Notes: generated by a model not told the origin, from the letters alone. Counted from the stretch's first letter, positions 1 to 44,847 are shown. The stretch: 44,847 bases of DNA from Acidimicrobiia bacterium (GCA_025937235.1 JAICRU010000016.1:1-44847); one strand, 5' to 3'. Translations and numbers: made by a program.

Positions 1-443
1 CACAGAGATTCCTGCGATCTCGGTGCCAGTAACTCGACTGAGAATGAGGGAGCGACAGCGCTCCGGGACCGGCACCGCCAGTGAGCATCGCTATCAAGGG
101 CCCCTCCTTGATTCCGAACACCACCGCCTCGGTGGAACCGGCGGCATCGAGCACGGCCAGGGCGTCCTGTGCCTGAGTATCGAGATCGGGAAGATCGCCG
201 GACACCGTGGCGGAGAGACCGATCCCCCGCCGGTGGATTCACGCGGCCGAATGAACCGAGTCGTAGAAGCAGCCGGCTGTACTCGGGTATCTCCCAGACC
301 ATCTCGACGTGATGGACCCATGAGTCGATCAGGAGGCGGTCGATGGCTCCCTCCCCGATCACCTGATGGGCGCGATGAACGTCCTCGCTCGCCGCGATTG
401 GGTCCGGACCTCTGCCGCTGGGCGGCGATGTCACGGCGACCAT
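1..443 (-). pseudogene. decayed alpha/beta-hydrolase-type gene (N-terminal part), frameshifted
   Basis: Read on the minus strand from an ATG at 443, the product resembles the N-terminal hydrolase-like part of the alpha/beta-hydrolase plus adenylate cyclase proteins common in Actinobacteria. The visible pieces lie in three frames. Frame one holds HQVIGEGAID, DSWVHHVE and WEIPEYSRLLLRLGSFGRV. After an apparent one-base insertion near 238-239 it continues as IHRRGIGLS, SGDLPDLDTQ and AVLDAAGSTEAVVFGI. After a second insertion near 82 it continues as VPERCRSLILS to the window edge. No single frame spans it. Each step is a +1 insertion, so it is either a true pseudogene or an assembly with two indels. 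The rest of the gene, including any cyclase domain, lies outside the window. The family assignment is from remembered family features and not from a search. Confidence 0.6.
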
Positions 444-465
444 CGCATGCCAGACTGCGGCTCGA

Positions 466-1290
466 ATGACGAGCATCCCGACCATCGACCTGTCCAACGG
501 CGTGCCCATCCCCATGATCGGTTTCGGGACCTGGCCGATCCCGGATCGCGACGCCGAGGGATTGGTGGCTGCCGCGATAGAGACCGGCTACCGACTCATC
601 GACACCGCCGAGATGTATCGCAACGAGGAGGGCGTGGGTCGTGGCGTGAGGGCGAGTGGAATCGATCGATCGGAGATCTTCGTCACCACCAAGCTCAGCC
701 AGCGGTGGCACGGGTTCGACGAGGCGCAGCAGGCCTTCGATGCCAGCTCCCGCCGGCTGGGACTCGGCCATATCGACCTGTTCCTGATCCATTGGCCAAA
801 TCCAGAGATGGATCGGTACGTCGACGCCTGGCGGGGCATGATCGAGCTGCTCCATGCGGGCAAGGCCCGGGCAATCGGAGTCTCCAATTTCAAGACGGCC
901 CATCTGCAACGGCTCATCGATGAGACCGGTATGGCCCCACACGTCAATCAGATCGAGCTCAACCCGTGGGTGCCTCGTGAGCAGGAGCGGGAGTTTCACA
1001 TCGAGCACGGCATCGCGACGGAGTCGTGGGCCCCGATCGGCAAAGGAGGCGGCCTGCTACGTGACCCGGTGCTCGTGGACCTGGCCAGACAGCGGGAGCG
1101 GACCCCCGCCCAGATCGTGCTCCGCTGGCACCTCCAGCTCGGTCTGATCCCGATACCGAAGACGTCGAAGCGCCCGCGGTTGGCCGAGAATCTCGACGTC
1201 TTCGGCTTCACCCTCACCGACGATGAGATGAGGCGGCTCTCGTCGATCGACAAGCGGCATGGGGTGAATTCGGACCAATTCGGCCTATGA
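466..1290 (+). CDS. aldo/keto reductase
   Basis: NADPH-dependent carbonyl reductase of the aldo/keto reductase superfamily, a 274-residue cytosolic TIM barrel close to 2,5-diketo-D-gluconate reductase-type enzymes. The catalytic tetrad is visible: Asp46 and Tyr51 in RLIDTAEMYRNEEGVG, Lys76 in VTTKLS, and His109 in LFLIHWPNP. Other family marks are GFGTW near the start, GVSNF, NQIELNPW and IPKTSKR, the last contacting the cofactor phosphate. Length is normal for the family. The ATG at 466 has no clear Shine-Dalgarno sequence. It is divergent from the decayed gene at 1-443. The substrate cannot be deduced, and the gene stands alone. Confidence 0.93.
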   Translation: MTSIPTIDLSNGVPIPMIGFGTWPIPDRDAEGLVAAAIETGYRLIDTAEMYRNEEGVGRGVRASGIDRSEIFVTTKLSQRWHGFDEAQQAFDASSRRLGLGHIDLFLIHWPNPEMDRYVDAWRGMIELLHAGKARAIGVSNFKTAHLQRLIDETGMAPHVNQIELNPWVPREQEREFHIEHGIATESWAPIGKGGGLLRDPVLVDLARQRERTPAQIVLRWHLQLGLIPIPKTSKRPRLAENLDVFGFTLTDDEMRRLSSIDKRHGVNSDQFGL

Positions 1291-1297
1291 GCCCGGC

Positions 1298-1317
1298 GGC
1301 CCGATGCGAACCGGGCC
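1298..1317 (+). terminator. possible weak hairpin terminator after the reductase
   Basis: GGCCCG (1298-1303) can pair with CGGGCC (1312-1317) across an 8-nt loop just after the reductase stop. There is no T tract. A short GC-rich stem like this could arise by chance in this base composition. Confidence 0.3.
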
Positions 1318-1347
1318 CGTTCACGCTACCAATCCTTGCTGAGCAAA

Positions 1348-1368
1348 CCTGAGCAACATCGACTCAGA
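1348..1368 (+). promoter_or_regulatory. HAIR-like operator (HspR type) upstream of lon
   Basis: The sequence CCTGAGC, seven bases, ACTCAGA has the layout of the HspR-associated inverted repeat (CTTGAGT-N7-ACTCAAG), with the exact 7-base gap and 5 of 7 matches in each arm. A further TGAGCAA copy lies just upstream at 1340-1346. HspR is known to control lon in Streptomyces lividans, which makes the position meaningful. No hspR gene is in the window. Inference from pattern only. Confidence 0.45.
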
Positions 1369-1436
1369 TTGGGGAATAGGGCCCTGCCCGAGCCGGTTGC
1401 ATGGGTTTCCTCTCCAATCAAAGGAAAACGGAGCTG

Positions 1437-3734
1437 ATGCCCGAAACCGCCCAACTCACACTCCCGGTCCTCCCTTTACACAACGGTGTGGTCTTCCCCC
1501 ACATGGTGGTGACGATCCGCATCGAGACCGACGAGGGCAAGACGGCCCTCGCCGCTGCCTCCAGGTCCCTCGGTCGGCTGCTTCTGGTCCCTCGTCTCGA
1601 GGGAAGGTACGCCGCGGTCGGCACCATCGCCGACATCCAGCAGTCCGACGGTGACGGGAACGTGGTCGTCTCGGGTCTCTCCCGCGCCCGGGTCGGGGCC
1701 GGCTCCGTCGACGAGAACGGCGCTCTCTGGGTCGACGCGGAGTCGTCCCCGGAGGTCGACATCATCGACGACGAGCTCGACACTCTGGTCGCCGAGTACC
1801 GGGCCGTCGTCAGCGCGGTGCTCGAGAACCGCGGCTTGGCCGGTGTCGCCGAGCGCCTCCTCGACGTCGACAACCCATCGCGCATGGCGGACCTGGCCGT
1901 CTACTCGCCCGATCTCTCCCTCGAGCAGAAGGTGGAGCTCCTCGAGGCGCTGGACATCCGCCAGCGTCTGGGCAAGCTCCTCGTTTGGATGCGAGAGGTC
2001 CTGGCCGATCTGGAGCTGCGACGCAAGGTCCGTGACGAGGCGGCCGAGCAGATCGAGAAGGGCCAGAGGGACTACATCCTCCGTCAGCAGATGGACGCCA
2101 TCCGCAAGGAGCTGGGTGAGGAGGCCGATGTCGCCACCGAGTACCGGGCCAAGCTGGCGGAGAGGGAGCTCCCCGAGAAGGTGTCCGAGGCCCTTGACAG
2201 GGAGATCGGCCGCCTCGAGCGGATGAGCGAGCAATCACCGGAGCACTCCTGGATCAGGACATGGCTCGACACGATGTTCGATCTGCCCTGGGGCATCACT
2301 TCGGAGGACAGGCTCGACCTCGACGAGGCCTGGACGGTGCTCGATGCCGATCACACCGGCCTTCGTGACGTGAAAGAGCGGATCATCGAGCATCTCGCCG
2401 TGCGCAAGCTTCGCTCGGAGCGAGGCCTCATCGACGGGGATGACCGGAATACCGGGACGATCCTTCTCCTCGTCGGACCTCCTGGCGTCGGCAAGACCTC
2501 ACTCGGAGAGTCGGTGGCTCGGGCCCTCGGCCGCAAGTTCGTCCGTGTCGCCCTGGGTGGAGTCAGGGACGAAGCCGAGATCAGGGGCCATCGCCGAACC
2601 TATGTGGGTGCCCGTCCCGGGCGGATCGCCCGTGCCCTCACCGAGGCGGAGACCATGAACCCGGTCTTCCTGCTCGACGAGATGGACAAGGTCGGCGCCG
2701 ACTGGCGGGGGGACCCCTCTTCGGCGCTGCTCGAGGTGCTCGACCCGGCCCAGAACCACACATTCCGGGACCACTACCTGGAGGTCGACCTCGATCTCTC
2801 CCAGGTCCTCTTCATCGCCACCGCCAATGTCATGGAGACCATCCCCGGGCCGCTGCTCGATCGGACCGAGGTGATCAACATCGATGGCTACACGGACGCC
2901 GAGAAGGTGGACATCGCCCGGGATCATCTCCTGCCCCGCCAGCTCCGCGCCACCGGCCTCGAGCCGGAGGAGCTGGAGGTGACCGACCACGCCCTGGCCG
3001 CAGTGGTCGACCGGTACACACGTGAGGCCGGGGTCAGGAACCTGGAGCGCGAGCTCGGCAAGCTGTCCCGAAAAGTGGCCACCGAGATCGCCAGGCGCGC
3101 CGGCGTCGAGAAGGTGATCGTCGACGAACCGAAGGTCAGGGATTACCTGGGCAAGCCCAAGATCTGGAAGGACGAGGCCAGCGACCGGACCGACGTCCCC
3201 GGGGTCGCCACAGGCCTCGCCGTGACCGGGGCGGGAGGTGATGTGCTCTTCATCGAGGCCACCGCCATGGACGGGGAGCCCGGGCTCACCCTCACCGGGC
3301 AACTGGGCGACGTCATGAAGGAATCTGCCCGTATCGCCCTTTCCTACGTCGAGGCCCATGCCGAAGAGCTGGGCATCGACCCGGAGGCCCTCACCAGGAG
3401 ATACCACGTCCACGTGCCTGCCGGCGCCATCCCCAAGGACGGGCCCTCGGCCGGCGTCGCCATGCTCACCGCCCTGGTGTCGCTACTGACGGGGCGCAAG
3501 GTCAAGGACACCGTGGGGATGACTGGAGAGATCACGCTCCAGGGCAAGGTCCTGCCGATCGGAGGGGTGAAGCAAAAGGTCCTGGCCGCCCATCGGGCTG
3601 GCTTGAAGGAGGTCGTCGTGCCCCGCCGTAACGAGGCCGACCTCGACGAAGTGCCGGAAAAGGTGAGAGACGAGATGACCTTCACCATCGCCGACGCCGC
3701 CGGCGACGTCCTGGAGGCGGCCCTTCAGGCCTGA
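1437..3734 (+). CDS. lon: ATP-dependent Lon protease
   Basis: Cytosolic AAA+ serine protease that unfolds and degrades damaged or regulatory proteins. The order is the LonA one: N-terminal substrate-recognition domain (about 1-200, beginning with LPVLPLHNGVVFPHM), helical linker, AAA+ module with Walker A GPPGVGKTS (347-355) and Walker B FLLDEMDKVG, then the protease domain with Ser671 in PKDGPSAG and Lys714 in GGVKQK. The Ser-Lys spacing of 43 equals that of E. coli Lon. I chose ATG 1437 over the in-frame ATG at 1401 because AAGGAAAACGGAG lies just ahead of it and the family's N-terminal motif follows directly; the product is 765 residues. A HAIR-like repeat at 1348-1368 suggests heat-shock control. 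The 3' end overlaps the convergent gene by 10 bases within the palindrome TCAGGCCTGA. Confidence 0.97.
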   Translation: MPETAQLTLPVLPLHNGVVFPHMVVTIRIETDEGKTALAAASRSLGRLLLVPRLEGRYAAVGTIADIQQSDGDGNVVVSGLSRARVGAGSVDENGALWVDAESSPEVDIIDDELDTLVAEYRAVVSAVLENRGLAGVAERLLDVDNPSRMADLAVYSPDLSLEQKVELLEALDIRQRLGKLLVWMREVLADLELRRKVRDEAAEQIEKGQRDYILRQQMDAIRKELGEEADVATEYRAKLAERELPEKVSEALDREIGRLERMSEQSPEHSWIRTWLDTMFDLPWGITSEDRLDLDEAWTVLDADHTGLRDVKERIIEHLAVRKLRSERGLIDGDDRNTGTILLLVGPPGVGKTSLGESVARALGRKFVRVALGGVRDEAEIRGHRRTYVGARPGRIARALTEAETMNPVFLLDEMDKVGADWRGDPSSALLEVLDPAQNHTFRDHYLEVDLDLSQVLFIATANVMETIPGPLLDRTEVINIDGYTDAEKVDIARDHLLPRQLRATGLEPEELEVTDHALAAVVDRYTREAGVRNLERELGKLSRKVATEIARRAGVEKVIVDEPKVRDYLGKPKIWKDEASDRTDVPGVATGLAVTGAGGDVLFIEATAMDGEPGLTLTGQLGDVMKESARIALSYVEAHAEELGIDPEALTRRYHVHVPAGAIPKDGPSAGVAMLTALVSLLTGRKVKDTVGMTGEITLQGKVLPIGGVKQKVLAAHRAGLKEVVVPRRNEADLDEVPEKVRDEMTFTIADAAGDVLEAALQA

Positions 3735-4438
3735 GCCCCTTCCCCCACCCTCACCTTGCGGACAATCGACACCAGGTCGACCACGACAGCGGCATGGTCG
3801 GTCCGGCGCAGAGGCACCACCTGGGTTGCTACTGCCCTGACCCCACCTCCGAACACGTGGTCGATCCGAAGCAAACGGGGCCATCCGGGGCGCCAGCCCC
3901 ATGTCGGCGATGGCCGGGGCATGTCACGTCCATCGCCTCCCGCCACCACGTCGGGCCAACGCGTGGCCAGACGCCGGTACAGGGGCCACGCCGGTGACGC
4001 GTTCATGTCACCCGCCAGCACGAAGGGATGATCGCCGACGACCCGGTCGGCCCAGGAGAACAGGGCGTCCAGTTGCCCGGCTCTGATCCGAACGGAGCGC
4101 CACCAGGGGAAGACGATCGGGTTTCGGGCGTGGAGGTTGCCGATCAGCCAACGGTCCGCCCCGTGGGCGAACCCGGTCCACATCCCCGATCGCCAGGGAA
4201 GCGGGATCACACCGAAGTCGGCCTCGAATCGGGTGGCTATGCCCCGCCCCCGTGCATCGAGTTGGGGACGGAGATCGTGGTGGGAGAAACGGGCTGCGAG
4301 GAGGTCGGCGGTGCTGGGACCCAGCTCTTGGACCAACAACACGTCCGGATCGACAACCGACAGGACGTCGGAGAGATGGGCCAGATCGGCCCGATCGACG
4401 AGCAGATTGGCCGTCATCAACCGAACTGGTCGCTCCAT
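3725..4438 (-). CDS. endonuclease/exonuclease/phosphatase family protein
   Basis: Metal-dependent phosphodiesterase or phosphatase of the EEP fold, 237 residues. The five signature positions are present: Asn11 in LMTANLL, Glu38 in LVQEL, the GDMN motif in FVLAGDMNASP, Asp-His in RIDHVF, and the final RTDHAAVVVDL. No signal peptide or extra domain is seen, so it is probably cytosolic; DNA, phosphoinositide-like and nucleotide substrates are all possible for the fold. The frame is open further upstream, but conserved sequence begins at the ATG at 4438, and the upstream extension would be antisense to the neighbouring gene at 4545. Convergent with lon, the stops sharing a palindrome. Confidence 0.85.
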   Translation of the reverse strand: MERPVRLMTANLLVDRADLAHLSDVLSVVDPDVLLVQELGPSTADLLAARFSHHDLRPQLDARGRGIATRFEADFGVIPLPWRSGMWTGFAHGADRWLIGNLHARNPIVFPWWRSVRIRAGQLDALFSWADRVVGDHPFVLAGDMNASPAWPLYRRLATRWPDVVAGGDGRDMPRPSPTWGWRPGWPRLLRIDHVFGGGVRAVATQVVPLRRTDHAAVVVDLVSIVRKVRVGEGAQA

Positions 4439-4544
4439 CCGGGGGCGCACGCTAACCGCCGGATCGACCCATACCACGCCGTGGAAAGATGTCCAGAGAA
4501 GTTCCTTGGGTCGGCAGGCCCAAATACCGAAACCATGAGTTGAG

Positions 4545-4814
4545 ATGGCTGTTACAAAGGTCACCGTGATCAACGAATCGGCCCACCGGGTCGCCGTCCT
4601 CACCGAGAGCGGCCAACTCGGCGAACTGATCGCCAACTGTGAGCATCGCGCCGTGGCCGACCGGGGCGAGTTCGTGATAGGGTCCGCCAGTCGGGCGATC
4701 ACCTGGCGTGTTGTCTTCTGTGACCCATGCTGGGAGCATTTCCGCACCCATCAGGACGTGATCGACCTCACCCTCTTCGAGGATGCTCTCCACGAGGCCG
4801 AAGCCGCAGACTGA
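4545..4814 (+). CDS. small hypothetical protein with CxxC
   Basis: 89-residue protein not assigned to a named family. It starts MAVTKVTVINESAHRVAV, and the second half carries NCEHR and FCDPCWEHF, a C-x-H followed by C-x-x-C-x-x-H spacing that could bind zinc. Composition and codon use match neighbouring genes, and it fills the space between two recognisable genes, which supports it being real. It is divergent from the EEP gene and convergent with the LCP gene, with stops 9 bases apart inside a palindrome. No membrane segment or signal peptide. Function unknown. Confidence 0.6.
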   Translation: MAVTKVTVINESAHRVAVLTESGQLGELIANCEHRAVADRGEFVIGSASRAITWRVVFCDPCWEHFRTHQDVIDLTLFEDALHEAEAAD

Positions 4815-4828
4815 CCGGCCCGGTCAGT
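4810..4828. terminator. palindrome spanning two convergent stop codons
   Basis: ACTGACCGG, C, CCGGTCAGT is a perfect 9-base inverted repeat. It contains the TGA stop of the small CxxC gene and the TCA (TGA on minus) of the LCP gene. As RNA it would form an 8-base-pair stem with a 3-nt loop on either strand, so it may end transcription in both directions. No T tract. Confidence 0.45.
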
Positions 4829-6038
4829 TGCCAAGACGCCCGTCCGCGAGATCCGCAAAGACCTCGGAAGCGGAATCGGATAGATACACCACGCTGGCGC
4901 TACCGGCCCATCCGGCCGATCCCGGCACCACCACATTGGAGATCGCGTCCTTCTTGGTGGCAATGGTCTGAGCGGCGAAGGTGAGCAGCTGTGCCGGGCC
5001 CAGGTCAGTCACGATGAAGGGCTCCGCCAAGTCGAGAAGGCGCGGGACCTGCATGATGCCCTGCTGCCGCTGCAGATTCCTGACCACGTCCAGCATCAGC
5101 AAACCCTGGTTCTCCGACCTGTCGAAGTCACCATTGGGCAGGCTCTTGCGGGTGCGGGTGAAGGCCAGGGCCTGTTCTCCGTCGACAATCTGCGCGCCGG
5201 CACTCAGGTCCGCCTTGGCGGCCTGGTCCCTCATCGCGTAGGGGACCTTCAGATGCAGTCCCCCCAGCACCCGGCCGATAAGCGCCTCGAAACCGGCAAA
5301 GCCCGTCATCACATATCCCTCGAGAGGTAGACCCGAGAGGTCCTCGAAGGTCTCCATCATCGCCTCCGGGCCGCCCCACGGGAGGGCGTTGTTGATCTTC
5401 GACCTGCCTCCCCCGGCGATCGACACCCACGAGTCACGGGGAATCCCGATGATCCCGCCATGACCCTTGCCGTCGAGACCAACGAAATGGATGCTGTCGG
5501 TGCGAGTGGCGAGGACCTCCTCGTTGGGGCGGGCGTCTGTTCCGACGACCGCGACCAGCCTCGGGCTTGGGCCCCAGTGCGCAGGCAGGGAGAGGCTTGG
5601 CCATTTGCCCCCGACGATGCGCCACCCCTCGCCGTTGTTGACCAGCAGGAAGATGTCTTCGGCCATCTGGACGGTGGCAACGCCCTGCTTCTTGAAAACA
5701 CCGAACGAGAGGACCCCTGAACGGGGTGTCTTGGCCGGGGCCGGCTTGATCTGGGCCAAGATCGCCTCCGACATGCGGGGTGGATCGGCCACCTCTCCCG
5801 TGGCATATCGATAGAAGTGATTGAGCAGCATCTCGATCTTCGGCGCCCCCTCGACCGTGAACGGGGCGATCGAGGTCGTTGTGGTGGGAGGGACGCTGGT
5901 GGTCGTCGTCGGGGGAAAGGTGGTGGAAGTGGTAATGGTGGTGGACGTCTCTCTGATGGTGGTTGTCTCGGCCTCGGGGCTGGTACAAGCAGCGGCCAGC
6001 ACGGTGAGAACGAGCAGAAGAGAGATACGTCGATACAT
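4824..6038 (-). CDS. LCP (LytR-CpsA-Psr) family lipoprotein
   Basis: Probable phosphotransferase attaching glycopolymers to peptidoglycan on the outer face of the membrane. The 404-residue product begins with a lipoprotein signal (LLVLTVLAAAC, Cys18), then a Thr/Pro-rich spacer (about 24-58) that probably crosses the wall layer, a linker domain (60-155) and the LCP domain (about 160-360). LCP marks are VGTDAR (Asp168, Arg170), RTDS (179-182), IPRDSWVSI (199-207), KINNA (214-218) and the Arg-rich AFTRTRKS. Most LCP proteins have an N-terminal transmembrane helix; lipid anchoring after a Thr/Pro spacer is less usual. GAGG lies a few bases before the ATG. Convergent with the CxxC gene and divergent from the cyclase at 6160. 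Confidence 0.9.
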   Translation of the reverse strand: MYRRISLLLVLTVLAAACTSPEAETTTIRETSTTITTSTTFPPTTTTSVPPTTTTSIAPFTVEGAPKIEMLLNHFYRYATGEVADPPRMSEAILAQIKPAPAKTPRSGVLSFGVFKKQGVATVQMAEDIFLLVNNGEGWRIVGGKWPSLSLPAHWGPSPRLVAVVGTDARPNEEVLATRTDSIHFVGLDGKGHGGIIGIPRDSWVSIAGGGRSKINNALPWGGPEAMMETFEDLSGLPLEGYVMTGFAGFEALIGRVLGGLHLKVPYAMRDQAAKADLSAGAQIVDGEQALAFTRTRKSLPNGDFDRSENQGLLMLDVVRNLQRQQGIMQVPRLLDLAEPFIVTDLGPAQLLTFAAQTIATKKDAISNVVVPGSAGWAGSASVVYLSDSASEVFADLADGRLGN

Positions 6039-6158
6039 GTCGAACCTCGAAATGACTATCAGATCGCCCTCCCGCGACCGTGCGGCACCCTAACGCTGTA
6101 GCACGGCAAACTGGAACCACAGATGATCCCTGGGTGCCGGGGAGTAACCTCGACATGT
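6035..6158. promoter_or_regulatory. divergent intergenic region with mirrored ACATGTCGA motifs
   Basis: Between the LCP and TPR-cyclase genes, ACATGTCGA (6035-6043) and its reverse complement TCGACATGT (6150-6158) flank the roughly 120-base spacer, each touching one of the two start codons. The right copy belongs to the 10-base palindrome CGACATGTCG (6151-6160). This could be a shared operator or chance. A -10-like TAACCT sits at 6145-6150 for the plus gene. Confidence 0.3.
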
Positions 6159-6159
6159 C

Positions 6160-8121
6160 GTGCAGACACTGGAATCGGGGAGGGCCGCCGCTGCCGGCGA
6201 GGCTTGGGAAGACGCCTGGAGGACGCTGACCGAGGCCGATCGCGAAGAGGCGCTGTCCCCACCGGATCTCGAATTGCTCGCCGATGCCGCCTGGTGGGCC
6301 GGTCATCCCGACGAGTCGGTCGAGGCCCTGGAGCGGGCCTACGCAGGTCACCTGGCGGCCGGCATGGACCTGGACGCGGCGCGTGTCGCGATCCTCCTCG
6401 GCTATCTCGCTGTGAGGCGACTGGCCATGTCGGTGGCATCCGGCTGGCGTGCGATTGCGGCCGGGCTCCTGGAGGACCAGCCCGAGTCCAGGGTGCACGC
6501 TGTGATGCGCACTTTCGAGCTGGCCGAGATCGTGGCGGCTCGAGGGGAGATGGAGGAAGGTCTACGCGTGGCCGACGACGTGATCGCGCTGGCCCGCAGG
6601 ACGGGCAGCCGCGACAGTGAATCGGAAGCCAAAGCGATCAAGGGCTATGCGCTCATCGCCACCGGTCATTGGATGGAGGGCCTGTCCCTGATCGACGAGG
6701 CAAGCGCCATCGCACTGGCCGGTGATGCCGGGCTCAGGTCCGCCAGCGACGTCTACTGCCTGACCATCGCCGCTTGTCGTGACATGGCCGACATCCGTCG
6801 GGCCGGTGAGTGGACCGACAAGGCGGACCAGTGGATGACACGACATTCGCTGGGGGGTTATCCGGGAGTGTGCCGGGTTCACAGGGCCGAGCTCAAGCGA
6901 CTCCAAGGCGACTGGCCCGAAGCAGAGAGGGAGGCACTCGACGCTTGCCAGGAATTGGAGCGCTACCGGATTCTGGACGGCGTCGCGCTCGCCCAATACG
7001 AGGTGGGCGAGATTCGCCTCCGCATGGGCGATCTGGCCGGGGCCGAGGAGGCATTCACCAAGGCCTACGAGTCCGGGCACGACCCGCAGCCGGGATTGGC
7101 GTTACTGATGCTGGCGCGTGGGAGAGCCGATGAAGCGGCCCGCGCCCTGAAGAGGAGCCTCGACAAGGGCAGCAATCGAAGCAATCTCGTGACGAGGCTG
7201 AGCCTGCTGCCCGCTCAGGTGGAAGTGGCTCTCGCTCGCGGCGACCTGGTCACTGCCCGGCTGGCAGCCGAGGAGATCGAGCAACTCGCCGGTGAGTTCG
7301 ACCAGCCGCTGTTCGGGGCGGTGGTTCTGACCGTGCGAGGCGAGGTGGCCATGCAGGAGGGGGATGTGCCCGCCGCCATCGATCTCTTGGGTCGGGCATG
7401 GAGGAAATGGAACGAGATCGGAATCCCATACGACTCGGCCAGAGCTAGAGCCCTGCTCGGACAAGCTCATGTGGCCGCCGATGAGGTCGACCTGGCCCGG
7501 ATGGAGCTGGGGGCGGCTCGTTCGGTCTTCGAGCGCCTCGGTGCCAAGCCCGACCTGCGCCAGGTGGAGGGAGTCCTCTTCTCCCTCGACCCGGGACGTG
7601 CCGGAGAACGGGTGACGAGGACATTCATGTTCACCGATATCGTCACCTCGACGGATCTGATCGGCATCATCGGTGACGAGCGCTGGGAGTCTCTTCTCGC
7701 CTGGCACGACAGGACCTTGCGCGCCGCCTTCACGGAGCACCGCGGCGTCGAGGCCAACCACACCCGCGACGGGTTCTTCGTGGCATTCGACCGTCCCATC
7801 GATGCGGTCGAGGCAGCCGTAACCATCCAGCGACGGCTGGCGTCACATCGTCGGGAACACGGATTTGCCCCATCGGTGCGTATCGGGATCCACGCCGACG
7901 AGGCAACACTGGACGGCGACGACTACCGGGGACGGGGGGTTCATCTGGCCTCGAGGGTCGGCTCGGTGGCGGCGGGTGACGAGATCCTGATCTCGGCTGC
8001 CACCCTGGCCGGATCCGACGGGATACCTCACCCCGTGTCCGACCAGAGGGCAGTGGAGCTCAAGGGCATCGAAGAGCCGGTGATGCTTCATGCCGTCGAC
8101 TGGAAGGCGATTGCTGGCTAG
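6160..8121 (+). CDS. TPR-repeat protein with C-terminal class III nucleotide cyclase
   Basis: 653-residue soluble protein. Residues about 1-480 are helical TPR-type repeats rich in Ala, Leu, Glu and Arg (e.g. GDLAGAEEAFTKAYESG). The last 165 residues form a class III adenylate/guanylate cyclase domain: RTFMFTDIVTSTD with metal-binding Asp493, RDGFFVAFD with the second metal Asp, and GVHLASRVGSVAAGDEILIS. In that last motif the usual transition-state Asn (N-x-A-x-R) is His, though the Arg is kept. Domain order is the reverse of the two big cyclases at 30024 and 36898, where the cyclase is N-terminal. The gene starts with GTG at 6160 and shares the stop bases CTAG with ligB. It probably makes cAMP in response to a partner bound by the TPRs; activity with the altered residue is uncertain. 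Confidence 0.88.
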   Translation: MQTLESGRAAAAGEAWEDAWRTLTEADREEALSPPDLELLADAAWWAGHPDESVEALERAYAGHLAAGMDLDAARVAILLGYLAVRRLAMSVASGWRAIAAGLLEDQPESRVHAVMRTFELAEIVAARGEMEEGLRVADDVIALARRTGSRDSESEAKAIKGYALIATGHWMEGLSLIDEASAIALAGDAGLRSASDVYCLTIAACRDMADIRRAGEWTDKADQWMTRHSLGGYPGVCRVHRAELKRLQGDWPEAEREALDACQELERYRILDGVALAQYEVGEIRLRMGDLAGAEEAFTKAYESGHDPQPGLALLMLARGRADEAARALKRSLDKGSNRSNLVTRLSLLPAQVEVALARGDLVTARLAAEEIEQLAGEFDQPLFGAVVLTVRGEVAMQEGDVPAAIDLLGRAWRKWNEIGIPYDSARARALLGQAHVAADEVDLARMELGAARSVFERLGAKPDLRQVEGVLFSLDPGRAGERVTRTFMFTDIVTSTDLIGIIGDERWESLLAWHDRTLRAAFTEHRGVEANHTRDGFFVAFDRPIDAVEAAVTIQRRLASHRREHGFAPSVRIGIHADEATLDGDDYRGRGVHLASRVGSVAAGDEILISAATLAGSDGIPHPVSDQRAVELKGIEEPVMLHAVDWKAIAG

Positions 8122-9626
8122 GGGCGAGCGAACGAGCGGACTGTCTCGATGGTGTCGGCATCAACCGGGCTCTTGTCGTCCCGGTAACGCTTCACCCGGG
8201 CAAAACGCAGTGCCACCCCGCCCGGGTAACGAGTGCTCCGCTGTACTCCGTCGAAGGCGATCTCATAGACGATCGCCGGCTTCAGGTAGACGACGTGGCC
8301 ACTCCGATGATCCTCGATCTCGAGGAATCGCTCTGTCTGCCACTTCAGCATCTCATCGGTCAGGCCCTTGAACGTCTTGCCGAGCATCACATAGGCGCCA
8401 TCGGGGCCACGGGCGCCTAGGTGGAGGTTCGACAGCCAGCCTTCCCGGCGACCCGACCCCCATTCCGCTGCCAGGACTACGAGGTCGAGGCTGTGGGTCG
8501 GTTTGACCTTCAGCCACCCCGAGCCCCGACGGCCCGCCTGGTAGGCCTGGTCGGGGGCTTTGACCACGACCCCCTCGTACCCCGACGCCACCGCAGTTTC
8601 GAAGAAGCGATCGGCCACGTCGGGGTCGTCGGTGAGCACCCCTTCGACCACCGAATCTGCCGGGATCGCAGCCTCCAGTGCTGCCCGCCGGTCGACCAAA
8701 GGGCTGTCGATGAGGTCGACACCGTCGACGTGGAGGCAGTCGAAGTAGAAGACCGCCAACGGTCGGGCCACCGTCGCTGGACCAGACCCGAAGCGGCTCA
8801 TCGAATCCTGGAACTGCTCGGGGCCCGAGGGACCGAACAGGAGCGCCTCCCCATCCAGGATGAAGGATCCGGCGGAGTAGTCGAGCGCTGCCGTGACCAC
8901 CTCGGGTATTGCGGGTGTGATGTCCCGCTGGTTCCTGGTGTACACCTTCACCCGGTTTCCTTCCCGGTGCACCTGGATCCGAGCACCATCGAGCTTCGAC
9001 TCCACGAATGCTCGGCCGAGGAGTCTCACCGCCTCTCCCGCACTGGTGGCCGTCTTGGCCAGCATGGGCTGAACCGGGGTGAACACCGCCAGGCTGGCCC
9101 TCCCCAGCGATTGAGTGCCTTCGGACAGGGCTCGAGAGGCCACCGTCACCAGATCACCCTCGAGCATGGCGGCCCGGCGCACTTCCTGAGCGGGCACATG
9201 GAGAGCCGATGCCACCGCATCCGCCATCACCCCCTCCAGCGCGCCCTGACGCAGATTGCGCAGGATCAGGCCACGGAGAAACCTCTGCTCGTCGGAGGTG
9301 GCTGCGGAAAAGAGCTCTCGAAGCAGGGTCTGCCGCCTCAGCTTGGAACCGGGCCCGGTGGTGGTGGCGAGATGGTCGAGGATTGCGTCCACATCGAGCA
9401 CCTGGAGGCTCGGTTCGTCTGCAGGGCCGACATCGATCCCGTAAATGGTGGCCCAGCCGGCCCCAAGGCGGTCCTGTCGAGGCTTGCCTGTCAGGTAGGA
9501 GACGGCCACGGCAGCCTCTTCGGAGGTCAGTCGACGCAGGGTGTCGGCGAGAAGGGAGATCTTGGCCGTGCGAGCTGGCGTCGACGACACGGCCTCGGAC
9601 ACCGCGACCAGGTCGGCAAGGAGCAT
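8118..9626 (-). CDS. ligB: ATP-dependent DNA ligase LigB
   Basis: 502-residue ATP-dependent DNA ligase like mycobacterial LigB. An N-terminal helical DNA-binding domain (about 1-185) precedes the adenylation domain with Lys211 in ESKLDGARIQ (the KxDG motif), then DGEAL, FDCLHVDG, EGVVVKAP and WLKVKP, and an OB-fold domain ending at about 500. It seals nicks in duplex DNA with ATP, complementing NAD-dependent LigA; its cellular role is often linked to repair. The start lies 20 bases after the stop of the LigD-type polymerase, so the two are probably cotranscribed. Its stop overlaps that of the TPR-cyclase at a CTAG. Confidence 0.95.
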   Translation of the reverse strand: MLLADLVAVSEAVSSTPARTAKISLLADTLRRLTSEEAAVAVSYLTGKPRQDRLGAGWATIYGIDVGPADEPSLQVLDVDAILDHLATTTGPGSKLRRQTLLRELFSAATSDEQRFLRGLILRNLRQGALEGVMADAVASALHVPAQEVRRAAMLEGDLVTVASRALSEGTQSLGRASLAVFTPVQPMLAKTATSAGEAVRLLGRAFVESKLDGARIQVHREGNRVKVYTRNQRDITPAIPEVVTAALDYSAGSFILDGEALLFGPSGPEQFQDSMSRFGSGPATVARPLAVFYFDCLHVDGVDLIDSPLVDRRAALEAAIPADSVVEGVLTDDPDVADRFFETAVASGYEGVVVKAPDQAYQAGRRGSGWLKVKPTHSLDLVVLAAEWGSGRREGWLSNLHLGARGPDGAYVMLGKTFKGLTDEMLKWQTERFLEIEDHRSGHVVYLKPAIVYEIAFDGVQRSTRYPGGVALRFARVKRYRDDKSPVDADTIETVRSFARP

Positions 9627-9646
9627 CTACAAGTCCACTGGGCGCA

Positions 9647-10552
9647 CTATGAACGGAACCGGTCGAAAGGCTCGAGGACTATCCCCGACGTGGCGAGATC
9701 GGCCTCCACCTTCTCGACGACCCCGGAAAGATCGACCGGTCGGGCCTTCGCCCATGGACGCTTGCGGGAGCGCTGTGCGACGTTGTCCATCCGGACCTGG
9801 TCCGGGGACACTCGATCCAGTTCCGTCCATGAGATCGGGGTGGCGACCGGCGCCCCCTCCTTCGGCCGCAGCGACCACGGGACCACGGACGTGGAACGTG
9901 GCGTGTTTCGCATCCAGTCGATGAAGACACGATCTCCGCGATCAGCCTTACGGAAGGCAAGGGTCATCAGCTCCTCGTTGGCCGCCGAGGCGATCGCAGC
10001 GGTGCCCCGGGCGACGATGGCCACCGACTCGAAGTCGAGGCTCGGCGCAAGCGGTGCCCGCAGGTGATAGCCCTTCGAGCCCGAAGTGAGCAGCAGCGTG
10101 GGAATCCCATAGCCATCGAGGACCGTACGCATCTCTCTTGCTGCGAGTCGCACGAGGTCCAGGCTTCCCGGAGGCGGGTCGAGATCCCATATCGCCCAGT
10201 CTGGGTGCATCTCGTCGTCGATGCGGGCGGGGGGGACATGGAACGTGATCACCCCGAGATTGGCGAAGAAGGTGATGCCTTCTGCCGTGCTCACCGTCGG
10301 GTAGGTGGTCGTCCCCCCGTCCTCCTTGGGGACGGTGTAGCGCCCGATCAGGTCCTCCGGAGCATGGTCGGGCACGTTCTTCTGCATGAATCCCTGGCCG
10401 CCGATCCCACGGGGGAATCGCTCAACGGATAGAGGCCTGCCCTCGATGAAGGGGAGCATCCGCTCGGCGACCTGCTCGTAGTAGGCGACCACGTCACCCT
10501 TGGTGATCCCATCCTTCGGGAAGACCACCCTGTCGGCGTTGCTGACCTCCAT
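9647..10552 (-). CDS. LigD-type NHEJ polymerase/primase domain protein (stand-alone)
   Basis: 301-residue archaeo-eukaryotic-primase-fold polymerase corresponding to the polymerase domain of LigD (PolDom). It fills gaps with nucleotides at double-strand breaks together with Ku and ligase. Catalytic marks are WDLDPPP (Asp123, Asp125), TSGSKGYHL with His163, and VFIDWMRN with Asp212. The N-terminus EVSNADRVVFPKDGITKGD is typical of the family, which fixes the start near ATG 10552 rather than further upstream. It is separate from the phosphoesterase-ligase part, which lies over 30 kb away at 41695. First gene of an operon with ligB. Confidence 0.95.
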   Translation of the reverse strand: MEVSNADRVVFPKDGITKGDVVAYYEQVAERMLPFIEGRPLSVERFPRGIGGQGFMQKNVPDHAPEDLIGRYTVPKEDGGTTTYPTVSTAEGITFFANLGVITFHVPPARIDDEMHPDWAIWDLDPPPGSLDLVRLAAREMRTVLDGYGIPTLLLTSGSKGYHLRAPLAPSLDFESVAIVARGTAAIASAANEELMTLAFRKADRGDRVFIDWMRNTPRSTSVVPWSLRPKEGAPVATPISWTELDRVSPDQVRMDNVAQRSRKRPWAKARPVDLSGVVEKVEADLATSGIVLEPFDRFRS

Positions 10553-10660
10553 CGCGTCTAACCGCAGATCTCGCGCTCGCTCTTGGTCCCGGGCATCACG
10601 CCTTCTACATACACGACCGGACAAGGTTCGCACACATCGGGGGAAACTGAAGCGATGGGG

Positions 10661-11689
10661 TCAAACCAGTCGCTTCCGCCCTTCGGTCTCGCCATCGACG
10701 ACATTGCCCGTCGGCTCGAACCCGTGTGCCAGATAGAAGCCGCGTGGCGAGCCTCGGCCCTCACCCCAGCTGGTGAGCAGGGTTCGGTCACCCCTCCGCC
10801 GGCACTCTTCGACGACGAGGTCGATTGCGCGCGTCCCTATCCCTCGTCTCTGGTGGAGACGGTCGACGAGGATACGCCACAGGAACGGCTCGGGATGGTG
10901 CGAGGTGGTCAAGGCGAGCATCACGAATCCAACGATCTCTTCGTCGGCGAGGACAGCCCGCATCCAAGGCAACACCGGCGCCCCGTTCACAACTTCCGGG
11001 ACCATGGCGTCGGCAAAGGACTGCAACACGGGGGCGACGAACTCCTCCTGGGTTCGATGGGTCTTCAATCCCGTCACGGTGGCGACATTGTCGGGTGTGA
11101 TCTCCACGAATCGAACGTCGTCGGGAGGGAGGCGGGGACGGTTGCGCCAGGTCCGCCAGTCGGATTTCGTCATCCCGTAGATCCAGTCGTCGGATGACTC
11201 CTCCCCGACCCAGAAGGAGGACCTGGTATGTCCCTCGAACAAGAAGCCGGTGCGCTCGAGCACCATCGCCGAGGCCGGGTTGTCCGGGTGCAGCATGCCG
11301 CAGACCCGGGTCACTCCTATGTCCTCGAACAGGTGCTTCACCAATGCCTCGACGGCCTCGACGGCATATCCCCTACCCCAGTGCTCCTTGGCGAAGGTGT
11401 ATCCGACCTCGGCAGTGCGTCCTTGCCATGACAGCTCGGCGCCCACGTCGCCGTACACCTCACCACTGTCGGGGTCGCACACGATGGCCATCCACCACTC
11501 GCCATCTTCTGGGCCGGCCAGGCCCATCACGTGCTCGACCACCCGCTCCGCTCGCTCCCGGGAGTAGGGAAGCTCCCAGTCCTGATAGCGGGCGACATCG
11601 GGATCGTTCCGCCGCGCCAGGTAGGCATCGATGTCGTCCTCGCGAAAGGGGCGGATCAGCAACCGGTCGGTCCGGGTCGGGTTGAACAC
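10661..11689 (-). CDS. tandem GNAT acetyltransferase
   Basis: 342-residue protein with two GNAT domains. The first (about 1-175) resembles RimJ/RimL-type N-acetyltransferases: TDRLLIRPFREDD, EVGYTF, HWGRGYAVEAVEAL for acetyl-CoA, and NPASAMVLERTGF. The second (about 190-342) has WRILVDRLHQRRGIGTRAID for acetyl-CoA and PRGFYLAHGFEPTG. The start is GTG. Such fusions use acetyl-CoA to modify amines on proteins or small molecules; the targets here are unknown. It lies upstream of the polymerase-ligB pair on the same strand, separated by 108 bases, so cotranscription is possible but not required. Confidence 0.88.
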   Translation of the reverse strand: MFNPTRTDRLLIRPFREDDIDAYLARRNDPDVARYQDWELPYSRERAERVVEHVMGLAGPEDGEWWMAIVCDPDSGEVYGDVGAELSWQGRTAEVGYTFAKEHWGRGYAVEAVEALVKHLFEDIGVTRVCGMLHPDNPASAMVLERTGFLFEGHTRSSFWVGEESSDDWIYGMTKSDWRTWRNRPRLPPDDVRFVEITPDNVATVTGLKTHRTQEEFVAPVLQSFADAMVPEVVNGAPVLPWMRAVLADEEIVGFVMLALTTSHHPEPFLWRILVDRLHQRRGIGTRAIDLVVEECRRRGDRTLLTSWGEGRGSPRGFYLAHGFEPTGNVVDGETEGRKRLV

Positions 11690-11720
11690 CCGTCCGATTC
11701 AACCAGCCGGGTCACCGCGA

Positions 11721-11726
11721 TAGCCT
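11721..11726 (+). promoter_or_regulatory. -10 box TAGCCT, leaderless-type promoter
   Basis: TAGCCT ends 6 nt before the ATG at 11733, so transcription would begin at or next to the start codon. Confidence 0.5.
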
Positions 11727-11732
11727 GCGACG

Positions 11733-11957
11733 ATGACCGAGGGTTCGGAACGCGTAAAGGGCCCAGCGTCCTACTTTCCCTCGATCGAGCGAGACTACGG
11801 CCGACCGATAGAAGAGTGGCAGGAACTGATCCGATCGAGCGATCTGACCAGGCACATGGAGCTGGTCAACTGGCTGAAGACCGAATATGGCATTGGCCAT
11901 GGCCATGCCAACGCCCTGGTCGCCTACACCCTGGCCGAAGAAGACGGCGAGCCCTGA
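11733..11957 (+). CDS. DUF4287 domain protein
   Basis: 74-residue acidic cytosolic protein of the DUF4287 type. The core is YFPSIERDYGRPIEEWQELI, then HMELVNWLKTEYGIGHGHANALVAYTL; the GHGHANALV helix end is characteristic. Family members are often stand-alone or fused to a second small domain, with no established biochemical role. A -10 box lies 6 nt ahead and no Shine-Dalgarno sequence is visible, which suggests a leaderless message. The next gene begins 28 bases after its stop. Confidence 0.85.
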   Translation: MTEGSERVKGPASYFPSIERDYGRPIEEWQELIRSSDLTRHMELVNWLKTEYGIGHGHANALVAYTLAEEDGEP

Positions 11958-11985
11958 GGCAACCCGAGCCGACGAGGAGGACAGG

Positions 11986-12339
11986 ATGCGTGTTCAGACC
12001 GGTCAGCTGGTAGCCCTGGGATACGGGGCATACGTGCGCTCCGACGATGTGGCCGCAGTCGAGCCGATCACAGACGGCCGGGGACCGGGGAGACGCTCCC
12101 GGGTATGGGTACGAGGCGTGCCGGATCCTCTCGTCGCCTCCAGGGCCGAAGGCTCCATCGTCGACGACCTCGTCACGCCGGCCGACGAGGCTGCCCGGAT
12201 GAAGGCACAACGATCGGTGCTGGCCAAGATGGCCGGAGTGCTCGACACGGTCTCGCCCGGGATCAGACGTCTCCTCGCCGAGGAATCGGGAACCGACATC
12301 GACGACCTGCTGAGTGAGGCGAACCGGGTTCTCGGCTGA
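11986..12339 (+). CDS. small protein, possibly RemA/DUF370-like
   Basis: 117-residue protein beginning MRVQTGQLVALGYGAYVRSD with a good GAGGAGG site just upstream, which fixes the start. The N-terminal half (GYGAYVRSDDVAAVEPI, then RVWVRGVPDPLVASRAEG) recalls the layout of the RemA/RemB DUF370 fold, in which a Gly-rich strand precedes a hydrophobic 'AIV' strand. That match is only by eye. The C-terminal half is helical (about 65-117). It probably shares a transcript with the DUF4287 gene. Function unknown; RemA homologues are DNA-binding regulators, so a regulatory role is one possibility. Confidence 0.6.
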   Translation: MRVQTGQLVALGYGAYVRSDDVAAVEPITDGRGPGRRSRVWVRGVPDPLVASRAEGSIVDDLVTPADEAARMKAQRSVLAKMAGVLDTVSPGIRRLLAEESGTDIDDLLSEANRVLG

Positions 12340-12343
12340 GTGA

Positions 12344-12799
12344 TCAGGCCCTGCGCACCAGTCTGACGAGGGGGATGGTCCTCTCGGTCTTCGTCTGATA
12401 CTCGCCGAACTGGGGAGCTGTGGCCACCACCATCGACTCCCAGAGACGATCCCGATCATCGTCGTCGATGGGGATCGCATCAGCCTCAAAGAGATCGCCA
12501 TCGCGTCGAACCCAGACCGCCGAGTCCGCGACCAGGTTGAGATACCAGTCCGGATGCCTGGGGGCGCCTCCATAAGAGGCGGCGACGACGAGGTCCCCGT
12601 CGACCTCGAAGAATCGGAGCGGCGTCCGGCGTATCTCGCCTGAGTTACGGCCGGTGGTGTAGAGCAGGATGAGACTGCCGGCCGCAGGATGATCGACCTC
12701 CGCCCCCTCGCTCTCCAGATATTGACGGGCGTGCTCGGCGGCGTGGGGCCGGGAGGAGTCGACGGCCCGATCCTCGACGTTCGTACCTTCCACGGTCAT
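12344..12799 (-). CDS. nitroreductase/deazaflavin-dependent (DUF385) family protein
   Basis: 151-residue split-beta-barrel protein of the Ddn/DUF385 family, which bind the deazaflavin F420 and reduce quinones or nitro compounds. Marks are LILLYTTGRNSGEIRRTPL, VVAASYGGAPRHPDWYLNLVAD and the C-terminal IPLVRL. These residues form the F420-binding face in the family. The stop lies 4 bases from that of the RemA-like gene. The ATG at 12799 lies 6 nt after a TAGTTT -10 box, so it is probably leaderless and divergent with the kelch gene. Confidence 0.9.
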   Translation of the reverse strand: MTVEGTNVEDRAVDSSRPHAAEHARQYLESEGAEVDHPAAGSLILLYTTGRNSGEIRRTPLRFFEVDGDLVVAASYGGAPRHPDWYLNLVADSAVWVRRDGDLFEADAIPIDDDDRDRLWESMVVATAPQFGEYQTKTERTIPLVRLVRRA

Positions 12800-12805
12800 G
12801 ACCCG

Positions 12806-12834
12806 AAACTATCACCCTGCACGGGCCGTACGAT
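12806..12834. promoter_or_regulatory. back-to-back leaderless promoters in a 41-base spacer
   Basis: On minus, TAGTTT (plus 12806-12811) ends 6 nt before the ATG at 12799. On plus, TACGAT (12829-12834) ends 6 nt before the GTG at 12841. The two -10 boxes are 17 bases apart, so each occupies the place where the other's -35 hexamer would lie. Neither matches a -35 consensus. Confidence 0.5.
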
Positions 12835-12840
12835 CGGTCG

Positions 12841-13845
12841 GTGCGAAGTCTCTTGGCGGCGCTCGCAGTGCTCGTGGCCTCATGCTCGTCCTCCACCGGT
12901 GAGCCCGGCATCACAACCCCTGATCGCGACACGGCCACAACAGGTTCCCCAGGCGGGTGGGTCGAGATGGCGCCAATGGAGATCGCCCGTAGCGAGCACC
13001 CTGCCGTGGTGCTCCATGACGAGATCGTGGTGCTCGGCGGTTTGATCGAAGTGGGCGCGGGCCGCACCGGGGTCACGCCCACCGTCGAGGCCTACGCGCC
13101 GGCCACCGACAGCTGGCGCCACCTCACCGAACTCCCCGAGGCCAGACACCATGGGATGGCCGCGGCGGTCGGCGACAGGATCTTCTTCGCGGGCGGGTAC
13201 ACCTCGTCCGGAGACCCGACAACCGCGGTATGGGAGCTGGTGGGAGGGGCCTGGACGGGACGGGCCCCGATCCCCATCCCGGTGGGGGCGGCATCGGCAA
13301 TCGTGGTCGGCGATGAGATCTACCTGATAGGCGGTGTCCCCGACGGACTGTTTCATCGTTACGACGTCGCCAACGACCGTTGGACCGCCCTACCGTCGCC
13401 CCCCACCCAGCGCGAGCACCTCGCGGCAGTGAACCTGGACGGGGAGGTGTGGGCGATCGCCGGTCGTTGGATGGGGGAGATATTCGAGAGCACGGACATT
13501 TTCGATATCGAGACCGGGACCTGGCGCGATGGCCCGCCTTTGTCGGAGCCACGCTCCGGCTTCGGCGCGGCAGTGGTCGACGACAGCGTCTTCGTTGCCG
13601 GCGGCGAGGTGTTCGACCCCGATGAGACACTGACCAGCGTGGAGAGACTGGACGACGAAACAGCAGGGTGGCAACCAACCGAATCGCTCCCCCAAGGGCT
13701 GCACGGAAACCCGCTGGTCGTGGTGGGAAGCCACGTCTACCTCCCCGGGGGCTCGACCAGGGCTGCGGATGTGGCAAATGATGGGGCGACCTACCGCTTC
13801 GAGGCGCCTGACACCCGGTCGATTTCTGCGGTAATTTCCCCCTGA
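12841..13845 (+). CDS. kelch-repeat lipoprotein
   Basis: 334-residue exported lipoprotein. Signal sequence with lipobox LVASC near residue 18, then a short Ser/Thr-rich linker and six kelch blades (about 40-330) recognisable by VVLGG, FFAGG, YLIGG, WAIAG, FVAGG and YLPGG, each followed by a Trp or Tyr-containing strand. This predicts a six-bladed beta-propeller on the outer membrane face, usually a binding scaffold. The start is GTG with a -10 box 6 nt upstream. It overlaps the next gene by one base (TGATG), so the PAS protein is probably translated from the same message. Confidence 0.88.
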   Translation: MRSLLAALAVLVASCSSSTGEPGITTPDRDTATTGSPGGWVEMAPMEIARSEHPAVVLHDEIVVLGGLIEVGAGRTGVTPTVEAYAPATDSWRHLTELPEARHHGMAAAVGDRIFFAGGYTSSGDPTTAVWELVGGAWTGRAPIPIPVGAASAIVVGDEIYLIGGVPDGLFHRYDVANDRWTALPSPPTQREHLAAVNLDGEVWAIAGRWMGEIFESTDIFDIETGTWRDGPPLSEPRSGFGAAVVDDSVFVAGGEVFDPDETLTSVERLDDETAGWQPTESLPQGLHGNPLVVVGSHVYLPGGSTRAADVANDGATYRFEAPDTRSISAVISP

Positions 13846-14237
13846 TGCCACAACAGCCCCTGGAGCTGATCCTCCTCCGCCAGCTGGCCAGCCATCTGGT
13901 GATCCCCATGTGGATGATGGACGAGCAGGGGAATCTGATCTTCTACAACGAGTCGGCGGAAGGTCTGCTCGGTGTCCATTTCGACGATGTGGGCCCGATC
14001 AATTCGGAGCAGCTCGTGGGGAAATGGCAGGTCACCCAGATGGACGGGTCGCCACTCCCCGAATACGACTTCCCGGTCGTGGTTGCCCTGAGCAAGCACA
14101 AGCCTGCCCATAGGTCGCTTCGCTTCCAGGGACTGGACGGCGTGTGGCGGGCTGTCGAGGTGACCGCCCTCCCGCTGGAAGGCCAGGATGGCCGGTTCCT
14201 CGGCGTCCTCGCCACCTTCTGGGAGGTGGACGACTGA
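13845..14237 (+). CDS. PAS-domain protein
   Basis: 130-residue protein consisting of one PAS fold: IPMWMMDEQGNLIFYNESAEGLLG at the N-terminus and WRAVEVTALPLEGQDGRFLGVLATFWEV at the C-terminus (shown in parts). No output domain follows. PAS domains sense ligands, redox state or light and dimerise with partners. The ATG overlaps the kelch stop by one base, and the stop TGA overlaps the CTG at which the metallo-beta-lactamase frame probably begins, so all three seem translationally coupled. The partner may be the adjacent hydrolase. Confidence 0.85.
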   Translation: MPQQPLELILLRQLASHLVIPMWMMDEQGNLIFYNESAEGLLGVHFDDVGPINSEQLVGKWQVTQMDGSPLPEYDFPVVVALSKHKPAHRSLRFQGLDGVWRAVEVTALPLEGQDGRFLGVLATFWEVDD

Positions 14238-15061
14238 GAGCCCGACTCTGGGGCACGAGAGGCTCGATCGCTAGCGGCGGCCCGACGACCGCTCGCTATG
14301 GCGGTGACACCTCTTCGGTCGAAGTGCGGAGTCGGGAAGGACAGCTGATCCTCTTGGACGCCGGAAGTGGCATGCGGGCCCTCGGCGCCGAGGTGGGGAA
14401 TGTGGACAAGGTCGACGTCCTCATCACCCATCTCCACATGGACCACATCCAGGGGCTGCCGTTCTTCCCTCCACTCCACGATCCGGACGTATGGGTCGAC
14501 GTCTGGGGCCCGGTCTCCTCGAGTCAGTCGCTCAAGGAGAGGCTCAACCGGTATCTCTCCCCTCCTCTGTTCCCGGTCAGGATCCGCGACCTCGAGAGTG
14601 TCGCCTTTCACGATGTCTCCCCGGGGATGTTCGACCTCGACGGGATACGGGTCACCGCCGACCTGGTCTCCCATCCCGGTCCCACCTTGGGTTTCCGGCT
14701 CGAGGAAGATGGTCGCGCACTGACATACCTCCCCGACCACGAGCCGGCTCTGGGAGCTCACGACTTCCCGAACGACTCTCACTGGACCTCGGGATACTCC
14801 CTGGCCCGAGGCGCCGACGTTCTGATCCACGATTCCCAATACACCGATGAGGAGTACAGCGAGCGTGTGGGTTGGGGGCACAGCTCCTACAGCCACGTCC
14901 TCGGCTTCGCCGGGCTGTGTGGTGTGGACCGACTGATGACGTTCCATCACGATCCAGCACATAGCGACGAGACCCTCGACGAGGCCCACGCTCGGCTGCA
15001 GCAGGCCGCCCGTGGGTTCGAGGTGATTCCCGGGTCTCAGGGGGCCGCGATCGAAGTATGA
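14234..15061 (+). CDS. metallo-beta-lactamase fold hydrolase (probable CTG start)
   Basis: 275-residue MBL-fold metallohydrolase, resembling phosphodiesterases such as PhnP. Metal ligands are THLHMDHIQG (HxHxDH), SHPGPTLGF, YLPDHEP and the final HHD in TFHHDPAHSDE; HDSQYT and WGHSSYSH are also typical. Conserved sequence begins LRARLWGTRGSIASGGPTT, directly at codon CTG 14234, which overlaps the PAS stop (CTGA). No ATG, GTG or TTG lies nearby in frame; the next candidate upstream, ATG 14144, would add 30 residues of PAS-antiphase sequence. So a CTG start coupled to the PAS gene is the best reading. It may hydrolyse cyclic nucleotides or phosphodiesters. Confidence 0.85.
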   Translation: MRARLWGTRGSIASGGPTTARYGGDTSSVEVRSREGQLILLDAGSGMRALGAEVGNVDKVDVLITHLHMDHIQGLPFFPPLHDPDVWVDVWGPVSSSQSLKERLNRYLSPPLFPVRIRDLESVAFHDVSPGMFDLDGIRVTADLVSHPGPTLGFRLEEDGRALTYLPDHEPALGAHDFPNDSHWTSGYSLARGADVLIHDSQYTDEEYSERVGWGHSSYSHVLGFAGLCGVDRLMTFHHDPAHSDETLDEAHARLQQAARGFEVIPGSQGAAIEV

Positions 15062-15149
15062 ACCGCTTCCGCCATCCTCGTGCTGGATGGCGAACGCCGA
15101 AGCCTGGCACGACATGATCGAGACCAGAAGGCCTGATCCCGAGGCGGTC

Positions 15150-15155
15150 TAGTCT
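15150..15155 (+). promoter_or_regulatory. -10 box TAGTCT, leaderless-type promoter
   Basis: TAGTCT ends 6 nt before the GTG at 15162. Confidence 0.5.
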
Positions 15156-15161
15156 CGCTTC

Positions 15162-15521
15162 GTGACCCTGAGCGCCGACCAGTTGGACCGGATCGCCCAG
15201 GCAAGGGAAGTCGTCATCGAGACGAGGAAGGGTGATCGGGCAGCAGAGACGACCATCTGGGTGGTCATCGATGACGGGGAGGTCTTCGTTCGTTCGGTCC
15301 GCGGGGAGGACGGACACTGGTATCGCCGGGCACTCGCCGAGCCCCGGGTCGCCCTCACTGTCGGGGATGACCGCTATCAGTTCCTGGCGATTCCGGCGAG
15401 CGATCAAGAGTCGATCCAGCGCACTTCGGAGGCGCTCAGGCGGAAGTACCGCGGTCGGTCACTCGAGATGATGCTCCAGCCCGGGACCCTGGGCACCACT
15501 CTCCGTCTGGATCCGCTCTGA
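15162..15521 (+). CDS. DUF2255 family protein
   Basis: 119-residue cytosolic protein of the DUF2255 type, related in fold to the split-barrel flavin/deazaflavin proteins: EVVIETRKGDRAAETTIWVV, VFVRSVRGEDGHWYRRAL and a C-terminal basic helix, EALRRKYRGRS. Function is not established. Starts with GTG, leaderless by its -10 spacing. Convergent with the DUF445 gene, stops 9 bases apart; CCGCTC-T-GAGCGG at 15513-15525 spans its TGA and might act as a small terminator. Confidence 0.85.
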   Translation: MTLSADQLDRIAQAREVVIETRKGDRAAETTIWVVIDDGEVFVRSVRGEDGHWYRRALAEPRVALTVGDDRYQFLAIPASDQESIQRTSEALRRKYRGRSLEMMLQPGTLGTTLRLDPL

Positions 15522-15530
15522 GCGGCCACC

Positions 15531-16817
15531 TCATATCTGGCCGGCGAGCAACAGAAGGGCGTGGATTGTGATCCCAACCAGGGCGCCGACCACCGTCCCG
15601 TTGATGCGGACGAACTGAAGGTCACGGCCCAATTGGAGCTCGAGGCGGTGGGAGATCTCGTTTGCGTCCCACCCGGCAACCGTGGTCTCGATCAGCCCAA
15701 TGACCTCGTCATCCCACTGGTAGGCGAGCCGCTCCGCCGCCTCCGCGATCCAGGCGTCTATCCGCCCCCGCAATGCGTCGTCCTCGAGGACCCTCTGCGC
15801 CCACCACTGGATCAGCTCGGCCAGCCGCTGCTCCAACTCCGAGCCAGGCTCTGAGGCGGCCCGACCCAGACTCCCCTGAAGGATCTGCCATTGCGACTGG
15901 ACCGCGGCTGCCATCTCCGGAGACTGGAGGATGCGCAGCTTCGACTGTTCGATCCGGGCGGCCAGGGCCTCCGAGTTGCGAAGGTCGTCTGCGATGCGTG
16001 AGAGCATCATCTCGATCTCGGCGCGGGTGGGATGGGAAGGGTCCGACGCCACCTCGTCGACCAAGATCCGGAACGAGCCGATGATGCGCTCGAACACCAG
16101 ATCCCCCGCCCAGGCCGGCATCCACCATGGTGCTGATCGGGCGAAGCTCTCCCGGAAATAGGGCATGTTGTCGGTGATCACGACGTCGAGCCCCCGCAAT
16201 GTCGCCTCGACGGTGTCTCCTGTCCGACCGCCCTTCAGCCAGGTGTCGACGACCAGTGAGATGATCGGCGTGACCTGGGTCTGGCGCATCCAGTCCAGCG
16301 AGGTCTGCGTGACCACCGCTGCCACACGCTCGTCATCCAGTGACTGGGCGACGGTGGACCCGGTCTCGATCGCTCGTCTGGCCGCCAGCCGGGCGTTGTC
16401 GGACGAATCGAGCCACAGGGCGAGCCGGCGGGCGATGTCGGCATTGGCGAGCCAGCTCCCCAGGTTGGTCGGGTCGAGGAAGTTCTGGTGCACGAACTCG
16501 GCGAGACCGCGTCCGATCTCGTCCTTGCTGCGGGGGATGAGGGCCGTATGGGGGATTGGGATGCCCAATGGATGACGGAACAGGGCAGTCACCGCGAACC
16601 AGTCGGCGATGCCCCCGATCAGGGCCGCTTCGGAAGCCGCCCTGACGAAGCCGTTGAGGCCGGTGTCGTCGCCGAAGAGATGACTGAGTATGAAGACCAC
16701 CAAGGCCCCGAGCAGGAAACCATTGGCCCGACGCTTCCATCGTCGTAGCTCTTCGATCCGGCGTTCCTCGTAGCTGCCCGCGGTGAGCGTGGGAGGGAGC
16801 CTGGGGCCATTCGTCAC
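15531..16817 (-). CDS. DUF445 family membrane protein
   Basis: 428-residue protein of the DUF445 (YjiN/UPF0754-related) family. After a basic N-terminus it has a membrane helix (about 31-47, GFLLGALVVFILSHLF), the family block AALIGGIADWFAVTALFRHP with LGIPIPHTALIPRSKDEIG, a long helical region (about 100-390), and a second hydrophobic helix at the C-terminus (VGALVGITIHALLLLAG). Topology suggests a large domain anchored at both ends. Function unknown. GTG start at 16817, with TACGAT 7 nt ahead, leaderless type. Family assignment is firm. Confidence 0.92.
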   Translation of the reverse strand: MTNGPRLPPTLTAGSYEERRIEELRRWKRRANGFLLGALVVFILSHLFGDDTGLNGFVRAASEAALIGGIADWFAVTALFRHPLGIPIPHTALIPRSKDEIGRGLAEFVHQNFLDPTNLGSWLANADIARRLALWLDSSDNARLAARRAIETGSTVAQSLDDERVAAVVTQTSLDWMRQTQVTPIISLVVDTWLKGGRTGDTVEATLRGLDVVITDNMPYFRESFARSAPWWMPAWAGDLVFERIIGSFRILVDEVASDPSHPTRAEIEMMLSRIADDLRNSEALAARIEQSKLRILQSPEMAAAVQSQWQILQGSLGRAASEPGSELEQRLAELIQWWAQRVLEDDALRGRIDAWIAEAAERLAYQWDDEVIGLIETTVAGWDANEISHRLELQLGRDLQFVRINGTVVGALVGITIHALLLLAGQI

Positions 16818-16824
16818 CAGCGGA

Positions 16825-16830
16825 ATCGTA
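16825..16830 (-). promoter_or_regulatory. -10 box TACGAT for DUF445 gene, leaderless-type
   Basis: Minus-strand TACGAT ends 7 nt before the GTG at 16817. Confidence 0.5.
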
Positions 16831-16948
16831 AGCCCCGGCTACGGCTGAACCGGGTCGGGCGGTGCGTGGCGAACTTCGACGCCTCTGGCCGCCCAGGCCT
16901 CGAAGCTGCATCGTGTCCCATTCATCGTCGCCGGCACGCACTCAATGG

Positions 16949-17248
16949 TCAGCCCGGCGTGTCCTCGCCTGCCGCCGGAGCTGTTCCACGGGACGTCTGT
17001 GAAGGCTCTGATCCACGATCGGGGCCGGCGGCATCCGGGATGAGGTTCTCGCGGTCCGGGCTGAGGGCTCGCCGCTTCATTTCCGCTTCGATGATCTCCG
17101 CCGGCGCGTCTTCTTCATGTCGATGATCCGGGTCCTCATCGGCGAGCTCCCCCTTGATATGCCTGTATTCGGCAACGACCTCGTCGTCTGTCCACTCCTC
17201 GATCGGCCGCCCCCGGTCACGCCCGATCGGTCGCTCCCCCACGGTCAC
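16949..17248 (-). CDS. hypothetical protein coupled to Ku
   Basis: 99-residue hydrophilic protein. The N-terminal part (RGRPIEEWTDDEVVAEYRHI, then KGELADEDPDHRHEEDAPAE) looks conserved and helical; the tail after about residue 70 is low-complexity Pro, Ala and Gly. The GTG start overlaps the Ku stop in GTGA, a strong sign of coupled translation. I do not recognise the family. Its position suggests an accessory role with Ku in end joining, but nothing in the sequence shows it. No neighbouring gene explains it better; the next gene on this strand begins over 130 bases downstream. Confidence 0.65.
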   Translation of the reverse strand: MTVGERPIGRDRGRPIEEWTDDEVVAEYRHIKGELADEDPDHRHEEDAPAEIIEAEMKRRALSPDRENLIPDAAGPDRGSEPSQTSRGTAPAAGEDTPG

Positions 17249-18198
17249 GCCGACTTCTTCGCCTTGGTCTGGTCGACGCTTGCTTTGAGCGCTTCGAGCA
17301 GGTCGACCACCTTCTCCGATGGCGCCGCGGCTGGAGCGACCGAGATCTCATTGCCCTCGATCTTGGCCTGGATGGCCTCTTCGACTCGATGCCGGTAGCT
17401 GTCCTCGAAGACCGACGGGTCGAAATCCCCCGTCAGCTGGTCGATCAGCTGACGAGCCATCTCGAGCTCCTTTGCCGACACCCGTGGTGTGGTGTCGAGT
17501 TGGTCGAAGACCGGTTGCCGGATCTCGTCGGGCCATTTCATCGTCTCGAGGACCACCATGCCTTCCCGTACCCGGAGGATGCAGAGCCGCTCCTTCTCCC
17601 GGATGGCGACTTTGGCCACCGCCACCCGGCCCGATTCCTCGAGGGCCCTGACGAATAACCCGTAGGCCTTCACAGCAACGTCCGTCGGCGCCACGAAATA
17701 AGTCTTCTCGAAGAAGATCGGGTCCACCTCGGCGGCGTCTACGAACTGAACGACATCGATCACCCGGGCGCTCTCAGGGGCGATTTGCTCCAACTCCTCC
17801 TGGGTGAAGACGACGTACTTCCCCTTCTCGTATTCGTATCCCTTCACGATGGAGTCCCAGTCGACCTCGCGGCCCGTCTTGGAGGAAACCCGCTTGTATT
17901 CGATCCGCGACTTGTCCTTGCCGGAGAGGAGATGAAAGGACACGTCACGGTCCTCGGTGGCCGTGTAGAGCCCCACCGGGATCGTGATCAGACCGAAGGT
18001 GATCGCCCCGTTCCAGATCGAACGCTTTGCCGTCGATGGTTGGGTGCTCTTGCTCCCATCCTTGGCCTTCTTCTTGCCTGCAGAGAGGGCGTCGACCAAT
18101 TCGTCTTTGCTCATGTCAGAGCGGCCGGGGACATCTGCCTCCTGGGCCCGCTCATAGAGCTCTGTCTTGCTCAACTTCTCGAGAGTCTTGGCTGCCAT
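17245..18198 (-). CDS. ku: Ku DNA end-binding protein with N-terminal Rho_N/SAP-like domain
   Basis: 317-residue bacterial Ku, which encircles DNA ends and recruits LigD for non-homologous end joining. The Ku core (about 56-300) begins KRSIWNGAITFGLITIPVGLYT and includes YEYEKGKYVVFTQEEL and the helices near MARQLIDQLTGDFDP. Ahead of the core is TLEKLSKTELYERAQEADVPGRSDMSKDELVDALS, given here in pieces as KTELYERAQEADVPGR and MSKDELVDAL, a Rho_N/SAP-type helix-extended motif of about 35 residues followed by a Lys-rich linker. Bacterial Ku proteins usually carry extra DNA-binding motifs at the C-terminus, so this place is unusual. Start chosen at ATG 18198 for its GGGGGAGGAGG site. Confidence 0.95.
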   Translation of the reverse strand: MAAKTLEKLSKTELYERAQEADVPGRSDMSKDELVDALSAGKKKAKDGSKSTQPSTAKRSIWNGAITFGLITIPVGLYTATEDRDVSFHLLSGKDKSRIEYKRVSSKTGREVDWDSIVKGYEYEKGKYVVFTQEELEQIAPESARVIDVVQFVDAAEVDPIFFEKTYFVAPTDVAVKAYGLFVRALEESGRVAVAKVAIREKERLCILRVREGMVVLETMKWPDEIRQPVFDQLDTTPRVSAKELEMARQLIDQLTGDFDPSVFEDSYRHRVEEAIQAKIEGNEISVAPAAAPSEKVVDLLEALKASVDQTKAKKSA

Positions 18199-18350
18199 TT
18201 TTCGGCCTCCTCCCCCGGCCCATACCACACGGGAACGAGCCACAAACCAGGCCACGGCCCGGACAGCCTCCTGGGCGACCGGCTGGAGTCACGGCTAGGG
18301 TCACCCTGGCTCCGGGTCGCGCGACGAGCTGAGAAGAGGAGGCTCGCGAC

Positions 18351-19781
18351 ATGTCACCCGATTCATTGAACATCGCCACGCTCGATGGTGATGCCGTCGA
18401 TCTCGACCCGACCGCACTGGAGGGGATCCCGGAAAAGGCCAGGGTCCTCCCCTCGGACCCTCGATTCGATGAGGCGACCTTGATCTGGAATGGTCTCGTA
18501 GACAAGAAGCCGGCCCTGGTGATCCAGCCGGAGAGCCTGACCGAGGTCGTCTCGATTGTGGACCTGGCCCGCGACCATGGACTGCTGCTCTCCATCAAGG
18601 GTGGCGGTCACAACATCTCTGGCCTGGCCCTCGCCGACCGGGGGGTGACCCTCGACATGTCTCGGATGAACGATGTGCGAGTCGACGCCAAGAGACGAGT
18701 GGTACATGCGGGGCCTGGTTGTCTTCTCGGGGAGGTCGACCGAGCCACCCAGGAGCGCGGCCTCGTGACCACCCTGGGCTTCGTCTCCCAGACGGGCCTG
18801 GCCGGTCTCACCCTGGGGGGTGGGTTCGGCTACCTGACGAGGAGGTTCGGGTTCACGGTCGACGAGTTGATCGAGGTGGAGATCGTGACCGCCGATGGGC
18901 AGATCCGGCGATCGAATCATGAGTCCGAGCTCGATCTGTTCTGGGCGATCCGTGGTGGAGGCGGCAACTTCGGAGTGGTCACGGAGTTCACCTATCGCCT
19001 GCATGAGGTCGGGCCAGAGATCCTCGGTGGCCTGATCGCATGGCCGGCCCGGGACCACGCTGCAGATGTGCTGGGCCTATATCAGGAATTGACCGCCCAA
19101 GCTCCGCGAGAGCTGACCCTGGTCGTCACCATGCGTCTGGCTCCCCCGGCCCCTTTCATCCCCGAGAAGTGGCACGGGAAGCCGATCGTCGCCGTCGTCG
19201 CTTGCCACACCGGGGACCCGGCGCAGGCCGAGGATGACCTGGCCCCGCTCAAGGGCCTCGGCCACCCGATCGCCGATCTGATCGTCCCCAAGACCTACGT
19301 CGAGCAGCAGTCGATGCTCGACGCCACCCAGCCCAAGGGGGCCAACTACTACTGGAAGACCGAGTTCATCCCCGGGCTGTCAGACGATTTCCTACCGGTT
19401 TTCGTCCATATCGGGTCCGCCATCGAATCACCGATGTCCCAGATGATGATGTTCCACCTCTCGGGTGCAGTGAATGAGCACGCTGAGGACGACGGAGCCG
19501 TGGGCAACCGCGACGCGGCCTATGTCACCGGCGCTGCTGGTGCCTGGCCCGCCGGTGACCCCGATGGAGACAGGTACCAGGCCTGGGTACGCCAGTCTTG
19601 GGAGAAGATCAAGCCGTTCTCCACGGGAGGGAACTACATCAACTTTCAGACCATCGACGACGACAGGGCCCGGATCGAGTCTTCCTACAGGGCCAACTAC
19701 GACCGTCTGCAAAGAGTCAAGTCGGAATACGACCCGGGCAACCTCTTCAGGGTCAATCGCAACCTAGCTCCCGTCCAATAG
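18351..19781 (+). CDS. FAD-binding oxidoreductase, BBE (berberine bridge enzyme-like) type
   Basis: 476-residue flavin oxidase of the VAO/PCMH fold, about the family's usual length. FAD domain (about 50-240): GGGHNISG with His87, the likely covalent FAD attachment site, and QTGLAGLTLGGGFG. The Cys that forms the second flavin bond in bicovalent members is not present. Substrate domain follows, and a C-terminal BBE motif (NYDRLQRVKSEYDPGNLFR) closes it. Family members oxidise sugars, alcohols or alkaloid-like substrates with O2. SD AGAGGAGG lies before the ATG. Followed by the GMC oxidoreductase 18 bases on; the two may be cotranscribed or separately leaderless. Confidence 0.93.
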   Translation: MSPDSLNIATLDGDAVDLDPTALEGIPEKARVLPSDPRFDEATLIWNGLVDKKPALVIQPESLTEVVSIVDLARDHGLLLSIKGGGHNISGLALADRGVTLDMSRMNDVRVDAKRRVVHAGPGCLLGEVDRATQERGLVTTLGFVSQTGLAGLTLGGGFGYLTRRFGFTVDELIEVEIVTADGQIRRSNHESELDLFWAIRGGGGNFGVVTEFTYRLHEVGPEILGGLIAWPARDHAADVLGLYQELTAQAPRELTLVVTMRLAPPAPFIPEKWHGKPIVAVVACHTGDPAQAEDDLAPLKGLGHPIADLIVPKTYVEQQSMLDATQPKGANYYWKTEFIPGLSDDFLPVFVHIGSAIESPMSQMMMFHLSGAVNEHAEDDGAVGNRDAAYVTGAAGAWPAGDPDGDRYQAWVRQSWEKIKPFSTGGNYINFQTIDDDRARIESSYRANYDRLQRVKSEYDPGNLFRVNRNLAPVQ

Positions 19782-19787
19782 GCTGCG

Positions 19788-19793
19788 TACGGT
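19788..19793 (+). promoter_or_regulatory. -10 box TACGGT before the GMC gene
   Basis: TACGGT ends 6 nt before the GTG at 19800, in the 18-base gap after the FAD oxidase, giving the GMC gene a possible leaderless promoter of its own. Confidence 0.4.
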
Positions 19794-19799
19794 GGGGGC

Positions 19800-21761
19800 G
19801 TGAAGCTGTCCTCACGAGATCTGGAGACGTTCGACATCGTGGTCGACACGATTCTTCCGGCAGTTCCTGGTGACGGCCCGGCGTGGACCACACCGGGATC
19901 TGAGCTGGGACTGTCGGCCGGCTTGCCATCTGTTTTCGACTCGCTGCCCCACGACACCGACCGACGGGACCTTCGGTTGTTGCTCGGGTTGCTCGACTCG
20001 CCAGCCGGTGGGCTCTTGTTGTACGGGCGACCCAAGAGGCTGAGGGATCTCTCCCCCCTGGAGCGGGGTATGGCCTTTCAAGTCATGCTGCGCAGCCGGG
20101 TCGACCTCGTCCGCAAAGGGATCCGAGCCATGAAGACGCTCGTAGCTCTGCTCTGGGTGACCACGGACGATCCGGCCCATCCGCCAGATTCCTGGCAAGC
20201 GATGTCATACCCGGGCCCGGACGGCCCACCCCTCCTGGCGTCGACGCGGTTGCCCACCGTGCTCATCGAGAAGGACACGACCCTCGATTGTGATGTCGTG
20301 GTGATCGGCTCCGGAGCCGGCGGAGGCATCGCGGCCGGTCTCCTCTCGCAGTCGGGCCTGCGTGTCATCGTCCTGGAGCGGGGTGGTTACCACGATGAGA
20401 CCGACTACACCCACCTCGAATCCGAGGCCTACGCGTCGATGTATCTCGACGGCGGGCTAGGCAGCACCGCCGATGGCGGCATCCTCATGCTGGCTGGGTC
20501 GACTCTGGGCGGGGGCACTGTCATCAACTACACGACTTCTTTTCCGACTCCCCCTGCAGTCCGCGCGGAGTGGGATCGGCTGGCGGGATTCGACGATGTG
20601 TTCGATGGCGAGGGATTCGTGACCGCCCTGGCCTCGGTCGCCACCAGGCTGGGACTCAATCGGGACAACGGTGATCCCTCCGGACGGGATCAGATCCTGG
20701 AGAAGGGCCTGCGCAACCTGGGTTGGCACGTCGATGAGATGCCCCGCAACGTATCGCGCTGCACCGACGGTGATTGCGGTTATTGCACGATGGGCTGTCG
20801 GATCGGGGCCAAGCAGTCGGTGCTGTCCACCTATCTCCACGACGCCTCGCAGGCAGCGACCCGGATCGTTGTCGGCTCCCATGTCTCCTCCATCGAGATC
20901 GACGGAGGAAGAGCTGTCGGGGCGCTGGCTCGGGTCGGAGACCACACGCTCCGGGTCAGGGCAGGTGCGGTGGTCGTGGCCGCAGGTGCCTTGAACACTC
21001 CTGCCCTCCTATCGAGAAGCGGCGTCGACGGCCCGGCCGTGGGGAGATATCTGAGGCTTCATCCCGTTACCGCCGTTTGGGGCCGATTCGAAGAGCCCGT
21101 GGAGCCGTGGACCGGCCGGATGCAGACGCGGTACAGCGACGAGTTCGCCGACTTGGACGGCAGGGGTTACGGGTTTCGATTCGAGACCGCCCCGGTCCAT
21201 CCGTTGTTCCCGGCTGCCTTCTTCGGGTGGGAGGACGGGGCGGCGTTCAAACGGGACATCCTGGGTCTGGGGCATCTCGGAGTGGCCGGGATGCTGCTCC
21301 GTGATCGTGACCATGGGACGGTTGGCGTGGCCAGGGACGGGAGCCCACGCTGGAAGTACTGCATCTCCCCTTACGATCGGGCCCATGTCAGAGAGGCAGT
21401 TCGCCGAGGGGCGGAGCTGCTCGCTGCCGCGGGTGCGGTCGAGGTGTTCAGCTCGGCCGTCAAACCGGTCCGTTGGCGGCCCGAGGGGGAATCGATCGAT
21501 GTCTTCGCTGAGCGCTCCGACGTTATCGGCTACGGGTGCCATCAGACCTCGTATTTCTCCTTCCATCAGATGGGAAGCGCCCGGATGGGCTCCGACCCGT
21601 TGAGCTCGGTGGTCGATGCCAACAACGAGGTGCACGGCGTCCCCGGGCTCTACGTCATGGACGGGTCCTGTTTCCCCACGTCGTCTGGGGTGAACCCAAT
21701 GATCTCGATCGCGGCCATCGCCCACCGCGGCGCCACATTGCTGGCTGAGCGAATGGCCTGA
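19800..21761 (+). CDS. GMC family oxidoreductase
   Basis: 653-residue FAD-dependent alcohol or sterol oxidase/dehydrogenase of the glucose-methanol-choline family, like long-chain alcohol oxidases. Residues 1-155 form a helical N-terminal domain. The FAD Rossmann motif VIGSGAGGG starts at about 168, followed by LERGG and STLGGGTVINY. CTDGDCGYCTMGC (about 321-333) is a conserved four-Cys cluster of this subgroup. C-terminal active-site His lies in FHQMGSARMG and the GMC ending in SSGVNPMISI. No signal peptide. GTG start. Its pairing with the BBE oxidase suggests oxidation of one compound class in two steps, but the substrate is unknown. Confidence 0.92.
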   Translation: MKLSSRDLETFDIVVDTILPAVPGDGPAWTTPGSELGLSAGLPSVFDSLPHDTDRRDLRLLLGLLDSPAGGLLLYGRPKRLRDLSPLERGMAFQVMLRSRVDLVRKGIRAMKTLVALLWVTTDDPAHPPDSWQAMSYPGPDGPPLLASTRLPTVLIEKDTTLDCDVVVIGSGAGGGIAAGLLSQSGLRVIVLERGGYHDETDYTHLESEAYASMYLDGGLGSTADGGILMLAGSTLGGGTVINYTTSFPTPPAVRAEWDRLAGFDDVFDGEGFVTALASVATRLGLNRDNGDPSGRDQILEKGLRNLGWHVDEMPRNVSRCTDGDCGYCTMGCRIGAKQSVLSTYLHDASQAATRIVVGSHVSSIEIDGGRAVGALARVGDHTLRVRAGAVVVAAGALNTPALLSRSGVDGPAVGRYLRLHPVTAVWGRFEEPVEPWTGRMQTRYSDEFADLDGRGYGFRFETAPVHPLFPAAFFGWEDGAAFKRDILGLGHLGVAGMLLRDRDHGTVGVARDGSPRWKYCISPYDRAHVREAVRRGAELLAAAGAVEVFSSAVKPVRWRPEGESIDVFAERSDVIGYGCHQTSYFSFHQMGSARMGSDPLSSVVDANNEVHGVPGLYVMDGSCFPTSSGVNPMISIAAIAHRGATLLAERMA

Positions 21762-21769
21762 TCGCCCCG

Positions 21770-22471
21770 CTAGCCGGCCGCCTCTTCGGCACGACGCAGC
21801 TCGTCGGCCGCTTTCCCGGCGGCTGCCCGAGCCTTCTTCGCCCGGTCCCTGGCCAGAGCCAGTGCCTCCTTGGCCCGCTCCGCGTCCTGCGCGGCGGACT
21901 CGGCCTCCTTCTGCAGATGATTCGCCCGGGTGCGCGCCTCGTCGACCAGCCGCCTCGCCTCCACAGCCGGATCGGGAGGGGGCGGAGGCGGCAGCTCCAT
22001 ATCGCCCCAGCCGACCCCGGTCGGCTCCAGCTCACGGACCAAGGTGCCCGCCTCGAGATCCGCTTCGCCTTCCGGGTCGGTGGCGACAGCCAGCAGCGTC
22101 CGGCTGATCCGATCCCGAGTCTGGGGGGACCCGGTGGCGAGCCCGGCCACCGCCGTCTCCGTGAGTGAAGCCACACTCTGTCGTCGCAAACGCGATGCTT
22201 CCTCGACGGCTTCCCTCGAGTCGGCTTCCCGGAGCTTCCGATGGCTCTCGATGAGCCGTGCCACCGTTCGAGGGTCCTCACGCGCCGCCCGGTTCAGGGC
22301 CCAGGCGGCCACGGAGGGCTTCCGCATCGCCGCCACCCTACGGGAGCCCTCCTCGTCGCCGTCGGTCTTCAGACGCCGGGCCAAGCTGTCTCGCGCTGCG
22401 GTGAACTGATCCAACGGAAGCACATAGAGGTCTGCCGGCTGCATGACCTCGGGGCCGGTTTCCTCAGACAT
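21770..22471 (-). CDS. conserved actinobacterial coiled-coil protein
   Basis: 233-residue hypothetical protein of a type widespread in Actinobacteria. The N-terminal block (DLYVLPLDQFTAARDSLARR, then RKPSVAAWALNRAAR) is well conserved; a PPPPPP linker near 160 leads into a long, Ala/Glu/Arg-rich coiled coil to the C-terminus. Soluble, with no membrane segment. Possibly a scaffold or DNA/cell-envelope-associated protein; no established function. It begins 9 bases after the stop of the LLM gene, so they form an operon. Convergent with the GMC gene, stops 8 bases apart. Confidence 0.8.
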   Translation of the reverse strand: MSEETGPEVMQPADLYVLPLDQFTAARDSLARRLKTDGDEEGSRRVAAMRKPSVAAWALNRAAREDPRTVARLIESHRKLREADSREAVEEASRLRRQSVASLTETAVAGLATGSPQTRDRISRTLLAVATDPEGEADLEAGTLVRELEPTGVGWGDMELPPPPPPDPAVEARRLVDEARTRANHLQKEAESAAQDAERAKEALALARDRAKKARAAAGKAADELRRAEEAAG

Positions 22472-22480
22472 CTCGACGGT

Positions 22481-23305
22481 TCACCCGAAGAGCACCCCGG
22501 CCAAAGTCTGGTATGCCGACAGTGGGTCGTCATCCAGGACCTGGATCCCGACATGGTCGGCACCGGCTTCGAGATGGGCCCTGAGGCCGGCGGCCACATC
22601 GTATGCGGTCCCATGGAGCACCAGCGCATCGACGAGACGATCGCTGCCTTCGTGGTTCAGGTCCGCTTCGAGCCAGCCTTCACGCAGCAGGTTGTTGCGG
22701 TAATTGACCCGGGCCAGGTACCTGGCCACCACCGGCCGGCCGGTGCCCCGGGCTCGATCGGGGTCGGTTTCGAGCACGACCTTGTGCTCGGGGGCCAGCA
22801 GAGGGCCTTCGCCAAGGACCCGTCGGGCCAAAGCGCTGTGATTGGGTGTCGTGAGATAGGGATGAGCCCCGGCAGTCCGCTCAGCCGCAATGCTCAGAGC
22901 CTTGGGGCCGAGGGCTGCCAGCACGATCTCATCAGGAGGAACCTCACCCCGATCGAGCCGATCGAGATAGTCGACGATCTTCCCCATCGGATCCTGGAAC
23001 TCCGCGGTGGCCTCACGATGCCCCACTCCCACCCCAAGCACGAACCGACCGGGATATCCCGCGGTGATGCGGCGGTGGGATGCGGCGACGGTCTCGGCCT
23101 CCTCCCGCCACATATTGACGATCCCAGTCACGACCGGGATGTGATCGGTGGCGGCGAGCACGGTCTCCACCAGCTCCAGGTCCCCCGGCGGGGAGCCGCC
23201 GATCCAGATTGCACCAAATCCGAGATTCTCTGCCGCGGCAGCCAATTGCGGGGTGATGTCTCGGGCCATCCTCCAGACCCCGAACTGACCGAGTTGGGCT
23301 CTCAT
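22481..23305 (-). CDS. LLM class F420-dependent oxidoreductase
   Basis: 274-residue TIM-barrel oxidoreductase of the luciferase-like monooxygenase class that use F420. Marks include ENLGFGAIWIGGSPPGDLEL at the N-terminus, PVVTGIVNMWREEAETVAA, and GRFVLGVGVGHREATAEF in the cofactor/phosphate-binding region, with LALGP-type ALGPKALSIAAERTAG. The reaction is hydride transfer between F420 and an unknown substrate. Start ATG 23305 with AGGGAGAG directly ahead; a TACGTT box also lies 8 nt upstream. First gene of an operon with the coiled-coil gene. Confidence 0.9.
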   Translation of the reverse strand: MRAQLGQFGVWRMARDITPQLAAAAENLGFGAIWIGGSPPGDLELVETVLAATDHIPVVTGIVNMWREEAETVAASHRRITAGYPGRFVLGVGVGHREATAEFQDPMGKIVDYLDRLDRGEVPPDEIVLAALGPKALSIAAERTAGAHPYLTTPNHSALARRVLGEGPLLAPEHKVVLETDPDRARGTGRPVVARYLARVNYRNNLLREGWLEADLNHEGSDRLVDALVLHGTAYDVAAGLRAHLEAGADHVGIQVLDDDPLSAYQTLAGVLFG

Positions 23306-23338
23306 CTCTCCCTAACGTAACGCGGGCAGGAGGGACCG

Positions 23339-23628
23339 ATGACACACGTGGACAACACGCCGAGCACCGAGCCGGCCCCCGGCGGGCTCCTGGTGGACGT
23401 GATCGGGTTCGCCCTCTACCTGGCCGCCGGGTTCCCGGTGCTGGTCGGGGGCTTGATCATGCCACTTTGGGCGGTCCTGGTCCTCGCCGCAATATGGGTT
23501 GGCGGCCTTCTCCTTGCCATCCGCTGGCGCCGGCAACGCAACCGGTTCCTCGCCCTCCCCTTCATCATGTTCCCAGCTGGCTGGCGGCTGCCTATCTGGG
23601 AGAGACCTTCCTCGGGTGGACGGCGTGA
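23339..23628 (+). CDS. small membrane protein with apparent frameshift
   Basis: Reading from ATG 23339 (SD AGGAGGG) gives a three-helix membrane protein: VIGFALYLAAGFPVLVGGLI, PLWAVLVLAAIWVGGLLLAI and RFLALPFIMF. As sequenced, that frame runs on for 110 further codons antisense to the next gene, with no protein-like composition. If one C is restored in the CCC at 23572-23574, the frame becomes PSWLAAAYLGETFLGWTA and stops at 23626-23628, six bases before the convergent stop, giving a neat 96-residue protein. The deletion may be real or an assembly error in a C run. Family not recognised. Confidence 0.6.
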
Positions 23629-23634
23629 GAACCC

Positions 23635-24357
23635 TCAGCCGGCTAGTTCGGCAGAACGCCGGCCCCGGTCGAAGGTCGACAGGGCCGATCTGATCTCGAC
23701 CGCCGCCTCGGCCGCCACCGTGCTTGGTGAATCGTCGTCGACGTCGGTGAATCTCTCCCCTGGTACCCGCACCTGCAGCACCACGCCATCACCGGTGTCG
23801 GATGGGGTGGTCCGGGCGAGCCGCAACGGTGCAAAGACACGCTCCAGGAAAGATTCGCTCTCAGCCAGCCACGACCCGGCCGGGATGGGGACCCGTCGCT
23901 CCAACTCGTGCGGGATGAACGGGACTTCATTGCGGTCCAACGATGGCGGCACATCCGACCGATAGGGCCTGGCGACGATGGAGCTCGGCAACTCGATCTG
24001 AGCGGTCACCGCGTCGGGACCGGGCACGAACCGCACCCCAATCCCCTGGCTCCTGGCAAGGCGGGCCACAGAAGCCATGGCCACCGACAGTTCGATGTCT
24101 TGGAGCAACCGGTCGAGAATCTCGATGGCAATCTCGGGCCCGCTCCACGAGATGGTGATCAGATAGGTGTCCTGGTCCCATGAGGCGGCGATCCGGCAGG
24201 CACCGGCGCCGCCGATCTGACCCACCAGCTCTGCGAGGATCTGTCCCGAGCCGGGAACGGCTTGGAGGGAGAGCTCGGCGGGCTCCACGGCTGCGAGCTC
24301 CACCTTGCGCTCGTCGACATCCGCCAGGGCCAGGTCGATCAGATCATGGATATCCAT
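23635..24357 (-). CDS. degenerate HATPase-like protein sharing a tail with CvnA
   Basis: 240-residue protein. Residues about 20-135 align by eye with the ATPase domain of the conservon sensor at 27434: VELAAVEPAELSLQAV matches VELLALEPARLSGGAV, then ILAELV, YLITISWSG, and SVARLARSQGIGVRF against HVVAKLAHRHGLDVQL. The N-box Asn (ENA in the sensor, VGQ here) and the ATP-binding Asp (SISDRG in the sensor, TISWSG here) are missing, so it probably does not bind ATP. The rest is a second unassigned domain ending RSALSTFDRGRRSAE, nearly the tail RSALSDYSRGRAKAD of CvnA. Leaderless (TACCGT 7 nt before ATG), divergent from the pseudo-kinase. Role unknown, likely a partner of the conservon. Confidence 0.75.
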   Translation of the reverse strand: MDIHDLIDLALADVDERKVELAAVEPAELSLQAVPGSGQILAELVGQIGGAGACRIAASWDQDTYLITISWSGPEIAIEILDRLLQDIELSVAMASVARLARSQGIGVRFVPGPDAVTAQIELPSSIVARPYRSDVPPSLDRNEVPFIPHELERRVPIPAGSWLAESESFLERVFAPLRLARTTPSDTGDGVVLQVRVPGERFTDVDDDSPSTVAAEAAVEIRSALSTFDRGRRSAELAG

Positions 24358-24364
24358 GAGTGAA

Positions 24365-24370
24365 ACGGTA
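24365..24370 (-). promoter_or_regulatory. -10 box TACCGT, leaderless-type
   Basis: Minus-strand TACCGT ends 7 nt before the ATG at 24357. Confidence 0.5.
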
Positions 24371-24427
24371 CTTCCAGTGCCACCCCGCGACCAAGGACCG
24401 CTACCGGGCTCGGGGGCCTCGCGGCGA

Positions 24428-24433
24428 TACTGT
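24428..24433 (+). promoter_or_regulatory. -10 box TACTGT, leaderless-type
   Basis: TACTGT ends 6 nt before the ATG at 24440; with the minus box at 24365 this forms a divergent pair inside an 82-base spacer. Confidence 0.5.
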
Positions 24434-24439
24434 GTCTGC

Positions 24440-26074
24440 ATGTCGAGGCGTCGCAGACTCTTTCCATGGAAGAGAGCCGCCAGGGTAGGAGACCAGCCCG
24501 ACCCGAGGATCTTCGCCACCCGGCATCGTTTCCTGCTCATCCTCCTGGTGGCTCTCATCCCGGTGCTCGCCATCGTCGGCTTGGCCCGGGGCGTACCGGT
24601 CCTTGAGATTGGGGCGGGCTCGCTCGTATTGCTCCTGGCGGCAGTGGCCGGGATGGCAGCGGGGAGCCAACTTGTCGCGGCCGGTGAGGTCGTCCTCGGG
24701 CTGGGGTCGGCTGCCGCGATCCTCGTCTGGCATCTGGATGGATACCCCGAGTCGTTCTACGCCTTCTTCCTGGCCCTGGTCGCGGTCTCGTTGTATCAGG
24801 AGACTCGTGTCCTCCTCGTCGCGCTGATCTATGTTGCGAGCCTCCACGCCTTCTCTGTGTTTCAGCTTTACCGCGAGTCGGGCATCTTCCGTGCCGGTGT
24901 AGCCGACATGCCTTTTCCGGTCGCCGGCGTGGCACTCGAGGTTCTCCTGGTGCTCCTTCTCATCGCCGGTTGGCGCGTGACCGGCCGAGAACACGCGCGC
25001 CGTGTGGCCGCTGAAGACATGATCCGCATCGGCTTCGAGCGAGCCGCTGTCGGGATGGCGACACTCAGCCCGTCCGGGGAGTTCATATACGCCAACCGCG
25101 CACTCACCGAGACCCTGGGGCCGGTGAACGGCGCCAACGTGAGCAGCGTGATTCATTCCGACGATGTCGAGAGGCTCGGTCAGCTCTGGGAGGACATGGG
25201 GCGCGCTGAGACCCGTACTGCCGAGACCTGGTTGCGTCTCCGGTCCGCCAATGGGCGGGCCATCTGGGGCAAGACCTCGCTTACCTTTGTCCGCGCCTCG
25301 TCCACCCGCCCGGCCACGATCCTGCTCCAGCTCGAGGAGGACGGTGCCCGCCAACGAGAACAGGCTCTTCTCGAAGCCCGCCTCGCCGGACGCGACGAGT
25401 TCGTGGCCGCCATCGCCGCAGACATCAGGGAGCCGGTCGACAGGGTTCTGGATCTGACGACTCTGGCTACCGCCGATCCGCCTGACCTGGACCGCCTCTT
25501 GTACCAAATCGACGACGAGGCAAGGCGGGTCGCCTCGATCGTGGACGACCTTGGGGTCTCTGCCCGGGCCGGGACAGTGCCCTTTGTCGCCCGCTCGGTC
25601 GACGCCGCACTGATGTGTCGGGAGGTCATGGCCGAAATGCTCGGCGCCGGCGATATCACCATCGATGTCGGGGGCGAGAAGATATGGGCCGATCCCAGTC
25701 TCACCATCAGGATCCTCCGGAACCTGGTGGCGAACGCCGTCCGGTACGGCGGTCGCAACGTCCGCCTGGAGGTGACCGGGTCGGGCCCGGACACGGTCAT
25801 CTCGGTTATCGATGAGGGCCCTGGGATCGCCGTCGAGGAGCGGGAAAGAATGTTCGATGCCGACCTGCAGGGGGAGGCGCATCCAACCCGTCCGGCTGCC
25901 GTTGGCCTGAGCCTCACCGTCTCCCGGCGGCTTGCACGCCAGATGGACGGCGAAATCACCTATCGGCGCACCGGCGACGGGCGCAACGTCTTCGAGCTTC
26001 GTCTCCCCGCCGAGCCGGTGCACGCTGAGCTCTATCCGGGTGTCATGCTGGATCCGCTCGGGATCCCGGCTTAG
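24440..26074 (+). CDS. membrane PAS sensor pseudo-histidine kinase (no phospho-acceptor His)
   Basis: 544-residue protein with about six N-terminal membrane helices (30-190), a PAS domain (about 205-315; GMATLSPSGEFIYANRA), a HisKA-like helix pair (about 315-395) and a HATPase domain (about 410-525). The HATPase keeps the N box NLVANAVRYGG, VIDEGPGIA and GLSLTVSRRLARQMDG. In the HisKA position, FVAAIAADIREPV aligns with the usual FVA-x-x-SHELRTPL, and the acceptor His is Ala327 (GCA at 25418-25420). It may bind ATP but should not autophosphorylate on His. Leaderless ATG at 24440. Its TAG stop overlaps the TAA of the GTPase gene. Likely a signalling partner of the conservon, by position. Confidence 0.85.
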   Translation: MSRRRRLFPWKRAARVGDQPDPRIFATRHRFLLILLVALIPVLAIVGLARGVPVLEIGAGSLVLLLAAVAGMAAGSQLVAAGEVVLGLGSAAAILVWHLDGYPESFYAFFLALVAVSLYQETRVLLVALIYVASLHAFSVFQLYRESGIFRAGVADMPFPVAGVALEVLLVLLLIAGWRVTGREHARRVAAEDMIRIGFERAAVGMATLSPSGEFIYANRALTETLGPVNGANVSSVIHSDDVERLGQLWEDMGRAETRTAETWLRLRSANGRAIWGKTSLTFVRASSTRPATILLQLEEDGARQREQALLEARLAGRDEFVAAIAADIREPVDRVLDLTTLATADPPDLDRLLYQIDDEARRVASIVDDLGVSARAGTVPFVARSVDAALMCREVMAEMLGAGDITIDVGGEKIWADPSLTIRILRNLVANAVRYGGRNVRLEVTGSGPDTVISVIDEGPGIAVEERERMFDADLQGEAHPTRPAAVGLSLTVSRRLARQMDGEITYRRTGDGRNVFELRLPAEPVHAELYPGVMLDPLGIPA

Positions 26075-26658
26075 CTGGCGGCTGCTTCGCTCAACACCCG
26101 ATCGAGGGTGTGTTCGACCAAGGCCACAAGCACTTTCTGGACGTCAATTCGGACTCGGGCGTCGCACTGAACGATGGGGACCTCCGACCCGATTCGCAGC
26201 GCCTCACGGACCAGCTCCGGGTGATGGAACCGCCGGCCATGGAAGGTGTTGATCGCCACGACGAACGGAGTACCGCGCCTTTCGAAGAAGTCGACTGCGG
26301 CGAAACACGCTTCGATGCGTCTGGTGTCGACCAGCACGACCGCCCCGATCGCCCCCCTGGCCAGCTCGTCCCACATGAAATGGAACCGGTCCTGGCCCGG
26401 AGTCCCGAACAGATACAAGACGAGACGGTGTTTCAGACTGATCCGCCCGAAGTCCATTGCGACCGTGGTCTCGGTTTTGGTCCCATCGACCGCCAGCTCG
26501 TCGACATCGGAGCTGGCGTCGGTGATGATGGCCTCGCTGCGAAGCGGCTCGATTTCGGATATGGCGCCGACGAAGGTCGTCTTGCCGACGCCGAAGCCTC
26601 CGGCCACCACGATCTTGACCGGGGTCAACCCGGGACGGTCAAAGGGCTTTGATCCCAT
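26071..26658 (-). CDS. cvnD: conservon small GTPase (CvnD)
   Basis: 195-residue GTP-binding protein of the MglA/Ras-like type found in Streptomyces conservons. P-loop GGFGVGKTT (20-28), G3-like GTPGQDRFHFMWDEL, G4-like VVAINTFHG, in which the usual NKxD is altered (N-T-F), as in other members of this group. GTP-dependent switch acting with the Roadblock protein and the sensor ATPase. Start ATG 26658 overlaps the end of the DUF742 gene by 20 bases; the alternative upstream ATG would lie inside it. Its stop overlaps the pseudo-kinase stop (TTAG). Confidence 0.92.
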   Translation of the reverse strand: MGSKPFDRPGLTPVKIVVAGGFGVGKTTFVGAISEIEPLRSEAIITDASSDVDELAVDGTKTETTVAMDFGRISLKHRLVLYLFGTPGQDRFHFMWDELARGAIGAVVLVDTRRIEACFAAVDFFERRGTPFVVAINTFHGRRFHHPELVREALRIGSEVPIVQCDARVRIDVQKVLVALVEHTLDRVLSEAAAS

Positions 26659-27019
26659 CGAGCACCTTGTGGAGCAGTTCGGCGTAATCGGAATCTTCTG
26701 TGTCGGTGACCGCCTCCCTCGGCGGCTCAACGATGCTCACGGCTCCCTGATCGCGGAGATCGGTGGCCAGGACCCTCACCACACCCACCGGCACTTCGAG
26801 TCGCGCCGCCAACTCGACGATCGCGGTCTCCTTCCGGCTGTGAGTGATGATCTGTGCCGACTCCCATCGGAACCTGCCCCGCATCCTCATCCCGGCCGGG
26901 GTCACCGCTACCAGGGACTCGAGGGCGATGGGCGGGAGCCCGACACCGCTGCGGCCTCCCGTCATCGTGTACGGCCGGACGATGCGGCCTCCCGCACGCG
27001 TCTGGGATGTGTCGCTCAT
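26639..27019 (-). CDS. cvnC: DUF742 conservon protein (CvnC)
   Basis: 126-residue protein of the DUF742 family, third gene of the conservon. Marks are GGRIVRPYTMTGGRS near the N-terminus, and a C-terminal winged-helix-like part with HSRKETAIVELAARLEVPVG, VRVLATDLRDQG and a short acidic tail. In Streptomyces conservons the corresponding protein links the Roadblock protein and GTPase; its biochemical role is unclear. The ATG overlaps the Roadblock stop by four bases and its end overlaps the GTPase start, so translation is coupled throughout. Confidence 0.92.
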   Translation of the reverse strand: MSDTSQTRAGGRIVRPYTMTGGRSGVGLPPIALESLVAVTPAGMRMRGRFRWESAQIITHSRKETAIVELAARLEVPVGVVRVLATDLRDQGAVSIVEPPREAVTDTEDSDYAELLHKVLDGIKAL

Positions 27020-27441
27020 GCCGGCTCGGGCTCGACCAGCCTCGCCTTGAGCTCTTCGCGCACGGGCGGGGTGAGACTGTCACCGACCCTTTGGACGAAG
27101 ATCGACATCTCGAACGCAACCGCACCCAGGTCAATCTCCTTGCTGGTCAGACAGCACAGGAGCGACCCATGCCTGATCCCCGTCACGAACAGCCACCCCC
27201 GCTGCATATCGACTATCACGTTGGAGACAGCTCCCCCCCCGAATCGGCCGGCGGATCCGTAGGCAAGCCCGATCATCCCCGACGAGACTGCGGCCAAACG
27301 CTCTGCGGTCTCACGGTCGACCCCGTCCGATTTGGCCAACGCCAGCCCGTCCGGCGAAACGACCACAGCCTGCTGGATGGACGGGACCGTGGTGCAGAGC
27401 CGTTCCAGGAGCCAGTCCAGGCTTGCCGCCGCTTCAGACAT
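27016..27441 (-). CDS. cvnB: Roadblock/LC7 domain protein (CvnB)
   Basis: 141-residue Roadblock/LC7 protein, second gene of the conservon, expected to act as a GAP or scaffold for the GTPase, as MglB does for MglA. Pattern: WLLERLCTTVPSIQQAVVVS, DGLALAKSDGVDRETAERLA, GGAVSNVIVDMQRGWLFVT and a C-terminal helix. The Roadblock fold of five strands with two helices is clear from spacing. Overlaps the sensor gene by 8 bases. Confidence 0.93.
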   Translation of the reverse strand: MSEAAASLDWLLERLCTTVPSIQQAVVVSPDGLALAKSDGVDRETAERLAAVSSGMIGLAYGSAGRFGGGAVSNVIVDMQRGWLFVTGIRHGSLLCCLTSKEIDLGAVAFEMSIFVQRVGDSLTPPVREELKARLVEPEPA

Positions 27442-28810
27442 CGGGCACTCTGCTTTCGTCGGCCTTGGCCCGCCCCCGGCTGTAGTCGCTCAGCGCAGAC
27501 CTGAGACGTCCCCCGCCCTCCGCCGCCGCTCCCGGCGATGCATCCTCCTCACGGAGGGCCCGACCCGGGACCCGCACCGGCAGGTCCGCCATGGCCTCGA
27601 CGGGCTCCCGGACTTCGGCCGAGACGGGCTCGACCATCGCGGTGTCGGTCAGATCGATCACGTCGAGCTGGCTCGCCGATGGTTTGGATGCCTCCGCCCG
27701 TTCCAGCCGTTCTCGAGGGATGGTCACCTTGGCGGTGATCCCGGGAACATTGCGCATCAACTGCACGTCAAGCCCATGCCGATGGGCCAGCTTGGCCACC
27801 ACGTGGATTCCCATGGTGGGCTCGACGGACAGCCCGAGCGCGGGCGGTCGTTCCAGTATGCGGTTCAGCTCGGCTAGACGGGGGTCGGACATTCCCATGC
27901 CGCGATCCGAGATCGATAGCTCGTAGCCGTCGAAATCGAAGAGCCCGGTGACCCGGACCGGCTCATTGGGCGGGGAGAACTGAACCGCGTTCTCGAAAAG
28001 CTCCGCCAATAGATGGGCGACATCGGTGACGGCGCCTCCGGAAAGACGGGCCGGCTCCAGCGCGAGCAACTCCACCCGCTGATATTCATCGACCTCACTC
28101 AAAGCGGCACGGACCACGTCGGAGATGTCCGTCGACTTGGCCCAGACCCGGGGTGAGTCGGATCCCGCCAGCACGAGGAGGCTCTCGGCATTGCGTCGCA
28201 TGCGGGCCGCCAGGTGGTCCACCTGATAGAAGCCCCCGAGGGTCTCCGGGTCATCCTCGCGCGATTCGAGCTCGTCGAGGAGGGCAAGTTGTCGGTCGAC
28301 CAGGGAGCTGTTGCGGCGGGCCAGTGTGATGAGGATGCTCGATACCCCAATCCGGAGCGACACCATTTGCCTGGACGACACATCTATCAGTGTCCGATGC
28401 ATGTTCTCGAAGGAGCGGGCCAGGTCTCCGATCTCGTCAGTAGGCGTGGTGTCCAGACCTAGGGAGGGAATGGCGGGGATCGCTTCCGGGTCGCGCAGGG
28501 CGTCGAGCAACTCGACGAGGTCCTTGTGGGCCATCCTTCGGGCGGCCAAGGTGATCGCGCCGATTCGGTTGCCGAGGGCCTGCCCGATGCGATGGGCAAC
28601 GAAGAGGGATCCGATCACCACCGCGCCCACCGAGACCGCGACTATGACTGCCATCGCCCTCTGTCCTGACTCGGCCAGCGACCAAGTCAGGAACACACCG
28701 AGCAGCAAGGCCACCACCACCACCGGGGCCATGACCAGAGTCAGCCTGGTGGGGATGCTCCATTGTCGAGCCATCGGCGCCGGCCGGTCAGCCGCCTCCA
28801 TCGCACCCAT
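27434..28810 (-). CDS. cvnA: conservon sensor ATPase (CvnA), histidine-kinase-like
   Basis: 458-residue membrane sensor. Two membrane helices (about 24-45 and 53-73), HAMP-like linker with RRMAHKDLVELL, a dimerising helical region, and a HATPase domain (about 245-370) with N box ELFENAVQFSPP, SISDRGMGMSDP and GIHVVAKLAHRHG. No classical HisKA H-box is seen, as in other conservon sensors. The C-terminal 80 residues are disordered and end RSALSDYSRGRAKAD, a tail shared with the degenerate HATPase protein at 23635. Leaderless ATG at 28810 with TATCGT 7 nt ahead. Heads an operon A-B-C-D. Confidence 0.92.
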   Translation of the reverse strand: MGAMEAADRPAPMARQWSIPTRLTLVMAPVVVVALLLGVFLTWSLAESGQRAMAVIVAVSVGAVVIGSLFVAHRIGQALGNRIGAITLAARRMAHKDLVELLDALRDPEAIPAIPSLGLDTTPTDEIGDLARSFENMHRTLIDVSSRQMVSLRIGVSSILITLARRNSSLVDRQLALLDELESREDDPETLGGFYQVDHLAARMRRNAESLLVLAGSDSPRVWAKSTDISDVVRAALSEVDEYQRVELLALEPARLSGGAVTDVAHLLAELFENAVQFSPPNEPVRVTGLFDFDGYELSISDRGMGMSDPRLAELNRILERPPALGLSVEPTMGIHVVAKLAHRHGLDVQLMRNVPGITAKVTIPRERLERAEASKPSASQLDVIDLTDTAMVEPVSAEVREPVEAMADLPVRVPGRALREEDASPGAAAEGGGRLRSALSDYSRGRAKADESRVPDV

Positions 28811-28817
28811 CGCGAAA

Positions 28818-28823
28818 ACGATA
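28818..28823 (-). promoter_or_regulatory. -10 box TATCGT for the conservon operon
   Basis: Minus-strand TATCGT ends 7 nt before the ATG at 28810, a leaderless-type promoter for the A-B-C-D operon. Confidence 0.5.
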
Positions 28824-28925
28824 AACGGCGAGACCGTAGGTTCACGGGATTGAGTTTGCCGAAATGTCGATTACGACCGCCCCGCTTCGTTGTAAGGGTG
28901 TGTAGGTCGCAGAAAGGAGCACCTC

Positions 28926-29534
28926 GTGAAATTGACAGTCACCACCTTCGTAACGCTCGACGGTGTGATGCAGGGTCCGGGTGGGCATGATGAGGACCTG
29001 AGCAACGGCTTCGAGCTGGGCGGCTGGGTATCAGCGCATATCGACGAGGACTTCGGCCGAAGGGTCGATGACATCTTCAGTCGAGCCGACGCCATCCTCC
29101 TCGGCCGGACCACATACGAGATGATGTATGCGTACTGGTCGCAATTCCCTGATGAGGACAACGTCGTTGCCAGCGGTCTGAACAATCTCCCCAAGCACAT
29201 CGCCACCAGTCACCCCGACGGGCTCAGCTGGAACAACGCGTCCCCGATCGAGGGAGATCTGGTCGAGACGGTCCGGAAGCTGAAGGAACAGCCCGGGCGG
29301 GAGCTCCAGGTCCACGGCAGCCACGGCGTGATTCAGACCCTCCTGAAGGCTGGTCTCGTCGACGAGATCAACCTGTTCATATTCCCGGTGGTCCTCGGTG
29401 AGGGAAAGCGCCTATTCGGGCCAGGCACCGTGCCGGCGGGCATGAAGCTCGAGAACGGTGAGATCTCCAGCACTGGCGTCGTCATCGCCACCTACAGGCC
29501 GACCGGCGCACCCGTCCTCCAAGAGGCCGCATGA
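28926..29534 (+). CDS. dihydrofolate reductase/RibD C-terminal-like protein
   Basis: 202-residue NADPH-dependent reductase fold related to DHFR and the RibD reductase domain. Marks: MKLTVTTFVTLDGVMQGPGG, ILLGRTTYEMM, a central LQVHGSHGVIQTLLKAGLVDEINLF (shown in parts: HGSHGVIQ, LVDEINLF) and PVVLGEGKRLFGPG. Members of this family are often annotated as DHFR-family proteins of unknown substrate. AGAAAGGAG precedes the GTG start by about 8 bases. Convergent with the small membrane gene, stops 13 bases apart. Confidence 0.93.
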   Translation: MKLTVTTFVTLDGVMQGPGGHDEDLSNGFELGGWVSAHIDEDFGRRVDDIFSRADAILLGRTTYEMMYAYWSQFPDEDNVVASGLNNLPKHIATSHPDGLSWNNASPIEGDLVETVRKLKEQPGRELQVHGSHGVIQTLLKAGLVDEINLFIFPVVLGEGKRLFGPGTVPAGMKLENGEISSTGVVIATYRPTGAPVLQEAA

Positions 29535-29547
29535 GGACCAGCAGTGA

Positions 29548-29871
29548 CTAGCGGGGCACGGGCGGGTAGGTCGTGCTGTAGGCCCTGATCCGATCTCTGT
29601 TCCCCCAGGCACTCCCGGAATAGGAGGCGATGTCGGCAACGACGGCCAGGACGATCCCGAACCAGTCGAAACCGGTCACCCCTCCTGGGGACACGGCGAC
29701 GTACATCAGGGTGGTCCAGGGCAGGAACACGAACCCGAGTAGGGGCCAGACGAAAGTCGAGAACGCCAGGTCCCAACGGGCCGGCTGTGCCAGCCCCCAA
29801 ACGACGATGGCCAAACGGGGCCCGACCAGCACCATGATTGCGGCCAAACAGCACATCTCTGAGTCCTCCAT
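29548..29871 (-). CDS. small hypothetical membrane protein
   Basis: 107-residue protein. Three hydrophobic segments: MCCLAAIMVLVGPRLAIVVWG, STFVWPLLGFVFLPWTTLMY and WFGIVLAVVADIASY. The ending RDRIRAYSTTYPP is charged and may face the cytoplasm. Start could be ATG 29871 or ATG 29856; the first is used here. Family is of the kind found in actinobacteria without known function. Confidence 0.75.
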   Translation of the reverse strand: MEDSEMCCLAAIMVLVGPRLAIVVWGLAQPARWDLAFSTFVWPLLGFVFLPWTTLMYVAVSPGGVTGFDWFGIVLAVVADIASYSGSAWGNRDRIRAYSTTYPPVPR

Positions 29872-30011
29872 TCGGTCGGTGCAACATCCACCGGATCGTC
29901 GCAATAGGCCCCATCGGCCTGGTGGAAACCTATCGGATCGGATCGGTGCGGAGGGTCACCCACATGGGGTGATTCAGACGCGACCCGTGTGAGGCCCGGG
30001 AACCGGACCGA

Positions 30012-30017
30012 TACCCT
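30012..30017 (+). promoter_or_regulatory. -10 box TACCCT, leaderless-type
   Basis: TACCCT ends 6 nt before the GTG at 30024. Confidence 0.5.
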
Positions 30018-30023
30018 CTCACG

Positions 30024-32837
30024 GTGAGCTCCACGCCCAGCGGGACCGTCTCGTTCCTGTTCACCGACGTCGTCGGGTCGACCCGGCTCTGGGAGATCGA
30101 CCGGGACGGAATGGCGGCCAGCCTGGCCGAGCACGACCGGATCCTCGAAGATTCGATCAAGGAGCAGGAAGGATTCGTCTTCTCCACCGCCGGTGATTCC
30201 TTCGCCGCCGCCTTTCACACGCCGGGTGCTGCCCTGGCCGCCGCGATGAGGGCCCAACTCGGCCTGTTCAGCGAGACGTGGCCAGGGCCGCGGATCAGGG
30301 TGCGGATCGGGGTGCACACCGGGACGTCTTACGAACGAGCCGGCGACTACTTCGGCCCCGACGTCAATCGGGCGGCCCGGATCATGGCCGCGGCCAACGC
30401 CGGCCAGGTGCTGGTCTCCGGAGCGACCGCCCAGCTGGTGGGCGCCGCGATCGCCGCTCCGATGACCATGATCGACCGAGGAGTCCACTCCCTCCAGGAC
30501 CTCGAGCGCCCCGAGCACCTATTCGAGCTGCTCCACCCCGACCTTCCCCAGGTGTCCGATCCGCTGCGAACCGCGCTGGTCGAGCGGGTCCACCTGCCGG
30601 CGCGGCTCACCTCGTTCGTGGGCAGGCGGGCCGAGCTCGACGCGGTGAACGGCTTGGTCGGCTCGTCACGTCTGGTCACCTTGACCGGGGTGGGCGGCGC
30701 GGGCAAGACCCGTCTCGCCATGGAAGTGGCCTCCGATCTGGGAGATCTGTTCCCCGACGGGATATGGATGGCGGGCCTGGCCGACATCTCGGACCCGGCT
30801 CTGGTGGTCAACGAGATCGCCGAGGTCTGGAGCTTGCGGCCCGGCGACGGGATGGGTCTGATCCAGGTGATCAAGGCCTTCCTCGCCGGCAGGAAGCTGC
30901 TCGTGATCCTGGACAACTGCGAGCACGTCCTCGAAGCCGCCGCCGGGCTCGCCGGAGACCTGCTCGAAGCCAACCCTGGCCTGTCCATCCTCGCCACCTC
31001 ACGGGAAACGCTCGGTGTGCCCGGCGAGACGGTGTACCGGGTGCCGTCGATGGGCCTGCCCTCCGCGGGTTCAGACCTCGCTTCCTCGGAGTCGGTGCGC
31101 CTCTTCGTCGACCGGGCGGCGCTGGTCCTACCCGGCTTCGATCCCACACCGGACGAACTGGACTCGATCGCTCGGATCTGTCGTCGCCTCGACGGGATCC
31201 CGCTCGGCATCGAACTGGCTGCCGCCCGCGTCCGCACCCTCACCATCGTGGATCTGGCCACACACCTCGACCAGTCGTTCCGTGTCCTCACCGCCGCTTC
31301 CAAGACCACCGTCAGGAGACAGCGGACACTGGAGAACGCCATCGGGTGGTCATACGACCTCCTTTCGGACGACGAGGCCGCTCTGTTCCGACGACTCTCG
31401 GTCTTCGCCGGAGGGTTCGACCTCGACGCGGCGCAAGTCATGGCTGGGGAGTCGGAGGTGATCGATCTCCTCGACCAACTGGTCGACAAGTCTCTGGTTG
31501 GGGCATCCCCCCAAGGCCGAACCTCTCGCTTCCGTCTTCTCGAGCCCATCCGGCAGTACGGCCAGACGCGTCTGGTGGACCGAGGTGAGGCCGAAGAGGC
31601 GCTCACCGCTCATGCTCGATACTTCGCATCCTGGGTCGCCGCCCTCGCTCCGCGTCTCCGCGGGCCGGAACAGGCAGAGGCCAACCGAGAGCTACTCGTG
31701 GAAGCCGACAACACGAGAGCGGCGCTGGCCACTCTTCTCGAACGTGGGGAGGTGGACCGGTTCCTCCAGACGTGTTTCGACCTGACCTGGTTCTGGGCCC
31801 AGTCCAGCATGCATGTCGAGGGCAGGGACACGCTGGTGGCGGCATTGGGCGGGCACGGGGACCGGGCAGCAGCATCCTCAGCGGCAAAGGCGTGGTTCGA
31901 AGCAGCCCTGCTCGCCACATTCCTCACCGACCCGACGGCCACCGACTATGCAGACCGCGGTCTGGAACGAGCCCGCGAATCCACGGACGACGCACTGGTC
32001 GGCTGGCTCACGCTGGCTCGGGGCATGACCTATTCCAACCTGGTCGGTCTCGAGGACGCAGGCTCCTGGATGGAGCAAGGCCGCGTCTTGGTCGCCGAGA
32101 ACAGAGGGCGTCCGATGTGGGATCCGGCCTGGGACGAGGCGCTGGTCGAGTTCATGCTCGCCTTCGGTCGGGCCGGCGAGGCGGATGAGCGCAGGAAGCA
32201 TGTGGCCGTGGCGATCGAGAAGGCCCTCGGCCTGGGAGACGGATACCTCGGCGCATCCGGGATGATGACCGCCACCTCCCTCATCGGGACCGGACAGGAC
32301 GAATGGGTCCTGGCGAATCTGGCGAGGAGCATCGAGATCCTCGGAGACCTGGGTTCCCGTCACGGCTTGGGCCACGCCCTGTACTACCACTGGGGAGCCC
32401 GCCAGGACCTGGGCTTGGAGACATCGATAGATGACCTGGCCGACGCGTCACGAATCCTGGCCGAAGTTGGCGACCTTCCCTGCTCTACCCGGTCGGGGGC
32501 CCGATCGATCCGGAGCCTCCTCGACGCCGGCCGCATCGATGAGGCTGCGGATCAGCTGAGGACTGTCGTCGACCGTTTGCTCCTCTTTGACAGCGAGGTG
32601 CACGCCGGGCTCCCTGCCCTCGCCCTTCGTCTGGAGCTGGCGACTGAGGACATGCCAAGCGCCGCCCGATTCCTAGGCCACGTCGAGCAGAGCCCGGTCG
32701 GCATCTCGAAGGAATCGGCTGGCGACGCCCGGGCCAGAATCGAATCAGCGCTTCCCGAGGACGAGCAGAAGCGCCTCTTCGCCGATGGTGCTGCCGCCGG
32801 TTACCGACGTGTCCTGGAGTGGATTCGCGACATGTGA
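30024..32837 (+). CDS. class III cyclase/NB-ARC ATPase/TPR regulator (937 residues)
   Basis: Large soluble multidomain protein. Residues about 8-170 are a class III nucleotide cyclase: FLFTDVVGSTRLWE (Asp15), TAGDSFAAAF (second metal Asp, with Ser in place of the usual Gly), and DVNRAARIMAAANAGQVLVS with Asn and Arg kept. An NB-ARC/STAND ATPase follows: P-loop GVGGAGKTR (about 222-230), Walker B LLVILDNCEHV, and IPLGIELAAARVRTL. The rest is helical TPR-like repeats (about 540-930). No HTH output domain. It probably couples ligand binding in the TPRs to cAMP synthesis, in the manner of STAND signal proteins. Paralogue of the 1001-residue protein at 36898. GTG start. Confidence 0.9.
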   Translation: MSSTPSGTVSFLFTDVVGSTRLWEIDRDGMAASLAEHDRILEDSIKEQEGFVFSTAGDSFAAAFHTPGAALAAAMRAQLGLFSETWPGPRIRVRIGVHTGTSYERAGDYFGPDVNRAARIMAAANAGQVLVSGATAQLVGAAIAAPMTMIDRGVHSLQDLERPEHLFELLHPDLPQVSDPLRTALVERVHLPARLTSFVGRRAELDAVNGLVGSSRLVTLTGVGGAGKTRLAMEVASDLGDLFPDGIWMAGLADISDPALVVNEIAEVWSLRPGDGMGLIQVIKAFLAGRKLLVILDNCEHVLEAAAGLAGDLLEANPGLSILATSRETLGVPGETVYRVPSMGLPSAGSDLASSESVRLFVDRAALVLPGFDPTPDELDSIARICRRLDGIPLGIELAAARVRTLTIVDLATHLDQSFRVLTAASKTTVRRQRTLENAIGWSYDLLSDDEAALFRRLSVFAGGFDLDAAQVMAGESEVIDLLDQLVDKSLVGASPQGRTSRFRLLEPIRQYGQTRLVDRGEAEEALTAHARYFASWVAALAPRLRGPEQAEANRELLVEADNTRAALATLLERGEVDRFLQTCFDLTWFWAQSSMHVEGRDTLVAALGGHGDRAAASSAAKAWFEAALLATFLTDPTATDYADRGLERARESTDDALVGWLTLARGMTYSNLVGLEDAGSWMEQGRVLVAENRGRPMWDPAWDEALVEFMLAFGRAGEADERRKHVAVAIEKALGLGDGYLGASGMMTATSLIGTGQDEWVLANLARSIEILGDLGSRHGLGHALYYHWGARQDLGLETSIDDLADASRILAEVGDLPCSTRSGARSIRSLLDAGRIDEAADQLRTVVDRLLLFDSEVHAGLPALALRLELATEDMPSAARFLGHVEQSPVGISKESAGDARARIESALPEDEQKRLFADGAAAGYRRVLEWIRDM

Positions 32838-32854
32838 GCCCCGGGACCATCATT

Positions 32855-32890
32855 GATGCAGGGCGTCACGTATCCGTGACGCCCTGCATC
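32855..32890. terminator. strong bidirectional hairpin terminator
   Basis: GATGCAGGGCGTCACG (32855-32870), loop TATC, then the perfect reverse complement CGTGACGCCCTGCATC (32875-32890). Sixteen paired bases with no mismatch, between the convergent cyclase and solute-binding-protein genes. No U tract, as is common in actinobacteria. Confidence 0.8.
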
Positions 32891-32903
32891 GGGTTGCGAT
32901 CGG

Positions 32904-34199
32904 TCAGGAGCCGGTCTCGTCGAACAGGGGTTGGTAGCGGGCGGCCACCTCCTCGGGGGTCTCGTCGGTGCCGGTGACGGTCAGCTCTTCGACCATGTTG
33001 ACCAGGACCTCCCCTACAGCATTGGTGTTGGTAGCCGGAGGGATCTGCTCCTCGAGGCTGGTGAAGATGCCCAAGAGCTCCTCGGTGAAGAAGGGCTGCT
33101 CTTCGGCCATCTGCTCACCCTCGAGCACCGGGATCGACTGCACCACCCCAGATTCCAGATCGAAATACCGCTCCGCGGCGATCTCAGGATCGGATAGATA
33201 GCGAAGCACAAGGCTCGCCTCATAGGGATTGGCGGCATCGGCGGCCATCGACCACCCCCGGGGCACACCGATGTGAGTCCCGCCACTGTCGACATGAATC
33301 GGATAGGGGGCTGTGAGCCAGTCTTCACCGTAGGCAAAGTCATCGAGCATGAACCCGCCCCCGCCATTGAGACCCTCCTCGATGAACGGGAGCTCCCCGG
33401 CGACGAACGCGCCCTTTCCCTCGTCGGCCTGGTTGATCATGAACTCGGGGTCGGTGATGCCCTCCTCGTACATGGTCTGGAGCCAGTCGATCATCTCGAT
33501 CCCCTGCTCCGTGTCGACCTGGGGCCTGTTCTCCTCGAAGGGGACGCCGAACGAGTAGAGCCAGCGGAACATCCGATCGTGACTTGCCCCACCGGTGGCG
33601 AAGTAAGCAGGAAGGTCGGGATTGGCCGCCTGAACGGCACGTGCCGCGTCAAGCATGTCCCAATAGGTGTCATAAGGAGGCGGCGTTGCCCCTGCCTCCT
33701 CCAACATCGCGACGTTGTAGAACAGGGCATCGACCAGGCTCTTGTTGGGGAAGTGATAGATCTCCCCGTCATAGGTCCCGTCCTCCCACACCGAAGCCGG
33801 CACAGTGGCGTACAGCTCGGGGTCCTCCTCCTCCCAGGTGGCGATCTGCTCGGTCATCGGGGCCAACAGCCCCGCCTCCATGAACGCCGGGGTCAGATGC
33901 GAATCGATCTCGACCAGATCGGGCAGCGGCTCGCCGGCGTCCGCCATCCGCAGCATGTCGGTCAGCACCGCGTCGCCACGAATGTCGAAGGCGACGGTGA
34001 CGCCCTCCGCCTCCAAAGCGCCGAACTCATCGGCGGGCACCGTCTCACCGTTGAACCAGGCGACGATCTCGGCTCCGTCCCCTTCACCCCCGGCGGCAGC
34101 CGAGGTCGTGGTATCTCCCGCCTCGCCCCCGTCACAGGCCGCCACCACCAAGAGCGCCGCCGCCACGAGGGCGATCATCCGTTTGCGTCTCGCTTTCAC
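32904..34199 (-). CDS. ABC sugar transporter solute-binding lipoprotein
   Basis: 431-residue extracellular binding protein of the family 1 (MalE-like) type. Lipoprotein signal MKARRKRMIALVAAALLVVAAC, lipobox VVAAC, then a Gly/Ser/Thr/Ala linker and two lobes: EIVAWFNGETVPADEFGAL, DLVEIDSHL, a hinge with YFATGG, and WSMAADAANPYEASLVLRYL. Start is GTG at 34199, with AAGGAGGACA just upstream; the frame is open further but that part has no signal character. Last gene of an operon with the two permeases. The sugar is unknown. Confidence 0.93.
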   Translation of the reverse strand: MKARRKRMIALVAAALLVVAACDGGEAGDTTTSAAAGGEGDGAEIVAWFNGETVPADEFGALEAEGVTVAFDIRGDAVLTDMLRMADAGEPLPDLVEIDSHLTPAFMEAGLLAPMTEQIATWEEEDPELYATVPASVWEDGTYDGEIYHFPNKSLVDALFYNVAMLEEAGATPPPYDTYWDMLDAARAVQAANPDLPAYFATGGASHDRMFRWLYSFGVPFEENRPQVDTEQGIEMIDWLQTMYEEGITDPEFMINQADEGKGAFVAGELPFIEEGLNGGGGFMLDDFAYGEDWLTAPYPIHVDSGGTHIGVPRGWSMAADAANPYEASLVLRYLSDPEIAAERYFDLESGVVQSIPVLEGEQMAEEQPFFTEELLGIFTSLEEQIPPATNTNAVGEVLVNMVEELTVTGTDETPEEVAARYQPLFDETGS

Positions 34200-34269
34200 A
34201 TTGTCCTCCTTGTCTGTCGGTTCGTTTCTCACGTGTGCGGCCCCGCTCGGCCGCGACAGGTTCATGCGC

Positions 34270-35148
34270 TCATTTCAGGGCTCCGCTGGTGAGACCACTG
34301 ACCACGTACCTCTCCAGACGGAGGTACACGAAGATGAAGGGGATGATGGTCATGATGGCGAAGGCGGCCTGACCCGGGTTGTCCTGGAACCCGGTGGTCT
34401 GGGTCATCAGGAACAGCTCGTACGGAAGAGTCCGGCTCCCCGGGCTGGAGGTGAGCCCGAGGACCAGGTTGAACTCGTTCCAGGCCTCCCTGAAGGCGAG
34501 AACCCCGATCGTGATGATTGCGGGGAAGGCCAGTGGCATGACGATGTAGCGGATACGGCTGTAGAGGCTCGCCCCGTCGACGTTCGCAGCCTCCTCCAGT
34601 TCACGGGGCACCTGCTGGAAGAAGCCAACGAAGAGCCACACCGCAAGGGGCAGGACCGTGCCGGTGAAAGCCACGATCAGGGTGAGGAGGTGATCGATCG
34701 CACCCAGGGTCACCGCGATCCGGTAAAGGGGGACCATGAGCCCGAGACCGGGGATGAGCCGGGGCAACAGGGTGAAGAGCAGCAAGAGATGACGCCCGCG
34801 GAACCGGAACCGGGCGAACGCATAGGCGGCGGGGACGGCGAGGATCACCGTGAGGAGTGCGGTTCCAAGACCCACGACCATGCTGTTCACGAATGCGCTC
34901 TGGAACCCTTCTCGCTCGAGGACGGATCGATAGCCGTCGAGGGTCGGGTTGGCGGGGATGAGGCCGGGGTCGGCGGAGACGTCCGCCTTCGTCTTGAACG
35001 AGATGGAAAGGGTCATCAGCATCGGGTAGATGGTCCAAATGGCCAGCGCCAGTAGGGGTATCCCGATGAATATCCGGCGGAGCCAGCGCTTGACCCTTGC
35101 TTCGGGAGGGGATACGCGACGTCGTTCGGCGACGGTGGTGGCGGTCAC
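34270..35148 (-). CDS. sugar ABC transporter permease, MalG-like
   Basis: 292-residue inner-membrane permease of the CUT1 type, with about six helices. N-terminal helix WLRRIFIGIPLLALAIWTIY and the EAA signature ELEEAANVDGASLYSRIRY for contact with the ATPase. The start GTG overlaps the stop of the MalF-like gene in GTGA, so they are translated together. Pairs with the next gene to form the channel. Confidence 0.95.
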   Translation of the reverse strand: MTATTVAERRRVSPPEARVKRWLRRIFIGIPLLALAIWTIYPMLMTLSISFKTKADVSADPGLIPANPTLDGYRSVLEREGFQSAFVNSMVVGLGTALLTVILAVPAAYAFARFRFRGRHLLLLFTLLPRLIPGLGLMVPLYRIAVTLGAIDHLLTLIVAFTGTVLPLAVWLFVGFFQQVPRELEEAANVDGASLYSRIRYIVMPLAFPAIITIGVLAFREAWNEFNLVLGLTSSPGSRTLPYELFLMTQTTGFQDNPGQAAFAIMTIIPFIFVYLRLERYVVSGLTSGALK

Positions 35149-36128
35149 GCCTCCTCCAGGTCGAACCGCCGGGAGAGCAGCCAATAGCCGAGGGTCAGGA
35201 GGGCGTTGAAGAGGAGGATGACGATGACGATTGCCATCGCCTTGTTGGTCTCGAGATCGACGAAGGCCGCCTCGTAGAGGGCCACGGGCAGGGTACGGGT
35301 GGCGTCCACGGGGCCACCGCCGGTCAGGGCCAGGATCACCCCCAGTGAGGTGAGCGCCTGGTAGCTGAGCAGGATGGTTGCCAGCACCAATTGAGGGATG
35401 ATGAGAGGGATCGACACCTTCAGCGCCCGCTTCCACCCGGTCGCACCGTCCACGTCGGCGGCGTCGAGGAGCTCGGCGTCCACCGTCATGAGACCGCCGA
35501 GAAGCAGCAAGATCACCAGAGGGAGGTCTGACCAGACCTGGGCCAGCATCGAAGCCAACATGGCCAGCGTCGGGTCGGAGAACCAGGCGACGTCCTCGAT
35601 TCCGAGAAAGCCCAGCACCCGGTTCACCTCCCCGAAGTCCCGGTTCAGAATGAGACGGAAGATGACCGCGGTGGCGATGCCCGATATGAGATAGGGCACG
35701 ATGGTGATCCCGCGAAGGAAACGGAGCTTGCCCGTGGCCCGACTCAGGGCAAAGGCGAAGACGAGACCGAGGGGGACACCGATGACGAGCACACCGGTGA
35801 CGAAGATGAGAGTCCTGCCCACCGACCACATGAAGTCGGGATCCTGGAGGAGCGCCGTGTACTGATCGAAGCCCACGAACTCCTGCGGCCCACCGATGAA
35901 CTCCGCATCGAAGAGACTCACCCATAACGCGTAGACGACCGGGAAGACGAGAAGCGCTGTGACCATGACGATCGACGGACCGGAGAGGACATAGGGAGTG
36001 GCCCCGGCATGACCCACCAGACTCGACCGGTCGGCCCGGACCAGGGTGCGCAGACGTCGTCGTCTCGGGATCTCGGGCTCAGGCGGACCGGCGACATCCC
36101 GCAGCGGTGTCGTGTCGATCCCGCTCAC
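35145..36128 (-). CDS. sugar ABC transporter permease, MalF-like
   Basis: 327-residue CUT1 permease with about six helices and an N-terminal cytoplasmic tail. EAA motif as DAADVDGATGWKRALKVSIP; PYVLSGPSIVMVTALLVFPV is the first helix. The frame is open to a TTG at 36164, but that codon abuts the -10 box, so GTG 36128 is the likely start. First gene of the operon permease, permease, binding protein. There is no ATPase gene in the cluster; a shared MsiK-type ATPase encoded elsewhere is known for Streptomyces. Confidence 0.93.
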   Translation of the reverse strand: MSGIDTTPLRDVAGPPEPEIPRRRRLRTLVRADRSSLVGHAGATPYVLSGPSIVMVTALLVFPVVYALWVSLFDAEFIGGPQEFVGFDQYTALLQDPDFMWSVGRTLIFVTGVLVIGVPLGLVFAFALSRATGKLRFLRGITIVPYLISGIATAVIFRLILNRDFGEVNRVLGFLGIEDVAWFSDPTLAMLASMLAQVWSDLPLVILLLLGGLMTVDAELLDAADVDGATGWKRALKVSIPLIIPQLVLATILLSYQALTSLGVILALTGGGPVDATRTLPVALYEAAFVDLETNKAMAIVIVILLFNALLTLGYWLLSRRFDLEEA

Positions 36129-36162
36129 GGACCTGCCCGAGGTGACTTGACGTCGATCCTGC

Positions 36163-36168
36163 AATATA
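36163..36168 (-). promoter_or_regulatory. -10 box TATATT of the ABC operon
   Basis: Minus-strand TATATT lies directly before the first permease and in an AT-rich patch (GATATATATTG) unusual for this GC-rich DNA. Transcription would start about 27 bases before GTG 36128. Confidence 0.5.
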
Positions 36169-36171
36169 TAT

Positions 36172-36185
36172 CACAAACGGTTGCA
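36172..36185 (-). promoter_or_regulatory. LacI-family-type operator
   Basis: Minus-strand TGCAACCGTTTGTG differs at three places from the LacI/CcpA-type palindrome TGCAAACGTTTGCA and lies just upstream of the -10 box. A bound repressor would block the promoter. No lacI gene is seen in the window. Confidence 0.45.
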
Positions 36186-36198
36186 GTCGGGGACCGGC

Positions 36199-36792
36199 TT
36201 AGAGGAACTTTCCCATGACCACGTCGTCGTCATCCCCGAGATGGACGAACCCCAAGTGCTCGTAGAAAGCGATCGCCCGCTCGTTGCGAGCGTCGGCCCC
36301 GAGGTGGACCCCGGTCACTTCCCTCGACCTGAGCTCGTCGAGGAGCCGGTCGATCAGCCTCCGGCCCACACCCTGGCCCTGGATGTGAGGGAGCAAGTCG
36401 ATGTGGAGGTGTGCCGGGTATTCGGCCACCACCTCGTCGGCGGCCAGCTCGGGATCGTGGATGAGGGCGATCATCTCCTCGTCGGCCGTGGATGGGTCGT
36501 CGACAGGATTGGGGTAACGCTCCCGAAGCGATGGCCACCACCTCTCCTCTGCCTCGGCTTCGAAGCGGCGGGTGTCGGCCGCCGCCAGGACGTATCCGGC
36601 CGGCTCGCCGTTTTCGTCTAGCGCCGTGAAGCCGATTCCCGCCTCCAGGGTCACGTAGGGGCCCACGTAGACCTCGCCGAGAAGTCGTGGGTCCTGGAAC
36701 AGCCCGGTGGCGTCCTCACCGGCATCACCGGTGCGCAGACCCACCTCGTAAAGAGCCTCCAGGTCGGCCGGCTCGACTGGGCGGATGAGCAT
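36199..36792 (-). CDS. GNAT family acetyltransferase
   Basis: 197-residue GNAT protein. Acetyl-CoA loop is HIQGQGVGRRLIDRLL, and ARNERAIAFYEHLGFVHLG is the C-terminal substrate/CoA motif; AHLHIDLLPHI is the central strand. Start ATG 36792 is followed at once by the family's first strand, MLIRPVEPADLEAL. It lies upstream of the ABC operon on the same strand; the operon's promoter lies in the 70 bases after its stop. Confidence 0.9.
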   Translation of the reverse strand: MLIRPVEPADLEALYEVGLRTGDAGEDATGLFQDPRLLGEVYVGPYVTLEAGIGFTALDENGEPAGYVLAAADTRRFEAEAEERWWPSLRERYPNPVDDPSTADEEMIALIHDPELAADEVVAEYPAHLHIDLLPHIQGQGVGRRLIDRLLDELRSREVTGVHLGADARNERAIAFYEHLGFVHLGDDDDVVMGKFL

Positions 36793-36883
36793 GACGGTAC
36801 GGGGAGTGTATGAACCGGATTCCCGATAGGGCCTGCCACGGCACAACCTCATCGCGACCCTGCTGGTCCACGAGGCTCATTCC

Positions 36884-36889
36884 TATATT
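36884..36889 (+). promoter_or_regulatory. -10 box TATATT, leaderless-type
   Basis: TATATT ends 8 nt before the ATG at 36898. Confidence 0.45.
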
Positions 36890-36897
36890 CATCTGCG

Positions 36898-39800
36898 ATG
36901 CAGACATTCCTCTTCACAGACATCGAGGGGAGCACCCGCCTGTGGGAAGAGCATGGCGACGAGATGGCTGCGGCCTTGGCCCGACACGACGACATCCTGG
37001 CCACGGCCGTAGCGCAGGCCGGTGGCTCGGTGCTGAAGACGACCGGCGACGGGCTGATCGCCGTATTCGACACGGTGGCGGATGGTCTAACCGCGGCCAT
37101 CGACGGCCAGCACGCCCTCGACCGTGGGCCGTGGGGCGCAACCGGGCCCCTCCGGGTCCGAATGGGGATCCACCGCGGTCATACCGAAGCCCGACACGGC
37201 GACTTCTTCGGGCCCGCCATGAATCGTGCCGCCCGGATCATGGCAGCGGGCCACGGCGGCCAGGTGCTCATCTCCGAGGCCGCCGCCCTCGACGCTCGAC
37301 TCCCAGCCGACATCGCCCTCCGCGATCTCGGGATGCACCGGCTCAAGGACCTGACCGAGCCGGAGCATCTATATCAGGTCGTCCACGAACTGCTCGGCTC
37401 CGAATTCCCCGCCCTGAACACACTGGACGGCCGGCCGAACAACCTCCCCCAACAGGCGACGGAGTTCTTGGGGCGTGAGGACGAGTTGGCCGCCATCCGC
37501 CTGATGCTGGACTCTCCCGCCACCAAGCTCCTCACCATCACCGGGCCCGGTGGGGCGGGCAAGACACGTCTCGGGCTCCAGGTCGCCGCCGACGAGCTCG
37601 ACCGGTTCCCCGACGGCGTGTTCTTCGTCGATCTCTCCGCCGAACGCGACCCGAACGCCGTGTTCGATGCCGTCGCCGGGGCGCTGGCCATCCCGTTGTC
37701 GGGCACCACCGACGCGCTTCATGTCCTGGAGACGAGACTGCGCGACGCCCGGATGCTCCTGGTCCTCGACAACTTCGAGCAGGTCACCGCCGCCGCGGTG
37801 GGTCTGTCCCAATTGTTGCAGCGCGGCCCAGGGCTCAAACTGCTGGTCACCAGCAGGGAGACCCTCAGGATCAGAGCGGAACAGGTGTTCCCGGTGCCTC
37901 CCCTGTCGCTACCTCACCCCCAGGGCACGCCGGCGGAGATCGCCGAGTCGGAGTCGGTACGTCTGTTCACCAACCGGGCCCGGGCGGTGCGCCCCGACTT
38001 CGCCGTGACCGCTGAGAATGCGACAACGATCGCCGAGATCTGTCTTCGGCTCGACGGACTCCCTCTCGCCATCGAACTGGCCGCAGCCCGGCTCAACGTC
38101 TTCACCCCGTTGGACCTCCTGGAACGGCTTCGGGAGAGGCTGGACGTCCTCGGCGGCGGGGGAAGGGACCTGCCCGACCGGCAGCGCACCCTCTGGGGTG
38201 CGATCGGGTGGAGCTACGAGCTTCTCGACTCGACCGAGCGTGACGTGTTCGAACTGCTCTCGGTGTTCGCAAGCACCGACCTCCGCTCCCTGGAAGCAGT
38301 GGCCGCCGACGCCAGCGGGTCCGTCAGCGCTGTCGACGCCCTCGGCTCGCTGGTCGACAAGAGCCTGGTGCGCACCCTGGACACCGGGCCGACGCAACGC
38401 TTCTCGATGCTGCTGATGATCAAGGAGTTCGCCGCCTCGAGATTGGCCGAGTCGCCGGATCGAGAGGAGAGGGTGCGCAGGGCTCACGCCACCTACTACT
38501 GCGGACTGGTCGATCGCATCGGCGATCGGCTTCACAGCGCCGAGAGGGCCGAGGCTTTGAGAGAGCTGGGGGAAGAACTGGGCAACCTCAGGACCGCTTG
38601 GGACTTCTGGATCGAGCGGGAAGATGCGACACAGATGCTGAGAATGATCGAGGGAATGTGGGCGCTCCACGAGTCGAAGGGCTGGTATCGAGGAGCCATC
38701 GAGCTGGCGGACGATGCCGTCGCGGTCCTGGACCGCGCCGCCCCCACGCCGGAGCTCGCGGCCGAGAGACTCGCGGTTCAGATGAGCCTGGCCCGGGCGA
38801 CGATGGCGCTGCGTGGCTACGGGGTCGAGGCAGAAGAGGCCTACAAGAAGGCGCTCGAGCTCTCGGAGGCGACCGGAGCCCGACAATTCTCCGTGCTCCG
38901 GGCCATGGCCACCTACTACATGGGCACGGGACGCTTCGACATCGGGGCCGAACACGGGCGACAGCTGCTCGAGCTTGGCGAGGAAGCCGAGGACGAGTCG
39001 ATGCTCGTCGAGGGACACTATGTCTACGGGGTGGGCAGAGCCTTCACCGGGGACCTCGAAGAGGGTCTTCATCATCTGAAACGGGCCATCGAGCTTCACG
39101 ATCCCAGTCGGCATGACCACGGCCGTTTTCGTTTGGGACCGAACACCGGGGTGGTGGCCAGAACGGCGGTGGGCATGCTCCTGTGGCAATGCGGGGTCCC
39201 GCAGCAGGCAGTCGAGCGTCTACAGGAAGCGCTGGACGTGGCCGTAGAGATAGACCACCCGTACAGCATCGCATATGCGCTGCATCACAATTCGCTCCTT
39301 GCCATCTACCGCGCTCGGTTCGAGGAAGCGGTGCTGCGAGCCCGCGAGCTGGCCGAGCTCTCCGCAGATAACGACTTCCCGGTTTGGGCGACCCTGGCCA
39401 CCGTCCTCGACGGCGTGGCCACCTGCTACCTGGGCGACCCCATCACCGGCCTGACCATGACCGAGAAAGGGATCGAGCTCTATCACGGACTGACCGCCCC
39501 ACCCGTCTTCTGGCCCCAGCTGCTAACCCTGAGGGCGATGGCTCACGGCGTGGCCGGCCACCCCGAACGCGGCCTGGAGCTGATCGACGAAGCGTTTGCC
39601 ATCATCGCTGGCGACGTGGTGAACGGCGCCGAACTGCAGATCGTCAAGGGCGATCTCCTCAGGTCTCACCCTGACCCGGATGGCGAGGCCGCGGAGACGT
39701 CGTATCTGGCCGCGGCAGCCGGGGCGATGCAGGGCTCGCTGAACCTGATTCGACTTCAGGCGCTCAATCGACTGGTCGGCCTGCGCCGGGAGCTGGGGAA

Positions 39801-39903
39801 GAAACCGGATGGCTCGGCGGAGCTGGCCAAGCTCTATGCCGGCTTCACCGAGGGGTTCGACGAGGGAGAGCTGGTGACAGCCCGGGAACTGCTCGCCCTG
39901 TGA
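36898..39903 (+). CDS. class III cyclase/NB-ARC ATPase/TPR regulator (1001 residues)
   Basis: Same architecture as the 937-residue protein at 30024. Cyclase (about 1-160): FLFTDIEGSTRLWEE with Asp8, TTGDGLIAVFD, and AMNRAARIMAAGHGGQVLIS. NB-ARC ATPase (about 190-480): GPGGAGKTRLG (about 215-225), LLVLDNFEQV, and GLPLAIELAAARLNVF. TPR-like repeats (about 540-990) include EEAYKKALELSEATGARQF. No DNA-binding domain. Here the cyclase keeps the standard GDG motif, unlike the paralogue. The next gene starts 83 bases after the stop. Confidence 0.9.
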   Translation: MQTFLFTDIEGSTRLWEEHGDEMAAALARHDDILATAVAQAGGSVLKTTGDGLIAVFDTVADGLTAAIDGQHALDRGPWGATGPLRVRMGIHRGHTEARHGDFFGPAMNRAARIMAAGHGGQVLISEAAALDARLPADIALRDLGMHRLKDLTEPEHLYQVVHELLGSEFPALNTLDGRPNNLPQQATEFLGREDELAAIRLMLDSPATKLLTITGPGGAGKTRLGLQVAADELDRFPDGVFFVDLSAERDPNAVFDAVAGALAIPLSGTTDALHVLETRLRDARMLLVLDNFEQVTAAAVGLSQLLQRGPGLKLLVTSRETLRIRAEQVFPVPPLSLPHPQGTPAEIAESESVRLFTNRARAVRPDFAVTAENATTIAEICLRLDGLPLAIELAAARLNVFTPLDLLERLRERLDVLGGGGRDLPDRQRTLWGAIGWSYELLDSTERDVFELLSVFASTDLRSLEAVAADASGSVSAVDALGSLVDKSLVRTLDTGPTQRFSMLLMIKEFAASRLAESPDREERVRRAHATYYCGLVDRIGDRLHSAERAEALRELGEELGNLRTAWDFWIEREDATQMLRMIEGMWALHESKGWYRGAIELADDAVAVLDRAAPTPELAAERLAVQMSLARATMALRGYGVEAEEAYKKALELSEATGARQFSVLRAMATYYMGTGRFDIGAEHGRQLLELGEEAEDESMLVEGHYVYGVGRAFTGDLEEGLHHLKRAIELHDPSRHDHGRFRLGPNTGVVARTAVGMLLWQCGVPQQAVERLQEALDVAVEIDHPYSIAYALHHNSLLAIYRARFEEAVLRARELAELSADNDFPVWATLATVLDGVATCYLGDPITGLTMTEKGIELYHGLTAPPVFWPQLLTLRAMAHGVAGHPERGLELIDEAFAIIAGDVVNGAELQIVKGDLLRSHPDPDGEAAETSYLAAAAGAMQGSLNLIRLQALNRLVGLRRELGKKPDGSAELAKLYAGFTEGFDEGELVTARELLAL

Positions 39904-39986
39904 GTTCCCGACCTTCGCCTCTACCCGGCCGGTCGGATAATGGTGATGATCGGGAAGTCAGGACAGACGGAGATTGGAGGCTGCTG

Positions 39987-40463
39987 ATGACCGCTCCTGA
40001 GACCAGCATGGTCGAGCTACCCGACGACCGGCCGCCGGATTGGGCCAACTCTTTGATGAGATGGGCTTTGACCACTCCGGGAATCCAGGCCATGGTGGGT
40101 CAGGGTGTCGCTCTGCTCATGTTCAACGGGCGGCGGACCGGAAACCGCTACACCATCCCGGTTAGCTATCACCGCCAGGACGACGTCGTCACCGTGGTAA
40201 CCAAGCGGCTACGCAATTGGTGGCGCAACTTCGAGACGCCGACCGAGGTCGAGGTGAGGATCGCGGGACGGATGTACACGGGCAAAGCCGAGGCGATGAC
40301 CGATGCAAGCGGGCTGCTCGAATTCATGACTGACTACCTGGAGAAGCGGCCGATCGATGCCAAGGCTTACGGGCTGAAGAAGGACGAGATCACCAGGGAG
40401 AAGATCACTCGAATCCTGCCCCATATCGTGGTGATCCGGATCGAGATTACGCCTTTGTCGTAG
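39987..40463 (+). CDS. nitroreductase/deazaflavin-dependent (DUF385) family protein
   Basis: 158-residue member of the same DUF385 split-barrel family as the gene at 12344. FNGRRTGNRYTIPVSYHR and VVTKRLRNWWRNFETPTEVEV (shown in parts: VTKRLRNWW, PTEVEVRIAG) make up the F420-binding face; TREKITRILPHIVVIRIEI ends the protein. ATG at 39987 after GGAGGCTGCTG. Probably F420-linked reduction. Confidence 0.88.
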   Translation: MTAPETSMVELPDDRPPDWANSLMRWALTTPGIQAMVGQGVALLMFNGRRTGNRYTIPVSYHRQDDVVTVVTKRLRNWWRNFETPTEVEVRIAGRMYTGKAEAMTDASGLLEFMTDYLEKRPIDAKAYGLKKDEITREKITRILPHIVVIRIEITPLS

Positions 40464-40521
40464 CACCCCGGGAAACCCCGCGTGGGCGTCTCCGGCCCCT
40501 GCCGCTAACGTCGACGCCTTC

Positions 40522-41676
40522 ATGGTGACCAAGAGGATCCGACAGATCACGGCCGCCAACGAGTCGCTCCTCTCCTTCCTCCCGATGTGGGAGGAGCACC
40601 GGCTGGAACCGGACACCGCCAACTTCGCCTTCGGAAACCCCCAGGAGATGGTGGTCCACGGCTTCGCCTCGGCTCTGGCCCGGGCCACCGAACCACTCGA
40701 CAAGGACCACTACGCCTACAAGTTCTCCGAAGCCGGGTCTCGGGCCAGAGTGGCCCGCCACCTCGGCGCATGGCGAGACCAGGAGTTCGATCCCGAGGAC
40801 ATTGCCATGACGCCTGGTGCCTTCGGCGCAATCGCGGTCGCCCTGACCGCACTGGTGGATGTCGGTGACGAGGTCGTGTATTCGGACCCTTCTTGGTTCT
40901 TCTATCGATCGATGATCCTTTCGGCCGGAGCGACACCGATCGGTGTCCAGGTGCAGCCCGACAACTACGACCTCGATCTGGATCGTCTGGCCGGGGCGAT
41001 CACCGACAAGACACGCCTGGTGATCGTCAACACCCCACACAACCCGACGGGTCGCATCTACCCACCAGCGACCCTCGAGGACCTCGCCGCGGTCCTCACC
41101 GACGCGTCCGATCGATACGGCGCCCCGATCTACCTCCTCTCAGACGAGCCCTACTCCAAGCTGGTCTTCAGCGATGCAACCTTCAGCAGCCCTTCCCGCT
41201 GGTACCCGCACACGCTCATTTCATACAGCTATGGCAAGATCCTGCTCACCCCGGGGCAGAGGATCGGATGGCTCGCCTGGACGCCGTCGATGGCCGATAG
41301 GGAGTCGTTGCGTTCGGCGGTCTTCATGGCCCAGATCGCCGGGGGCTGGCAGTTTCCCAGCGCCATCATGCAGTACTCGCTGGCAGAGCTGGAACGCCTG
41401 TCGATAGACCTCCTCGAACTGGAGCGAAAGCGGGACTGGTTCGTCTCCGAGTTGGGGGCCGCCGGCTACGACCTCCGGCCGCCCGAGGGAACCTTCTATC
41501 TGTGGGTGCGCTCCCCCGACCCTGATGACGTCGTCTTCGTGGAGCGGTTGGCCAAAGAAGGTGTGCTGGTGCTTCCCGGCACCACCTGCGGATCGCCGTC
41601 GCATTTCCGCGTCTCGCTCACCGGGACGGCCGAGATGATCGAGAGGAGCCTGCCCGTATTCAGGGCGGCGATCTGA
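40522..41676 (+). CDS. PLP-dependent aminotransferase, class I/II
   Basis: 384-residue fold-type I aminotransferase. PLP Lys239 lies in SYSYGKILLTPGQRIGW; VNTPHNPTGRIY carries the conserved Asn, YLLSDEPYSKL the Asp and Tyr that hold the pyridine ring, and the C-terminal Arg that binds the substrate carboxylate is in HFRVSLTG. Length is normal. Reaction type is transamination or related; the substrate is unknown. Weak TAACGT box 10 nt before the ATG. Convergent with the ligD gene. Confidence 0.93.
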   Translation: MVTKRIRQITAANESLLSFLPMWEEHRLEPDTANFAFGNPQEMVVHGFASALARATEPLDKDHYAYKFSEAGSRARVARHLGAWRDQEFDPEDIAMTPGAFGAIAVALTALVDVGDEVVYSDPSWFFYRSMILSAGATPIGVQVQPDNYDLDLDRLAGAITDKTRLVIVNTPHNPTGRIYPPATLEDLAAVLTDASDRYGAPIYLLSDEPYSKLVFSDATFSSPSRWYPHTLISYSYGKILLTPGQRIGWLAWTPSMADRESLRSAVFMAQIAGGWQFPSAIMQYSLAELERLSIDLLELERKRDWFVSELGAAGYDLRPPEGTFYLWVRSPDPDDVVFVERLAKEGVLVLPGTTCGSPSHFRVSLTGTAEMIERSLPVFRAAI

Positions 41677-41694
41677 AGGGTCGAGTCGGTCCGG

Positions 41695-43134
41695 TCAAAA
41701 CGCTGCCAGTTGATCGAAGGTGCATTCCTCGGGACGCTTGTCCTCACGGAACCCCTGGAAGGACGGGGCACGGAGACGGCCAGCCGAGGTGACGCCTCGA
41801 TGCTCGACTTTCGCTACCAACACGGGTGTGACCCAGTGGGCGCGACGTAACTCCGCCCGCTCCGTGAAGAGAGGCTCGGTCCCATCGAGCGCACCCAGCC
41901 GCTCCATCGCCTCCTCGAGCAAACCCCGGCCGAAGCCGGTTCCGACATTGCCCACATAACGCAGCTCACCGTCGTCGTAGGCCGCCATGACCAGTGACCC
42001 GATGGTCCCGGCCCGGGCTCGCTCACCCTCGGTCCAGCCCACGATCACCACATCGGCGTCGAAGCTGACCTTGACCTTGAGCCAGTCCTTCGACCGCGCC
42101 CCGGGCACGTAGCGCGAGCTGAGCCGCTTGGCCATGATCCCCTCCAGCCCCTGGTCGGCGGCGGCAGCGAACAACGCAACCCCCGCTCCTTGGGTGAGGG
42201 GCGAGACCTGGATCTGTTCAGACGGGACCACCGCCTCCTCCATGAGCCGACGTCTCTCCTCCAGGGCCAGGCCGGTCAGGTCACGGCCGTCGAGATAGAG
42301 GAGGTCGAAGACCATGTACACCACCGGGATCTGGCGGACTATCTCCTCGATCCGCCGCTCGTCCCGAAGATGCATTCGCTGTTGCAGACGCTGAAACGAG
42401 GGCACCCCGTCTTCGAAGGCGACGATCTCGCCGTCGAGCATCGCATCCAGGGCTACCACCTGGTTGTGAAGCCGCCGCAGTTCGGGATAGGCCACCGTGA
42501 CGTCCTTGTCGTTGCGGGTGATGAGACGGGTCTCCTCGTCGCACTCGGCGATCGCCCGGATCCCGTCCCACTTCGGCTCGTAGCCCCACTCCGGATCGTC
42601 GAACGCCTCGGCCGTGAGAGTGGCCAGCATCGGCTTGGGGGGTGGCCGGTCTTCAGCAGACGAGCGGAGATCTTTGGACATCATCGCCAGCCATTGGTCC
42701 TTGCCGTCCTTCGGCCCGGTATGGACCAGATGCCAGATGCCGCTGAGTCGTTCCCCATCGAGCCGAAAGGTGATTCGGTCCTCGCTCCGTCCTTCCATCC
42801 GGTATTCGCCACGGTCGAAGATGCGGACCTCACCACCGCCGTAGTCATCTTCGGGGATCGAACCCGTGAAGCTGCCCCACTCCATCGAGTGGTCGGGGGT
42901 ACGGATGGCGAGATGACGGTCACCACGACGTCGTGGGAGGCCCTTGGGAACGGCCCAGGAGACCAGCACCGGGCTGTCCCCGCTCATCATCTCGAGACGG
43001 ACGTCGTGATGGAGACGGGTGGCATGGTGTTGCTGTATGACGAATGTCGCCCCCACTGGTGCGTTCAGCGGGTCGACATCTGCCTCCCAGGCGTCGGCTC
43101 CCCGGGCTTCGCCCTTCTCGCTGGAGGAGGTCAT
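41695..43134 (-). CDS. ligD: DNA ligase D, phosphoesterase plus ligase domains only
   Basis: 479-residue LigD lacking the polymerase domain. Residues about 28-150 are the 3'-phosphoesterase domain: FVIQQHHATRLHHDVRLEM with His37, His42, His43 and Asp44, SWAVPKGLP, DHSMEWGSF. The ATP-dependent ligase domain (about 165-479) has Lys188 in EPKWDGIRA, DGEIVAF, FDLLYLDG, EGIMAKR, WLKVK and the OB-fold end. It trims 3' ends and seals breaks bound by Ku. Typical LigD also carries a polymerase; here that is the separate gene at 9647. Start ATG 43134. Confidence 0.96.
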   Translation of the reverse strand: MTSSSEKGEARGADAWEADVDPLNAPVGATFVIQQHHATRLHHDVRLEMMSGDSPVLVSWAVPKGLPRRRGDRHLAIRTPDHSMEWGSFTGSIPEDDYGGGEVRIFDRGEYRMEGRSEDRITFRLDGERLSGIWHLVHTGPKDGKDQWLAMMSKDLRSSAEDRPPPKPMLATLTAEAFDDPEWGYEPKWDGIRAIAECDEETRLITRNDKDVTVAYPELRRLHNQVVALDAMLDGEIVAFEDGVPSFQRLQQRMHLRDERRIEEIVRQIPVVYMVFDLLYLDGRDLTGLALEERRRLMEEAVVPSEQIQVSPLTQGAGVALFAAAADQGLEGIMAKRLSSRYVPGARSKDWLKVKVSFDADVVIVGWTEGERARAGTIGSLVMAAYDDGELRYVGNVGTGFGRGLLEEAMERLGALDGTEPLFTERAELRRAHWVTPVLVAKVEHRGVTSAGRLRAPSFQGFREDKRPEECTFDQLAAF

Positions 43135-43256
43135 CGATGCGCGAAGCTAGCCAAGGCTGCACGCTGCCCGATCGCCACGAGTAAGGTTGCATCGATGGGG
43201 TTGGGAGCAGCCCTCGTTCACGTCGCTGCTCCATCGGCACTATGTGGAGGCGAGGA

Positions 43257-44573
43257 ATGAGAAAGAAATGGCGCTGGCCCACGGCAGGAGTCGTCGGGTT
43301 GGTTGTAGCGGTGTCACTGTTCGTGATACCGGCGATGGGTGAGGACACGGTGACCACCGACGTCGGTCTCCTGCGGCTGCACATGGCCGGCGATGGGGAT
43401 CGACTGGTCTACGACCCGGTGGCACCGGGGCCGGATCTCATCCAGACCCTCACGCAGACGAACTGCAGGCTGTCGAGCACGGGCGCCAGCCTGACGACGA
43501 TCGTTGGCGGTGGGTCTCAGGCCAACAAGCAGCCCTACGCAGGACTCAAGGACCACCGGATCGGGGTGGGCCAGAACGGTGAAGGAAACGGGGAGCCTTG
43601 CGCCCGGATCAACAAGGACCTCGGACAGTTTCTCACGCTGAGTCTCGCCGGGACGCTGGCCGGCGACAGTATCAGCTACGCCGAGATCGACCTCGGCTTC
43701 AAGTTCAACGGTGACGTCGTCCTCGACCTGCGGACAGGCGGGCCGTCGGGAGCTCTGGTGGACACTGTGACCGTGCCCTGCAGCGGGCTCTCCGACTGCG
43801 GCCCTGACTCCGGTGGGTCGGACAACGAGCGAGCGATTCTCTGGGTCGACCCGAGCGACGATCCCGGGGCCGGTCACTGGCAATCGTTCCAGGTCGACGG
43901 GACGTTCGACACGATCGTGGTAAAGCCCGGGAACGCTGCCGCCTCGGGGTCGGTGTCGCTGGAGGCCGGTTTCAACGGATCTCCCGCCGGGCCGGTCGGA
44001 GCCACACTTGGAACGGTCGATACCTTGTTCCAAGTGGTCGACTCCTTTGAAGGCGAGATCGACTGCGGCGAGACCGAGACGCTGGATGACGGCGGCGACG
44101 CCACCCTCGAGATCACCCGCGGGTTCGACACCAACGGTGACTGCAAGGGCCCGCCGGACGGTCTGCTGTTCAGCTTCGAGTCCGGGGTCGAGGGCGACGA
44201 GCTGTTCGTCGACTTCATCGCCGAGCCGGTCGACGCCGATCCCGACACGGTGGCCCAATTCCTCGAAGTGATCACCTGGAGCTTCGACGCCCCGCCCAAC
44301 GTGCCCGGCGGTGAAGACCAGCACAGAACCCTCAGCTACGACGATCCGGGAGGCGCCGGCAGGCAGGTCATGCCCTGGTGTCTCGCCGATCCTCGTGACG
44401 CGGGCGGCGATTTGCCGGTGGGCACAGCCATGGATCCAGTGGACACCAGCGCCTACCTGCCCAGCGGTCACACCTCGTGTCTCATCGAGTCGACCAGTCA
44501 CGTCACCATGTTGGGCGACTTCGTCAAAGTCGACATCGTCTACAACGTCGGCGACGGCAAACGGTGGACCTGA
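43257..44573 (+). CDS. secreted protein of unknown family
   Basis: 438-residue exported protein. Sec signal MRKKWRWPTAGVVGLVVAVS, with likely cleavage after PAMG, then GEDTVTTDVGLLRLHMAGDG. The mature protein is rich in Gly, Asp, Ser and Thr and has paired Cys residues (TNCRLSS, CARIN, CSGLSDCGPDSGG, DCGETE, DCKGPP, WCLAD, SCLIES) probably disulphide linked. Beta-rich with no recognised domain; possibly cell-surface or released. SD GAGG precedes the ATG. Ends 34 bases inside the convergent TPR gene. Confidence 0.75.
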   Translation: MRKKWRWPTAGVVGLVVAVSLFVIPAMGEDTVTTDVGLLRLHMAGDGDRLVYDPVAPGPDLIQTLTQTNCRLSSTGASLTTIVGGGSQANKQPYAGLKDHRIGVGQNGEGNGEPCARINKDLGQFLTLSLAGTLAGDSISYAEIDLGFKFNGDVVLDLRTGGPSGALVDTVTVPCSGLSDCGPDSGGSDNERAILWVDPSDDPGAGHWQSFQVDGTFDTIVVKPGNAAASGSVSLEAGFNGSPAGPVGATLGTVDTLFQVVDSFEGEIDCGETETLDDGGDATLEITRGFDTNGDCKGPPDGLLFSFESGVEGDELFVDFIAEPVDADPDTVAQFLEVITWSFDAPPNVPGGEDQHRTLSYDDPGGAGRQVMPWCLADPRDAGGDLPVGTAMDPVDTSAYLPSGHTSCLIESTSHVTMLGDFVKVDIVYNVGDGKRWT

Positions 44574-44847
44574 GAGACTGACGCACCCAGGCCTTCGAGG
44601 AGGTGGTTCGCCTCCTCGAAGGCCTCTACATCGCCATCGCCGGCGGCAGCCTTGACCAGGAGCAGCAGGCCCTCCTCATAACCAAGCCTTTGCTCCCGGG
44701 CGCTAGCCAGCGCCGGCTCGATGTGACTCATGGCCTCGGCAGCCCGATCCAATGCGACCAAGGCGCCCGCCCGGAGCCGTTCCAACGGCACCTGGTACAA
44801 CGCCGCGTCCTCTCCAGCCAAGTGTGCCGCCTTCTCGATCACATCGA
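44540..44847 (-). CDS. C-terminal part of a TPR-type protein (truncated by window edge)
   Basis: The frame stays open to the end of the window, so the 5' part is missing. The visible 102 residues are helical repeats: LYQVPLERLRAGALVALDRA, EAMSHIEPALASAREQRLG, YEEGLLLLVKAAAGDG. They resemble the C-terminal TPR parts of the large cyclase/ATPase regulators, so it is probably another such protein, but the cyclase part is not visible. Last residues (HRLPSPTL) overlap the secreted gene. Confidence 0.65.
   Translation of the reverse strand, partial: DVIEKAAHLAGEDAALYQVPLERLRAGALVALDRAAEAMSHIEPALASAREQRLGYEEGLLLLVKAAAGDGDVEAFEEANHLLEGLGASVSQVHRLPSPTL

Follow-up and report, generated by a model that had tools for sequence, protein, structure and literature searches.

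Conservons, or actinobacterial G protein systems (AGPS), are widespread in Actinomycetota, including Mycobacterium tuberculosis and Streptomyces. A stretch of 44,847 nucleotides from an Acidimicrobiia bacterium (GCA_025937235.1 JAICRU010000016.1:1-44847), referred to here as the window, carries a conservon with two kinase-like genes beside it. One encodes a membrane PAS kinase without its phospho-acceptor histidine (pK) and the other a HATPase-like protein of 240 residues without ATP-binding residues (dHAT). A first-pass annotation suggested that all six genes form one signalling module that works through protein contact and the GTPase instead of phosphotransfer. The locus thus raises the question of whether the two neighbours belong to the conservon, and what they might do there.

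Linkage of the six genes within one genus

The island at positions 23635-28810 consists of a complete conservon, cvnA-D, together with pK and dHAT (Table 1). The conservon genes stand in the order that defines such loci, namely histidine kinase-like, Roadblock, DUF742, and small GTPase, and lie head to tail with each overlapping the next. The stop of pK (26074) overlaps the stop of CvnD (26071), and the true start of CvnD is probably the ATG at 26658. Pfam matches and gene coordinates confirmed the overlapping conservon described by the first-pass annotation, and both the overlapping stops and the 82-base divergent spacer were found as it had reported them. The source genome is a MAG of 3.08 Mb that is 96.7% complete, in which the window makes up one contig (C167). 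It has one DUF742 gene and therefore one conservon, and Acidimicrobiia genomes usually hold a single conservon (PMC13343842, PMC13015309). A recently foreign origin of the island was ruled out because its G+C content resembles that of its surroundings. Two further genes near the conservon (30024-32837 and 36898-39903) encode large regulators, each with a class III cyclase-like domain at the N-terminus and an NB-ARC/AAA region; the second of these has a TPR match as well.

Table 1. Positions of the island genes and of neighbouring or comparable features (window coordinates unless a locus is given).
Feature	Position	Strand	Description
dHAT	23635..24357	-	240 aa; Bergerat fold residues 1-130 and LPxR-type tail residues 147-240
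Divergent spacer pK/dHAT	24358..24439		82 bases
pK	24440..26074	+	544 aa; about six TM helices, PAS-like domain, DHp without His, HATPase_c
CvnD, small Ras/MglA-type GTPase	26071..26730	-	Pfam ATP_bind_1, 9.9e-27
CvnC	26639..27019	-	Pfam DUF742, 8.9e-24
CvnB, Roadblock/LC7	27016..27441	-	Pfam Robl_LC7, 9.1e-17
CvnA	27434..28810	-	Pfam HATPase_c, 3.4e-7; two TM helices, HAMP-like region, DHp, HATPase, tail
RibD_C-domain reductase gene	28926..29534	+	adjoins cvnA; divergent from cvnA in three species
DUF4388 gene beside cvnA	L084:5700-6452		
DUF4388 gene beside cvnA	L094:12655-13377		
DUF4388 gene beside cvnA	L108:12365-13117		
DUF4388 gene beside cvnA	L093:12536-13252		
DUF4388 gene beside cvnA	L083:5272-6081		
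DUF4388 gene beside cvnA	L088:12831-13619		
DUF4388 gene beside cvnA	L090:13076-13807		

The order cvnA-B-C-D, pK, dHAT is identical in all three genomes of the genus that were compared (the window's own, G001, and G002), which are all MAGs. Across these genomes, the stops of pK and cvnD overlap or lie 1-11 bases apart, and the spacer between pK and dHAT measures 82-93 bases and contains blocks that even G002 retains. The blocks kept in the three species are AAACGGTA and ACCAAGGAC. On the minus strand, these blocks form TTGGT(C/T)-17/18-TACCGT-7-ATG ahead of dHAT, while GATACT-8-ATG precedes pK. The former arrangement is a putative leaderless-type promoter of dHAT, and a sigma-70 scan did not list this candidate. 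The DNA of G002 beyond the island and the RibD_C gene does not align to the flanks of the window (identity ~0.5). Since these flanks are unrelated and the island is kept, the six genes have stayed together through rearrangement. The RibD_C gene adjoins cvnA in G002 too, although the remaining flanking genes differ there; it is a conserved neighbour, for which no signalling role is claimed.

Between the window and G001, dS is 0.81-1.05 for cvnA-D and pK; four further genes in the region, including dHAT (0.45), have values of 0.44-0.49. Based on these values, cvnA-D and pK are likely an allele-exchange block that was swapped as a unit, with dHAT outside the block. A comparison of window positions 24400-29000 with G001:C7 (L053) also revealed a fall in nucleotide identity from ~0.86 to ~0.76 and a doubled dS over cvnA-D and pK; neither change extends to dHAT or the flanks. 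The pN/pS ratios of pK and dHAT are 0.33-0.55 with upper bounds below 1, indicating purifying selection. Given these ratios and the same gene order in G001 and G002, the arrangement in the window is not a chance observation.

CvnA without a sensor and the distribution of the pair

The two TM helices of the window CvnA are 11 residues apart, and the protein has no extracytoplasmic sensor. By hydropathy, this gap is 10-12 residues in the three species of the genus, and the extracytoplasmic part of CvnA comprises 239-281 aa in six other conservons of the family, all of which are without pK and dHAT. CvnA is otherwise not degenerate, as the N box, D-x-G-x-G, G2, and the DHp residue His199 are retained. 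His199, which lies in a DHLATRMRR stretch, is the sole histidine that almost every CvnA of the class retains; the LVDRQL position, a histidine in several Streptomyces-type CvnAs, is variable across the CvnAs of the class. CvnA8 of Streptomyces autophosphorylates (PMC13343842). Because of this activity and the catalytic residues kept in the window CvnA, signalling “instead of phosphotransfer” is unsupported for the core of the module, although the idea is plausible for pK and dHAT. Judging from these residues, CvnA itself may still carry out phosphotransfer.

The C-terminus of CvnA forms a tail, LPVRVPG...LRSALSDYSRG, with LPIRVPG or LPVRIPG at the corresponding site in relatives. These are instances of the LPxR motif, which occurs in a C-terminal extension and is specific to conservon kinases (PMC4316618). 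Other CvnAs have tails such as LPTRVPGTSF...IKAALSAFQTGRDSA or RSPEEVRxMLSRYRSGL, and the same tail type is present across the class.

Neighbourhoods of up to 10 kb on each side of conservon loci, less at contig ends, were compared in a sample of the class. Three of 70 loci have pK or dHAT nearby, all three from this genus. Eight other loci of the class with a sensorless CvnA have neither gene, and metabolic genes or a DUF4388 gene are the neighbours of these CvnAs. Outside the genus, no orthologue of pK was found among 35 relatives, where the best matches were ordinary kinases with an intact histidine whose partial alignments to pK showed ~34-43% identity. Likewise, no orthologue of dHAT was found in 34 genomes of the family, a sample of the order, a 396-genome sample of the phylum, or a scan of 84,980 species; the weaker matches were CvnA itself. 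In these searches, the pair is confined to one genus and is a single evolutionary event. The first-pass annotation had proposed that linkage conserved in distant relatives would support a module, and no such linkage was found. It had named two findings that would count against a module, namely relatives whose conservons lack the neighbours and neighbours that occur mostly elsewhere. The former holds in part, as six relatives in the family lack the pair, and the latter does not hold, as no orthologues were found away from the conservon. That absence, the order shared by three genomes, and the unrelated flanks of G002 speak in favour of one signalling module.

Some variations were observed at other conservons. 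In at least seven other conservons of the Acidimicrobiia, a gene for a DUF4388-family protein lies divergently and directly next to cvnA (Table 1), and CvnA is sensorless in four of them. The protein is possibly a further type of conservon accessory. At L131:9721-10692, CvnC and CvnD matches fall within one open frame and CvnB was not recognised; the two genes are possibly fused here and the Roadblock gene lost. A second cvnA-like frame directly follows cvnD at L124:2073-3473, and this locus is possibly a tandem conservon truncated where the contig stops.

pK may be a stand-alone pseudo-kinase sensor of another pathway, in which case only dHAT, or neither gene, would act in the conservon and the linkage would be due to descent. 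This agrees with the restriction to one genus and with the position of pK, which is convergent to cvnA-D and not co-transcribed with them; moreover, the RibD_C gene is equally linked and has no obvious role. However, the linkage survives in G002 amid a different neighbourhood, the absence of the CvnA sensor coincides with the pair, and pK and dHAT share a divergent control region with conserved blocks. We consider independence of the neighbours rather unlikely on balance.

The pseudo-kinase and the dead half-copy of CvnA

pK combines about six hydrophobic segments with PAS-like and DHp-like regions and a CA domain. Pfam identified HATPase_c (1e-17), and the matches to HisKA and PAS were weak. 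The structure model of pK had a mean pLDDT of 46 and was left out of the analysis. The orthologues in the two other genomes of the genus are 65% and 54% identical to pK. The H box, SHE[LI]RTP, has become AADIREP, AADIKEP, and AEDLRVP in the three species, which bears out the earlier description of a PAS kinase without a phospho-acceptor. Among approximately 30 kinases of the family and order that are related to pK, all those covering the box have S-H-E-(L/I/V)-R-T-P with the histidine present; the loss is therefore specific and shared by the three pK proteins. In the ATP site, the N-box Asn and the G1 Asp are kept, GLGL is replaced by GLSL in all three species, and two of them have Ala in place of the second G1 glycine. 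The CA part is the slowest-changing region of the protein (dN 0.22-0.28).

As far as can be read from sequence, this pattern is that of a kinase retained for contact or nucleotide binding, like DivL, and not of a dying gene. DivL of Caulobacter is a pseudo-histidine kinase that acts by contact, and both proteins are PAS-bearing histidine kinase folds that lack the phospho-acceptor His and keep the CA domain (PMC4211667). In DivL, however, the His is replaced by Tyr and the protein senses DivK~P upstream of CckA, whereas pK has Ala or Glu and sits with a GTPase system. The likeness is one of type, and descent is not claimed.

dHAT is paralogous to the C-terminal half of CvnA and catalytically dead. 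When the home genome was searched with dHAT, CvnA was retrieved at 2.1e-8, and phmmer with CvnA retrieved dHAT at 9e-11; the match spans the region from just after the DHp to the C-terminus of CvnA. dHAT has no TM helix and is without the HAMP and DHp regions, and as a half-copy only, it is not a CvnA. The N box Asn, the G1 (D-x-G-x-G) box, and the G2 box are lost in all three species, in agreement with the reported lack of ATP-binding residues. No significant Pfam match was obtained for dHAT. A helix-hairpin-helix assignment (HHH_5, E 0.0028, below the cut-off) was set aside in favour of the CvnA homology and the Bergerat fold. The AlphaFold model shows this fold with confidence over residues 1-130 (pLDDT mostly 76-93), and Foldseek against the PDB matched it to CA domains of histidine kinases (best E 1.6e-6); the matches include ChpT, DivL, and RetS. 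A tree built from CA domains places the three dHATs in a single clade (95/91) with long branches, which groups with the CvnAs of their own family (97/87).

The two parts of dHAT have evolved differently. The body (residues 1-130) is 36% identical between the window and G002, and 32-36% identical when G002 is compared with the other two species. The last 33 residues (208-240) are 85% identical between the window and G002 and 100% identical between the window and G001. This tail, VR-x-PGE-x-F ... IRSALSTFDRGRR, is of the CvnA type and is predicted to be partly disordered. The body of dHAT is therefore drifting while the conserved tail is retained. ChpT and Spo0B (degenerate HATPase) and RetS (a regulatory histidine kinase) use a dead or regulatory HATPase-type domain for protein contact, as dHAT may do. 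Unlike these proteins, dHAT is without the DHp helix pair and carries the LPxR-type tail of CvnA.

Phosphorylation in trans is another way in which the pair could act. As a hemi-kinase, pK would bind ATP through its CA domain and phosphorylate His199 of CvnA, with dHAT as a dead CA domain in the other half-site. The N-box Asn, the G1 Asp, and the slow change of the CA part of pK fit such a role, as do the conserved DHp His and intact ATP site of CvnA. On the other hand, the Ala in G1 and the GLSL in place of GLGL argue against it, and the HisKA-type DHp of pK is very different from that of CvnA, making heterodimers unlikely on general grounds. We find this explanation improbable. Decay of pK and dHAT into remnants heading for loss, suggested by the missing catalytic residues and the divergent dHAT body, is largely refuted and has almost no probability left, as the frames are open in three species, the pN/pS bounds rule out pseudogenes, and the dHAT tail is highly conserved between species.

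A proposed mechanism and its relation to known systems

The best explanation for the locus is an extended conservon in which pK serves as a sensor in trans and dHAT as a carrier of the CvnA tail; we put its probability at about 0.5. CvnA would have lost its own sensor and would receive input in trans from pK, which would signal by contact with CvnA or dHAT and not by phosphorylating itself. dHAT would have arisen through duplication of the C-terminal half of CvnA and would be a soluble, non-catalytic carrier of the output tail. Most likely, it would bind the same partner as the CvnA tail, which may be CvnB, CvnC, CvnD, or CvnA itself. By competing with or substituting for CvnA, dHAT could set the GTP/GDP state of CvnD without phosphorylation. 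The output of the module would be the GTP state of CvnD, by analogy with the mfp system, where the CvnB-type MfpD is a GAP and the CvnC-type MfpC a likely GEF (as summarised in PMC13343842). We infer these contacts, the direction of signalling, the sensor role of pK, and co-expression of the genes; the sequences themselves show the gene content, the linkage, the residue losses, the shared origin of dHAT and CvnA, the constraint on the tail, and the absence of the CvnA sensor.

The extended conservon is supported by the six-gene order in three of three genomes, the retention of the island amid unrelated flanks in G002, the high dS common to pK and cvnA-D, the grouping of dHAT with CvnAs of the family, the constraint on the dHAT tail, the loss of the pK histidine beside a slowly changing CA part, purifying selection on both genes, and the loss of the sensor together with the presence of the pair, which matches the accessory rule and the effect of CvnF8 on CvnA8 (PMC13343842). 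Against it stand the location of pK on the opposite strand and outside the cvn operon, the window/G001 exchange block, which includes pK and cvnA-D but not dHAT, and the eight sensorless CvnA loci of the class without the pair. With one genus and three MAGs, it may be one coincidence that the sensor was lost and the pair gained. A more specific version is possible, if somewhat doubtful: the input and output arms of a GTPase switch have been passed to two dead kinases, and the free CvnA tail acts directly on the Roadblock, DUF742, and GTPase proteins.

Accessory genes have been described for other conservons. A survey of 485 genomes revealed that the accessory proteins CvnE and CvnF go with CvnAs that have no sensor domain, and CvnF8 binds CvnA8 and stimulates its ATPase activity and autophosphorylation (PMC13343842). 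The published accessory types are CvnE (P450), CvnF (GAF) (PMC13343842), and MfpA (pentapeptide effector; PMC13015309, PMC4316618). pK and dHAT match none of them, so that with respect to these types the first-pass annotation was right to regard the pair as absent from known conservons. According to Pfam, neither protein is a GAF or P450 protein, so they are not CvnE or CvnF. From its gene content, the pair beside a sensorless CvnA fits the published accessory rule (PMC13343842) with a new accessory type that arose in one event.

Cvn8 of Streptomyces coelicolor (PMC13343842) resembles the island in the order of its four core genes, in the accessory gene that adjoins them on the cvnD side, and in its sensorless CvnA. 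In contrast to conservons with CvnE or CvnF, the island has no GAF or P450 protein; its accessories are a PAS pseudo-kinase of the membrane, encoded on the opposite strand, and a dead C-terminal half of CvnA. The host belongs to the Acidimicrobiia and has one conservon in its genome. The mfp conservon of mycobacteria (MfpA-E; PMC13015309, PMC4316618) also carries an additional gene, restricted to its lineage, on the side of the GTPase gene. It differs in that the extra gene product, MfpA, is a pentapeptide-repeat effector that acts on DNA gyrase, and it has no kinase-like extras.

What is new at this locus is that dHAT is a CvnA paralogue with an isolated tail and that the pair accompanies a sensorless CvnA in all three genomes of the genus. 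The pair of a pseudo-kinase and a dead kinase joins a short list of accessory inputs to sensorless CvnAs. With a dead ATPase body and a kept CvnA tail, dHAT makes it possible to test directly whether the tail is sufficient to act on the GTPase cycle, which bears on how the CvnA signal reaches the Roadblock, DUF742, and GTPase proteins. If the two arms have indeed passed to two dead kinases, the LPxR tail, and not phosphotransfer, would be the point of contact between CvnA and the GTPase cycle in conservons at large.
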